The notes under the pieces are model-generated. The model ran no database searches. It saw nothing but the letters and a program-made list of their open reading frames with translations, and had not been told where the DNA came from. A stretch of 49,456 nt of DNA, taken from an uncultured Candidatus Actinomarina sp. (GTDB lineage Bacteria; Actinomycetota; Acidimicrobiia; Actinomarinales; Actinomarinaceae). Shown here piece by piece: positions 1 to 49,456 of the stretch. The stretch is from positions 1 through 49,456 of the forward strand of contig CABXDL010000001.1 in the NCBI GenBank assembly GCA_902510995.1. The letters are read 5' to 3'. Position 1 is the first letter of the stretch. Every line of letters begins with the position of its first letter. Both the position numbers and the translations under genes were made by a program.

Positions 1-3000
1 TATTTCCATAACGATGATTTGTTATAGATATAGATTGCTCTTTTACCCAGCAAAGCAATTCCTGACTTCCGTTCTGAGTCATTCCTCTCTCGTCAACAGT
101 TGCTCCAGAGTTAAATATGTGGGTTGGAATTTCTTTATTAGTCGATAGCCATCTTATTTTTTCAAAGGTAGTTATGTCTAAAGTAGACTCTTCACCCAAC
201 AAAAAATCGTTGGAAACTATCTCTATATTTATTTTTAATAAACCTGCTATCCAAAATATTAGGCTTGTAAGTTCTTTTGAAAAGTCATCGTCTGTCACAA
301 CCAAGATGTTCTTATAGGGAATATATCTTTTAAAGTTTCTTTCTGACTTCATATCTCCAAGTTTTATTGCCTTGTTCCCAACTTCTTCCCATGTTCTCTT
401 AAATTCATATCTTAAAGTTTCTAAATTTTCTACTAATTTATATTTACGAAACATTGAAACATAATGATCTCCTCCTGCTTTTGCAGTTGGACCAAAACTA
501 CTTTTCTTCCAACCACCAAAAGGGTGCCTATTTACAACTGCTCCCGTTGTTGTTCTGTTAACGTACAAGTTCCCAGCTTCTACATTTTCAATCCAATATT
601 CACACTCCTTTTCATTCAAAGATTGAATTCCAGCTGTTAGTCCGTATTCAACAGAGTTTTGCCAATCAATTGCTTGTTTTAAATCTTTTGCTTTCATTAC
701 TCCTAGCACTGGGCCAAACCATTCATTTTGATGAGTCCATGAACCAGGCGTTACATTAATTTTTACACCAGGAGACCACGTATAGACACTTTCTAACTGC
801 TTAGGCTCAACAAGCCATTCTTCTCCTTGATCAAGTTCCTCAATTACTTTTGACAAATTTTTATTTACTGGACTAATCAATGGGCCGACTGATGTTGAAA
901 GGTCTGATGGGTCTCCGGCTTTAAGTGATTCAACTGCATCCTTTAGTTGTTTGAAGAAAGCTGGATTATCGTATATTGATCCTTCAACAATAGCTAAGCT
1001 TGCAGCAGAGCATTTTTGTCCAGCATGTCCAAAAGCAGAGTCAATAATATCCTTTACTGCTGTGTCAATATCAGCACTTGCAGTAACAACAATTGAATTT
1101 TTTCCACTTGTCTCAGCAAGGAGTCTTAATGTTGGTTTCCATTTTTTAAACAATAAAGCTGTTTCATAAGACCCTGTAAGCACAACTGCATCGACATCTT
1201 TGTGGGTTATAAGATATTTGCCTACCTCATTATCTTCTGAGGGTAGAAAATGTAAAACTGATTTTGGTACTCCAGCTTCCCATAGCTGGTTAACTAATTC
1301 CCAAGCAACCAATACACTTTCTGGGGCTGGTTTAAATATAACACTATTTCCTGAAACTAAAGCAGCTGCAATTCCTCCCATAGGTATTGCATAAGGAAAA
1401 TTCCAAGGTGGAGCAACCACTACAACCCCTAATGCTAAAGAGTCTTTATCAAGATTCTGCGATGACAAAGCATAAAATCTTGCAAAATCGATAGCTTCAG
1501 ATATTTCGGGATCTGCTTCAGAGATAGTTTTTCCAGTATCTCTCATCATTGCAGCTATTAATCGAGGTCTATTTTCTTCCATTATCTTCGCACAATTACC
1601 CATAATCTCTTTGATATTTTCTATGCTTGTTTTCTCCCAATTGCTCTGTTCAAATTTTGCAATCCTTACTGCGTCGTCTATTACATCTTTTGTTGATATG
1701 TTGTATGAATATAGAGTTTTTCCATCTTTTCCGGGCTCAAGACCATTCTTGTTTTCTAAATTTAGATATTCTTTTCCGCTTACAACAACTGGGATAAGAT
1801 TCTCACCAAAAACATATTCTTTATTTTTTATTAGTTCAATAAACTCTGGATTAGTTAAGTCCTGATTCGCTTGATTTACAAATAAACCTTCTTCAAAAGA
1901 TACTTCTCTTGTTTTGTTGTCTTCAGCTCTCCTTCTGCTGTCTGTATTTACAACATGAGACATATGTATTGAATCAATAAATCTTTTTGCTTGTTGGTTG
2001 AATTGTTTATTTCCTGGGGCAATGTCAAATGACGCTCTTAAATAGTTTTCATCAGAGGTATTCTCATCTAATCTCCTTACAAGATAAGCAACAGCTGAAG
2101 GAAAATCTGCATCTGAAGTAACTGGAGAGTAAAGAAGTACTGAACCAAATCTTTCTTTAACAGCAAGAGCCTCTGGGTTAGCCATCCCATCCAACATTTC
2201 AATCTCAACCTGCTCTTTGCAATCTCTTATCTGTCCAAGGGTTTGTGCAAAAGCAATATGAAATAAGTTATGACTTGCTACACCAATAGTTAAAAAATCT
2301 TTAAGGTGTGAGTCAATAGCAGCATTAATTAACCTTGCATAGCTTGCATCAACTTCTTCCTTACTTTCATATGGTCCTGCTTTCCATCCATTTAGTTCGC
2401 TTTCTGTTCTTTCCATAGCTAAATTTGCACCCTTAACAATTCTTACCTTTACTCTTGCTCCAGTTTTTTCATATCTTTGTTTAGCCCAAACAATTAGATC
2501 TTCAAAAGCTAAATGCGAATCTGGTAAATATGCTTGTAAAACAATTCCTGCATAAAGGTTTTCAAACTTTTCTTCATCAAGAAGCTTTTTGAAGACATCG
2601 ACTGTTACTTCTAAATCTCTATATTCCTCCATATCAAGATTTACAAAAACATTCTCTTCTATTGCTTTGCTGTAAATTACTCTAAGTTTTTCAGCAACTC
2701 TATTAACTGAACCTTCATGGTCTACTTCTTTAAGCTGGCTAACTATTGCAGATATCTTTACAGAAATATAAGTAACTTCTTCTAATTCCATTACAGATAG
2801 GATCTCTTTGTATCTTTTATCTGCTTCTTCTTCCCCTAGGACTGCTTCACCAAGTACGTTTACATTTATATCAATATCTTCTTGTTTTCTTTCTTGAATA
2901 TATGTTGTCAGTTTTTTTCTTTCAGAATTTGAAATTATTCCTTTAGAACTTAACTTGATTCTTGTTTCAACAATATATTTTGTAAGACCTGGAAAAATAT

Positions 3001-3295
3001 TTGAAATTAAGATAATTACTTTTAACCCTATAAAATCAATCAAACCAAGCCCTTTTAGTGTTACTTTTTGACTTATATCTCTTAATATTTTTCCTGAAGC
3101 CTTTGAGGAGGAAACCCTCATAACTTCATCTGTGAGGTGCATAGTGGTTTCAAGAGTTTTTGAATTGTTGAGAATTCTTGAGAATTGAGTCTTCCTTCTT
3201 TTATCTTTAGGCTTTGCTTTCTTTGAAGCTATTTCAATTAACTCTGTAGCAAGGTATACAGAATCATCAATTGTTACTTGTGAAATTATCTCCAT
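1..3295 (-). CDS. putA: Bifunctional proline dehydrogenase / P5C dehydrogenase, 3' end outside window
   Basis: Oxidises proline to P5C with FAD, then glutamate semialdehyde to glutamate with NAD. It is absent from most ORF listings because it is open at the window edge; I translated it from ATG at 3295 (about 1098 codons visible). The N-terminal half has proline-dehydrogenase motifs (LDMEEYRDLE, RIVKGANLAMER, YLVRRLDENTSDENYLRASF). The second half has the aldehyde-dehydrogenase core with the catalytic Cys in GHAGQKCSAAS at about residue 762, followed by extra C-terminal sequence as in long PutA proteins. It starts 32 bp after the M20 peptidase gene and is probably cotranscribed with it. No Shine-Dalgarno sequence is obvious. 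Function is confident; the protein end is unknown. Confidence 0.93.
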   Translation of the reverse strand, partial: MEIISQVTIDDSVYLATELIEIASKKAKPKDKRRKTQFSRILNNSKTLETTMHLTDEVMRVSSSKASGKILRDISQKVTLKGLGLIDFIGLKVIILISNIFPGLTKYIVETRIKLSSKGIISNSERKKLTTYIQERKQEDIDINVNVLGEAVLGEEEADKRYKEILSVMELEEVTYISVKISAIVSQLKEVDHEGSVNRVAEKLRVIYSKAIEENVFVNLDMEEYRDLEVTVDVFKKLLDEEKFENLYAGIVLQAYLPDSHLAFEDLIVWAKQRYEKTGARVKVRIVKGANLAMERTESELNGWKAGPYESKEEVDASYARLINAAIDSHLKDFLTIGVASHNLFHIAFAQTLGQIRDCKEQVEIEMLDGMANPEALAVKERFGSVLLYSPVTSDADFPSAVAYLVRRLDENTSDENYLRASFDIAPGNKQFNQQAKRFIDSIHMSHVVNTDSRRRAEDNKTREVSFEEGLFVNQANQDLTNPEFIELIKNKEYVFGENLIPVVVSGKEYLNLENKNGLEPGKDGKTLYSYNISTKDVIDDAVRIAKFEQSNWEKTSIENIKEIMGNCAKIMEENRPRLIAAMMRDTGKTISEADPEISEAIDFARFYALSSQNLDKDSLALGVVVVAPPWNFPYAIPMGGIAAALVSGNSVIFKPAPESVLVAWELVNQLWEAGVPKSVLHFLPSEDNEVGKYLITHKDVDAVVLTGSYETALLFKKWKPTLRLLAETSGKNSIVVTASADIDTAVKDIIDSAFGHAGQKCSAASLAIVEGSIYDNPAFFKQLKDAVESLKAGDPSDLSTSVGPLISPVNKNLSKVIEELDQGEEWLVEPKQLESVYTWSPGVKINVTPGSWTHQNEWFGPVLGVMKAKDLKQAIDWQNSVEYGLTAGIQSLNEKECEYWIENVEAGNLYVNRTTTGAVVNRHPFGGWKKSSFGPTAKAGGDHYVSMFRKYKLVENLETLRYEFKRTWEEVGNKAIKLGDMKSERNFKRYIPYKNILVVTDDDFSKELTSLIFWIAGLLKINIEIVSNDFLLGEESTLDITTFEKIRWLSTNKEIPTHIFNSGATVDERGMTQNGSQELLCWVKEQSISITNHRYGN

Positions 3296-3327
3296 CTTAT
3301 ATTTATTCTATTACGTTTTAAAAAGGC

Positions 3328-4620
3328 TTAATAGTTTTTTAATGTATTAATGAGGCTTTGAATCAGCTTTTCAATATCTTCTATGCAAACACTTTCATTT
3401 GGAGCGTGTGCGTTTCCTTCATCATCTCCTGGGCCTATTAGTACCAGTTCAGCATCTGGGAATTGATCTGTAAAAACATTCGCAAAAGGTATTGAGCCCC
3501 CAACCCCCATGAACGCGGGCTCTGTTTTCCATACTTCTCTAAATTCTTTAATTAATTTTTTAGTAAATTCTTTATTTGGATCTGCAACGACTCCACTTCC
3601 TTTTGACTCAGGAATAAATTTTACATTTGCATTCCAAGGAGTATTTTTCTTTATGTGTTCCTCAAGCATTTTCATTGCATGTTCTGGATCTTCTGTGGGT
3701 GGAAGCCTTAAACTAACCTTTGCCTTCGTTTTTGGGATTAGAAGGTTAATTGATTCATCTACACCTGGAGCATCTATAGCCAATACGCTTAATGCTGGTT
3801 CCAACCAAAGTCTCTTTGAATAACTGTCTGTTTCAAACAAATTAATTTCTTCTGATCCCATTATCTTTTTAATGTCCTCTTTTGGAATTTCAAAAACTTC
3901 AGCATCTGTTGGAGTTAACCCTTCAATCTGTAGCTCTCCTTTTTCGTTATGAAAAGAAGAAATTATTTTACTAAGTATCATAAATGCATCTGGAACAACC
4001 CCTCCACCAAGACCAGAATGAACTGCATTCATTGGTTGCTCAACAACTATTGTTCCATCAACTAAGCCTCTTAAAGAAGTGGTCACTGTTGGAAGACCTG
4101 ATTTAATATTTCCTGAATCAGCAATAACTATTACATCTGCTTCTAAATCCTTTTTGTTCTCAATGATAAATTGTTCCATTGTGGGAGAACCTATTTCTTC
4201 TTCTCCTTCAATAAATACTTTTATATTCACAGGTAAATCTTCAATTAAATTCTTTATAACTTGATGATGGGTTATAACTCCAGCTTTGTTGTCCCCTGAT
4301 CCTCTTCCGTATAATCTTCCGTTAATAATTTCAGGTGTAAAAGGATCTGTCTTCCAAAGTTCCATATCTCCTACAGGCTGAACATCGTGATGAGCGTAAA
4401 GTAATACTGTTTTTCTTGATGGAAGTATTTCTGTTTGGGCTAATACGGCTGGTTTCCCATCTCCACTTTTTGCAACTTTAGATGTTAACCCTAAATCTTC
4501 AAACAAATCTTTAACAAAGATTGCTGACTTCTCTAAGTCGGCATATCTTCCTGGTTCTGAACTTACTGATGGTATTTCTACAAATGTAGATAACAAATTA
4601 ACTATTTCTTTTGAACTCAT
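3328..4620 (-). CDS. M20 family metallopeptidase (dipeptidase)
   Basis: Zinc-dependent peptidase that probably hydrolyses dipeptides or similar small amide substrates in the cytoplasm. The di-metal site is complete: HxD at H77/D79 (YAHHDVQP), bridging D110 (GRGSGDNKAG), catalytic E141 with ligand E142 (GEEEIGS), D168 (IADSG) and a late His in GNAHAPNES. The dimerisation-domain motif SGLGGGVVPDA is present. Length 430 aa is normal. It lies between the ABC permease and putA with 26- and 32-bp gaps, so an operon linked to peptide or proline use is likely (inference). A TAGTAT hexamer lies 6 bp before the ATG, so an additional leaderless start is possible. Substrate specificity cannot be read from sequence. 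Confidence 0.9.
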   Translation of the reverse strand: MSSKEIVNLLSTFVEIPSVSSEPGRYADLEKSAIFVKDLFEDLGLTSKVAKSGDGKPAVLAQTEILPSRKTVLLYAHHDVQPVGDMELWKTDPFTPEIINGRLYGRGSGDNKAGVITHHQVIKNLIEDLPVNIKVFIEGEEEIGSPTMEQFIIENKKDLEADVIVIADSGNIKSGLPTVTTSLRGLVDGTIVVEQPMNAVHSGLGGGVVPDAFMILSKIISSFHNEKGELQIEGLTPTDAEVFEIPKEDIKKIMGSEEINLFETDSYSKRLWLEPALSVLAIDAPGVDESINLLIPKTKAKVSLRLPPTEDPEHAMKMLEEHIKKNTPWNANVKFIPESKGSGVVADPNKEFTKKLIKEFREVWKTEPAFMGVGGSIPFANVFTDQFPDAELVLIGPGDDEGNAHAPNESVCIEDIEKLIQSLINTLKNY

Positions 4621-4646
4621 ATAAACATACTAAAGACTGCTGTTAA

Positions 4647-7292
4647 TTATTCATAGGAGATTGCTTCTAAGATGTTCTGCCTAGATGCTTTAATTGCAGG
4701 GAGTACTGCAGCAATTACTCCTGCAATAATTGAAATACCTATCCAAGTAAAAGTTTGCGAGATAGATACAGTAAAGTTGCTGAAACCATCTTCCTCCAAT
4801 GCTTTAATAAGACTCCAAGCAAAGAATATTCCGAGACTTGTTCCTAAAAATGCTCCAAATATTGAAATTATTGATGACTCTATAAATATCATTCTCCTTA
4901 CTTGCTTCCTATATGTTCCTATTGCTCTCATTAGTCCTATTTCTCTTGTTCTCTCGTAAACAGATAGAGAAAGCGTATTTGTTATTCCAAATAATGCAAC
5001 AAATACTGATATAGATAAAAATCCATATATAACATTCAACAATTGCTGTATCTGGTTGTTTGCCTCCTCAACTAAACCATCTTGGTCTCTTAATTTCGCT
5101 CCAGGATAGTCAGATAAAATAGCATCTAATTTGTCTTGAGTAGCTTGATTTTTTTCTTTTACATTAAAATATATCTCCGTGTCTAACGATTCATTAGAAA
5201 AGAAAGTGTAATTTTCTAACAATAGAAAGAACTCAGCTGGTGGGGGTGTTGTCCAGTCAAAAATATAGGCAATTGTAAAAGTCATCACTCCTTCTTCAGG
5301 TATTGTAAGGGTTATTTCATCACCAATATCAATATTGTCTCTCTCTGCTTTTTGTTTAAGTACGCCCATGGAATTAAGTTTTACAAAATCTTCCTTTGAT
5401 CCAGATATACTCTCTGTTTTTATTAAGTCAAATATAGCTTCATCAACAGCTCCTAAGATAAGGGGTCTGTCTTCGTAACCTACAATAGTTGCTCTTGATC
5501 TAGATAACTTAGTCACTTCTTCTAATTCAATGAGTTCGTCTGAGAGGCCTGTTGGGATTCCTGGAGAAACAAATACTTGAGCTGCGCTGACTTGGTAATC
5601 TGCTTTTACAACTTCACCTACAACTGATTCTGCTTGTGCTTTAAAGGAAGTTGTTATTACGTTTGCAAGAGAAATTAATGTTAATCCAATCATCAAGGCA
5701 GAAGCTGTAGATGCTGTCCTTCTCGGTGTTCTTTTTGAGTTCTCTGTTGCAAGCTTTCCTAAGATTCCAAAAATTATTTCGTATATCTTATCAAATAAAA
5801 ATACGAAAGGTTTTGTAATTGATGGTGTAATTATAGATATACCAATAAAAATTACTCCTGCTCCAAAGCCAACTTGTTGTAGCCCAGATAGTGAAGGTAA
5901 GTCTAAAAAGTCATATAAAACACCGAACAACATAGTAAAACCTAAAGTTGTAACAGCTGAACCAAAAATTAGTCTTTTAATTAAAGACTTGCGCTTAGGG
6001 GTTAGAGTGCTCTCTCTAATTGCCTCCATGGGACTAACTTGGGAAGCTTTTCTTGCTGGGAGAAGTGAAGATAAAATTGTTACAGATATACCAACTATGG
6101 CTCCTGTGATTGCAGCTTCTGTTGTTAAGACAAGAGGCCCATCAGGTAATCCGAATTCAAAATATTTCAGGCCTTCCTTTACAGCTACTGCCAGCCCAAT
6201 ACCTAGCCCAATTCCTATTCCAGAACCTATTACAGACATAAAAATTGACTCCGAAAGAACTAACCTATATATCTGATTCTTTGATGTTCCTAACGCTCTA
6301 AGAAGTGATAACTCTTTTGTTCTCTGTAATAAAAGGATCCTAAAAGTATTCTGAATAATGAAAGCTCCAACAAAAAGTGCTATCCCTGCAAAAACATTCA
6401 AAATAGTATTAAAGAAATTTAACCCTTGCTTGATCCCATCTGCTTGTTCCGCTGCTGCTTCCTGTGCGTTAATAACCTCTAAGTTTCCCTCGCCTAAGCC
6501 TTCTATTAAACCTCTAACTGTTTCTATATCTGCATTGTTCTCAATAACAATATTTATTAAATCAACCCCTCCTTCTGAATCTAGTAATCTCTGGGCCGTC
6601 TTAAATTCAAATAAAGCAAATGTAGCTCCGCCAGGAGAACCTACGTTTGCAAACTCAGCTATGCCAACAATCGTAAAGGAAGCGGGAGTAGAGCCTGCCA
6701 ATACAGTTACCCTGTCTCCAACTGAATACCCATTATTTTCAGCTGTAGTTACGTCCATCACAACTTCTTTGTTATTTACCGGCGGTTTCCCTTCAACTAA
6801 CTCCCACTGTTTTGCATAAGGAGAAGTATCCCATGCGCCACCAAATGTTGGGGCAAAACCATTAGAAATAAATATAGTTTCACTACATTGCCTCTCATAA
6901 GTGTGGCATTCCCTAGGGACGACTTTAATATACTGGGCAAAACCCAGTACCTCACCCCAGGCTCCTTTTACTCCTGGTAGCTCTTGGATTTCTTTTATTT
7001 TTGAGTCAGGAATTTTCTTTAAGTCAAAAGAAACTGGACCTTGTCCTCCGCTTCCTGCAAAATCTCCAGCAAATTCTTCTTGTACCGGGTTTACAACTAA
7101 GTCAATTCCTTCGTATATTCCAGAAAATAAATTATCAAAAGCAGACTTATTGCTTTCAGAAAATATACTTGATGCAATAATTACTGCTACTCCTAATATT
7201 ATTGAAGATGTAGTGAGCAGTATCCGTACCGGGTATGTCTTTAAATTCTTCCAAGCAATTAGAAATAGCGGTCTTTTCGTAAAGCCGTACAT
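4647..7292 (-). CDS. ABC transporter permease, FtsX/LolCE-type, duplicated
   Basis: 881-aa permease with two copies of the MacB-periplasmic plus FtsX arrangement: an N-terminal membrane helix, a large extracytoplasmic domain, three helices, an internal helical region, a second extracytoplasmic domain and three C-terminal helices. FtsX-like stretches are visible near residues 300-430 (LLLQRTKELSLLRALGTSK) and at the C-terminus (SVYERTREIGLMRAIGTYRKQ). Its ATG directly abuts the TAA of the ATPase gene at 7293, so the two are translationally coupled partners. Such proteins export lipoproteins, peptides or drugs, or transmit mechanical force, rather than import solutes; the substrate is unknown. 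It belongs to the minus-strand operon that continues into the M20 peptidase and putA. Confidence 0.9.
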   Translation of the reverse strand: MYGFTKRPLFLIAWKNLKTYPVRILLTTSSIILGVAVIIASSIFSESNKSAFDNLFSGIYEGIDLVVNPVQEEFAGDFAGSGGQGPVSFDLKKIPDSKIKEIQELPGVKGAWGEVLGFAQYIKVVPRECHTYERQCSETIFISNGFAPTFGGAWDTSPYAKQWELVEGKPPVNNKEVVMDVTTAENNGYSVGDRVTVLAGSTPASFTIVGIAEFANVGSPGGATFALFEFKTAQRLLDSEGGVDLINIVIENNADIETVRGLIEGLGEGNLEVINAQEAAAEQADGIKQGLNFFNTILNVFAGIALFVGAFIIQNTFRILLLQRTKELSLLRALGTSKNQIYRLVLSESIFMSVIGSGIGIGLGIGLAVAVKEGLKYFEFGLPDGPLVLTTEAAITGAIVGISVTILSSLLPARKASQVSPMEAIRESTLTPKRKSLIKRLIFGSAVTTLGFTMLFGVLYDFLDLPSLSGLQQVGFGAGVIFIGISIITPSITKPFVFLFDKIYEIIFGILGKLATENSKRTPRRTASTASALMIGLTLISLANVITTSFKAQAESVVGEVVKADYQVSAAQVFVSPGIPTGLSDELIELEEVTKLSRSRATIVGYEDRPLILGAVDEAIFDLIKTESISGSKEDFVKLNSMGVLKQKAERDNIDIGDEITLTIPEEGVMTFTIAYIFDWTTPPPAEFFLLLENYTFFSNESLDTEIYFNVKEKNQATQDKLDAILSDYPGAKLRDQDGLVEEANNQIQQLLNVIYGFLSISVFVALFGITNTLSLSVYERTREIGLMRAIGTYRKQVRRMIFIESSIISIFGAFLGTSLGIFFAWSLIKALEEDGFSNFTVSISQTFTWIGISIIAGVIAAVLPAIKASRQNILEAISYE

Positions 7293-8021
7293 TTATATAT
7301 CTGTTAATGAAGTTACTTGTGAGACTATCTCTTCTTGAGTTGGGTTGTCTAAATCGTTCGCAATTTCTCCATCTTTTAACATAATTACTCTTTCTGCAAA
7401 AGAAGCTGCGTATGGATCGTGGGTAACCATTACAATCGTTTGGTTTAACTCACTAACTATTGATTTCATAAAAACTAAAAGCTCCTTGCTAGATTTTGAA
7501 TCTAAGTTCCCAGAAGGCTCATCAGCAAATATAACTTCCGGCTTTGAAGCCATTGCTCTTGCTGCAGCAACTCTTTGTTGCTGTCCTCCTGATAATTCAT
7601 TAGGCCTGTGTGTTAATCTGTCTCCAATATCCATAGTGTTTATAATTTTTTCAACCCAATCCTGTTCGGGTTTTTTGCCTGCAACAGAGGATGGGAGTGT
7701 TATATTTTCCTCAGCAGTCAAAGTTGGTATCAAATTAAATGCTTGAAAGATAAAACCAAAACTATCTCTTCTCATCTTTGTTAACTGCTTATCGTTCAGT
7801 GAAGCTAGGTCAACGCCTTTAATCAAAATAGATCCGGAACTAACCTTATCAAGGCCAGCTAAGCAATGAAGAAGGGTTGATTTTCCAGACCCTGATGGAC
7901 CCATGATTGCAGTAAACTGATTCTGATTAAAGGTAGTATTTATAGAATTTAAAGCTGTTACAGCTGTTTCTTTTTCTCCATAAACCTTAGTTAGGTCTAT
8001 TGTTTCAATTAATTTACTCAC
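7293..8021 (-). CDS. ABC transporter ATP-binding protein, LolD/MacB family
   Basis: Energises the adjacent 881-aa permease. Walker A GPSGSGKST is at residues 41-49, the Q-loop in FIFQAFNLIP, the signature LSGGQQQR at 143-150, Walker B VIFADEP at 163-169, the D-loop GNLDS and the H-loop His at about 201. Length 242 aa is typical. The start codon is GTG at 8019-8021 with no Shine-Dalgarno sequence; a TATTCT hexamer sits 7 bp upstream, which suggests a leaderless mRNA for the operon. Its promoter region is divergent from the tryptophan-leader unit at 8071-8201. Confidence 0.93.
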   Translation of the reverse strand: MSKLIETIDLTKVYGEKETAVTALNSINTTFNQNQFTAIMGPSGSGKSTLLHCLAGLDKVSSGSILIKGVDLASLNDKQLTKMRRDSFGFIFQAFNLIPTLTAEENITLPSSVAGKKPEQDWVEKIINTMDIGDRLTHRPNELSGGQQQRVAAARAMASKPEVIFADEPSGNLDSKSSKELLVFMKSIVSELNQTIVMVTHDPYAASFAERVIMLKDGEIANDLDNPTQEEIVSQVTSLTDI

Positions 8022-8070
8022 GATTAAAAGAATAGAGCTAATCGCGGGTTATGAGATTTTTATATTTGAA

Positions 8071-8100
8071 TTGTTATTTACTAATTTTAATGTGTATTCT
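8071..8100 (+). promoter_or_regulatory. Promoter of the Trp leader unit
   Basis: TTGTTA at 8071-8076 and TATTCT at 8095-8100 with an 18-bp spacer. The hexamer ends 7 bp before the ATG at 8108, so transcription would start at or next to the start codon. It lies back to back with the ABC ATPase promoter. Confidence 0.55.
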
Positions 8101-8107
8101 TTTACCA

Positions 8108-8152
8108 ATGTTAAAAACAAACAACTGGAATTGGTGGAATTTACTTACATAA
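8108..8152 (+). CDS. Tryptophan-rich leader peptide (trpL-like), 14 aa
   Basis: Reads MLKTNNWNWWNLLT then TAA. Three Trp codons in four positions (TGG AAT TGG TGG) are very unlikely by chance in AT-rich DNA and are the hallmark of trp-operon leader peptides. No ribosome-binding site precedes the ATG; the promoter hexamer is 7 bp away, so translation is probably leaderless. The stop codon overlaps the segment that would act as strand 2 of an attenuator. No trp gene follows on this strand. Known: ribosome stalling at Trp codons favours antitermination. Inferred: this is a functional or recently orphaned trp leader. Confidence 0.7.
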   Translation: MLKTNNWNWWNLLT

Positions 8153-8177
8153 GTGCCTAGTTTCTATTGTTTAAATT

Positions 8178-8201
8178 AACCGGGCACAGCCCGGTTTTTT
8201 T
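8178..8201 (+). terminator. Intrinsic terminator of the Trp leader
   Basis: Perfect 8-bp stem AACCGGGC/GCCCGGTT (8178-8185 and 8189-8196) with loop ACA, running into an uninterrupted T-run at 8195-8201. Strong on the plus strand. On the minus strand the tail is only TTAATTTAAA, so it would work poorly for the operon arriving from the right. Confidence 0.8.
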
Positions 8202-8230
8202 GTTTTAACTGTCACTGAAATTAAACATCC

Positions 8231-8243
8231 GGGCTCAAAGCCC
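8231..8243 (-). terminator. Possible weak terminator after the ybaK/2H operon
   Basis: GGGCT-CAA-AGCCC hairpin directly after the TAG of the 2H-phosphoesterase gene (minus strand). The following bases lack a real U-run, so this may only be a 3' stabilising hairpin. Confidence 0.3.
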
Positions 8244-8246
8244 AAA

Positions 8247-8723
8247 CTAGTCTAAAGAGATTGATGTAACTTCTTTCCAGCTTGATACATCAGGACCTGT
8301 TATGTAAAGCTCTAAGGTGTCGAAAACTCCCTCAATTGGTAGTAAATTATTAATTTCATCAATAGAAAAATTCAATGGTAGTTCATTCCCATAAAATAAT
8401 GAAAGATGAGGAGTCCAAAGACTAGGCCATGCCTCTATTGATGAAACAGCATTAAAAAAAGGGAAATTATCTGATGAGGTTAAAAATAATCTCTGAAAGT
8501 AAGTATTTCCTGTTCCTACAGAATCAAAATTAACTATAATTTTTTTCTTGTTGATCTTCTCAAGTGTTTCTTCAGCTTTCTGTAAAGAATGTATATTTGT
8601 AACAAGGGTTACGTGTGGGTTAAAAGGCTTCGTCTCTTCTTTTTCTGCAATCTCATTAATAAGTTCTTTAGCTTTATCTAAGCTTTTATTTGTAGATTTA
8701 GCCCAAATAGAATAAATATCCAT
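8247..8723 (-). CDS. 2H phosphoesterase / RNA-ligase-like (cyclic phosphodiesterase family)
   Basis: Small 158-aa protein with the two HxT/SxL signatures of the 2H superfamily: PHVTLVTNI (near residue 37) and PHLSLFYGN (near residue 106). Family members open 2',3'-cyclic phosphates on RNA ends or nucleotides. The spacing and short length resemble the yeast/plant cyclic phosphodiesterase branch more than long LigT proteins. Last gene of a minus-strand run (ZIP, cupredoxin-like, ybaK, this), 4 bp after ybaK. Substrate not deducible. The trp-leader unit on the opposite strand points straight into this gene. Confidence 0.75.
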   Translation of the reverse strand: MDIYSIWAKSTNKSLDKAKELINEIAEKEETKPFNPHVTLVTNIHSLQKAEETLEKINKKKIIVNFDSVGTGNTYFQRLFLTSSDNFPFFNAVSSIEAWPSLWTPHLSLFYGNELPLNFSIDEINNLLPIEGVFDTLELYITGPDVSSWKEVTSISLD

Positions 8724-8727
8724 ATAT

Positions 8728-9204
8728 CTAAATTATATTTAGTATTTTTGCTTCAGTCACCCTAAGTAGGTCTTCTGTTTTTAACTTAAATAATGAACTA
8801 GGCGTTCCAGCCGCACACCAAATCTCATCAAATTCAACTAGTGTAATATCCATAAAATAAATAGGGGTGTTCTTGTGACCAAGTGGGGCAACTCCTCCAA
8901 TTGCAAAACCTGTGTTTTCTCTAACATAATCTGCATCTGCTTTTTCTATCATTAAATTCGTTAGCTTTTGAAAAGATTCTAAATTTACTCTGTTTGGTCC
9001 TGAAACAAATATTTGGACAAGTTTGTTTTTAGTACTTTCGAAGAAAACAATTGATTTTGCTATTTGTTTTATGTCACAATTTATAGCGTCTGCTGCTTCT
9101 TGAGAGGTTTTTGTTGAAACATCAAGGTTTAATATTTCAATATTTATATTTTCTTCTTTAAAAGCTTCTATTACTTTTTCTTGTGAGTTATGTTTTTTTT
9201 TCAT
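8728..9204 (-). CDS. ybaK: YbaK/EbsC family aminoacyl-tRNA deacylase
   Basis: 158-aa protein with the diagnostic YbaK-family stretch TGFAIGGVAPLGH near residues 101-113, an early Lys in IAKSIVF and the late segment CAAGTPSSLF. Family members are free-standing editing enzymes that hydrolyse mischarged tRNAs such as Cys-tRNA(Pro), or are annotated as Cys-tRNA(Pro)/Pro deacylases. Start ATG is at 9204, 3 bp from the preceding stop, so expression is coupled to the ZIP/cupredoxin reading frames. Specificity within the family cannot be fixed here. Confidence 0.82.
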   Translation of the reverse strand: MKKKHNSQEKVIEAFKEENINIEILNLDVSTKTSQEAADAINCDIKQIAKSIVFFESTKNKLVQIFVSGPNRVNLESFQKLTNLMIEKADADYVRENTGFAIGGVAPLGHKNTPIYFMDITLVEFDEIWCAAGTPSSLFKLKTEDLLRVTEAKILNII

Positions 9205-9207
9205 TCA

Positions 9208-9633
9208 TTAGGGGTTCACAATTATTCTAGCAAACTCAACCCCAGATTCATGATCTTCTATCTCAAACTCACCAGCTATAGATAAATCTATAGTTAGTTT
9301 ATTTTCTTTGTCTGGATACACCATAAAATCAATATCGTATCCATGAATATGAATCTCTGTTTCAACGGTAGTAATAAAATATAATTTTGCTTTATCAGAT
9401 AGGTTATAAGTTAATATCTGTAGGTTTTCTGGAGCAGTTTCTGGAACAACAACTTCATCAAAATAAACTTCTCCTTCTTCATCATGGTGTCCTTCTTCAT
9501 CATGATCATCTTCATCATGGTGTCCTTCTTCATCATGATCATCTTTCATCATGGTGTCCTTCTTCATCATGGTGATCATGGTTGTGCCCAACGTCAATAT
9601 AGTCGTGAGCAAGAGCTGAAACAGTTCCTCCAA
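9208..9633 (-). pseudogene. Cupredoxin-like C-terminal domain, out of frame with the ZIP gene
   Basis: The meaningful part is residues from about 30 to 141: an acidic, His-rich linker (DDHDEEGHHDE repeats) then a compact beta domain (YFDEVVVPETAPENL ... HIHGYDIDFMV ... GEFEIEDHESGVEFA), resembling cupredoxin-like small domains. The first 30 residues are the ZIP coding sequence read in a wrong frame, so the ATG at 9633 is not credible. Removing one base from the TTT at 9544-9546 joins this frame perfectly to the ZIP frame and gives one protein of about 379 aa. So this is a frameshifted fusion, a phase-variable domain, or a sequence error. If separate, the true start is unclear and there is no signal peptide. 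Confidence 0.6.
9478..9577. repeat. 33-bp tandem repeat encoding DDHDEEGHHDE
   Basis: Two identical 33-bp units (9478-9510 and 9511-9543) are followed by an extra T and a third, slightly diverged unit (9545-9577). Read on the minus strand each unit encodes an acidic/His-rich stretch suited to zinc binding. The extra base between unit 2 and unit 3 causes the frameshift in the ZIP gene. Tandem identical units are prone to slippage and to assembly errors. Confidence 0.9.
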
Positions 9634-10348
9634 ATATTAATCCAAAAATTAAAAATCCTGTCTGAAGCCCATATCTTACTTTTTCTGATGAATGGATTGT
9701 TGGAACAATATCACTAAGGGCAATGTAAATAAAGAATCCAGCAATTCCTCCGTACAAATATCCCATAGGAATGTCTAAATCTCCACCTATTTGGTAAGTT
9801 AACACTGCGCCGATAACAGTAGTTAAGCCTGATAGAACGTTACGTAAAATAGTTTGTCTTTTTGTAAAACCTACTCTTAGTTGATTACCAAACTCTCCAA
9901 CCTCAAGGGGAATGTCATGTGCAATTAATGCAACTGTTGCAACCAAACCAGTGTCTCTTCCTAGTAAGAAGGCTCCTCCTAGAGAAATACCATCAATAAG
10001 GTTGTGGAAAACATCTCCAATAACAAACAACCACCCCTGGGTAGTGTCGTTTTGTTTGTTCTTGTCTTCTTCATGATGGTGGTGAAATGACTTAAACCCT
10101 TTTTCAATTAGAAAAAATACAATAATTGCAACTAAAGTTGCATCAAGAACTTCTGAACCTCCATCTGCAATTGCTTCAGGTAAAAGATCCCTATATGCAA
10201 TCATTAATAATACACCTGCAGCAAAAGGTGTTCCATATTTAATTAACTTTGATGAAAAGCGTTCACTACCTAATAAAAACAAAGCAACTGATAGCGAAAG
10301 TAAACCAGCAGCAATACTTGCTAAAACTACAACTACAAAATCTGACAT
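9539..10348 (-). CDS. ZIP family metal (zinc) transporter
   Basis: Eight-helix metal importer of 269 aa up to the frameshift stop. Diagnostic motifs are the His-rich cytoplasmic loop (SFHHHHEED), FHNLIDGISLGGAF in TM4 and AHDIPLEVGEFG in TM5, which form the metal site in this family. After the last helix the protein runs into an acidic His-rich tail (GHNHDHHDEEGHHDE) and ends at a stop created by one extra base. ATG at 10348 follows GAAGG. The gene is divergent from a Fur-family repressor and sits downstream of a perfect Zur-type operator, so zinc-repressed uptake is the likely role (inference). Confidence 0.9.
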   Translation of the reverse strand: MSDFVVVVLASIAAGLLSLSVALFLLGSERFSSKLIKYGTPFAAGVLLMIAYRDLLPEAIADGGSEVLDATLVAIIVFFLIEKGFKSFHHHHEEDKNKQNDTTQGWLFVIGDVFHNLIDGISLGGAFLLGRDTGLVATVALIAHDIPLEVGEFGNQLRVGFTKRQTILRNVLSGLTTVIGAVLTYQIGGDLDIPMGYLYGGIAGFFIYIALSDIVPTIHSSEKVRYGLQTGFLIFGLIFGGTVSALAHDYIDVGHNHDHHDEEGHHDER

Positions 10349-10366
10349 ATTTTTAACTACCTTCTT

Positions 10367-10456
10367 TCATTTTTTTATCTCGCAATAACATACATACCCT
10401 ATGTGACATGAACATAAAGGTATTGATCCTATAATTGCGAACATTAAAATATCCAT
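10367..10456 (-). CDS. 29-aa Cys-rich micro-ORF between Zur box and ZIP gene
   Basis: Begins MDILMFAIIG and carries CSCH at residues 15-18 and CYC at 23-25, ending EIKK. A TAAGAT hexamer lies exactly 7 bp before the ATG (leaderless arrangement), next to the Zur-type operator, and the ORF ends 18 bp before the ZIP start. CxCH...CxC is a plausible metal-binding pattern. It may be a metal-sensing upstream peptide or a tiny metal-binding protein; it could also be chance. No similarity recognised. Confidence 0.45.
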   Translation of the reverse strand: MDILMFAIIGSIPLCSCHIGYVCYCEIKK

Positions 10457-10478
10457 TTTCAAAATCTTAACATGATAT

Positions 10479-10511
10479 AAAAATAAATGAGAATAATTCT
10501 CATTTATTTTT
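10479..10511. promoter_or_regulatory. Fur/Zur-type operator, perfect 16-1-16 inverted repeat
   Basis: Perfect palindrome centred on base 10495 with 16-bp arms; the core TGAGAATAATTCTCA has the 7-1-7 form of Fur/Zur boxes. It lies between the divergent ZIP and repressor genes, 13 bp upstream of the repressor -10 (TATAAT, 10524-10529) and abutting the minus-strand promoter region, so one repressor site can control both directions. Confidence 0.82.
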
Positions 10512-10523
10512 TCCCACTCTGTC

Positions 10524-10529
10524 TATAAT
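10524..10529 (+). promoter_or_regulatory. -10 hexamer of the Fur/Zur gene (leaderless)
   Basis: Consensus TATAAT, 6 bp before the ATG at 10536. A transcript would start at or within a base or two of the start codon, with no room for a Shine-Dalgarno sequence. Confidence 0.65.
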
Positions 10530-10535
10530 ATATTT

Positions 10536-10964
10536 ATGAAAAAGAGCGCTACAGAAATACTAATTGAAAAGAATATATCTATTACAAGCCCTCGAGTGCT
10601 AATTATTGAAGAGATTTTAAATAATAAAAATCCAATATCTATAGAAAAACTTCAAAAACAACTTGAAGGTAGGGTTGCTTTGTCAACTTTATACAGGGCA
10701 TTAAATGATTTAAAAAGTGTTGAGATTATAAAGGAGTTTACTACTACAGACAGTATTACAGTTTTTGAAGTTGCTGATCATGATGGAAGCCACCATCATC
10801 ATCTCTTCTGTACAAGGTGTGGCGATATTATAGATATAAACTTAAGTAAGAAATTTGAAAAAAATCTAGATACTGAAGTAGTTAAGATTGAAAAAGCATT
10901 TAACTTCGAAATTAAAGATCATACTTTAGAACTTTTAGGACTTTGTAGTAAGTGTGTAGATTAA
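10536..10964 (+). CDS. zur: Fur family regulator, probably zinc-responsive (Zur)
   Basis: 142 aa with the N-terminal winged helix (TSPRVLIIEEILN ... STLYRALNDL) and a C-terminal metal-binding half: HHHH at 86-89, CTRC at 92-95, His129 and CSKC at 137-140. The two CxxC pairs form the structural zinc site. Its location beside a ZIP transporter and a symmetrical operator favours Zur over Fur, but the metal is inferred. Probably autoregulated through the operator at 10479-10511 and translated from a leaderless mRNA. Its stop overlaps the stop of a 58-aa ORF on the other strand. Confidence 0.87.
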   Translation: MKKSATEILIEKNISITSPRVLIIEEILNNKNPISIEKLQKQLEGRVALSTLYRALNDLKSVEIIKEFTTTDSITVFEVADHDGSHHHHLFCTRCGDIIDINLSKKFEKNLDTEVVKIEKAFNFEIKDHTLELLGLCSKCVD

Positions 10965-11137
10965 AAAATAATTCCAACTAAAGAAGCTTTGATTAATAGA
11001 GATTGAATAGTTTCAAAACTGTGGTTCTCTATAAGCCCTCTTACTATTGGAATAGTGAAAGATTCATTACTATCAGTACTTACAGCCAATAAAGCTGAGT
11101 CGCTATATTCTATTGCTGCATTACATACTACGCACAT
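10961..11137 (-). CDS. 58-aa protein with N-terminal CxxC
   Basis: Short gene starting MCVVCNAAIEYSDSALL and ending KASLVGIIF. ATG at 11137 is preceded by GAAGGA at good spacing and by a TATAAT (11160-11165 on the minus strand), so it has a full expression signal. It converges on the zur gene, overlapping its stop by a few bases, and is divergent from the 413-aa membrane protein. The CVVC pair may bind zinc or be redox-active. Not recognised; no membrane helix. Confidence 0.6.
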   Translation of the reverse strand: MCVVCNAAIEYSDSALLAVSTDSNESFTIPIVRGLIENHSFETIQSLLIKASLVGIIF

Positions 11138-11159
11138 AATTTTTCCTTCTTTTAATTGA

Positions 11160-11167
11160 ATTATAAT
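11160..11167. promoter_or_regulatory. Back-to-back -10 elements
   Basis: The palindrome ATTATAAT gives TATAAT on both strands, serving the 58-aa gene (minus) and the 413-aa membrane protein gene (plus). No clear -35 is seen on either side. Confidence 0.45.
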
Positions 11168-11194
11168 TAATCATTAGTATATAAAAAGGAAAAA

Positions 11195-12436
11195 GTGAGA
11201 AACCTTATATCAACAAAATTAAATCACGGCATTGGAAGTGTTGGGGATTTACCTATACCTTTTGAAACTGTATTAAATGTTTCTGCATGGGTAATAATTT
11301 TAACGTTTGTATTTCTAAAAATTTCTTGGAAAGAGTCAATTTTAACCTCTGAAGAGAGGTTCTTTAGTAATAACCAAAGTATCTATGGTAAGTTATTTGG
11401 CTTCATAATTTTTTTCCTTCTTATTGCTCCTGGCCTAATTGGAAATGAAGAGCCTACAACCTCATTGGCTCCTTTTATACTCTGGATATTTTTATGGATT
11501 GGTGTCCCGGTTTTGGGTCTTTTGTTTGGAGACTTATATGCAAAATTTAATCCTTTAAATATATTTTTATCAAATGATAATAAGCCGAACTCTGTGTATG
11601 TGGCTTGCGGTTTATTTATAAGCCTTACTTGGTTTGAGCTTGTATGGAGGAAACCTGGTAATCCATTTCATATTGGTATAGTTTTCTTCTTGCTTTTTGT
11701 TGCAGTGAATGGGTTTAAATTATTTCTTAATAAAACATCTATAGAAATAGACCCTCTTTTGTTGCTTCACCATCTGTATAGCAAATTAAAAATTGTTAAT
11801 TCTAGGCCTGTGTTTAAAAATTTATTACAAAATATTTCAAATCTTTCAAAACTGAAAGGAATGGAATATTTTATTCTTTTAATGATAGGTACGGTTACTT
11901 ACGACGGGCTTAGGGGAACGGTGTTTTGGTATAACCAGTTTGGAACAAGAGTTTATGATCTAATTTTTTCAACACTTGCTTTTATAGGTATAAACTTACT
12001 TTTAATTGCGTTTTATCGTTTTGCTTGTTATTTCGCAATAAAAGTTTCAAACTCAGATTATTCACTGAATGAAGTCTCTTTAACATTTGCTCATACAATG
12101 TTGCCAATTGCTTTTGCTTATCATGTCACTCATTATTTGAGTTTATTACTTTTTGAATCTCAAACTTTTTTTTACAGACTCAACGACCCAATAGGAACTG
12201 GTGCTAATTTGTTTGGAATAGATGATGTAACGGTTGTATATTTCTTATCCCCAGTTGCACTCTGGACTATTCAAGTAACTATTACCTTGCTTGGTCATAT
12301 GTTAAGCGTTGTTTTAGCTCATGATTTATCAGTTAAGCTTTTTGGTCATGAAAAAAGTGATAAAACACAATATATATTTCTATTTATAACTGTTGCTCTA
12401 ACTCTTCAGGCACTGTTTGTTTTAAGTGTTCCTTAA
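11195..12436 (+). CDS. Polytopic membrane protein, function unknown
   Basis: 413 aa with about ten hydrophobic segments. GTG start at 11195 is preceded by AAAAGGA. The N-terminus LNHGIGSVGDLPIP resembles a family of actinobacterial membrane proteins that databases sometimes label fenitrothion-hydrolase-like; that label has little functional meaning. Conserved-looking His residues occur in the late helices (FAHTMLPIAFAYHVTHYLSLL and LGHML), which could bind a metal or haem. It lies next to the zinc regulator but nothing shows that they are linked. Convergent with the M48 protease gene, with a 30-bp gap. Confidence 0.6.
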   Translation: MRNLISTKLNHGIGSVGDLPIPFETVLNVSAWVIILTFVFLKISWKESILTSEERFFSNNQSIYGKLFGFIIFFLLIAPGLIGNEEPTTSLAPFILWIFLWIGVPVLGLLFGDLYAKFNPLNIFLSNDNKPNSVYVACGLFISLTWFELVWRKPGNPFHIGIVFFLLFVAVNGFKLFLNKTSIEIDPLLLLHHLYSKLKIVNSRPVFKNLLQNISNLSKLKGMEYFILLMIGTVTYDGLRGTVFWYNQFGTRVYDLIFSTLAFIGINLLLIAFYRFACYFAIKVSNSDYSLNEVSLTFAHTMLPIAFAYHVTHYLSLLLFESQTFFYRLNDPIGTGANLFGIDDVTVVYFLSPVALWTIQVTITLLGHMLSVVLAHDLSVKLFGHEKSDKTQYIFLFITVALTLQALFVLSVP

Positions 12437-12466
12437 AATAATATTGTTCGTACAGATGCTAAATTT

Positions 12467-13735
12467 TTAGTTTAATTTTGTTTCTAAACTCTTTACTCGT
12501 TCTGCTATTGGTGGATGTGAGTAGTAATAAGAACTGTAAAGAGAGTCTGGTGTCAAGTTTGAAGCATTATCTTTACTAAGCTTAAGAAGTCCGGAAATCA
12601 TGCTCTCACCTTTTGTGTATTGAATTGAGAAATCATCAGCTGCAAATTCTCTTTGTCTTGAAATATATGAAGTAATTGGTTTGGTGAAGAAAGTGTAAGA
12701 ACCTACTACTAAATAAAATAAAAGAAACTTTGAATATATTGTTAATTCATCAAGACCATGTCCATAAAAAAAGTTTTCAGACTGAAAAACTTGGCCAAGA
12801 AAATAAAAACCAGCAAAACCAAAAAATATAGAACTGATTAATGTCTTTCTAATATGTCCAAGTTTGTAATGTCCTAATTCGTGACCAAGGATCGACTCCA
12901 TTTCATCAGGCGTAATAGTTTCTAATAAAGTATCATAAAAAACTATTCTCTTATTATTTCCAAAACCAGTAAAGAAAGCATTGCCATGTGAACTCCTAAG
13001 GCTCCCATCCATTACAAACAAACCTTTGGCCTTGAAACGAATCTCTTCTAATAGCCTCTCTATAGGTTTCTTGAATTTCTCATCTTCAAGAGGTTCAAAT
13101 TTGTTAAATAGTGGAAGGATTAAGACTGGATAAATATAAAAGATTATTAATTGAAGGGAAAATACAGCAGCAAAAGCATAGATCCACCAGTTGTTTCCAA
13201 GGTTTTCAATTATTGAAATTACAACAGCATAAAGTATTGAAGCAAAAATACTCTGTATTAAAAGATTTTTAAGCAAATCAGTTATGAATGTTTTTGTAGT
13301 TGTCTTGTTAAATCCATATTTCTCCTCAATGTAAAATGTTGAATATATTGCGAGAGGTATTTCAATGATTTCACTAATAATAATGAGTAAAAGCCCCAGT
13401 AATATAGCTCCTACTATATTTGAACCAGTTATTCCTTGAACAAATAACGTTAAGTTGTTCAACATTCCACCGATAGTAAAAAACAACAACACACCAACTC
13501 CAAATACTGAAACTAAGACTGAAAATCTAATTCTTTCAATGTTGTAATTAATAGATTTTTTATATTCTTCCTCAGTAACTACTTCTATAAATCTTTCTGG
13601 TATCTTTTCTTTGTTTCTATTGATTGAATTAATATTTCTTATTTTTAAATAAGTTTCAATAAGTAGTTTGGATATGATGAAAATAAAAAATAAAGAAGTA
13701 AAATTTAGCTGATTAAGAATCTCTAGGATATTCAT
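12467..13735 (-). CDS. M48 family Ste24-type membrane protease (CAAX prenyl protease-like)
   Basis: Zinc protease embedded in the membrane. The HExxH motif is in LGHELGHYKLGH (H293/E294/H297 counted from an upstream GTG), the third ligand Glu is in SRQREFAADDFS, and RSSHGNAFFTGFG is the typical Ste24 stretch before it. Several helices precede the catalytic region. A GTG at 13759 extends the frame by 8 residues, but the ATG at 13735 (MNILEIL) gives a cleaner N-terminus and has TACTAT 8 bp upstream. Likely role is membrane-protein quality control. It follows the cis-prenyltransferase gene by about 40 bp, and both run minus. Confidence 0.87.
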   Translation of the reverse strand: MNILEILNQLNFTSLFFIFIISKLLIETYLKIRNINSINRNKEKIPERFIEVVTEEEYKKSINYNIERIRFSVLVSVFGVGVLLFFTIGGMLNNLTLFVQGITGSNIVGAILLGLLLIIISEIIEIPLAIYSTFYIEEKYGFNKTTTKTFITDLLKNLLIQSIFASILYAVVISIIENLGNNWWIYAFAAVFSLQLIIFYIYPVLILPLFNKFEPLEDEKFKKPIERLLEEIRFKAKGLFVMDGSLRSSHGNAFFTGFGNNKRIVFYDTLLETITPDEMESILGHELGHYKLGHIRKTLISSIFFGFAGFYFLGQVFQSENFFYGHGLDELTIYSKFLLFYLVVGSYTFFTKPITSYISRQREFAADDFSIQYTKGESMISGLLKLSKDNASNLTPDSLYSSYYYSHPPIAERVKSLETKLN

Positions 13736-13775
13736 ATATATCAATAGTAAACAAACCACAAGGAATGTTTACAAA

Positions 13776-14540
13776 TTATTTCCCAAATCTTCTTTCTCTT
13801 TGTGTATATTCTCTCAGACATCTAAGGAAATCAATCTTTCTAAACTCCGGCCAATAAACATCCTGGAAAACAAATTCTGAATATGTGCTTTGCCAAAGTA
13901 AAAATCCTGAAAGTCTTGATTCACCACTAGTTCTAATTACTAAATCAACATCAGGCGCATCAGGTAAATAAAGATGTTCTCTAACCTGTTCATCATTAAT
14001 CTCTTCTACCAAACCTTCAGGGTCTTTTCCTTTGTTTTCAATAACAAGACTCTTTATTGCATCTATAATTTCCTGTCTTCCTCCATACCCAAGAGCGATT
14101 GTTAGGGTTTTTTCTCCACCCCCTCTCACTTCTTGAAGCCTGGTTATAGTTTCTTTTAAATAATCAGGAAGGAGATCTGTACTTCCAATAAATTGAATTT
14201 TAAAATTATCAACAAGATCGTCAATAATAAGTTCTTCAAAAAGCTCATTTAAAACTACAAAGTATGTTTCAAGCTCCTCTTCCGACCGTAATAAATTTTC
14301 TCTTGATAGCAACCAACTAGTAACATAGCTGATGCCTAGTTCGTCACACCAAGAAAGACATTCTTTGAATCTTACCATTCCTATCTTGTACGAAACTTCA
14401 TAACTTAGAAGGTTTTCCCTACGAGCATACCTTCTGTGTCCATCATGTATTAATCCTATGTGATTTGGAAGATCTTCTTTTGGTAGTCTTTTTTGAAGTC
14501 GTGATTCATATAAAGAATAAACAAATCTTGGCGAAACCAT
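13776..14540 (-). CDS. uppS: cis-Prenyltransferase (isoprenyl diphosphate synthase, UppS family)
   Basis: Condenses isopentenyl diphosphate in cis to make polyprenyl (or short Z-) diphosphates for cell-wall lipid carriers. The catalytic Asp is in IHDGHRRYAR (D33), where most homologues have MDGNRRWA. Family motifs GYGGRQEIIDA, PDVDLVIRTSGESRLSGFLLWQ and SEFVFQDVYWPEF are intact. The 254-aa length and the SYxVSYKIGMVRFKECLSWC stretch resemble the shorter mycobacterial Rv1086-type enzyme, so product length is uncertain. It sits 3 bp after the aminopeptidase gene. Confidence 0.9.
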   Translation of the reverse strand: MVSPRFVYSLYESRLQKRLPKEDLPNHIGLIHDGHRRYARRENLLSYEVSYKIGMVRFKECLSWCDELGISYVTSWLLSRENLLRSEEELETYFVVLNELFEELIIDDLVDNFKIQFIGSTDLLPDYLKETITRLQEVRGGGEKTLTIALGYGGRQEIIDAIKSLVIENKGKDPEGLVEEINDEQVREHLYLPDAPDVDLVIRTSGESRLSGFLLWQSTYSEFVFQDVYWPEFRKIDFLRCLREYTQRERRFGK

Positions 14541-14543
14541 TAT

Positions 14544-15965
14544 TTAGCTACAGATTGCTTCTATTTCTTCTACTGAGGTAGGAACCCCTTTTGTTAAGTT
14601 GATAGGTTCTTTTTCAGTACATACGATATCATCTTCAATTCTTACCCCTATTCCTAATAAGTTTTTTGGAACTTCATGTTTTACTGTTTTTGCATTTTTT
14701 ATTTCTTCTTGCTCTAACTTTGTTGCTTCTTCCATCCCAATTTCTTTTCTTCTGTCCCTAATTTTTACTGGATCTCTTTCAAGTAATGGAAACTCAATAA
14801 CTGGTTTATTTGGTCTTATATAGATTCCTGGTTCAATTGTTGTAACCATCCCTGGTTCCAATTTTCTTGGTTCTTTATCCTTTTCAGTGCTTCCTGCGTC
14901 ATGTACGTCTAAACCAAGCCAGTGACCTGTGCCATGCATAAAATATTCAAAATAGTGCATCATAGTAGTTGTTTCGTCAATACCCATTGGAACAAGGCCT
15001 AAGTTAACTAAAGATTCAGAAATAGACTTAACAGTAATTTGGTGGATGTCTTGCATTGTATTTTCTGTTGTAACACTTTCAATTCCTAGCTTCTGTGTTC
15101 TTAATACCTCCATGTATACGTCTTTTTGTTCTGCGGAGAATCTTCCACTAACTGGGAATGTTCTCGTTACGTCAGATGAATACATCCCATATTCCCCAGC
15201 TGCATCAATTAAAAGTAATGAGTTCTCTGGAATTATTTCTCTGTTTGTTGAGTAGTGAAGAATGCAAGCATTATCTCCTGATGCAACTATAGATGGATAG
15301 CCAAGTCTCTCTGCTCCTAGGTCGTAAAATGTTTTTTCCATATCTGCAGCTACTTGATATTCATACATTCCAGCTTTTGCGATATTCATTGCTACTTTAT
15401 GTCCTTCTACAGTTATATCGCAGGCTTTTGTTAGTAAATCAATCTCTTCTTTATCCTTTACTAATCTAAGTTCAGAAAGTATTGGAGGTAACGCATGCAA
15501 GGTTGCTTTACTAAAATCTAAACCCCTCTGATCATAAGGAACTGCAAAACTAAGAGCTTTTTGGTCGTATTTTTGGAATTTTGTATTGGAATAATCACAA
15601 TAAATATTTTCAATACCTTTTAATAGTTCAGAAAGTTTCTTTGGATATTCAGTATTTGAAAATGCTGCTTTTGCATTATATTTATCAACTGCCCCTTCTT
15701 GACCAATTCTTTTTCCGTCCCATGTTTCCATTTCTAAATTTCTGTCTTGAACGAATAAATATAACTCGGGCTTACTGTCTTTTACAATAATCACAGCATG
15801 TGCATCAGGCTCGGGCCATTCTGTTAAGTAGTGAAAATTTGAATCTTGCCTAAAAGGGTATGCGACATCATTATTTCTATACATTGAATTGTTTCCATGA
15901 ATCAATACAGCACCATTAACTATCTCATTAGCTAATCGCTCTCTATTTTTTCGTGATATGTTCAT
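14544..15965 (-). CDS. pepP: Xaa-Pro aminopeptidase (M24B)
   Basis: Removes N-terminal residues preceding proline. The N-terminal AMP_N domain (RQDSNFHYLTEWPEPDA, residues 1-140) is followed by the pita-bread domain with all five metal ligands: D254 and D265 (LLIDAAGEYGMYSSDVTRTF), H348 (HGTGHWLG), E378 (TTIEPGIY) and E444 (RIEDDI). At about 400-432 there is a charged insertion between the last two ligands. Length 473 aa is usual. It is followed by uppS. Together with the M20 and S9 enzymes and PutA, the window is rich in peptide and proline catabolism. Confidence 0.93.
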   Translation of the reverse strand: MNISRKNRERLANEIVNGAVLIHGNNSMYRNNDVAYPFRQDSNFHYLTEWPEPDAHAVIIVKDSKPELYLFVQDRNLEMETWDGKRIGQEGAVDKYNAKAAFSNTEYPKKLSELLKGIENIYCDYSNTKFQKYDQKALSFAVPYDQRGLDFSKATLHALPPILSELRLVKDKEEIDLLTKACDITVEGHKVAMNIAKAGMYEYQVAADMEKTFYDLGAERLGYPSIVASGDNACILHYSTNREIIPENSLLLIDAAGEYGMYSSDVTRTFPVSGRFSAEQKDVYMEVLRTQKLGIESVTTENTMQDIHQITVKSISESLVNLGLVPMGIDETTTMMHYFEYFMHGTGHWLGLDVHDAGSTEKDKEPRKLEPGMVTTIEPGIYIRPNKPVIEFPLLERDPVKIRDRRKEIGMEEATKLEQEEIKNAKTVKHEVPKNLLGIGVRIEDDIVCTEKEPINLTKGVPTSVEEIEAICS

Positions 15966-16035
15966 TCTTTGATTAAGAATAATGTATATGTAGTGAAAAT
16001 TGCTAGTAGTATTTTAGATCTAAGTAATTAGAACC

Positions 16036-16233
16036 TTACTTTAGGTTTTCAGCTGAGGCTTTACCATCTTTTTCTACAATTTCGAACTCTACTTCTTGAT
16101 CTTCTTCAAGATTTTGCATTCCAGAGTCTCTAACCGCAGTTATGTGTACGAATACATCCTTATCTCCTTCGTCTGGAGCTATGAATCCGTATCCTTTAGT
16201 TTGGTTAAACCATTTAACTTTGCCCTTAGGCAT
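16036..16233 (-). CDS. cspA: Cold-shock domain protein
   Basis: 65-aa single cold-shock domain with RNP1 (KGYGFIAP) and RNP2 (VFVHIT), binding single-stranded RNA/DNA as a chaperone. I chose ATG 16233 ([11 protein letters not shown]) because AAGGAG lies just upstream and homologues start there; the frame is open for 10 more codons upstream but that part is not family-like. It stands alone between the CCA enzyme and pepP. Confidence 0.95.
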
Positions 16234-16296
16234 GTTTCTCCTTATATTTTTTAGACTAGGCAACTTTACTATATTGAAATTAATAAAGTAGTTTTT

Positions 16297-17670
16297 TTAT
16301 AATTTCTTATAAACTTCTTCAGCTAATTTAGTTGCTTCTTCTTTAGAAACCTCTCCATCATTGATTCTTTGCTCATACAAGGCTTTCATAATCTTTCCAA
16401 CGTCCGGGCCTGGTTTTAAGCTAAACATTTCCATTATCTCATTACCAGAAATAGGTGGTCTCAATTTAGATAACTCTTCTTTTTCGTTTACTTCTTTTAT
16501 TCTTTCTTCCATCTCGTCTAAATACTTATTTATCTCTTCGTATTTTTCTTTATTCTTTGTTGTGATATCTGCCCTAACTAATTCATTTAACTCGATCATT
16601 AGATCCCCTGCGTCAATTATGTATCTTCTTACTGCTGAATCTGTCCAGCCCATCTTGAAGGTGTGTGGTCTAAGGTGATTTTCTACCAAGAGAGCTACGT
16701 TGTTTATCGTATTTTTATCGTATTTAAGCCTCTTCATAATTCCTTTACTCATTTTCGAACCCACAACTTCATGATGTCTAAAATGCACCTTCCCATTTTC
16801 AATTCCTTTAGTTTTTGGTTTTCCTATATCATGAAGAAGTGCTGACATTCTAGAAATAAGCGTTGGAGAAACTCTGTCTACAACAACCATTGTATGTTCA
16901 TATACGTCTTTGTGGTGATGTTCAGGGTCTACTTCAATTTTTAATTCATTTAACTCAGGCATTATTAACTGACTTAGGCCGCTCTCTACAAAAGCTTTTA
17001 ATCCTAATGATGGATTTTCTCCTGTAAGTAATTTGGTAATCTCATCTCTTATTCTTTCAATGCTTACTATTTCTATTCTCTCAAGGTTTTTTGAAATCGC
17101 TTCAAAAATATCATTGTTTGGTGTAAACCCATGTGTGCTTATAAACCTACAAGCTCTAAGCATTCTTAATGGATCGTCCGAAAAGGAAATATGAGGGCTG
17201 TCTGGTGTTCTTATTATTCCTTTTGAAAGATCTTTCATTCCACTATATGGATCGATAATTTTATTTATATTTATGTCATATGCAATAGCATTAACTGTAA
17301 AGTCTCTCCTGCTTAGGTCTGTATCTAGATCTTTAGATGTTTTAATTTCGGGTTTTCTTGAATCTTTATCATATGTATCTTCTCTATATGTTGTTATGTG
17401 AAGAGAGTATTCTTCAATTCTTGTTTCTACTGTTCCAAAAGCTTTTCCTATTTCTGTTGTTTTATAACCGTTTTTATGAAGTAACTTTAAAGATTCCTCT
17501 GGGCTTGCGTTTGTTGTGAAGTCAAAATCATTTGTCTCTATTCCTAAGATTCCGTCTCTAACAGCTCCTCCAACAAGATATATTTCAAAACCAGCTTCTG
17601 CATAGGAAGATGAAACCTTTTTCAAAAAAGGTTTTTCATCTAAAGTTTTTATTAATGTTGTTGGTACCAT
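16297..17670 (-). CDS. cca: CCA tRNA nucleotidyltransferase with HD domain
   Basis: Adds or repairs the CCA end of tRNAs. Class II nucleotidyltransferase head: LVGGAVRDGILG and the catalytic DFDF (about residues 32-52), then RRDFTVNAIAYD and the DDPLRMLRACRF motif. A C-terminal HD phosphohydrolase domain follows (SALLHDIGKPKTKG, HHEVVGSKMSKG). It matches the actinobacterial pcnA/cca gene that sits divergent to a Nudix gene near the origin, as here. The 457-aa length is normal. The intergenic gap to the Nudix gene is only 36 bp. Confidence 0.93.
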   Translation of the reverse strand: MVPTTLIKTLDEKPFLKKVSSSYAEAGFEIYLVGGAVRDGILGIETNDFDFTTNASPEESLKLLHKNGYKTTEIGKAFGTVETRIEEYSLHITTYREDTYDKDSRKPEIKTSKDLDTDLSRRDFTVNAIAYDININKIIDPYSGMKDLSKGIIRTPDSPHISFSDDPLRMLRACRFISTHGFTPNNDIFEAISKNLERIEIVSIERIRDEITKLLTGENPSLGLKAFVESGLSQLIMPELNELKIEVDPEHHHKDVYEHTMVVVDRVSPTLISRMSALLHDIGKPKTKGIENGKVHFRHHEVVGSKMSKGIMKRLKYDKNTINNVALLVENHLRPHTFKMGWTDSAVRRYIIDAGDLMIELNELVRADITTKNKEKYEEINKYLDEMEERIKEVNEKEELSKLRPPISGNEIMEMFSLKPGPDVGKIMKALYEQRINDGEVSKEEATKLAEEVYKKL

Positions 17671-17706
17671 ATTGTTAGCTTAGAAGAAGAATTGGAAGAA
17701 TAAAGG

Positions 17707-18135
17707 ATGAATTCTAAAGTAGATTTTGCAGCAGGTGGGATAGTTTTAATAAACAATAAGGTCCTTATAGTAAAAAATCGCCTAAGAAAAGAATATGAAA
17801 AAAATTACAGCTCTGGATTTTGGGGTTTTCCAAAAGGTCATTTAGAAGAAGGCGAAACACCTCTTGAGGCTGCTGAAAGAGAAGTTTTTGAAGAAACAGG
17901 ATTTCAGGTTAAATGTCTTGATGAAAAACCTGTAGCTGAATCAAGATACTCAATTGAATATGGGGAAACCATTCAAAAAACAGTTTGGTTTTATGAAATG
18001 ATGGTTATAAAGGAGTTTGTAAAAGAACCAGATCACGAAATTGAGGAAATAGCTATTGTTTCAGAAAAAAAGGCTCTTGAATTGTTAACTTATGATGAAG
18101 ATAAAAAAATTTTAAAATATGTATTTAACAAATGA
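17707..18135 (+). CDS. Nudix hydrolase (MutT4-like position)
   Basis: Hydrolyses nucleoside-diphosphate-linked substrates. The Nudix box is complete: G44 x5 E50 x7 R58 E59 xx E62 E63 x G65 in GHLEEGETPLEAAEREV-FEETGF. 142 aa is a minimal single-domain enzyme. The position, divergent from cca, equals mycobacterial mutT4. AAAGG lies immediately before ATG, which is closer than ideal. It overlaps the acetyltransferase frame by 17 bp. Confidence 0.9.
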   Translation: MNSKVDFAAGGIVLINNKVLIVKNRLRKEYEKNYSSGFWGFPKGHLEEGETPLEAAEREVFEETGFQVKCLDEKPVAESRYSIEYGETIQKTVWFYEMMVIKEFVKEPDHEIEEIAIVSEKKALELLTYDEDKKILKYVFNK

Positions 18136-18841
18136 GAAAAGATTAAATCTTAAAATAAACGGTTCTTTTTATACAAGAAAGTGGAATGCTTTTGTTGACT
18201 GTATTTATTTTGAGAAGATTCTTGGAGGTAAGCATCTTCTCAAAAATATAAATAAACAATCAAAAGAATTGGGGTTGTCTTTTAACTCTTCAATGATTAA
18301 TCAAAACGAAGCAAAAAAATGGTTGGAATCTGGGTGGGTTGAAAAACATAGTTTGCTTATTTGTGAATCAAATCTTAAGAATATTAAAAAAACTAACCAA
18401 AATAATGACAAACCAATAGAGCATAAAAGATTTAACTTGTCAGACATAGAAAGTTTATTAAAAATAGATGGTAATATCTTTGACCCATATTGGAAGAATT
18501 CTTATTCGAATTTTATTGAAACAATGAAGAGTTGTAATAACAATTATTTGTTTAAGATCTTTTCAGGTAGCGCACTGAGAGGGTATGCAATTCTTGGTGA
18601 GACTCGTGGCTTTACGTATCTTCAAAGGTTTGGTATTGATAAATCATTTCAAAATCAAGGTTTAGGTAAAGAATTACTTCAATATATTTTATTGTTTGCC
18701 AAATCAAAAAATTATAAAAAGATGAAACTAAACACACAAGAAAATAATGAGGCTGCTTTAGGTCTTTATACAAAAAACTCTTTCAGTGTTTCTAAAAGAA
18801 AACTAGTGATAATGAGTTCTTTTATTCAAAACGAAGTTTAA
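18119..18841 (+). CDS. GNAT family N-acetyltransferase
   Basis: The C-terminal half carries the GNAT acetyl-CoA fold: LQRFGIDKSFQNQGLGKELLQYI (motif A with Q/R-x-x-G-x-G), then MKLNTQENNEAALGLYTKNSF (motif B, RimI-like). The N-terminal 110 residues show no recognisable domain. This position in mycobacteria holds other genes between the Nudix gene and trxB, so it may fill a lineage-specific role. The start overlaps the Nudix gene; a later in-frame start cannot be excluded. Substrate unknown. Confidence 0.75.
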   Translation: MYLTNEKRLNLKINGSFYTRKWNAFVDCIYFEKILGGKHLLKNINKQSKELGLSFNSSMINQNEAKKWLESGWVEKHSLLICESNLKNIKKTNQNNDKPIEHKRFNLSDIESLLKIDGNIFDPYWKNSYSNFIETMKSCNNNYLFKIFSGSALRGYAILGETRGFTYLQRFGIDKSFQNQGLGKELLQYILLFAKSKNYKKMKLNTQENNEAALGLYTKNSFSVSKRKLVIMSSFIQNEV

Positions 18842-18868
18842 AGAGTTCCTTAATAAACTTAAGTAGCT

Positions 18869-18874
18869 TATTAT
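18869..18874 (+). promoter_or_regulatory. -10 hexamer upstream of the trxB operon
   Basis: TATTAT, 6 bp before the ATG at 18881, with no Shine-Dalgarno sequence: consistent with a leaderless transcript for the small membrane protein, trxB and the CwlM-like gene. Confidence 0.45.
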
Positions 18875-18880
18875 ATCAAT

Positions 18881-19165
18881 ATGGAAGAAGATAGCTTTGT
18901 AGAATCGGTAGATGGTCTAATAAAAACAATAAAAGAACTCATTGTCAGGCCTATTCAGCGTTTTACAGGTTTTGCAAGTCTTGGTTTGTTACTTGTTGTT
19001 CTTTTATTAACATCACTGGTTTTTTTATTTATGGGAGTAATTAAAATAATGCAAGGACTTGGTGTGTTGCTTGGAGTTAATCCAACTGGTTTCGCTTTAG
19101 CTGCACTTGGTTTAGTTTTTTTATTTTTATCTTTAAACAATTACAGAAAGAAGAGAAATGCATAA
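18881..19165 (+). CDS. Small two-helix membrane protein
   Basis: 94 aa. A charged N-terminus (EEDSFVESVDGLIKTIKELIV) precedes two membrane helices at about residues 30-58 and 65-84, then a basic tail (NNYRKKRNA), so both termini are probably cytoplasmic. Occupies the position before trxB where actinobacteria usually have mviN and sigM. The length and hairpin form recall small phage-holin-superfamily membrane proteins, but no firm family match. It overlaps trxB by 8 bp, so the two are translationally coupled. Confidence 0.6.
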   Translation: MEEDSFVESVDGLIKTIKELIVRPIQRFTGFASLGLLLVVLLLTSLVFLFMGVIKIMQGLGVLLGVNPTGFALAALGLVFLFLSLNNYRKKRNA

Positions 19166-20072
19166 TCTAGCAATCATTGGTTCAGGTCCCGCTGGTTATA
19201 CTTCTGGTATTTATGCTTCAAGAGCAAGCTTGGAGCCTATCCTTTTTGAGGGGTTAGAATCTGGTGGTCAGCTTATGTTAACAACAGACGTCGAAAATTA
19301 TCCTGGTTTTGATTCTGGAATAATGGGCCCAGATTTGATGCAGATATTCAAACAACAGGCTGAAAGGTTTGGAACCGAAATTAAAACCGAAACAATTAAT
19401 AAAATAGAAAAAATTGATGGTGGATTTAGACTTGAAAGTGGAAAAGATACTTATGAATTTAAATCAGTAATTATCTCCTCCGGGGCATCTGCTAAATGGC
19501 TTAATGTAAAAGGAGAGAAAGAACTTCAAGGCCATGGTGTTTCGGCATGTGCTACTTGTGATGGTTTCTTTTTTAAAGAAAAAAAAGTAATTGTAGTTGG
19601 TGGTGGCGATTCGGCCATGGAGGAAGCTCTTTTCTTAACAAAATTTGCAACAAAAGTCTATATTGTCCACAGAAGGGACTCTTTTAGAGCTAGCAAAATT
19701 ATGCAAGACAGAGTTTTAAATAATGAAAAAATTGAGGTGCTTTGGAATAAAGAATTAATTGAAATTCATGGAAATCAAAGTGTAGAATCTGTATCTCTTA
19801 AAGACACTCTAAATGATTCTTCTTCAAAGTTAAATATAGATGGAGTGTTTATGGCTATTGGTCACACCCCAAATGTTTCTTTTTTAGATAACTTAGTCGA
19901 TCTAGATGAAAAAGGATACATAAAAACAGGTTTCACAACTGATACCAGCACTTCTGTACCGGGAATCTTTGCAGCTGGAGATGTTGCTGATTCAGTTTAT
20001 AGACAGGCAGTAACCGCTGCAGGTACGGGATGTCAGGCAGCAATTGATGCCGAGAGGTGGCTTGACCATTAA
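19158..20072 (+). CDS. trxB: Thioredoxin-disulfide reductase
   Basis: NADPH-dependent flavoenzyme reducing thioredoxin. FAD motif GSGPAGYTSGIYASRA at the N-terminus, redox CATC at residues 131-134, NADPH-binding GGGDSAMEEA and the final GIFAAGDVAD ... AVTAAGTGCQAA. 304 aa is standard. No thioredoxin gene follows it here, unlike the usual actinobacterial trxB-trxA pair. It overlaps the CwlM-like gene by up to 29 bp. Confidence 0.96.
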   Translation: MHNLAIIGSGPAGYTSGIYASRASLEPILFEGLESGGQLMLTTDVENYPGFDSGIMGPDLMQIFKQQAERFGTEIKTETINKIEKIDGGFRLESGKDTYEFKSVIISSGASAKWLNVKGEKELQGHGVSACATCDGFFFKEKKVIVVGGGDSAMEEALFLTKFATKVYIVHRRDSFRASKIMQDRVLNNEKIEVLWNKELIEIHGNQSVESVSLKDTLNDSSSKLNIDGVFMAIGHTPNVSFLDNLVDLDEKGYIKTGFTTDTSTSVPGIFAAGDVADSVYRQAVTAAGTGCQAAIDAERWLDH

Positions 20073-21012
20073 TCTAGAATCTCTCTCTTTTGTAGACGAA
20101 CTTTCAGAGGTTGAATTACAAGATCTTAAAGAAAGGTTAAATTATGTTGGGTATTCATCAACAGAAGAAAAAGCTGAGATCAAATCTATTCTTTCTTTGT
20201 TTTTAGAAGACAGAAGTATTGAAAACCTATCAACAAAGGAGGAACTTTGGATAGAGTTGGTGAATTACGGGTACAAGCTCGGAGATAGGATTTTAACAAA
20301 AACAAATCCGATCCTTTATGGAGCAGATGTTGAAGAGCTACAAGAACTTTTGTCTAGGTTAGGTTTTTACTCAGAACCTATTAACGGGATCTTTACAAAT
20401 GATGTTGTCTCTTCAGTAGTTAAGTTTCAAGAAAATAGAGCTCTTGATGTAGATGGAACTGTGGGTTTAAATACTGTTGAAGAAATTAGAAAACTTATAA
20501 GACCTGGTTTTGATACTTCACTAAACGAAGCGATTAAAACAATTTCACCTGGTTTCATGACTGGAAGCATAGGCTATTCTGTTTCTTTTAATTTTCCAAA
20601 TTTTGGAAGCTATAAAGACCAAGTTGCTATTTATGAAAAAACAAGAAACCTATGCTTAGAAAAAAATATTCTTGCTTCTTTTGCCTCTGAAGCCGGTGAA
20701 GAAATAGAAGAAGAAAATATTATAAACTACGTAAATAATAAACAACCAGCCCTTTTTGTTTCTTTTAAGAGCTCAGATGAAAGTTTGATCGAATACTTCA
20801 AAGGTAGTTTTTCTGAAAGCATTATTGGGAAAAAGCTAAGTGAGTCTATACAAGATAGTTTTAATATCCCTATTGTGGGAAGAGCTTCTAGTCTTTTAAA
20901 AAATACAAAATCTGTTTCAATTATAATAAATGGTAAATTTTACCAAATTAATGAACTGGAAGAAATTCTTACTTATCTTTTAGATAGTTTAAATGAATCA
21001 TTATCTACTTAA
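20044..21012 (+). CDS. CwlM-like peptidoglycan-binding protein with degenerate amidase domain
   Basis: At the cwlM position (trxB-cwlM-parB). One clear PG_binding_1 domain covers residues 92-152 (ADVEELQELLSRLGFY...DVDGTVGLNTVEEI); a weaker copy precedes it at about 16-78. The remaining 160 residues resemble Amidase_3 in outline (ALFVSFKSSDESLIEYFKGSF matching the usual FISIHxN...YY region), but the zinc-binding His and Glu residues are absent. No signal peptide. CwlM in mycobacteria is a cytoplasmic activator of peptidoglycan precursor synthesis rather than an enzyme, and this gene fits that role (inference). The start may be ATG 20044 or TTG 20062, which follows GAGGTGG. Confidence 0.72.
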   Translation: MMPRGGLTINLESLSFVDELSEVELQDLKERLNYVGYSSTEEKAEIKSILSLFLEDRSIENLSTKEELWIELVNYGYKLGDRILTKTNPILYGADVEELQELLSRLGFYSEPINGIFTNDVVSSVVKFQENRALDVDGTVGLNTVEEIRKLIRPGFDTSLNEAIKTISPGFMTGSIGYSVSFNFPNFGSYKDQVAIYEKTRNLCLEKNILASFASEAGEEIEEENIINYVNNKQPALFVSFKSSDESLIEYFKGSFSESIIGKKLSESIQDSFNIPIVGRASSLLKNTKSVSIIINGKFYQINELEEILTYLLDSLNESLST

Positions 21013-21805
21013 ATCTATTTATAAAAGACCTTAATGCATCCTCTGTTGAGAAATTTAGCGTTACCTTAAATTTTTTATTGTTCTTTTTAATATCTGCTTT
21101 TGATCCCGTTTGGTCTTCAAAAAATTTTTTGTAATGTAGTAGTTCTTCAGAGATTTCTTTATTAAAGCTTGTGATGTTTCTTACTCTTTCTTCTACTTGC
21201 CTACTAGATAGTTTTAAATTTAAAATTTCAACAAGGAGCTCTTCTTGTTTTTGTTCTTCTAAATTAATCATTGGCTTAACTTGACCCATTGTTACTACTT
21301 GTTCTTGAAGTGCTTTGTAAACCTTGCTACTTAGTTTTGATAATCTAAGTAAGTTTGATACGTAGGATCTACTTTTCCCAACTAGAATTGCTATGTCTTT
21401 AGTTTCTAAACTATATTCTTCAATAAGCTTTTTATATCCTGCTGCTTCTTCTGTTGAATTAAGTTGTTTTCTTTGTATGTTCTCAACTAAACCAATTACT
21501 GCAGCATCTCTAGAACTTACATCTTTAATTAAACAAGGTACTGATTTTAATCCTGCTTCTCTTGAGGCTCTTAGTCTTCTTTCCCCCGCAATAAGTCTAT
21601 ATTCACCAGATCCTACTTCTTGAACTATTAATGGTTGTAATATTCCGTTCTTTATAATTGATTGACTCAGTTCTGATAACTTTTCTTTGTCAAAATTTGT
21701 ACGTGCTTGTGTTTCGCTTTTCTTAATTGACGATATGTCTATTTCTACGGCCTTAAATTCTCTAACGTTTGTATCTGTTATTAATGAACTAAGAGATCTT
21801 TTCAT
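21005..21805 (-). CDS. parB: Chromosome-partitioning protein ParB
   Basis: Binds parS and, as a CTP-dependent clamp, spreads to form the partition complex. The N-terminal CTPase region has the signature GEYRLIAGERRLRASREAG (GERR box) and ENIQRKQLNSTEEA; the helix-turn-helix is around VGKSRSYVSNLLRLSKL; a C-terminal dimerisation segment ends the protein. 266 aa. It overlaps parA by 17 bp and converges with the CwlM-like gene (8-bp overlap). A likely target, parS, lies about 0.8 kb upstream in rsmG. Confidence 0.96.
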   Translation of the reverse strand: MKRSLSSLITDTNVREFKAVEIDISSIKKSETQARTNFDKEKLSELSQSIIKNGILQPLIVQEVGSGEYRLIAGERRLRASREAGLKSVPCLIKDVSSRDAAVIGLVENIQRKQLNSTEEAAGYKKLIEEYSLETKDIAILVGKSRSYVSNLLRLSKLSSKVYKALQEQVVTMGQVKPMINLEEQKQEELLVEILNLKLSSRQVEERVRNITSFNKEISEELLHYKKFFEDQTGSKADIKKNNKKFKVTLNFSTEDALRSFINRFK

Positions 21806-22559
21806 TTATTTCAACTCTTTCTATTATTTCTTCTGCTAACTTATTAAATTCTATTTTTGCTTTACTCTCATCACTAAAATCTATCACAGTTTTACCATAA
21901 AAAGGGCTGTCTGCAATCTCTGTTAAGTGAGAGATTTTAGTTTTTAATAATCTATCTCCTAGCAAGTATTCTAATTCAGTTAAAAATTCCTCGTAGCTAG
22001 ACCTTTTTTTTTCAACCTGGTTTAATAAAACTCCTAAAAATATAGGATTAATATTAGGAATATTTTTTAACGTCGTTTTAGCAAAATTCATAGCTTGTGC
22101 TACTCCTTCAACAGCTAAGAATTCTGGTTTTGTTGGTATCAAATAATAATCTGATGCAGCAATTCCTTCCTGCACTAAAGAACTCATGGTTGGTGGTGTG
22201 TCTATAAAAACAAAGTCAAAATTATTAAAAAATCCAGCTTGTTTTAGTTTCCTGATTTTCGATCCTCCAATAATCTTTTCTTCGTTGTGTCTGACTATTT
22301 CTTTATTTGAAGGAATAATTGAAAGGTTTTCACTCAATTCTCCTGGATATACCTCCGTTGTGCCTTCTAATAGCTGAATACTATTTGTAACTTCATTTGT
22401 GTTTTTATCAAAATTTAAATATGTGGAAACATTACCTTGGGGGTCTAGATCTATAATTAATGTTTTGTATCCATTTTTTGAGAAAATGGTAGATAAATTT
22501 ACAACTGTGGTTGTTTTTCCTACTCCACCTTTTTGACAAATTATTGATATTATTTTCAC
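21789..22559 (-). CDS. parA: Chromosome-partitioning ATPase ParA/Soj
   Basis: Deviant Walker A KGGVGKTT at residues 10-17, switch I region around IIDLDPQGN, and FIDTPPTMSSLVQEG. 256 aa, the size of small chromosomal Soj proteins without a DNA-binding extension. Drives origin segregation with ParB. ATG at 22559 overlaps the rsmG stop by 4 bp. Confidence 0.95.
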   Translation of the reverse strand: MKIISIICQKGGVGKTTTVVNLSTIFSKNGYKTLIIDLDPQGNVSTYLNFDKNTNEVTNSIQLLEGTTEVYPGELSENLSIIPSNKEIVRHNEEKIIGGSKIRKLKQAGFFNNFDFVFIDTPPTMSSLVQEGIAASDYYLIPTKPEFLAVEGVAQAMNFAKTTLKNIPNINPIFLGVLLNQVEKKRSSYEEFLTELEYLLGDRLLKTKISHLTEIADSPFYGKTVIDFSDESKAKIEFNKLAEEIIERVEINEKIS

Positions 22560-23161
22560 ATACTTGTTATAACATCAATAAATCGATAATCGTTATTATT
22601 AATAAGAAATTTTTCTTGTTTCACGTGAAACTTTTCATTTATTTTTGGTTTGTTTTTTTCATTAGAGGAGACAAGGTATGTATTTTTTTTTAGTGTTTTT
22701 GTGACTTCTTTAATCAAATTAGAAGTTGATAAATAGCACCTAAGGGTAAAGACAACATTTTCTTCATGATTTAATATTTCTATAGCGTTTCTTTCTTCTG
22801 CAAAAAGTTCTTGCATTTCTAGTATTTTTATTAATCTATCTAGTTCAAATATTCTGCTTTTTTTATTATCTATTAAGGTTACTTTTTTTTTGCTTACGAT
22901 AGATATTGGTATTCCTGGAATTCCTCCACCTGTTCCTATATCAAAAATATTAGCCTTTTTTAGACCCAGGTCTTCAATTATTTTATAAAAATATAATGAA
23001 TGCACTATGATTTCGTCCCAAATGTATTGATCTGTTTTTGGACTAATTAAACCGGTTTTAATGCCTGTAATAGAAAGCCATTCGTGATATTTAACAAGCT
23101 TTTCCTTGTTTTTCTCTAGGTATTGTTCTCCCCACGCTGGAATTTGGGGATTATAGGTCAT
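22556..23161 (-). CDS. rsmG: 16S rRNA (guanine527-N7)-methyltransferase RsmG
   Basis: SAM-dependent methyltransferase with motif I in IFDIGTGGGIPGIPISIV and the following acidic loop VTLIDNKKSRIFEL. 201 aa. The C-terminal region encodes the parS site: the codons for FHVK lie inside TGTTTCACGTGAAACT (reverse-palindromic). Overlaps its neighbours on both sides (4 bp each), so the jag-rsmG-parA-parB chain is a tight operon. Confidence 0.93.
   Translation of the reverse strand: MTYNPQIPAWGEQYLEKNKEKLVKYHEWLSITGIKTGLISPKTDQYIWDEIIVHSLYFYKIIEDLGLKKANIFDIGTGGGIPGIPISIVSKKKVTLIDNKKSRIFELDRLIKILEMQELFAEERNAIEILNHEENVVFTLRCYLSTSNLIKEVTKTLKKNTYLVSSNEKNKPKINEKFHVKQEKFLINNNDYRFIDVITSM
22617..22632. promoter_or_regulatory. 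parS: parS centromere site
   Basis: TGTTTCACGTGAAACT matches the near-universal parS consensus TGTTTCACGTGAAACA at 15 of 16 positions. It is inside rsmG and close to parAB and the origin, the usual place for parS in many bacteria. Confidence 0.93.
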
Positions 23162-23910
23162 TCTTCTTCTTGTTCGTTTGGTGCGAAGACTACAGACCTA
23201 TATGGCTCTCTTCCTTCAGAGTATGACTTTATACCATTTATTTCAGAAACAGCATCGTGCAATGTTTTTCTGTCAACTGAATTCATTGGTTCTAACATAA
23301 CCTCTTGTTTGTCCTCAAGGATTTGTTTTGTTAGTCTTTCTGCATAAATTGTTAAAGCTTCTTTCCTTTTAAGTGCATAATCTGCAACATCTAACCTAAG
23401 CCTTGTTCCAGCACCTGTTTTTCTTTGAATAACAGTTCTTGTAAGCTCATGTAGCGAACGAATGATTGTTCCTTTTTCACCAACAAGAGCCTCTGTTTGT
23501 TCTCCTGTAACTTTTACAAGAAGATTTCTATCTTCTGTTTCTCCTTCTACTACTCCTTCTAGACCAAAAGATTTAATGAGTCCCTCTAAAAATGAAATTG
23601 AAACCTCTAATTGTTTTTTTGGATCTGCTTCAACTCTTGGTTTTGTTGATTCAAATTTTTCTCTTCGGTTTCTTGGTCTTTCGTTTCTGTTTCTTGGTTT
23701 ATAATTTCTTCCATTTCTATTTTTAAAACCATTTCTAACTGAAATTCTAACTAAGGCTTTTGTTCCTCCAACACCAAAAACCCCTCCTTCTGGTTCTCTT
23801 AGTATGCTTATGTCTGCTTCGGTTGCATCATCAAGTTCTAATTCTTTTAGGCCTGCTTTTATTGCGTCATCAATGGTTTTTGCTTCAACTTCTACCCATT
23901 TATTAGACAT
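23158..23910 (-). CDS. jag: Jag/KhpB RNA-binding protein (Jag-N, KH, R3H)
   Basis: 250 aa. N-terminal Jag domain (WVEVEAKTIDDAIKAGLKEL; GGVFGVGGTKA), a basic linker rich in Arg/Asn (about 75-95), a KH-like segment with GEKGTIIRSLHEL, and a C-terminal R3H domain with the R-x3-H motif in DRKTLH. Binds RNA and, with a KH partner, influences cell-wall growth in other bacteria. Starts in overlap with the yidC stop. Confidence 0.92.
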   Translation of the reverse strand: MSNKWVEVEAKTIDDAIKAGLKELELDDATEADISILREPEGGVFGVGGTKALVRISVRNGFKNRNGRNYKPRNRNERPRNRREKFESTKPRVEADPKKQLEVSISFLEGLIKSFGLEGVVEGETEDRNLLVKVTGEQTEALVGEKGTIIRSLHELTRTVIQRKTGAGTRLRLDVADYALKRKEALTIYAERLTKQILEDKQEVMLEPMNSVDRKTLHDAVSEINGIKSYSEGREPYRSVVFAPNEQEEE

Positions 23911-24734
23911 TATTTTCTCCTTCTTTTTTTTCTTTTTTTGCGAGAATCATCATTAACCGGTCCTTCTTTGTTTTCCTGGTCTTTTTCATTGTTTTTCTCG
24001 TTTTCTTTGGTGTTTTTATCAGGTTGGTTTTCTTCAATCTTTACAATTAAAGCTTGTTGACCAATTCTGAAAATATTTCCTGTTAAAAAGTAAACAACCA
24101 AACCAGACGGAAGGGTCCACGATATAAAACCAAAAAATATTGGCATAACCTTTCCTATCATCTGCATTTGCTGTTGTTGTTGGTTGTTGGACTTTCCTTG
24201 TTTCTTGGTTAGTTGGTTTTGTTGGATTAGGGCTGTACCCACCACCAAAAGTATTAAAACAATATATGGAGCTCTATCAATCCAGGTACTTATTGTAGAT
24301 GCTGGAATCTGTAAGTCCATATTAAAGAACAAAACACTTGAGTGATCTCCAAGCTGTGAGTAAAGATTTGCTTCTTTTGGTATAAATAAAAGTGGTTCTC
24401 TTAAAACCCTAAAAAGAGCGAACCAAATGGGCATTTGAACTAGTAATGGAACAACACAACCTAGTGGGTTTATTCCTTTTTCTTTATAAAGCTCTGCAAT
24501 TTGTTTATTTAACTCTTCCTTGTCGTCTTTATATTGTTTTTGTACTTTTTTTATATCGGCTTGTGCGTCTTGCATTCTCTTTGTAGATCTTGTTTGCCTA
24601 AGGGTTAGAGGAAAAATTATAATATTAATTATTATTGTCAATATAACTATTGATAAACCGTAAGAAGCTACGAAGTCGTAAACATAGGAAAGTAAAAAAC
24701 CTATAGCTAAAGCGAATGGTTCTATTATTGCCAA
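23910..24734 (-). CDS. yidC: Membrane protein insertase YidC
   Basis: 274-aa short-type (Oxa1) insertase. Membrane helices at about 18-45, 95-115, 145-170 and 190-225 include the family motifs IIIFPLTLRQTRSTKRMQ, QMPIWFALFRVLREP and LPSGLVVYFLTGN. The cytoplasmic loop after helix 1 is charged, and the C-tail is strongly basic (RKKRKKRRRK), suited to ribosome contact. No lipoprotein signal or long periplasmic domain. Overlaps yidD by 10 bp. Confidence 0.95.
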   Translation of the reverse strand: MAIIEPFALAIGFLLSYVYDFVASYGLSIVILTIIINIIIFPLTLRQTRSTKRMQDAQADIKKVQKQYKDDKEELNKQIAELYKEKGINPLGCVVPLLVQMPIWFALFRVLREPLLFIPKEANLYSQLGDHSSVLFFNMDLQIPASTISTWIDRAPYIVLILLVVGTALIQQNQLTKKQGKSNNQQQQQMQMIGKVMPIFFGFISWTLPSGLVVYFLTGNIFRIGQQALIVKIEENQPDKNTKENEKNNEKDQENKEGPVNDDSRKKRKKRRRK

Positions 24735-24937
24735 TTTTTACCAATTTTTCTATATATTGGATTACAGATATAAATTCTATATAAAATCAATGGAATGACT
24801 TTAATAAGGCCTTTTTCGTTTACTTCTTCTGTTATAACAGAAGAGCAGGTTGGGTAATACATACAGTTTCCTTGTCCTAACCCAAATAAACCCAATAAGG
24901 ATCTAAATATTAAAAATATTAAACTCGTAATCTTCAC
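24725..24937 (-). CDS. yidD: Membrane protein insertion efficiency factor YidD
   Basis: 70 aa with the family's Cys-rich core CMYYPTCSSVITEEV and the YRIYICNPIY segment. Small amphipathic protein acting with YidC. Located between rnpA and yidC, as in most bacteria. Confidence 0.92.
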   Translation of the reverse strand: MKITSLIFLIFRSLLGLFGLGQGNCMYYPTCSSVITEEVNEKGLIKVIPLILYRIYICNPIYRKIGKNWQ

Positions 24938-24939
24938 TT

Positions 24940-25257
24940 CTATTTTAGTTTTGGATGAGATGCAATAATTCTGCTTAATTCTTTATATTTAAGCTTGGTT
25001 CCTTGTTTTGTTCCAATAATATAAATATCAAAATTATTTTTTGCTTCTAAACCTCTAACTACCTCTTTAATCTTTCTTCTAAACTTATTTCGCTTAACTG
25101 CGTTTGCTTCTGATTTAGGAATGCTTATTCCTAATCTCGACAGCTTTTCATCACCGTCTTCTATGTATACTCTTAAACCTTGCTCAGTTAAACAATTTTC
25201 TTCTTTTTTCAGGCTCAAAAAATGATTGCTATTTTTTAACGTAGTAAAATTTACCAA
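24940..25257 (-). CDS. rnpA: Ribonuclease P protein component
   Basis: 105-aa basic protein that assists RNase P RNA in tRNA 5' processing. The RNR-type motif is KRNKFRRKIKEVVR at about residues 54-67, with LGISIPK before it. It follows rpmH by 4 bp. Confidence 0.92.
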   Translation of the reverse strand: MVNFTTLKNSNHFLSLKKEENCLTEQGLRVYIEDGDEKLSRLGISIPKSEANAVKRNKFRRKIKEVVRGLEAKNNFDIYIIGTKQGTKLKYKELSRIIASHPKLK

Positions 25258-25261
25258 CTAA

Positions 25262-25396
25262 TTATGCAGAAAGAACCTTGCGACCTTTGTTTCTTCGTCT
25301 TTTTAGTATTTCACGACCCGCTCTGGTGCGCATTCTTGTTCTAAAACCGTGTTTTCTGCTTCTTTTTCTATTACTAGGTTGATAAGTTCTTTTCAT
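25262..25396 (-). CDS. rpmH: 50S ribosomal protein L34
   Basis: 44 aa, too short for many ORF lists: [20 protein letters not shown] at the start and [10 protein letters not shown] at the end, the full L34 pattern. ATG at 25396 is preceded by AGG. First gene of the minus-strand rpmH-rnpA-yidD-yidC-jag-rsmG-parAB operon. Confidence 0.97.
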
Positions 25397-25668
25397 TTTT
25401 TACCTGTCTAATCACAATAAATGAAATAATTAATTAAACAAAGTAATTAAATTTTTAATTTAGTTGTTCGCGAAAAACATATAAGCTTCGCGAAAATTAT
25501 ATTAACTAGTTTTTGTAATCTATTTTTTTTTTACTTGTTTTTATTGACTATTTATGAAAATAGTTAAGTAATTTAGGCTTTTTTTTGGTCTGTTTTTTTG
25601 TTCCTTCTGTTTAGTTTGTTTTTAACACTCTATGTTTTTTTTAGCTAATAAATTAAATTATTATAAGC
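25397..25668. promoter_or_regulatory. rpmH-dnaA divergent control region
   Basis: 272 bp of very AT-rich DNA without a gene. It holds the divergent promoters, a direct repeat TTCGCGAAAA at 25467-25476 and 25487-25496, and one TTTTTAACA nine-mer at 25619-25627. No canonical DnaA box (TTATCCACA) is seen on either strand. Confidence 0.7.
25467..25496. repeat. TTCGCGAAAA direct repeat
   Basis: Two exact 10-bp copies 20 bp apart start to start, i.e. two helical turns. Each contains the palindrome TTCGCGAA, conspicuous as GC-rich islands in an AT-rich spacer. Probably a protein-binding pair; binder unknown. Confidence 0.7.
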
Positions 25669-26982
25669 ATGAATCAAAAACTTATAGACTTTAAACAAAA
25701 GATACTGGAAGAGCCCCTTTCAAAAACAGATAAATATTGGTTGGAACAGGTTGATTTTCGTACAAACCAAGAAAATGAGCTTAATTTATTTGTGAATTCT
25801 GAATTTGTGAAAAGTTCCATTGAAAAAAAACTCTATAAAAAAATTAAAAGTGTTTACAAAGACGTTTCTGGTTCTGATGATTGTATTTTTGTGTTAGATA
25901 AGAAGCTTAAAAAGGAAATTAATTTAAAGGCGCCTTCTGTTGATCTTTTTGAAGAAAAATTAATTGAAGAAGAACTTGTGGAAGAAAAGGTTTTGGTTGA
26001 TCTTTCTGTTTTTGATAGTCTTTTGGTTGGTGTTTCTAACAACTTAGCCATAACAGCCGCTAAAAATGTTGTTTTAGATCCTGGTCAAAGGTTTAATCCG
26101 CTTTTTGTTCATGGAGAACCCGGTGTTGGTAAGACTCACCTTTTAAAAACAATGGAACAATCTTGTGTTTCGTCTTATTATATAGATTCTGAATCTTTTT
26201 TAGAGTCTTACGTAAGCGGTATAAAGAACCAGGATATTGATTTGTTTAAAAATAAAATCAGGTCTGTCGATGTTTTGCTAATTGATGATATCCAGTTTTT
26301 TGTTGGTAAAAAGGGTGTCTCTGAAGAGCTTTTTCATACAATAAATTATTTTTTGAACAACGAAAAAGCTGTTGTTTTAGTTTCTGATCAAAAACCTCAA
26401 AACCTTTTGGGTTTTCCAGAGAGGCTTATCTCTAGAATATTAAACGGTTTGGTTACAGACATTGGTAAGCCAGATAAAAAGATGTTTGAAGAAGTTTTGA
26501 GGGTTAAAAACGATAGTTTCGAGGGGTCTCTATTAACAAAAAAGGAGGTTGTAGAGCTTGTCAATCTAGAAATTAACAGCTTTAGAGACATAAATGGAAT
26601 TGTTAACAATCTCGTAATAAACAAACAAACGGGTGTTGGTAATTCTGAATACATTAAGAGCCTTGTTGGTGAGTCAAAAAAGAATGTTGTTGCTTACTTG
26701 ACTCCTGATTTTATTTTGGACTATGTTTCAGAGGTGTACCAAATAGATAGAAAATTAATAGTTTCAAAAAACAGGAGCTCTAATGTCGCTGAAGCTCGAA
26801 ACCTTTGTGTTTCTTTAATTAGAAAACATACAGACCTTTCTCTTTCTCAAATTGGTCTTTTTCTTGGCGGACGATCTCACTCAACAATCTTGTCTTGTTT
26901 GGGGCGGTCCAAGGACTCTACTTTGTTGTTAAAAGAAGTGAACATTTTCGACAATAAAATAAGTATTGTGGGTGCTTCTTAG
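25669..26982 (+). CDS. dnaA: Chromosomal replication initiator DnaA
   Basis: 437 aa. Domain I at the N-terminus, an acidic linker (about 90-110), the AAA+ domain with Walker A GEPGVGKT at 149-156 and Walker B LLIDDIQF at about 203-210, then the DNA-binding domain. In that domain the usual GGRDHTT base-reading motif is GGRSHST (residues 400-406): the Asp and first Thr are replaced by Ser. Codons are T-rich, unlike the A-rich dnaN that follows. ATG 25669 has no Shine-Dalgarno sequence, with TAAATT 9 bp upstream. Confidence 0.96.
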   Translation: MNQKLIDFKQKILEEPLSKTDKYWLEQVDFRTNQENELNLFVNSEFVKSSIEKKLYKKIKSVYKDVSGSDDCIFVLDKKLKKEINLKAPSVDLFEEKLIEEELVEEKVLVDLSVFDSLLVGVSNNLAITAAKNVVLDPGQRFNPLFVHGEPGVGKTHLLKTMEQSCVSSYYIDSESFLESYVSGIKNQDIDLFKNKIRSVDVLLIDDIQFFVGKKGVSEELFHTINYFLNNEKAVVLVSDQKPQNLLGFPERLISRILNGLVTDIGKPDKKMFEEVLRVKNDSFEGSLLTKKEVVELVNLEINSFRDINGIVNNLVINKQTGVGNSEYIKSLVGESKKNVVAYLTPDFILDYVSEVYQIDRKLIVSKNRSSNVAEARNLCVSLIRKHTDLSLSQIGLFLGGRSHSTILSCLGRSKDSTLLLKEVNIFDNKISIVGAS

Positions 26983-27098
26983 TTGGTGGTTTTTTATGTT
27001 TAAAGTTTTCAACAGTGTTTTCTTTTTAAAACCTTTGTGTTTTTCAGTTTTAAACATTTTAAACAGCTTTATTATTATTAAATCTATAAGGAATTAAA
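26983..27098. other. Probable oriC (dnaA-dnaN spacer)
   Basis: 116 bp between dnaA and dnaN, the oriC position in actinobacteria. It contains nine-mers TTTTCAACA (27006-27014) and tandem TTTTAAACA TTTTAAACA (27048-27065), plus CTTTAAACA on the minus strand (26997-27005). These keep TTnTnnACA of the DnaA box. The plus strand switches from T-rich to A-rich here. Canonical boxes are absent, so this is inferred. Confidence 0.6.
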
Positions 27099-28214
27099 TT
27101 GAAATTTAAAATAAAAACAAAATATCTAAAAGAAGCCATTTCAGCTGTTTCCAGGGTTGTTGACCCTAGACCCGCGACACCTTCTTTACAGGGCCTATAC
27201 CTTAGAACAAGAGAAAACCTCCTCGAGGTTATTGGTTCAGATCTAGACGTTGTTTTAAAAGCAAGAACAGAGGTTAAAACAGAAGTAGAAGGAGAAACCT
27301 TAGTAAACGCGAGGGTTTTGTCAGAGATCGTTAGAAAACTACCTACAGGAGAGGCAACCTTTTCAGACATAGGATCTGAACTAAAAGTAGAAATTAAGAA
27401 GATGGACTTTCAACTAAGAAAACTAGACGAAAAAAAATATCCAGAAGCACTCCTTGAAGAAAACAGCAAGGACAACACAGAAGAAGTAGAGACAACAGAA
27501 CTCTTTGAATCAATAAAAAAAGTTGGAATAGCAAGCTCACCAGAAGGAGGAAGACCGGTTTTAACAGGCGTTTACTTTAACAACAAAAACAACAAAACAG
27601 AATTAGTAGCAACAGACAGCTATAGACTGGCAACACACAGCTTGTCCGAAATACCAATAAAAGACATAGGAATTATTTCATATAGATCACTAAACGAAAC
27701 AATAAGGGTTTTTGAAAACTCAGACGAACCTATAAAAATTAATTCTAACGAAAGAGAACTCCATTTTTATAATGATAAATTTTCCGCATCCTTAAGAAAA
27801 CTAGAAGGAACGTTTCCAGAATACAAAAACCTGTTTCCAAAAGAAACCCTTTTTTCAATAGAGGTCAAAAAAACAGAGCTGTTAGAGTCTCTAGACAGAG
27901 CAACCGTTGTTGCCGAAGGTTTCATTCCGGTTAAAGTTGTTTTGGAAAGCAACGAAACACTCAAAATAACAACAGTTAACAAAGATATTGGTGGTGGGAA
28001 CGAAGAGGTTTCTATAAAAACCCTAGGAGTTGATGTTGAAGACGTTTCCGGTTTTGAAATGTCTTTTAACCCAAACTACTTCATGCAAGGCATAGAGGTT
28101 TTAGACGGAGACACAGTTTATATCAGGTTTTCAGGAAATGAGAAACCTGTTGTTATTCAAGGCGAGGTAGAAAACTATAAATATTTACTAATGCCTGTAA
28201 GAACAAACCAGTGA
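27099..28214 (+). CDS. dnaN: DNA polymerase III sliding clamp (beta)
   Basis: 371 aa with three clamp repeats; typical stretches are MKFKIKTKYLKEAISAVSRV, GVYF...ELVATDSYRLA and the C-terminal YKYLLMPVRTNQ. TTG start at 27099 is supported by AAGGA upstream and by the family N-terminus. Overlaps the DUF721 gene by 4 bp (GTGA). Confidence 0.96.
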   Translation: MKFKIKTKYLKEAISAVSRVVDPRPATPSLQGLYLRTRENLLEVIGSDLDVVLKARTEVKTEVEGETLVNARVLSEIVRKLPTGEATFSDIGSELKVEIKKMDFQLRKLDEKKYPEALLEENSKDNTEEVETTELFESIKKVGIASSPEGGRPVLTGVYFNNKNNKTELVATDSYRLATHSLSEIPIKDIGIISYRSLNETIRVFENSDEPIKINSNERELHFYNDKFSASLRKLEGTFPEYKNLFPKETLFSIEVKKTELLESLDRATVVAEGFIPVKVVLESNETLKITTVNKDIGGGNEEVSIKTLGVDVEDVSGFEMSFNPNYFMQGIEVLDGDTVYIRFSGNEKPVVIQGEVENYKYLLMPVRTNQ

Positions 28215-28498
28215 AAAAAAAAGAACCTGAAAAAATTAACGTTGAAAAGAACCCTTTGGGGATAAGTTTTTCAGACTCTAAAAAAGTAAAAAACTATTTT
28301 GATAAAAAAAACTTTTTATGGTCTAAAGAAACCACCCCAGGACCAGTAATAGGTACCACAGCAACACTATATACAACTTCAAAAAGAGCAATGGACTTAA
28401 TAAAACTTGAGGAACAAAAAATATTAATAGATATTGAAAAAAAAACAAAAATAAAGCTAAACACACTGGACGTTCAAATCCAAAATAGCCAACAATAA
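28211..28498 (+). CDS. DUF721/DciA-like protein
   Basis: 95 aa, in the place of mycobacterial Rv0004 between dnaN and gyrB. The C-terminal half (GTTATLYTTSKRAMDLIKLE...LNTLDVQIQ) fits the DUF721 pattern in outline. Family members (DciA) help load the replicative helicase; that role is inferred mostly from position. GTG start overlaps the dnaN stop. recF, normally between dnaN and this gene, is absent. Confidence 0.62.
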   Translation: MKKKEPEKINVEKNPLGISFSDSKKVKNYFDKKNFLWSKETTPGPVIGTTATLYTTSKRAMDLIKLEEQKILIDIEKKTKIKLNTLDVQIQNSQQ

Positions 28499-28573
28499 CA
28501 ACGCATTTCAGCTAAAATAAGAGTTCAGCTAGGGCTGTTAACAATAAAAAAAGAGACGTATCTTAGGAGATTC

Positions 28574-30496
28574 GTGCCAAAAAAAGATTCAAAAACTTAT
28601 GATTCTAAAGACATAAAGGTCTTGGAAGGTCTTGAGGCTGTTCGAAAAAGGCCGGCTATGTATATAGGATCAACAGGACCCAATGGTTTACATCATTTAG
28701 TTTGGGAGGTCGTAGACAATTCTGTTGACGAAGCTATGGCAGGACGCTGTAATTCAATTGAGGTTCGACTTGAAAAGAACGGATCAGTTACTGTTACAGA
28801 CAATGGCAGCGGTATACCGGTAAAGCCCAGACCTAAAACGAAAGAATCTGCACTTACAACCGTTTTAACAACACTACATGCTGGAGGAAAGTTTGAATCG
28901 GAAGCATATAGTGTTAGCGGAGGACTTCATGGTGTCGGAATCTCAGTTGTTAATGCACTTTCAGTTTATGTTAAAGCTGAAGTGCAGAGAGATGGTTTTG
29001 TTTGGAATCAAAATTTTGATTTAGGTAAGCCAGTGTCAAAAATTAAAAAAGGAAAGGCGACAAAAAAGACAGGTACAAAAATTAACTTTTTAGCAGATCC
29101 AGAAATTTTCGAAGAGACACAAACTTTTGAATACAACGTTGTATCAGAAAGACTAAGACAAACAGCATTTTTAAATAAAGGCTTAAAAATTGTTCTAATA
29201 GACAACAGAGTCAAACCAGCAACCAAAGACAAGTTCTTATATAAAGGAGGATTAGTTGATTTTGTCGACTACTTAAATGATGGATTCGAAGTGCTTCATG
29301 AAAAAACAATATCATTTTCCGACCAAAGCAAGGATTCAGAAATAGAGGTTGCCCTTCAGTGGAAAAACGAAGACGACGTAAACATTAAAAGCTTTGCAAA
29401 CAACATTCACACCCTTGAAGGAGGAACACACGAAGAGGGTCTCAGGACAGCTATAACAAAAGCAATTAATGATTTTGCGAAATCAAGAAACCTTCACTCT
29501 GACATTTCATTAACGGGTGATGACATAAGAGAAGGAATAACGGGAGTAATTTCTGTCAGAGTAAAAGAACCACAGTTTGAAGGTCAAACTAAAACCAAGC
29601 TTGGCAATACAGAAATGAAATCAAAAGTACAGGTATTAGTAAATAAAGAGCTACCAAAATGGCTATCAAAAAATACTAAAGAAGGTAGAGCTATTGTAGA
29701 AAGATGTGCTGTTGCAGCAAAAGCAAGAATGAGTGCTAAAAAGGCAAGAGAGCTTACAAAAAGAAAAAGCATTTTAGAAACTTCGGGGCTTCCTGGTAAG
29801 CTTGCAGACTGTTCCTCTACAGATCCAAGCGAAAGCGAGCTTTTAATTGTTGAGGGAGATTCAGCCGCTGGACCAGCAAAACAAGCACGAGAGTCTAGAA
29901 CCCAAGCAGTTTTACCAATACGCGGAAAGATTATTAATGTACAAAAAGTTACAGAAAACAGGGCATTGCAAAATACAGAAATAAGTTCTTTAATAAAAGC
30001 TATTGGCACAGGTATTAATAACGAATACAACGGAGAAGAATCAAGATACGACAAAGTAATACTTCTTACAGATGCTGATGTTGACGGAGCTCATATAAGA
30101 ACACTTTTATTAACATTCTTTTTTAAATTTATGCCTGGACTAATAAAAGAAGGAAAAGTCTGGATATCAGAACCACCCCTATATAGGGCAAAATCTTCTG
30201 GGTCGATAAACTATCTTAAAGACGACGAAGCTTTAGAAAAATTCAAGAAAGAAAACAAAAATAAAAAATTTGATATAAGCCGTTTCAAAGGCCTGGGAGA
30301 GATGAATGCCGGAGAACTGTGGGACACAGCAATGAATCCAGAAACAAGAACCCTTATACAGGTAAGCATTGCTGATGGAAAAGCAGCAGAAGCTAAAGCA
30401 GCAAACATGTTCGAGATTCTTATGGGCAATGATGTATCTAAGAGAAAAACATTTATTGAACAAAATGCAAAAGACGTAAGATTTTTGGACGTATAA
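28574..30496 (+). CDS. gyrB: DNA gyrase subunit B
   Basis: 640 aa. GHKL ATPase motifs WEVVDNSVDEAMAG, TDNGSGIPV and GGLHGVGISVVNALS; TOPRIM motifs VEGDSAAGPAKQAR and DADVDGAHIRTLLL; C-terminal KGLGEMN. GTG start with AGGAG 4 bp before it. Stop overlaps gyrA ATG by one base (TAATG), so the subunits are translationally coupled. Confidence 0.97.
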   Translation: MPKKDSKTYDSKDIKVLEGLEAVRKRPAMYIGSTGPNGLHHLVWEVVDNSVDEAMAGRCNSIEVRLEKNGSVTVTDNGSGIPVKPRPKTKESALTTVLTTLHAGGKFESEAYSVSGGLHGVGISVVNALSVYVKAEVQRDGFVWNQNFDLGKPVSKIKKGKATKKTGTKINFLADPEIFEETQTFEYNVVSERLRQTAFLNKGLKIVLIDNRVKPATKDKFLYKGGLVDFVDYLNDGFEVLHEKTISFSDQSKDSEIEVALQWKNEDDVNIKSFANNIHTLEGGTHEEGLRTAITKAINDFAKSRNLHSDISLTGDDIREGITGVISVRVKEPQFEGQTKTKLGNTEMKSKVQVLVNKELPKWLSKNTKEGRAIVERCAVAAKARMSAKKARELTKRKSILETSGLPGKLADCSSTDPSESELLIVEGDSAAGPAKQARESRTQAVLPIRGKIINVQKVTENRALQNTEISSLIKAIGTGINNEYNGEESRYDKVILLTDADVDGAHIRTLLLTFFFKFMPGLIKEGKVWISEPPLYRAKSSGSINYLKDDEALEKFKKENKNKKFDISRFKGLGEMNAGELWDTAMNPETRTLIQVSIADGKAAEAKAANMFEILMGNDVSKRKTFIEQNAKDVRFLDV

Positions 30497-32964
30497 TGCC
30501 AGCAAAGAAACCCGCAGCAAAGAAACCCGCAGCAAAGAAACCCGCAGCAAAGAAACCCGCAGATCAAAATGGAGCAATAGCTGTAGAAGACGAAATTTCT
30601 AAATCATTTCTAGACTACGCAATGTCTGTTATCGTCTCAAGAGCCCTTCCTGATGTAAAGGATGGATTGAAACCCGTTCAAAGAAGAATTCTTTATTCAA
30701 TGTACGAGACGGGTGTTAGACCAACAGGCCCATTTAGAAAATGCTCTAAGGTTGTGGGAGATGTTATGGGTAATTATCACCCACATGGAAATGATGCCAT
30801 ATATGGAACCCTTGTAAGACTGGGACAACACTTCAGCACAAGATATCCACTTATTGAACCACAGGGAAATTTTGGAACTCCAGACGACCCACCAGCTGCA
30901 ATGAGATATACAGAATCAAGAATGTCCTTACTGGCGTCGCAACTACTTGATGGAATTGATGAAGAAACTGTTGACTTTGAGCCAAATTATTCTGGAGAAA
31001 CAAGTGAACCAAAGGTCCTTCCAGGAAGGTTTCCAAACCTTCTTATAAACGGAGCAGAAGGAATAGCTGTAGCAATGGCTACAAATATGCCACCCTATAA
31101 TTTACAAGAAATAACCGAAGCGGTTAAGTTTACATTAAAAACAAAAGACCCAAAACCGAGAGACTATTTGAAGATAATTAAAGGACCAGATTTTCCAACA
31201 GGAGGCTTAATAGTTAAAACACCAACAATTAAAGATGCGATATTAAAAGGAAGAGGTTCTATAAAGTTAAGAGCAGTTGCTGATGTAGAAGAATTAGGAA
31301 AAGGAAGATCAGCAATTGTTGTAAAAGAGCTTCCGTACCAAGCATCAATAGACAGAATAATGGAAAAGATTGCAGCATTAGTACAGGATAAAAAACTAGC
31401 AGGGGTATCAGACCTTAGAAATGAGAGCAGTGACAGAAACGGGACAAGACTTGTTGTTGAATTAAAAAGAGATGCCGTTCCTCAGGTTGTGTTAAATCAA
31501 TTATTTAAACAAACACAACTACAAGACTCTTTTGCCGTAAACTCTGTAGCTCTTGTTGATGGGGTTCCAAAGGTTCTGTCCGTACCAGAGCTTATAGGAT
31601 TCTACATAAAGCACCAAATAGACGTTATTCAAAGAAGAGCAAAACACAGACTAGAAAAAGCTAAATCAAGACTCCATATAGTAGAAGGACTATTACTTGC
31701 TCTAAATAAAATTGATCAAATTATAAAAACTATTAAAGCATCCAAAGATGTTGATGTAGCAAGAAAATCTTTAATGAAGAAATTTAAATTCTCTCAAATA
31801 CAAGCCTCACATATATTAGATATGCCGTTAAGAAGGTTAACAGCGCTTGAAAGAGAAAAGTTAGAAGAAGAAAAGAAAGAGCTGAAAGAAACAATAAAAG
31901 AGCTTGGAGGAATTCTCAAAAGTAGAGTGAAACAAAATAAGATATTGGTCGAAGAGCTTGAGGCAATAACAGAAAAATTTGGGGATGAAAGAAGATCAAG
32001 ACTTGTAGCTGACGTAGGAGAGGTAAAGATAGAAGACCTAATTGAAGATGAAGAGATAATCGTTTCAGTTTCTTCAGGGGGGTATGTAAAATCGGTGCCT
32101 TCTACGTCATACAAAAAACAAGGCAGGGGAGGAAAGGGAGTCAAGGCATCTTCTTCAGATGAAGATGTGATAGAGCATCTTTTATCAACATCTGTTCACT
32201 CATACTTATTATTTTTCACTGACCAGGGAAAAGTTTACAGAGCAAAAGCACACGAACTTCCAAAAACAACAAGAACGGCAAAGGGCTCTCTTATACATAA
32301 CGTCCTTTCAATGGGTCAAGATGAAAAAGTCCAAGCAATAATAGACACAAGAGATTATGAAACAGAGAAATTTTTGTTAATCATGACAGAAAAAGGAACA
32401 GTAAAAAAATCTGCGTTTAAAGATTTTGATTCAAACTATAAGTCTTTACAAGCAATAAAACTTAAAGACGAAGATAGGGTCGTTTCTGTGAAAACAACCT
32501 CTGGAAAAGAAGATGTAATTCTTGTATCAAAGAAAGGACAAGCAATAAGATTTGATGAAAAAAATCTAAAGCCTCAAGGAAGAACAGCCATGGGAGTTAG
32601 GGGAATAAAACTTAGAGAAGGAGACAAGGTTGTGGGGGCATCAACATCAAGGGAAGAAACCCTCTTATTTATTACAGCGAAGGGTTATGGAAAAAGAACA
32701 AAATTAGAGGAATTTAGAAGAGCAGGAAGAGGTGGAATGGGCGTTAAAGCTCTAAAAGTCACCGAGACTAAAGGGGATTTAGTTGGAGCAAGATCAGTTG
32801 ATGAAGACACAGAGGTTATGCTTATGAGTACAGGAGGAACTGCTATAAGATGTGCAGTGAAGCAAATAAAACAAATGAGCAGAGCAGCCCAAGGTGTTAA
32901 AGTAATGAAACTCGCTAAAGAAGAAGAGATTTCAGCTTTTATACCTATAAAAAGTGAAGAGTAA
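30496..32964 (+). CDS. gyrA: DNA gyrase subunit A
   Basis: 822 aa. N-terminal tail of four AKKPA repeats (residues 3-22) precedes the normal start (EDEISKSFLDYAMSVIVSRA). Breakage-reunion core with the active-site Tyr138 in AMRYTESRMS, then the C-terminal beta-pinwheel with GyrA-box-like repeats (QGRGGKGVK). The quinolone-determining region reads HPHGNDAIYGTLVR: the residues matching M. tuberculosis A90 and D94 are Asp and Gly. Confidence 0.97.
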   Translation: MPAKKPAAKKPAAKKPAAKKPADQNGAIAVEDEISKSFLDYAMSVIVSRALPDVKDGLKPVQRRILYSMYETGVRPTGPFRKCSKVVGDVMGNYHPHGNDAIYGTLVRLGQHFSTRYPLIEPQGNFGTPDDPPAAMRYTESRMSLLASQLLDGIDEETVDFEPNYSGETSEPKVLPGRFPNLLINGAEGIAVAMATNMPPYNLQEITEAVKFTLKTKDPKPRDYLKIIKGPDFPTGGLIVKTPTIKDAILKGRGSIKLRAVADVEELGKGRSAIVVKELPYQASIDRIMEKIAALVQDKKLAGVSDLRNESSDRNGTRLVVELKRDAVPQVVLNQLFKQTQLQDSFAVNSVALVDGVPKVLSVPELIGFYIKHQIDVIQRRAKHRLEKAKSRLHIVEGLLLALNKIDQIIKTIKASKDVDVARKSLMKKFKFSQIQASHILDMPLRRLTALEREKLEEEKKELKETIKELGGILKSRVKQNKILVEELEAITEKFGDERRSRLVADVGEVKIEDLIEDEEIIVSVSSGGYVKSVPSTSYKKQGRGGKGVKASSSDEDVIEHLLSTSVHSYLLFFTDQGKVYRAKAHELPKTTRTAKGSLIHNVLSMGQDEKVQAIIDTRDYETEKFLLIMTEKGTVKKSAFKDFDSNYKSLQAIKLKDEDRVVSVKTTSGKEDVILVSKKGQAIRFDEKNLKPQGRTAMGVRGIKLREGDKVVGASTSREETLLFITAKGYGKRTKLEEFRRAGRGGMGVKALKVTETKGDLVGARSVDEDTEVMLMSTGGTAIRCAVKQIKQMSRAAQGVKVMKLAKEEEISAFIPIKSEE
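30502..30561 (+). repeat. 15-bp tandem repeat in gyrA 5' end
   Basis: Four exact copies of GCAAAGAAACCCGCA, each encoding AKKPA, in frame and directly after the gyrA start. Copy-number changes would keep frame (15 bp). Confidence 0.93.
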
Positions 32965-32969
32965 GCAAA

Positions 32970-33569
32970 ATGGTAAGAGTAAATAGAGTAAGAAGAATAA
33001 TAAGAAAAGTAGACCCATGGACAGTATTGAAGGTTACGTTCGTGTTAAATTTTGTTGTTGCTCTAACTATTGTTTTAGGTTTTAGTATTCTCTGGGTTTT
33101 ACTAATTAACGCAGGAGTTCCTCAGGGGCTAGAGGATATAGCAAGAAGGCTGGCACTATTAGATGACAACGCTTCACTAGTTGGAAATATAGAAGCTCTC
33201 TTTTCATCGGTTGTATTCTTAGCAGCCGTATATTTACTAACACAGACAGCTCTCGCAACAGTAGGGGCTTTTTTCTATAATTTAGTTTCAGATCTTGTTG
33301 GGGGAATAGAAGTTGTCGTTCTAGAAGAATCTTACGGAGAAACACCTTTGGTGAAAGACAAGAAACGAAAAAAAGAAAAAGATGAAAACAAAGAGACTGT
33401 CTTCATGACCTTATCTAAAACAGTAAAAAACCTTAGATCTCAAACAAAAAAAGAGGGAGAAGTTGTTTATCCGGAGATGCCAAGGCCAGATGTACCAAGA
33501 GACATTGAAGAACAAACACTCTCAGAATCATTTAAAAATATTCCAAACGAAGAAGAAGATTCTAAATAA
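32970..33569 (+). CDS. DUF3566 membrane protein
   Basis: 199 aa following gyrA by 5 bp, the position of mycobacterial Rv0007. Basic N-terminus (VRRIIRKVDPWTVLKVTF), one helix at about 20-48, a second at about 70-105, then a DUF3566-like VSDLVGGIEVVVLEE, and a charged cytoplasmic tail. Function unknown in the family; linked to the cell envelope by position only. Confidence 0.78.
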   Translation: MVRVNRVRRIIRKVDPWTVLKVTFVLNFVVALTIVLGFSILWVLLINAGVPQGLEDIARRLALLDDNASLVGNIEALFSSVVFLAAVYLLTQTALATVGAFFYNLVSDLVGGIEVVVLEESYGETPLVKDKKRKKEKDENKETVFMTLSKTVKNLRSQTKKEGEVVYPEMPRPDVPRDIEEQTLSESFKNIPNEEEDSK

Positions 33570-33593
33570 TTTGCTACACTTTTTTTAAAGAAT

Positions 33594-33677
33594 AAAGCAA
33601 AGAAGCGAAGTTAGTGAAAACCTAATACTGTCCCGCAACTGTGATTCGAAAGATAAGTCAGGTCGACTTTTTGCTTT
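33594..33677 (+). promoter_or_regulatory. Cobalamin (B12) riboswitch
   Basis: P1 AAAGCAAA (33594-33601) pairs with TTTGCTTT (33670-33677). The core shows the family signature in order: GTGAAAACC, CTGTCCCGCAACTGTGA and AAGTCAGGTCGAC. A TACACT hexamer at 33575-33580 may be its -10. It precedes a BtuF-like gene by about 66 bp, so cobalamin should repress that gene. Confidence 0.9.
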
Positions 33678-33743
33678 TACAACAACAATCCTCGAGAGAA
33701 GGAGTGGAGTTTCAAACTTTTTCTCGTGGCAAGAAAGGAAAAT

Positions 33744-34709
33744 ATGAAATTTAAATTTTTAATTCTTGCCACCCTAATTGCAACGTGTGGTGGCTCCCAA
33801 GACCTGAATAGAGAAAAAAGAATTGTTTCTCTGTCAACAACTCATACGCAAGTTATACAGGTTCTGGGCGCTGAAAGACTTTTAGTTGCTGTAGATTCTT
33901 TTTCCACAACAGAGATGTCTATTGAAAAAATAGATGCATTTACTGTTAAAGCAGAAGACTTGGTGAAATTAAATCCAGACCTGGTTATTGTAGCTTTTGA
34001 TTTTAATGGAATTATTGAAGGATTAGAAAGCTTAGAGATAAAGTATGTACTTCTTCCTCCCGCAAGAAACTTTCAAGAGGTTTATTCTCAAATTGAAGAA
34101 ATAGGAAATTTAACCAACAAAGTAGATGAATCATTAGACCTAGTGTCTTCAATGAAAAGTGATGTTGAAGAAATTATTGATAACTTTACACAAGATAATA
34201 TAAAAGTATTTCATGAAATTGGATTCACCTACGGAATATATACAATTAATGAAAACTCTTTTATTGGGCAAATTTACAACCTTTTAGGAATAGAAAATAT
34301 AGCCAACTTAAAAGAAGATCCATTTGGAAGCGGTTATCCTGAATTTTCCGAAGAAGAGGTCATTATTTCAAATCCAAATTTGATTGTGGTTGGTCATTCT
34401 GATTATTTGAATAAAGATCTTTCAACAAGAACTGGATGGGAGGAAATTACAGCAGTTCAAAGCGGCAATATCTATTTTTTGGATGAAAATCTTGCAAACA
34501 ACTGGGGAGTAAGCACGGTTGACTTACTCAACACCCTTTCAGAAATTGGGCAATTTAAAGAAGCCCCTGCAACAACTTATTTGAATGAATATTCTGAGGA
34601 AATACAAAATTCTTTAGCGTCCCAAAATAATTTACTTTATCTAGTACTGTTTATCTTGATGGGTTTATTTGCTTATTCAAGGACTAGGGAACAAAAGGAA
34701 ACAGTTTAA
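33744..34709 (+). CDS. btuF: Cobalamin ABC-type substrate-binding lipoprotein (BtuF-like), orphan
   Basis: 321 aa. Signal peptide MKFKFLILATLIATC with a lipobox-like LIATC, then a BtuF/FepB class fold (RIVSLSTTHTQVIQVLGAERLLVAVD; KAEDLVKLNPDLVI). The C-terminus carries a further membrane helix (LLYLVLFILMGLFAYSR), so it may be anchored at both ends. I chose ATG 33744 because AAAGGAAAAT precedes it; the GTG at 33726 is upstream of the signal peptide. No BtuC/BtuD gene is in the window; the permease must be elsewhere if present. Confidence 0.85.
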   Translation: MKFKFLILATLIATCGGSQDLNREKRIVSLSTTHTQVIQVLGAERLLVAVDSFSTTEMSIEKIDAFTVKAEDLVKLNPDLVIVAFDFNGIIEGLESLEIKYVLLPPARNFQEVYSQIEEIGNLTNKVDESLDLVSSMKSDVEEIIDNFTQDNIKVFHEIGFTYGIYTINENSFIGQIYNLLGIENIANLKEDPFGSGYPEFSEEEVIISNPNLIVVGHSDYLNKDLSTRTGWEEITAVQSGNIYFLDENLANNWGVSTVDLLNTLSEIGQFKEAPATTYLNEYSEEIQNSLASQNNLLYLVLFILMGLFAYSRTREQKETV

Positions 34710-34717
34710 GGATTAAA

Positions 34718-35626
34718 ATGAAGGGTTATTCGGAAGATTTATATATATTGGCTTTTGACCACAGGGGAACCATCACAAAGGGCATTTTAGGAGTAGAGGG
34801 TAGAGAGCCAACTGAAGATGAAGCAAATAAAGTTAGCGAAATGAAACAAATTATATTTGACGGATTCTTGAAAGCTAAGGAATCTGGAATAACCAGTGGA
34901 GAGCCAGCAATATTAGTTGATGAAACTTTTGGTCTAGAGGTTCAACAAAAAGCAAAAGAAATGAAAATTAAATTTGCTGCACCAGTTGAAAAGTCAGGAC
35001 AGAAAGTTTTTGATTTTGAGTATGGAGATCAATTTGGAGAAAAAATCAACGAGATAGGTGCTGATTTTGTAAAAATTCTTGTTAGATGGAACCCTGAGGA
35101 TGAAGAGGGTATTAGAGAAATCCAAGGAAGTCGTATCAAAGAATTGTCTGACTGGATAACCAAAAATGATAAAAAATTCCTTTTGGAGTTTCTTGTACCA
35201 GCAACAGAAGAACAACTCGCATCTGTAGAAAACGATCAAGCACGGTATGATTCAGAAATTAGACCAAAGTTAGCAGTTAAAGTGGTTGAAGAGATGAGAG
35301 AAAGAGGAGCAGATCCTGATATTTGGAAAATTGAAGGACTAGATACACCTGAAGACTGTGAAAAAGTAGCCGCAGCAATAAAAAGTGGAGACAGGGCAAA
35401 TGTTATTGCAGTAGTTTTAGGTAGAGGCGCAAGCGACGAAAAGGTCAATGAATGGTTACGAGCCGGGTCGTCTGTAGAAGGATATAAAGGGTTTGCTATA
35501 GGAAGGTCTATATTTTGGAATGCACTTAAAGGTTTTCACGAAGGAGACAAATCTAGGGATGAAGCAGTTGATGAAATTGCTAAATCCTACCTTGGATTTC
35601 TCTCTGTGTATCAAAACGGGAGTTGA
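34718..35626 (+). CDS. DUF2090 / IolC C-terminal-domain aldolase-like protein
   Basis: 302 aa. Shares LYILAFDHRGTI near the N-terminus and GFAIGRSIFWNAL near the end with the DUF2090 domain fused to IolC kinase in inositol catabolism and with LacD-like aldolases. DFVKILVRWNPED contains a candidate Schiff-base Lys. ATG follows AAGGA. It is only 4 bp upstream of a phosphofructokinase gene with no other inositol genes, so it may cleave fructose-1,6-bisphosphate or another ketose phosphate. Activity is inferred, not shown. Confidence 0.7.
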   Translation: MKGYSEDLYILAFDHRGTITKGILGVEGREPTEDEANKVSEMKQIIFDGFLKAKESGITSGEPAILVDETFGLEVQQKAKEMKIKFAAPVEKSGQKVFDFEYGDQFGEKINEIGADFVKILVRWNPEDEEGIREIQGSRIKELSDWITKNDKKFLLEFLVPATEEQLASVENDQARYDSEIRPKLAVKVVEEMRERGADPDIWKIEGLDTPEDCEKVAAAIKSGDRANVIAVVLGRGASDEKVNEWLRAGSSVEGYKGFAIGRSIFWNALKGFHEGDKSRDEAVDEIAKSYLGFLSVYQNGS

Positions 35627-35630
35627 ATAA

Positions 35631-36833
35631 GTGTCGGCAGGAAAAGCTGTAATTGGTCAGTCTGGCGGACCAACAGCAGTAATTAATAAATCTCTTGTTG
35701 GCTTTATAAAAGAAGCCACAACTAGAGATTTTGATGAAATATTAGGAGCTAGACACGGTCTTGCTGGAATGTTGGGTGAAGATTTTGTTGATTTATCCAA
35801 CCTTTCTGAATCACAACTATATGGAATTGCAAAAACCCCAGCCGCAGCTCTTGGGTCAGTTAGAAAAAAACCAACAGATAATGATATCGAGCAGCTTATA
35901 TCTATATTTGAAAGGCAAAATATAAGAAGTTTTTATTATATTGGCGGAAATGACTCAGCAGAAACAGCACATTTAGTAGCAGAAGGAGCAAAAAGCATAG
36001 GTTATGAGATGAAAGCATTTCATATACCCAAAACAATAGACAATGATTTATTAGAGACTGACCATTGTCCTGGATATGGGTCTGCTGCAAGGTTTGTAGC
36101 ACATGCATTTCAAGGAGACGACGCAGACAACAGAAGTTTAAATGGAATAAAAATAAATGTTTTAATGGGAAGACACGCAGGATGGCTAACAGCAGCAAGC
36201 ACCCTAGGAAAAGCAACAGAGGAAGATGGGCCACACTTAGTTTATGTTCCTGAAAAAATATTTAACATAGACACGTTCATAAAAGAAGTTAAAGAAGTAT
36301 ATGAATCATTGGGTAGGTGTGTCGTTGCTGTTTCAGAAGGAGTTCATAATAAAGATGGAGAGTATTTCCTCCAAACATATGCAGGTGAAACTGGATCGGG
36401 GTTAGCTGGAAAAAAAGACAGTCATGGGAATATTCAACTTTCAGGATCAGGAGCGCTAGGAGACACTTTAACAAATATTATTTCAGAAAATATAGACGGA
36501 GCAAGAGTGAGAGCAGATACTTTTGGTTATCTTCAAAGGTCTTTTTTAGCAGATATTTCAGAGGTTGATGCAGAAGAAGCAGAAAGAGTAGGTCAATATG
36601 CTGTTGTTGTCTCTGAAAAAGAAGACACTGGATCCATTATATTAAAAAGACAATTTTCTGATAAGTATCATTGTGATGTAGATCTTGTCGGTCTTGAAAA
36701 AGTAGCTAAAAATACAAAAGCAATGCCAAAAGAATTTCTTGATGAAAATAAACCTTATGTTACGAATGATTTTTTTGAATATGCAATGCCCTTAACCGGA
36801 GGTATTGAACCAAAAACTCAGATATTTGTATAA
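35631..36833 (+). CDS. 6-phosphofructokinase, probably pyrophosphate-dependent
   Basis: 400 aa. GQSGGPTAVIN at the N-terminus, GGNDS at residues 105-109 where ATP enzymes have GGDGT, PKTIDNDL at 133-140 and MGRHAGWLTAAS. The GG(D/N)(D/S) pattern is typical of PPi-using enzymes, so the donor is probably pyrophosphate. GTG start at 35631. Coupled with the aldolase-like gene upstream. Confidence 0.85.
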   Translation: MSAGKAVIGQSGGPTAVINKSLVGFIKEATTRDFDEILGARHGLAGMLGEDFVDLSNLSESQLYGIAKTPAAALGSVRKKPTDNDIEQLISIFERQNIRSFYYIGGNDSAETAHLVAEGAKSIGYEMKAFHIPKTIDNDLLETDHCPGYGSAARFVAHAFQGDDADNRSLNGIKINVLMGRHAGWLTAASTLGKATEEDGPHLVYVPEKIFNIDTFIKEVKEVYESLGRCVVAVSEGVHNKDGEYFLQTYAGETGSGLAGKKDSHGNIQLSGSGALGDTLTNIISENIDGARVRADTFGYLQRSFLADISEVDAEEAERVGQYAVVVSEKEDTGSIILKRQFSDKYHCDVDLVGLEKVAKNTKAMPKEFLDENKPYVTNDFFEYAMPLTGGIEPKTQIFV

Positions 36834-36835
36834 TC

Positions 36836-37270
36836 ATGTCAAAGATAGAGTTAAAAAAATCCGATTTTAAAGTTTTTTGGGAAACGAGAATCAGATATTA
36901 CGAGCTTGACCCACAAGGAATTATGCATAATGCGAACTACCTTGCTTTTTATGATCAAGCAGTCGTTGAGTATTTTAGGGATTTAGATTATGACTATGAA
37001 AAAGAAATCAGAACTACAAACAAAGACTTCCATACAGTGCAAGTTGTTGTTCAATACAACAAGCCCTTATATTTTGATGACGAAATAGAGATTGGTTTAA
37101 AAATAAAAGAGGTCGGGAACACAAGTATGACGTGGATAATGGGTATTTTTATGAAAAACACTGGGGAGCTAGCTAGTGCTTCTGAAATAGTTCATGTTTA
37201 TACGGATATGAAAACAAGTAAACCGACAACAATCACTGATGATCTTAAGAAAAAGCTAGGAGTAGCTTAA
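36836..37270 (+). CDS. Acyl-CoA thioesterase, 4HBT/YbgC hot-dog fold
   Basis: 144 aa with the YbgC/4HBT active-site pattern YYELDPQGIMHNANYLAFYDQAVVE (Asp and following His/Asn). Hydrolyses acyl-CoA thioesters; chain length unknown. ATG lies 2 bp after the phosphofructokinase stop. Confidence 0.87.
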   Translation: MSKIELKKSDFKVFWETRIRYYELDPQGIMHNANYLAFYDQAVVEYFRDLDYDYEKEIRTTNKDFHTVQVVVQYNKPLYFDDEIEIGLKIKEVGNTSMTWIMGIFMKNTGELASASEIVHVYTDMKTSKPTTITDDLKKKLGVA

Positions 37271-37273
37271 AAA

Positions 37274-37858
37274 ATGAACAGAAGAACCCCTCTGTTCTTA
37301 ATTGTTCTTGTGTTCATTTCTTCCTGTTCTTTTTTTAGTAAGGATGAAGAACAAGGAGTACTCTCCTTAGAGGGTATAGATTCTACTACAACAACAATTG
37401 TTACCTCAGAAGAGCGTTCATGGGCTGATTCAGAGCTATTGCTTGCACAATGTATTAGAGATAATAATTATGAGCTTGAAGATCCAAAAAAACCTGGTGA
37501 TTTAAGAAGAATACTAACTCCTATTTTTGTAGAAATGAATCAAGAAGAAAGAGAAGAGTTTTATTCATTAATAGAAAAATGTGCTGATGAATATGATATC
37601 CCACTTGACGCTAGAGATCAGGCAACCCCAGAACAGCAAGCAGAATTACTAGATGCAGAGTTAGAGATAGCACAATGCATAAGAGAAAAAGGTTTAGATG
37701 TACCAGATCCAACAAGTGAAAATGGCTTAAGAGACACTCTGCCACAGTACGTTGTAACAGGTGTAATATCAGCAAAAGACCTAAGGGCCATGGTAAGGGA
37801 ATGCATAACAGAAAATGGATATGAAGTTCCAGAAGACCTCAGGGAAGAAAACGATTAA
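37274..37858 (+). CDS. Two-repeat Cys lipoprotein (paralogue A)
   Basis: 194 aa. Signal peptide MNRRTPLFLIVLVFISSC with lipobox ISSC, an acidic Ser/Thr linker, then two repeats: LLAQCIRDNNYELEDP and IAQCIREKGLDVPDPT, each followed about 45-55 residues later by a second Cys (EKCADE; RECITE). Two more genes here (37862, 41868) share the layout. Actinobacteria have many such proteins (pattern QCMRxxGxDFPDP), usually unannotated. The location before a MacA/MacB-type pump suggests a partner role (inference). Confidence 0.72.
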   Translation: MNRRTPLFLIVLVFISSCSFFSKDEEQGVLSLEGIDSTTTTIVTSEERSWADSELLLAQCIRDNNYELEDPKKPGDLRRILTPIFVEMNQEEREEFYSLIEKCADEYDIPLDARDQATPEQQAELLDAELEIAQCIREKGLDVPDPTSENGLRDTLPQYVVTGVISAKDLRAMVRECITENGYEVPEDLREEND

Positions 37859-37861
37859 AGC

Positions 37862-38404
37862 ATGCGCTATATGAGAAAAATATTATTTCTTTTAGTATTT
37901 CTTGTTGCATGTTCACCCAATAAAGACGAAGGTGTAGCGACTTTAAGCGATGTAAATACTGGGGCTCAAGAAACAGAAGTTATTACAGAGGAAGATTATC
38001 CGCTAGTTCTTACTGAATGTTTAAACACTAAAGGGTACGATCTCCAGACACCCTTTGACATTGAAGATTTAAAATCTATGTTGCAACAAATGAATAGAAA
38101 TGAAGAAGGGAAAGAAAAAGGGAGAGAAGAAGGAAAGGAAATAATGGAGGACGTAGAGAACTGTATACAAGAAAATGAGTTATGGCCAGATAGAGAGTCC
38201 GTCAACCCAGAAGAACAAGCAAGAAAATTTGATGAAAGCTTAGAACTAGCCCAATGCTTAAGAGACAAAGGCTTGGACGTATCAGATCCCACACAAGACA
38301 ATCCAAAGCTAAACTTAAGTGAAGTAGGGGAAAACAGAGAAACAATTAAAGAGTACCTAGAAGAGTGTGACCCAGAAAGAACAGGCTCCAGAATAGATAA
38401 ATAA
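37862..38404 (+). CDS. Two-repeat Cys lipoprotein (paralogue B)
   Basis: 180 aa. Signal peptide with lipobox LVAC (RKILFLLVFLVAC). Repeat 1 is diverged (LTECLNTKGYDLQTP, then ENCIQE); repeat 2 is typical (LAQCLRDKGLDVSDPT, then EECDPE). A lysine/glutamate-rich helix lies between. ATG 37862 follows paralogue A by 3 bp. Function unknown; see paralogue A. Confidence 0.7.
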   Translation: MRYMRKILFLLVFLVACSPNKDEGVATLSDVNTGAQETEVITEEDYPLVLTECLNTKGYDLQTPFDIEDLKSMLQQMNRNEEGKEKGREEGKEIMEDVENCIQENELWPDRESVNPEEQARKFDESLELAQCLRDKGLDVSDPTQDNPKLNLSEVGENRETIKEYLEECDPERTGSRIDK

Positions 38405-38437
38405 GATAATCCACTAGTAAGGGTAAAATTAGTAAAT

Positions 38438-40012
38438 ATGATTTCAAGAAAAAATATAACTATATGGATAGTAATTGTTACTGTAGGTGTGGTTTCATTT
38501 TATTTTGGTTCTCAAAACACAGCCTCCTTATCTACTGAGAAAACTCTTGAGTTAACTACTGTTAAAATCTCTAAAGGAGATTTAGCAAAAAAAGAAGAAT
38601 ATAACGGTACCTTAAGCCAGGTTGACAAGGCAGTATTGAACTCTTCAATTACGGGAGTTATAACGTACCTACCAGAAGAAGGAACAGTGATTAATTATGG
38701 CCAAGTGCTTTATGCTGTAGACAACAAACCAGTCATCCTTCTGGAGGGCCCCATCCCCTTTTATAGAACCCTTGACTTAACTTCAGATGACGGACCAGAT
38801 ATCAAACAGGTTGAAGAAGCTCTAATTTCACTTGGGTATGCAGAAGAAGGTTTTGTAGCGGATGAAAAATTTGATGAAGTTACTTCATCTATGCTAAATA
38901 AGCTTTATATAGATTATAAAATTGAAACTAAATCTGAGATAACCCCTTCTGAGCAGGTAGCTATTAATGCCAAAAAAAATGCAATAGAGGCAATTGAAGA
39001 CACTATTTCATCAGGAGGGACAACACTTGCCCAAGTAAATGATAAAAAGAAAAAATTAGATGACGCCAAGGAAAGCGCTATTGAAGAAAGCATTGCATGG
39101 AAAGCTGCCGATACATCAATAAAATCTTCAGAAGAATCTTTAACGCTTTTAAGAGACGAGACAAACCCCGAGACAAAAGAAAAGAAGGCAGATGGAACAT
39201 TAGATAGCACAATAGAAGATCTTGAACAATCTATTGAGAAACAAAAAAGGATTAAAGCTTTGGAAGCAGGAAAAGAGTCAGGGATAGACGCAACAGAAGC
39301 TTTAGCAATAGAGACAGCTCAAAAAGCTTATGATGATGCATTAGAAGCCTATAACGAGGGAGTCGATCAGGAATCAGAACTTGCTAAGGCAAAAGAAGAA
39401 CTTCAAGATTTAGAACTAGTATCAAAATCTGAAACATTCAGTCCAACAAATGCTTATGCATCAAAGACACCTTTAATTGTTGGCTCCTATATAAACAAAG
39501 TTGGTGGTGCAGTAACAATTAATGGACAGATGTATAATTCTTCTTCTGTCGGAATAGAGGTTTTATTTTGGCTTCCAGCTGCAGATCAGGATACTGTTAC
39601 ATTAGGTGAAAGTGTTGAAATAGAGCTCCCAACAGATGAAAGAACAGACACAACTATTAAATTTATAGACCAAGTAGTAACAGAAACACAAGCAGGAAAT
39701 TTTATTCAAGTTAAGTTAGATGTTCTAAAGCCAGAAGAAATAGATGTATATGACCAAGCACCGGTAAAAGTATTTATAACAACAGAAGTATCACAAGGTG
39801 TTCTTTACGTTCCAGTTAATGCGTTAATTGCTCTTGCTGAAGGAGGTTATGCTGTTGAAATTTACAATGGAGACCCAGAAAGCGAAGCATTTAGAGGAGA
39901 ATCTGGAGTAGACACAACATATGTGGGAGTAGAAATAGGTGTATTTACAGATGGCTATGTTGAGATAATTGGAAACATTAGTGAAGGGCAACTAGTAATC
40001 GTACCAAGATGA
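38438..40012 (+). CDS. MacA-like membrane-fusion protein with peptidoglycan-binding domain
   Basis: 524 aa. One N-terminal membrane helix (about 8-25), a lipoyl/barrel-sandwich half (KISKGDLAKKEEYNGTL...GVITYLPEEG), a PG_binding_1 domain (about 122-155), a long acidic coiled coil (about 165-340) and a C-terminal beta-barrel half. Adaptor of a MacB-type exporter; the PG domain would fix it to the wall of a one-membrane cell. TAAAAT lies 8 bp before ATG, perhaps an internal promoter. Overlaps the ATPase gene by 4 bp. Confidence 0.85.
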   Translation: MISRKNITIWIVIVTVGVVSFYFGSQNTASLSTEKTLELTTVKISKGDLAKKEEYNGTLSQVDKAVLNSSITGVITYLPEEGTVINYGQVLYAVDNKPVILLEGPIPFYRTLDLTSDDGPDIKQVEEALISLGYAEEGFVADEKFDEVTSSMLNKLYIDYKIETKSEITPSEQVAINAKKNAIEAIEDTISSGGTTLAQVNDKKKKLDDAKESAIEESIAWKAADTSIKSSEESLTLLRDETNPETKEKKADGTLDSTIEDLEQSIEKQKRIKALEAGKESGIDATEALAIETAQKAYDDALEAYNEGVDQESELAKAKEELQDLELVSKSETFSPTNAYASKTPLIVGSYINKVGGAVTINGQMYNSSSVGIEVLFWLPAADQDTVTLGESVEIELPTDERTDTTIKFIDQVVTETQAGNFIQVKLDVLKPEEIDVYDQAPVKVFITTEVSQGVLYVPVNALIALAEGGYAVEIYNGDPESEAFRGESGVDTTYVGVEIGVFTDGYVEIIGNISEGQLVIVPR

Positions 40013-40689
40013 AATCAAAAACGAAAACAGTAATATCGTTAAACAATATTTCAAAAGTTTACAAAGGACCTCCGCCAGTAAAGGCAGTAGACAAGATTTC
40101 CCTTGATATAAAAGAAGGAGATTTAGTTTCCATAGTTGGACAATCAGGTAGTGGAAAATCAACTTTGTTAAATATGATCGGCCTGCTAGATTCTACAACC
40201 GAAGGAGACATAGAGATAGAAGGTCAAGATATCTCAACTTTATCAGACGATGAGCTATCAAAGTTTAGAGGGGAGAAAATAGGATTTATCTTTCAAAGCT
40301 TTTTTCTCTTACCTGGGCTAACAGCACAGGAGAATGTTGCAGAGGGATTACTTTATCAAGGAATTAAGAGAGAAGAAAGACTAAAAAGAGCAGCAAAAGT
40401 TTTAGAAGAGGTTGGATTGGTAGATAGGTTAACACACCTACCAAAAGAATTATCTGGAGGAGAACAACAAAGAGTAGCTATAGCAAGAGCATTGGTCCAG
40501 AACCCTGCCTTTGTGCTTGCAGATGAACCAACGGGAAATCTTGATAAGAAATCAGGAGATAACATACTAAAGATCCTTAAAGATTTAAACAAACAAGGAA
40601 AAACAGTAATTATGATTACCCATAATCTAGATCACGCTAAAAAGTTTAAGAAAGTTGTGAAATTAGTAGACGGAAAGATAGTTGCATAA
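40009..40689 (+). CDS. MacB-type ABC exporter ATPase
   Basis: 226 aa. Walker A GQSGSGKST (44-52), Q-loop FIFQSFFLLPG, signature LSGGEQQR (148-155), Walker B and D-loop VLADEPTGNLDK. Overlaps the adaptor by 4 bp and abuts the permease gene, so the three are translated together. Confidence 0.93.
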   Translation: MKSKTKTVISLNNISKVYKGPPPVKAVDKISLDIKEGDLVSIVGQSGSGKSTLLNMIGLLDSTTEGDIEIEGQDISTLSDDELSKFRGEKIGFIFQSFFLLPGLTAQENVAEGLLYQGIKREERLKRAAKVLEEVGLVDRLTHLPKELSGGEQQRVAIARALVQNPAFVLADEPTGNLDKKSGDNILKILKDLNKQGKTVIMITHNLDHAKKFKKVVKLVDGKIVA

Positions 40690-41871
40690 ATGAAGCAAAA
40701 ACTTAAAATTGTAGATTTGTTTATGGTTGCTCTTTATGGAGTCAAAGCAAGAAGAGGAAGGGCTACTTTAACATCTATAGGCATTGGTATTGGAATAGCA
40801 GCAATAGTCGCTGTTACCGGAATTTCTGCATCCGGAAGAGCCGACTTATTAGCAACTTTAGAATCTCTAGGAACAAATTTAATCAAAGCCTCACCTCAAG
40901 CTGGCTTTTTTGGCACACAAGAAAAACTGCCTGACGGGGTGCTTGGAATGGTCGAAAGAATAGGACCAGTTCAAGAAGTGACATCAACAACACAAACAGA
41001 TTTATTAGTCAGAAGAACAGATTTTATATCCGAATTTGAAGGAGGAGGTATCTCCACTGTTGTTACAAGTCCAGAATTGCTAGATGTTGTAGGAGGTAAC
41101 CTTTCTGAAGGGCGTTTTATAAAGAATGGACTTGGAGAGATTCCAGTAACTGTACTGGGGAGCGTCACAGCCTCTAGGCTTGGTATAACAAGTCTTGCGG
41201 AGCCAATAAGAATTTTAATTGAAAATGAATGGTTCGGTGTTATTGGAATACTAGATGAATTAAAGATACATCCTGATTTGGATAGGTCAGTATTTATTGG
41301 ATATGGTGTTGCCAAAACCTTATTTAATATTGATGAGGAACCCACAACAATTTATGTACGATCCAACCCAGCGTATATAGAAGACGTTGTTGAAGTTCTA
41401 GCACCCTCAATGAATCCAGAAAACCCTGATCAGGTAAGCGTCTCTAGACCATCTGACGCACTTGAGGCACAAGAAGCAGCAGAGGTAGCTTTCACAAACC
41501 TATTATTAGGCCTAGGGTCTGTTGCACTACTAGTCGGAGGTGTGGCAATTGCTAATGTTATGATTATGTCTGTGCTTGAAAGAAGAATGGAAATCGGAGT
41601 AAGAAGATCTATTGGTGCAACTAGAAAAGAAATAAGATATCAATTTTTACTTGAAAGCATCTTACTCTCGGGAGTTGGAGGTTTGGTCGGGGTATTATTG
41701 GGTGCTGGTATTACCCTTGGTTACACTAAGTACACAAATATTGTATTTTCGATACCACTACTTCAAGTTCTAGGAGCAATTTTACTGGCGTTATTAATTG
41801 GCGCTTTATCAGGTGTTTACCCCGCTATAAAGGCATCAAAAATACAACCAGCAGAGGCGGTGAGGAAATAA
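40690..41871 (+). CDS. MacB-type ABC exporter permease
   Basis: 393 aa. N-terminal helix (RATLTSIGIGIGIAAIVAVTG), an extracytoplasmic MacB_PCD domain (about 50-265) and three C-terminal helices with the FtsX signature SVLERRMEIGVRRSIGATRKE. Works with the ATPase and adaptor to export an unknown substrate. Its TAA overlaps the presumed start of the third lipoprotein. Confidence 0.92.
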   Translation: MKQKLKIVDLFMVALYGVKARRGRATLTSIGIGIGIAAIVAVTGISASGRADLLATLESLGTNLIKASPQAGFFGTQEKLPDGVLGMVERIGPVQEVTSTTQTDLLVRRTDFISEFEGGGISTVVTSPELLDVVGGNLSEGRFIKNGLGEIPVTVLGSVTASRLGITSLAEPIRILIENEWFGVIGILDELKIHPDLDRSVFIGYGVAKTLFNIDEEPTTIYVRSNPAYIEDVVEVLAPSMNPENPDQVSVSRPSDALEAQEAAEVAFTNLLLGLGSVALLVGGVAIANVMIMSVLERRMEIGVRRSIGATRKEIRYQFLLESILLSGVGGLVGVLLGAGITLGYTKYTNIVFSIPLLQVLGAILLALLIGALSGVYPAIKASKIQPAEAVRK

Positions 41872-42389
41872 AAAAACTTATATTTTTTTTGTTTATTAGT
41901 TTTTGCACAATAGGTGGTGAAGAAACTAAAGGTGTAGTAACGATTGAAACAACAACGGAAACAAAAGTAGTAGAAGAAGAAATAACTTTTGAAGAAGGGG
42001 TACTTGAATTTGCTCAGTGTATGAGAGAAGAGGGAATTGATTTTCCAGACCCTACATTTGATATTGATGGCAACCCTGAATTTAATGAACTTAATATTGA
42101 AAACGAAGAAGCTTTCGAAGAAGCCTTTACTAACTGTGAAGATATTTTAAGAAAAGCACTCCCTGAACAGTTTGATTTAGACCCAGAAGTAGAAGCAGCC
42201 TTAATAGATGCTTCTCTTGAATTTTCTCAATGTATGAGAGAGCAAGGAATAGATTTTCCAGATCCAACACCAGGTGAATTTGGCTTCTTTGCATTTAGAG
42301 ATGCGGATGTCGATTGGTCGTCAGAGCAGGTTCAGGAGGCATTTGAGGTATGCCAACCGGAAAATCCTCTTGAAAACTTAGATGATTAA
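41868..42389 (+). CDS. Two-repeat Cys lipoprotein (paralogue C), unusual start
   Basis: Two repeats in clean form: FAQCMREEGIDFPDPT and FSQCMREQGIDFPDPT, each followed by a second Cys (TNCEDI; EVCQPE). The first ordinary start codon is TTG 41889, but that leaves only five residues before the lipobox Cys. Reading from ATA 41868 gives KKLIFFLFISFC, a proper lipoprotein signal, so the original start was probably ATG in an ATGA overlap with the permease stop, now ATAA. Either ATA initiates, TTG is used with loss of export, or the base is an error. Confidence 0.65.
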   Translation: MKKLIFFLFISFCTIGGEETKGVVTIETTTETKVVEEEITFEEGVLEFAQCMREEGIDFPDPTFDIDGNPEFNELNIENEEAFEEAFTNCEDILRKALPEQFDLDPEVEAALIDASLEFSQCMREQGIDFPDPTPGEFGFFAFRDADVDWSSEQVQEAFEVCQPENPLENLDD

Positions 42390-42428
42390 AATGAGAAAAT
42401 GTCTTAGTTACCTGTTTTAATTTAAAGT

Positions 42429-42929
42429 ATGGATAAAACAGAACTCGAAAGCTTAAAAGATCAAGAGTTGTTTGAATTACAGAATTCTATATCAGAAGTA
42501 ATAAAACAAAGGAACCTAGAAAAAGGGGATACTGATGAAATTATTGACTCCGCTTTTAATGTTGGCTTCCCAAAAATGGATGGAGTAGGGCTTAATCCAT
42601 GGGTAGAGGGGTCTTTAATAGTTTGTCCTGGAGCAAGGATTGATAAATCTCAAACTAAACATGTATGTAAATTTGTAGTCGCAGATGATGACTGGTCATG
42701 GGAATCTCAACATATGATTAGTGATGTTATCAGGAGAGATCAATCATCTAAACATTTTAAACAACACTCAATAACATTAATTTCACCATTTGAAGGAATG
42801 ATTTTACAGGTTATTTCACAGAAATCTCAACAAGGAAAACATTTAGTAGACGGTATTGAGTCATTTATCTTTAAGAATGGCAAATTAGAAAAAACAATGA
42901 CCAAATCATCAAGATCTAGAGATCACTAA
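42429..42929 (+). CDS. Conserved hypothetical protein
   Basis: 166 aa, soluble, not recognised with certainty. N-terminal helix (ELESLKDQELFELQNSISEV), then a globular part with several Trp residues (NPWVEGSLIVCPGARID; DDDWSWESQHMISDVIRR) and a basic tail. No signal peptide or membrane segment. TTTAAT lies 7 bp before the ATG (leaderless pattern). Confidence 0.5.
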   Translation: MDKTELESLKDQELFELQNSISEVIKQRNLEKGDTDEIIDSAFNVGFPKMDGVGLNPWVEGSLIVCPGARIDKSQTKHVCKFVVADDDWSWESQHMISDVIRRDQSSKHFKQHSITLISPFEGMILQVISQKSQQGKHLVDGIESFIFKNGKLEKTMTKSSRSRDH

Positions 42930-42947
42930 ACAATCTTTTTTCAAGAT

Positions 42948-42953
42948 TATAAT
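42948..42953 (+). promoter_or_regulatory. -10 hexamer of ndh (leaderless)
   Basis: TATAAT, 8 bp before ATG 42962, after a short AATCTT/AAGATT hairpin that could end the upstream transcript. Confidence 0.5.
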
Positions 42954-42961
42954 TTAACTAA

Positions 42962-44203
42962 ATGGCAAAAATTGTAATTATAGGAGGAGGTTTTGGAGGC
43001 TTAAGCTTTCTTCAAAAGGCACGTAAAAGTAAAAATGAATTTACATTAATTGATAGAACAAACCATCACCTATTTCAACCCCTTCTATACCAAGTAGCAA
43101 CTGCAGTACTTTCTCCCGCAGACATAACGGTTCCACTAAGAAATTTATTTAAAAATGATAAAAATGTAAAAACAATTCTTGCAGAGGTAAGAGAAATAAA
43201 CAGAGCGAGTAAAGAAATTATTTTAGATAGTAAAGAGGTTGTTAGTTACGACAAGTTAATTATTAGTGCTGGATCTAGTTACTCATATTTTGGTAATAAT
43301 GAATGGTCAAATTTTTCTAAAGGGTTAAAAGTAATAAATGACGCTCTTGATATACGAGAGAAAATATTAAAAGCATTTGAAAAAGCGGAAAATGAAAAAG
43401 ATGAAAATATTAGAAAGAAGTATCTTAATTTTGTAATTGTTGGAGGAGGTCCAACAGGGGTAGAGTTAGCGGGCTCAATTTCAGAGATTGCATATAAAAA
43501 CATGACCAAAGAATTTAGAAATTTTAATAGTTCAGATGCAAACATATATCTGCTTGAAGCTGGTGAGAGAATACTCCCAACATATAGTGAAAGTCTTTCT
43601 CAGAAATCTTATAAATATTTAACAGATTTTGGAGTCAAAATAAGAATAAAAGAGAGAGTTGTAAATATAGAAGAAATGTGTGTAACTACAGATAAAGAAA
43701 CAATAGAGGCAGACAATATTATTTGGGCAGCAGGGAATGAAGCAAGCCCCTTAATAAAAGAATTAGAAACAGAAATAGATTCAGAAGGAAGAGCACTAGT
43801 AAATATAGATTGTTCAATAAAAGAAGATGAAGATGTTTATGTTATTGGAGATGCAGCTAATTTTAGATCTGAAAGAGGAGAGTCTCTACCAGGAATAGCT
43901 CCTGTTGCTATTCAACAAGGAAGATATGTTGCAAATAATATAAAAAACAATATAAACCCATCAGATAGGAAACCATTTAAATATTCAGATAAAGGCATGA
44001 TGGCAACAATTGGGAGATTTAAAGCAGTAGGGGTTGTGGGAAAATTTGAGATGGCAGGCTTTGTAGCATGGATGTTTTGGAGCTTAATTCATTTAATTTA
44101 TTTGATTGGATATAGGTCAAAAATACTCGTAGCGATTGAATGGATTTTTGCATACTTTTTGAACAAAAGAGGAACAAGGCTTATTTATAGAGATATTGAT
44201 TAA
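42962..44203 (+). CDS. ndh: Type II NADH:quinone oxidoreductase (NDH-2)
   Basis: 413 aa. FAD-binding IGGGFGGLSF (residues 6-16), NRTNHHLFQPLLYQVATAVLSP active-site region, NADH-binding VGGGPTGVELAGSI, and DVYVIGDAA before the C-terminal membrane-anchoring helices (FVAWMFWSLIHLIYLIGY). Feeds electrons to quinone without pumping protons. Converges with mgtE, overlapping by 4 bp. Confidence 0.92.
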   Translation: MAKIVIIGGGFGGLSFLQKARKSKNEFTLIDRTNHHLFQPLLYQVATAVLSPADITVPLRNLFKNDKNVKTILAEVREINRASKEIILDSKEVVSYDKLIISAGSSYSYFGNNEWSNFSKGLKVINDALDIREKILKAFEKAENEKDENIRKKYLNFVIVGGGPTGVELAGSISEIAYKNMTKEFRNFNSSDANIYLLEAGERILPTYSESLSQKSYKYLTDFGVKIRIKERVVNIEEMCVTTDKETIEADNIIWAAGNEASPLIKELETEIDSEGRALVNIDCSIKEDEDVYVIGDAANFRSERGESLPGIAPVAIQQGRYVANNIKNNINPSDRKPFKYSDKGMMATIGRFKAVGVVGKFEMAGFVAWMFWSLIHLIYLIGYRSKILVAIEWIFAYFLNKRGTRLIYRDID

Positions 44204-45570
44204 ATCAATATAAGAGCAATACCTAAGAACCCTGCGAAACCAACAATATCAGTAATTAAAGTTAAGAATATATTTGAAGCTAAAGCAGGATCAAATTTTA
44301 GTTTTTTAAGTATTAACGGAATAGAAGCTCCAAAAAGATTGCCAATTAATATATTCCCAAAAACCGCAATACTAAGAGCAAGAGCATAAGTAGAAAGCCC
44401 AGTAATGCTTAATAACAAAAAGGACATCGTTCCGATAAGTAGACCATTTACAAGCCCAATTAAAGATTGCTTACCTATAACTTCAAAAGTTCTAGCATCT
44501 GAAACATCATTTCTTGCCAAAGCTCTAATTACTATAGCCAAAGATTGTGCACCAGAGTTCCCCCCTACCAAAGCAACGACAGGCATTAATGCTGCTAGTA
44601 AAGCATCTCTAGCAATAGTTTCTTCAAATTGAGAAATCAATATTGAGACTATAAAAGCAAGGGCCAAATTTACTGCAATCCACGGGAGCCTCATTCTTAC
44701 AGATCGTTTTAAAGGTGTAAATATAGTTTCTTCAGCACCCGCTCCAAATGATTGAGAAAAGTCTTCAGCAAGCTCTGTTTGAATAACATCCAAAGCAGTA
44801 CTTACTGTTGCCTGTCCAATTAATTTGTTATTTTTGTCAACAACAGGCAGAGCTAGAAGTTCATATTGTCTAATAAGTCTTGCTGCTTCTTCCTGATCTA
44901 AAGAAGGGTTTATAAACGTTGGGTTTTGAATCATAATATTATCAATTAGTTCATTTTCATCTGCAAAAACTATTTCTCTAAAAGATAAAACCCCAGATAA
45001 TTTATTTTCAGCATCTACAGAGTAAACATAAATTAAATCTTCAACATTTTCATGAAGTGTTTTGAGCTCCACAAGAGCTTCTTTTACTGTTAATCCGGTA
45101 GAGATTTTTCCAACCTCTTCAGACATAAGCCTGCCAACTGAATCTTTTGGGTAAGCCAATCTACGATTAATATCTAACTTAGTTGATTTGTCTAATACTT
45201 CTAATAAATCCTCAGCCTCATCAACGGTGCTTCTTTCAAACACATCAACAACATCTTCTGTATCCATTTCTTTAAATATCTTTTCAATGCTTAATTCTTG
45301 AAGGTTTTCTACAATTTCAATAATTGCTCTTGGACGTAGTGATTCAAATATTTTAATTGATACATCAATAGGTAGTTCTTCAATTAAGTAGCTTGCATCT
45401 TTAGGCTCAAACTCTTCTAATGTATCGGCAGAATCGAAAGGATCTAAGAATGCTATTTCATTCCAAAGGTTTAAGTTTTCATTAAGAAATATAAGTGCAT
45501 CTTCTGGACTTTTTCGTGCAAGTTTTCTTAATTCATCACCATTTGTTGGTTGTAATATCTCTGAATTCAT
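44200..45570 (-). CDS. mgtE: Magnesium transporter MgtE
   Basis: 456 aa. N-terminal superhelical domain (about 1-130), tandem CBS domains (about 135-255) that sense Mg2+, then five transmembrane helices with ALMPVVALVGGNSGAQSLAI and the TDIVGFAGFLG ending. Start ATG is preceded by GGAG. It follows the S9 peptidase gene by 48 bp on the minus strand. No M-box riboswitch is seen in that gap. Confidence 0.92.
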   Translation of the reverse strand: MNSEILQPTNGDELRKLARKSPEDALIFLNENLNLWNEIAFLDPFDSADTLEEFEPKDASYLIEELPIDVSIKIFESLRPRAIIEIVENLQELSIEKIFKEMDTEDVVDVFERSTVDEAEDLLEVLDKSTKLDINRRLAYPKDSVGRLMSEEVGKISTGLTVKEALVELKTLHENVEDLIYVYSVDAENKLSGVLSFREIVFADENELIDNIMIQNPTFINPSLDQEEAARLIRQYELLALPVVDKNNKLIGQATVSTALDVIQTELAEDFSQSFGAGAEETIFTPLKRSVRMRLPWIAVNLALAFIVSILISQFEETIARDALLAALMPVVALVGGNSGAQSLAIVIRALARNDVSDARTFEVIGKQSLIGLVNGLLIGTMSFLLLSITGLSTYALALSIAVFGNILIGNLFGASIPLILKKLKFDPALASNIFLTLITDIVGFAGFLGIALILI

Positions 45571-45618
45571 GGGTACTCCGATACTACTTTAGCTAGAAAA
45601 GAATCAGGTTAAAAGGTT

Positions 45619-47481
45619 TTAAGTGAGGTGTTTTTTATGCCAATCAATTATTGCTTCAAACCTTTGTTTTCTATGAATAGGCTTTCCTGATCTTGAGAGC
45701 TCGTGGCTTTCAGCGGGAAATCTCATCATTGCTGATTTAATATTTCTTCTTTTTAGGTTAGAAAATAATTGTTCTCCCTGCTCAATTGGACATCGATAAT
45801 CATTTTCAGAATGAATAATCAAAGTTGGACATACTATATTATTTGCGTAAGTAATTGGGCTTTTCTTTCTATATAGATTTATATTTTTATCAAATTCATC
45901 TAATAAGTACATTTCAGGAAAACTTATCCCAATATCAGAGGTACCGACCATTGTTTCCCAATTTAAAAGAGCTCTTTCAACAACAGAAGACTTAAACATT
46001 TTTGGATAGTGGCTAATTATCCAGCCAGTCATGAAGCCTCCATAGGAACCACCCATTATTCCATAGTTTTTATTATCAATTTTTAGTTCTTTCACCATTT
46101 GCTTGAAAGCAGTAATTACATCATGTGTGTCATTAACTCCCCATTTATTTCCACAAACATCTCTTAAAAACTTATGACCTCTTCCTGAAGAACCTCTTGG
46201 GTTGCAGGCTATTACGTTGAACCCAGCTTCTGCATAGGTTTGAAATTCATCAAAATATGTGAAACCATATTGAGCAGCTGGTCCCCCATGTATATTCAAT
46301 AATGTAGGCTTATCTTTCCCAACATAAATTCCCCAAGTATCAATTTTTGACTTTCCTGTATCTATTCTTTTATAAACACAATTAAAGGATTTAGCCTTTT
46401 TATGAAAGCTTGAGTTTGTTTTAGAGGTTTTATTCAATTTTCCATCTTCAAGTTCAAATACTTCATCTTGTTTTGAAAAAGAATTCGCAATTACCGAGAT
46501 TTTTCCTGACTCTATTTCATAATCAGAGATAGTTATTTGTTCATCAATTAATTTTTCTAAACCTACACCATCACCCCTTGAAAGAAGCTGCTTCCCAGAA
46601 TCTTCATATAAAATATACATAAAATTATCTACGCACTTCACATTTGTTATTGGTCTATCAAGATCTGGATAAAGAATTTTGGTTTTACCAGTGTCTTTTA
46701 TTTGATGGATACTGGTATTTGTCGGCCAGTGAAACCTGTTATTTAAACCGATTCCATAAAGTTCGTCTTTAAATATAAATAACTTACCCCACATTCCTTT
46801 TGAGTGAATAGTTTTAAGATTATTTCCAGTCTTTTTTATTATTTTTTCATCTAACATTGAACCGGCTTCATTGTAAGAACTCGCAGTAAAGTAAATTGAA
46901 TTTCCACTTTCAACAACAGAACCTATCGATATTAAATTTTCTTTATCTCCATCAATAATTTTTTGATTCTTTTGAGATAGAACATTTACTTTATATACGT
47001 GATTTCTTTTGTTATAAATAATGCCTCGAGTATCAAACCTGAAAGGAATATTTTCAAGATAAAGAGGCTCCATTTCTTTATCTTCAATACTTTTGAAAGA
47101 TTTGCTCCACTCTTTAGTAGTTATAAAAATAAACTTATCCTTAGAGTCCCAGAAATAACTTTGAATAGTATCTTTTGTTTCAAATACTACCTTTATTGAA
47201 CTTCCACTCTGAACACAAAGAGAATTTAGTACTTCTTTCTTTCCTTTTTTCTCTGATTTAACATAAGAGGTTAATTTTCTATTGTTAGAATATTGCGGCA
47301 TAGAAAAATTTTTCCCTTTTGAGCCTTTAAATTTTTTCCATGTATTTTTTGAATATTTCCAAAGTTCATTGTTGTAACTATTTTCTTCAAAATCCATTTT
47401 TGTACTTTGCACAATGAGATCTTCACTATTAGCTGAAAGACTGGATAGCGTTCTGTAATCTTTTAAATTATTTGGTTTCAA
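45619..47481 (-). CDS. S9 family prolyl-oligopeptidase-type peptidase
   Basis: 620 aa. Beta-propeller N-terminus, then an alpha/beta-hydrolase domain with catalytic Ser479 (GGSYGG), Asp561 (HSENDYRCP) and His593 (AESHELSRSG), and oxyanion segment GGPAAQYG. The TTG start at 47481 is supported by AGGA 6 bp before. Acylaminoacyl- or dipeptidyl-peptidase-like; no signal peptide. Lies 28 bp after the TPP-controlled transporter, so probably in that operon. Confidence 0.9.
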   Translation of the reverse strand: MKPNNLKDYRTLSSLSANSEDLIVQSTKMDFEENSYNNELWKYSKNTWKKFKGSKGKNFSMPQYSNNRKLTSYVKSEKKGKKEVLNSLCVQSGSSIKVVFETKDTIQSYFWDSKDKFIFITTKEWSKSFKSIEDKEMEPLYLENIPFRFDTRGIIYNKRNHVYKVNVLSQKNQKIIDGDKENLISIGSVVESGNSIYFTASSYNEAGSMLDEKIIKKTGNNLKTIHSKGMWGKLFIFKDELYGIGLNNRFHWPTNTSIHQIKDTGKTKILYPDLDRPITNVKCVDNFMYILYEDSGKQLLSRGDGVGLEKLIDEQITISDYEIESGKISVIANSFSKQDEVFELEDGKLNKTSKTNSSFHKKAKSFNCVYKRIDTGKSKIDTWGIYVGKDKPTLLNIHGGPAAQYGFTYFDEFQTYAEAGFNVIACNPRGSSGRGHKFLRDVCGNKWGVNDTHDVITAFKQMVKELKIDNKNYGIMGGSYGGFMTGWIISHYPKMFKSSVVERALLNWETMVGTSDIGISFPEMYLLDEFDKNINLYRKKSPITYANNIVCPTLIIHSENDYRCPIEQGEQLFSNLKRRNIKSAMMRFPAESHELSRSGKPIHRKQRFEAIIDWHKKHLT

Positions 47482-47509
47482 AATTATTCCTAATAGCTAT
47501 GAAGTAAGT

Positions 47510-48874
47510 CTATTTTGAAAATTTATTGTATGCAAGTGTGGCAAATGTAGAACTTAAGAAACCGATAAGAAATGTATTTAAATCAGCTAAACCATATAGG
47601 TCTGTTGGTATGAAAACACCCCCTGGATTCATCGATAAATCTATGAACATATATCTATAAATAAAAACAGTAAACAAGGAAAAAACAAAAGGGATTAAAA
47701 GAAAGAGATCTTTGGTTTTGCTTTTTATTTTATAGAAGGCAGGGAAAACTAAACAAACAGCGAGAAGATCAGCTAAAAGAAAAACTGAAAATATATTATT
47801 TACATAGAGTGAAGCAAATATTGCAAAATGAATAATAGCTAAAGTTATATACTGAGCTTCTTTTGGTCCTTTTCGAATAAGGTCCAAAGAAATTGTTGAA
47901 GATATTGCATTTTCTAGAGTATCAATACTAGATGTAACCAATAGAGTACAAAGTGATAATAACAAAATTGATGAAAATATATTTAGCTCGAGCTGACCAA
48001 TAAAGCTAAGGGTTGGGTTTTCAAGGCCTTTACCAGCACCAACATCGCCAGCAACCCCAATAAGTAGAATTGTTATAAAAGCACCGGTTGCAGAAATTAG
48101 AGATGCCTTTTTTATAGTAGTTTCGTTTTTTGCAGAAAAGGTTCTTTGCCAATACCCTTGAGAAAATATTTCAGCAGCTGTAACAGCTAAAATAACTGCA
48201 AGTGCAGATTTCAAACTAAATGTTTCAAAAGTAGTCAGACCAGCTTGTTTTGAGTAACTAATAATTTCTGAAAAGCTATTCTGGCTAAACCAAATACTAA
48301 ACAAAACTATAAGCAAAACAACAATTGCAACACCTTGTAACTTATCTGTTACATATGATGCTTTAAAACCAGATTTTTTTAGATATGTATAAGTAAATAC
48401 CCCAACAAAAATCATTACCCTTAAACCTGAAACATTTGCAATTGATGGAAAAAGAAAATTTATAGAAGCAAATTCAGCAACTAAAAAAGCACTCATATAG
48501 ATTATTGCAATCAAAGAGACTATTATTTGAGCTTTCCTTCCGTATCTAATCTGAATAAATTGTGGAAGAGTAGCTCCATCGGGTGTTAATTTTGCAATTT
48601 TTGGGCCAAGAAAATATAACAATAAAAAAGGTGTTGCAGCAGATATCGCATAACCAATTACATCATAACCTAGACCCCACCAAGCAACTTCAGCAGGGGA
48701 AGTAAGAATCCATAAACCCATTCCGCTTGCATAGAAACTCAAAGAGATTCCCAAAACATTTTCTGACTTATTTAATACAAAGTATTCTTTTTGTGTGGAC
48801 TTTATTTTTGTAGTTCTGATATAAACCAAAATCAAAATTAATAAAATTACTACATAGGCTAGAAGTGAATTCAT
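47510..48874 (-). CDS. SSS-family sodium:solute symporter, predicted thiamine or precursor transporter
   Basis: 454 aa with about 13 helices and the SSS pattern (GMGLWILTSPAEVAWWG; DGATLPQFIQIRYGRKAQIIVSLIAIIYM). The TPP riboswitch directly upstream makes thiamine or a precursor such as HMP the probable cargo; SAR11 bacteria have a comparable TPP-regulated SSS transporter (ThiV). AAGGGA lies about 12 bp before the ATG. Cargo is inferred. Confidence 0.83.
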   Translation of the reverse strand: MNSLLAYVVILLILILVYIRTTKIKSTQKEYFVLNKSENVLGISLSFYASGMGLWILTSPAEVAWWGLGYDVIGYAISAATPFLLLYFLGPKIAKLTPDGATLPQFIQIRYGRKAQIIVSLIAIIYMSAFLVAEFASINFLFPSIANVSGLRVMIFVGVFTYTYLKKSGFKASYVTDKLQGVAIVVLLIVLFSIWFSQNSFSEIISYSKQAGLTTFETFSLKSALAVILAVTAAEIFSQGYWQRTFSAKNETTIKKASLISATGAFITILLIGVAGDVGAGKGLENPTLSFIGQLELNIFSSILLLSLCTLLVTSSIDTLENAISSTISLDLIRKGPKEAQYITLAIIHFAIFASLYVNNIFSVFLLADLLAVCLVFPAFYKIKSKTKDLFLLIPFVFSLFTVFIYRYMFIDLSMNPGGVFIPTDLYGLADLNTFLIGFLSSTFATLAYNKFSK

Positions 48875-48914
48875 TTCTACAACTTTTCCCTTATAACTAT
48901 TTAGGAATAAAGTA

Positions 48915-48988
48915 CTGACTTCCCTTCGTTGGAATTATCCAACAGGTTCTTACGGTCGGTTTTAAAACCCTCTCAGCCTTTGCTCCCG
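48915..48988 (-). promoter_or_regulatory. Thiamine pyrophosphate (TPP) riboswitch
   Basis: Read on the minus strand: ACGGGAGC, GGCTGAGA, a P3a-like GGTTTTAAAACC hairpin, GACCGTAAGAACCTG, GTTGGATAATTCCAAC and GAAGGGAAG, the conserved THI-element order. P2 forms from ACGG and CCGT. It ends about 41 bp before the symporter start. A TACAAT -10 lies at 48997-49002, giving a start near 48990. Confidence 0.94.
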
Positions 48989-48996
48989 TTTTAAAT

Positions 48997-49002
48997 ATTG
49001 TA
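48997..49002 (-). promoter_or_regulatory. -10 of the TPP-riboswitch transcript
   Basis: TACAAT on the minus strand, 8 bp before the aptamer. The DMT gene promoter on the plus strand must start within the same 60-bp gap. Confidence 0.5.
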
Positions 49003-49052
49003 CCAAAGCTGGAACCATTTTGGTTACTTTCTATTAATGTTAGGCTAACAAA

Positions 49053-49456
49053 ATGGGCAACCCAAAAACAATTCTATTAGAGAAACCATCAATCTTTAAA
49101 ACAGTTGCTTGCCTATTTGCAGCTGCGTTCATGTGGGCTTCTAGTAATGTTATTTCAAGAAGCCTCTTGATAGAAGGAGTAAATGAAATATTTCTTGTAA
49201 CAGCAAGGGTTTCTATAATAGGATCTCTACTTTTTACTTATTATTTAGTTTTTAATAGAGAAAAAATTAACATAAAACAACTAAAAGAAGCCTCTTTCAC
49301 AGGCTTTTTCTCAATCTTTATTGTAGGTTGGTCATTTATTTTCTCTCTTCAATATATTTCTTCTGGCTTAGTAACTCTAATGATTAGCTCAGCACCAGTT
49401 TTTACTGTTATGTGGTTAAAAATATTACTCAAGGAAGAAAAAATTTCGACTTCTAA
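49053..49456 (+). CDS. EamA/DMT family transporter, 3' end outside window
   Basis: 134 codons visible, starting MGNPKTILLEKPSIFKTV. Hydrophobic helices with FMWASSNVISRSLL and SLQYISSGLVTLMISSAPVFTVMW are typical of EamA exporters of metabolites or amino acids. TAGGCT lies 6 bp before ATG. Divergent from the TPP-controlled operon. Substrate unknown. Confidence 0.85.
   Translation, partial: MGNPKTILLEKPSIFKTVACLFAAAFMWASSNVISRSLLIEGVNEIFLVTARVSIIGSLLFTYYLVFNREKINIKQLKEASFTGFFSIFIVGWSFIFSLQYISSGLVTLMISSAPVFTVMWLKILLKEEKISTS

Follow-up and report, generated by a model that had tools for sequence, protein, structure and literature searches.

The window, a 49,456-nt stretch of DNA from Candidatus Actinomarina, contains a tryptophan attenuator with no operon behind it. 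Comparison across the genus suggests, with a probability of roughly two in three (0.68), that this attenuator has turned into a stand-alone, Trp-starvation-induced RNA that acts in trans on amino-acid uptake through livK. An earlier note on this DNA had recognized the attenuator; the tail segment, the livK target and the genus-wide lack of Trp synthesis were absent from it and were added by comparison with relatives.

Attenuator anatomy and distribution

The promoter, the 14-aa ORF with Trp at codons 7, 9 and 10, the mutually exclusive hairpins and the terminator of the earlier note all lie where it had placed them, at 8071–8202 on the plus strand. On sequence evidence, they almost certainly constitute a ribosome-mediated Trp attenuator. 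The promoter (8071–8100) is composed of a −35 element, TTGTTA (8071–8076), an 18-nt spacer and a −10 element, TATTCT (8095–8100). It is absent from the list of a consensus scan, and the promoter call therefore rests on comparison with relatives. A TAnnnT motif is found 5–7 nt 5′ of the AUG in 17 of 18 distinct upstream regions, compared to 26% in shuffles. This spacing indicates that the transcript probably begins with the A of the leader AUG (8108) and is leaderless.

The leader peptide ORF, MLKTNNWNWWNLLT, extends from the AUG at 8108 to a UAA stop at 8150–8152 and is kept as a short frame of 13–14 codons in 32 genomes. Its regulatory codons, Trp-Asn-Trp-Trp (8126–8137), form a WxWW block that is conserved in 30 of the 32 leaders, the variants being G026 (in-frame loss of one Trp codon) and G030 (first Trp replaced by Leu). 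The 1:2 hairpin (8119–8172) pairs 8119–8124 with 8167–8172 and 8127–8134/8136 with 8156–8164, around an inner stem of 8139–8143 with 8150–8154; a similar hairpin is present in every relative. In the 2:3 antiterminator (8153–8187), GUGCC (8153–8157), which abuts the leader stop codon, pairs with GGCAC (8183–8187). This pairing is retained across 26 distinct sequences (98.7% of 156 cells paired), with one double change from G-C to C-G. The intrinsic terminator (8178–8202), supported by folding, has an 8-bp stem with an ACA loop, AACCGGGC-ACA-GCCCGGTT (8178–8196), followed by a T-run, and its stem is invariant in the alignment of relatives. GGCAC sits inside the terminator hairpin, making antiterminator and terminator mutually exclusive. 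The folding and comparative checks that had been proposed earlier bear this anatomy out: the attenuator RNA folds better than shuffled sequences (z −2.55), the hairpin shows compensatory changes, and the Trp codons and the 2:3 pairing are conserved. No Rfam family, trp leaders included, matched the leader at the curated threshold. The sole Rfam match of the window is an AdoCbl (cobalamin) riboswitch at 33579–33714 on the plus strand (58.3 bits).

BLAST placed the element in 29 of 59 relatives, every one of the same genus. A covariance model built from the leader was then searched against 296 genomes of the class, with copies above 85 bits taken as strong; the leader was found in 32 of the 42 genomes of the Actinomarina genus and in none of the 254 other genomes of the class. 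The peptides fall into four groups, MYKVTNWNWW(I/T)LHM, MYKxxNWxWWxLxx, MLKxNNWNWWNLxx and MKNxxxWxWWxTT, and outside the Trp block they vary by group (MLKTNN, MYKVNN or MKNVTS). At the assembled locus, the leader is missing from five genomes (G001, G002, G004, G010 and G019), and in G026 it seems to have decayed in part, with its −10 box gone along with the Trp codon; the leader is therefore dispensable in some genomes.

Weaker matches of the model were rejected as copies of this leader since, where readable, they are other leaders with Val-rich peptides. Such peptides (e.g. MQKLNVVQVVVYIHM) define a second leader-type attenuator of the genus (L028:1429–1517, L029, L017, L179, L181 and L182), which has a similar terminator and lies upstream of isocitrate lyase (aceA), which one would not expect to find behind a Val-type attenuator. 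A third leader group (MFKLNAAKVVVIYI and similar; L180, L183 and L184), with the same kind of terminator, precedes an uncharacterised protein starting MIDENTFYDEEYYE.

Loss of trpB2 and retention of the leader

The 32 leaders occur in three contexts. In 15 genomes the terminator is directly followed by trpB2, which encodes a TrpB-like enzyme of indole salvage (NF009057/TIGR01415). Searching for trpB2 itself across the 42 genus genomes returned the same 15, with the gene always immediately behind the leader. The order at these loci is ABC ATPase (minus strand), leader, trpB2, sometimes a PRK05849-like gene, and then the convergent phosphodiesterase. Two leaders precede another operon gene: in G007 and G063, which have lost trpB2, the PRK05849-like gene comes directly after the leader. 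That gene was seen behind trpB2 or the leader at loci L067, L069, L072, L076 and L080. The other 15 leaders, including that of the window genome, are orphans in which a same-strand gene 3′ of the leader is absent.

The genes next to the leader in the window are on the minus strand, as had been stated earlier for those on its 3′ side. They are an ABC transporter ATPase (7293–8021), which serves as a syntenic landmark, and a 2H phosphodiesterase-like gene (8247–8723). In relatives the latter comes 3′ of trpB2, and trpB2 is therefore missing between 8244 and the phosphodiesterase-like gene. By this gene order, trpB2 once stood behind the leader and is now lost in the window genome. The earlier idea that a trp operon had moved away was right in that a trp gene follows the leader in 15 relatives and is gone here; its description of a leader with no trp gene is true of this genome but not of the many relatives with trpB2 directly behind. 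Farther along the minus strand (9208–10348), ORF 9539–10348 breaks off and ORF 9208–9633 continues in another frame. The break sits within a His/Asp/Glu-rich repeat (HDEEGHHDE), through which G013 (L002) has a longer frame running straight, and may be an assembly error, a frameshift or a phase-variable repeat.

A search for trpE (PF04715) found none in any genome of the genus, and trpA (PF00290) and canonical trpB (TIGR00263) were likewise not found there above cutoff; control genomes were detected. This absence agrees with published work, in which every Ca. Actinomarinales genome is described as auxotrophic for Trp, His and Arg, with several branched-chain amino-acid transporters (PMC7771536). 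The possibility of a trp gene elsewhere in the window genome, which the earlier note had proposed to check, was rejected, as trpE, trpA, trpB and trpB2 all gave no match in this assembly (G000, about 75% complete).

Orphan leaders keep the Trp codons, the hairpin with its compensatory changes, the antiterminator and the terminator. In a comparison of seven MYK-group orphans, the neighbouring ATPase has 45% identity at 4-fold sites (synonymous sites are near saturation) and the sequence 5′ of the AUG has 46%. Identity is 86% for leader codons 1–6, 82% for the WxWW block (the differences lie in the middle codon and in the in-frame deletion of G026), 100% for the terminator and 77% for the tail described below. 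The junction between tail and phosphodiesterase is one and the same in G018, G003, G031 and probably G008, indicating that the orphan state predates the divergence of these genomes, unless recombination spread it. Two genomes with this common deletion junction, G003 and G031, differ by a C-G to U-A exchange in the hairpin, and another compensatory exchange distinguishes G000 from G012 and G060. In these last two genomes, the leader has been relocated together with its tail to a position between histidinol-phosphatase-like and glutamate-synthase-like genes. The old ABC/phosphodiesterase site is readable in G060 and is without a leader, and G012 has a single strong leader copy, at the new locus. 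An empty-site comparison could not define the insertion site, because relatives differ in gene order there and neither G000 nor G013 yielded the phosphatase.

Recombination is common in the genus (PMC7771536). The locus tree carries signs of it, with trpB2-bearing and orphan genomes interleaved, and thus the number of trpB2 losses is not firm and the age of the orphan state is blurred. G000 and G013 (L001 vs L002) hardly differ in the leader and on the phosphodiesterase side, whereas identity in the adjoining ATPase is only 78%; this contrast suggests a recombination breakpoint near the leader.

The orphan leaders might be functionless, decaying relics of independent and recent trpB2 losses. 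The interleaving in the locus tree would fit such relics, as would the orphan leaders of G023 and G017, which are almost identical to those of trpB2-bearing relatives, the loss of the leader in five genomes and the state of G026, without one Trp codon and its −10 box. However, two orphan-only leader groups are internally diverged and still keep the frame, Trp codons, stop, antiterminator and terminator, with their hairpin preserved through compensatory changes; the leader unit was relocated intact; and the tail is present in 15/15 orphans and fits livK wherever livK is readable. We consider relics unlikely, and selection on the leader as a stand-alone RNA very likely. Retained under selection, the orphan leader apparently works as a Trp-responsive RNA in its own right, the second of the two options that had been offered earlier.

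The conserved tail and its match in livK

The feature had been taken to end at 8204, but 8205–8243 is also conserved. This part contains the tail, GTCACTGAAATTAAA (8211–8225), and, conserved together with it, segment 5 (CCGGGC) followed by TCAAAGCCC (8229–8243). Of the 32 leader loci, 25 keep this segment, with TGTCACTGAAATTAAA and CCGGGC; among them are every one of the 15 orphans and the relocated copies. The only exceptions are the seven trpB2-bearing genomes of the MYKVTN group, which lack it.

The tail, just 3′ of the terminator, is the reverse complement of a segment of the livK 5′UTR (G000:C5:24770–24784). We searched all 42 genus genomes with a 16-mer, allowing one mismatch, and found the leader and one further recurrent site per genome, which is the livK 5′UTR. 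A reversed-pattern control gave 12 scattered matches in 42 genomes. Chance exact matches are estimated from base composition at ~0.01 per genome, with position not yet counted. The tail was also considered as a genome-wide repeat, which was rejected given one copy per leader-bearing genome and one recurrent livK site. The match is antisense (leader GUCACUGAAAUUAAA, livK UUUAAUUUCAGUGAC), and in the window genome the livK site lies 2 nt 5′ of the Shine-Dalgarno sequence AAAGG and 14 nt 5′ of the AUG. The tail thus shows what is expected of a trans-acting base-pairing sRNA, a conserved match to a distant mRNA close to its ribosome-binding site. The livK product is a LivK-type substrate-binding protein (best NCBIfam model PRK15404, with a score below cutoff) whose PDB relatives are Leu and Leu/Ile/Val-binding proteins, and the gene adjoins livHMGF-type genes. 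Tryptophan may be among the cargo of this importer.

Complementarity between tail and livK amounts to 14–16 contiguous pairs in 23/23 genomes with both parts readable. G024 and G061 combine the tail GUCACUGAAAAUAA with the livK site UUAUUUUCAGUGAC, a compensatory change in trans that represents a single event in one clade. Tail changes of three kinds (in G018/G031, G023 and G062) are all A-to-G and retain G-U pairs, and the livK-site changes that are unmatched by a tail (G001, G005 and G019) all occur in tail-less genomes. G021 and G059, in which the leader was not found, have a livK site of the G061 type. The livK site is retained in most tail-less genomes and so must serve some purpose apart from the tail as well; a portion of the site folds into a hairpin, UUUCAG-UGA-CUGAAA, beside the Shine-Dalgarno sequence. 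We regard RNA–RNA pairing of the tail with livK mRNA as likely from this comparison. Hybridisation energy was uninformative for picking targets, as other sequence windows equal or outrank livK. The livK 5′UTRs (L135–L173) have in common a hairpin, CCUAC..GUAGG, followed by a U-run 5′ of the tail target, and this resembles a short terminator or a 5′ stabilising stem.

In the mechanism that we propose, a ribosome translating the transcribed leader in the presence of Trp would reach the stop codon and cover GUGCC, allowing the terminator to form. With Trp scarce, it would stall on WxWW, GUGCC would pair with GGCAC and polymerase would read through. Because the tail is 3′ of the terminator, it would be present only in the read-through RNA and would, by attenuator logic, constitute a Trp-starvation signal. 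Read-through RNA carrying GUCACUGAAAUUAAA would then pair with the livK 5′UTR just 5′ of the Shine-Dalgarno sequence, and livK translation would change. The terminator arm GCCCGG (8189–8194) can pair with CCGGGC, with a probability of 0.54 in the predicted fold of free read-through RNA, and this pairing would place the tail in a loop. Equilibrium folding did not favour the antiterminator, as may be expected if the choice between terminator and antiterminator falls during transcription.

When the livK target is blocked, the predicted unpaired probability of the Shine-Dalgarno region rises from 0.12–0.64 to 0.78–0.96, which argues for activation; pairing would open the hairpin that partly hides the livK Shine-Dalgarno sequence. 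The duplex is also close to the Shine-Dalgarno sequence, which argues for repression, as for GcvB on yifK (PMC3879156). On balance, activation is only slightly favoured over repression. The orphan switch probably now controls amino-acid uptake instead of Trp synthesis. An operon-less leader-peptide attenuator may well have become an independent regulatory gene in this Trp-auxotrophic lineage, its starvation read-through RNA pairing with the mRNA of an importer.

A further possibility is that the 15-mer common to tail and livK 5′UTR is the DNA operator of one transcription factor, in opposite orientations. Sites in double-stranded DNA would match equally well and show that same co-variation, and the livK site belongs to an inverted repeat, TTTCAGTGACTGAAA. 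However, the second half of that repeat is not conserved in the tail, both sites lie 3′ of the probable transcription start (beside the Shine-Dalgarno sequence in livK, behind the terminator in the leader), and every tail change without compensation is A-to-G, a kind that RNA pairing can accommodate; we judge an operator improbable. As for rnTrpL/peTrpL of Sinorhizobium meliloti, the active species could be the terminated RNA or the leader peptide, produced in Trp plenty, but we consider this quite improbable. The leaderless start and 14-codon ORF are like those of rnTrpL (PMC7298713) and the terminator is the best conserved part, but the conserved target match sits 3′ of it, and the group-specific differences in the peptide outside the Trp block make a peptide function unlikely. 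Least credible is a read-through RNA serving as cis antisense to the convergent phosphodiesterase gene, which we consider highly improbable. In this genome and several other orphans a convergent gene comes next, yet its identity varies (phosphodiesterase, ABC transporter, lipoprotein-like or histidinol-phosphatase-like) while leader and tail are kept, and both are also conserved at those trpB2 loci that have the tail, where no convergent gene follows.

Relation to known systems

An attenuator is classically a cis element. The present comparison of genomes reveals one that outlives its gene and apparently becomes a trans-acting regulator, with the intermediate states spread over one genus: cis only, cis plus tail, tail only, relocated and lost. 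If the trans-acting reading is true, relatives with both trpB2 and the tail have one 5′UTR doing both jobs, in cis and in trans, and abundant, streamlined ocean bacteria with few known regulators could couple amino-acid import to tryptophan charging. We found no report in the open-licence literature of a leader-peptide attenuator retained without its operon, whether as an orphan or stand-alone.

The leader resembles trpL-trpE-type attenuators in its short ORF with a run of Trp codons, a stop beside the antiterminator arm, and an exclusive antiterminator and terminator. Unlike that type, it precedes in relatives trpB2, an indole-salvage enzyme in auxotrophs, is operon-less in 15 genomes and has a conserved tail behind the terminator. 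The nearest sensor is rnTrpL/peTrpL of Sinorhizobium meliloti, a leaderless 14-codon Trp leader with proposed trans action (PMC7298713). The analogy drawn in the earlier note holds for the leaderless start, which we infer from the position of the −10 element (17/18 distinct sequences), and for the idea of trans action, but not for the direction. rnTrpL is a terminated RNA whose operon is intact (PMC7298713), whereas here the operon is lost and the target match is 3′ of the terminator, so that the target-pairing part would be found only in read-through RNA and the terminated RNA would not be the trans-acting species. GcvB on yifK likewise pairs just 5′ of the Shine-Dalgarno sequence of an amino-acid transporter mRNA, although GcvB represses (PMC3879156) and is no attenuator product, whereas the effect on livK may be activation or repression. 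As in the riboswitch-gated RNAs AspocR and Rli55 of Listeria (PMC8079631), a terminator-bearing sensor would gate a non-coding RNA whose long read-through form acts in trans on another gene. Unlike in those systems, the sensor would be a translating ribosome on Trp codons rather than an aptamer, and the RNA is proposed to act through a short run of base pairs at a Shine-Dalgarno sequence.
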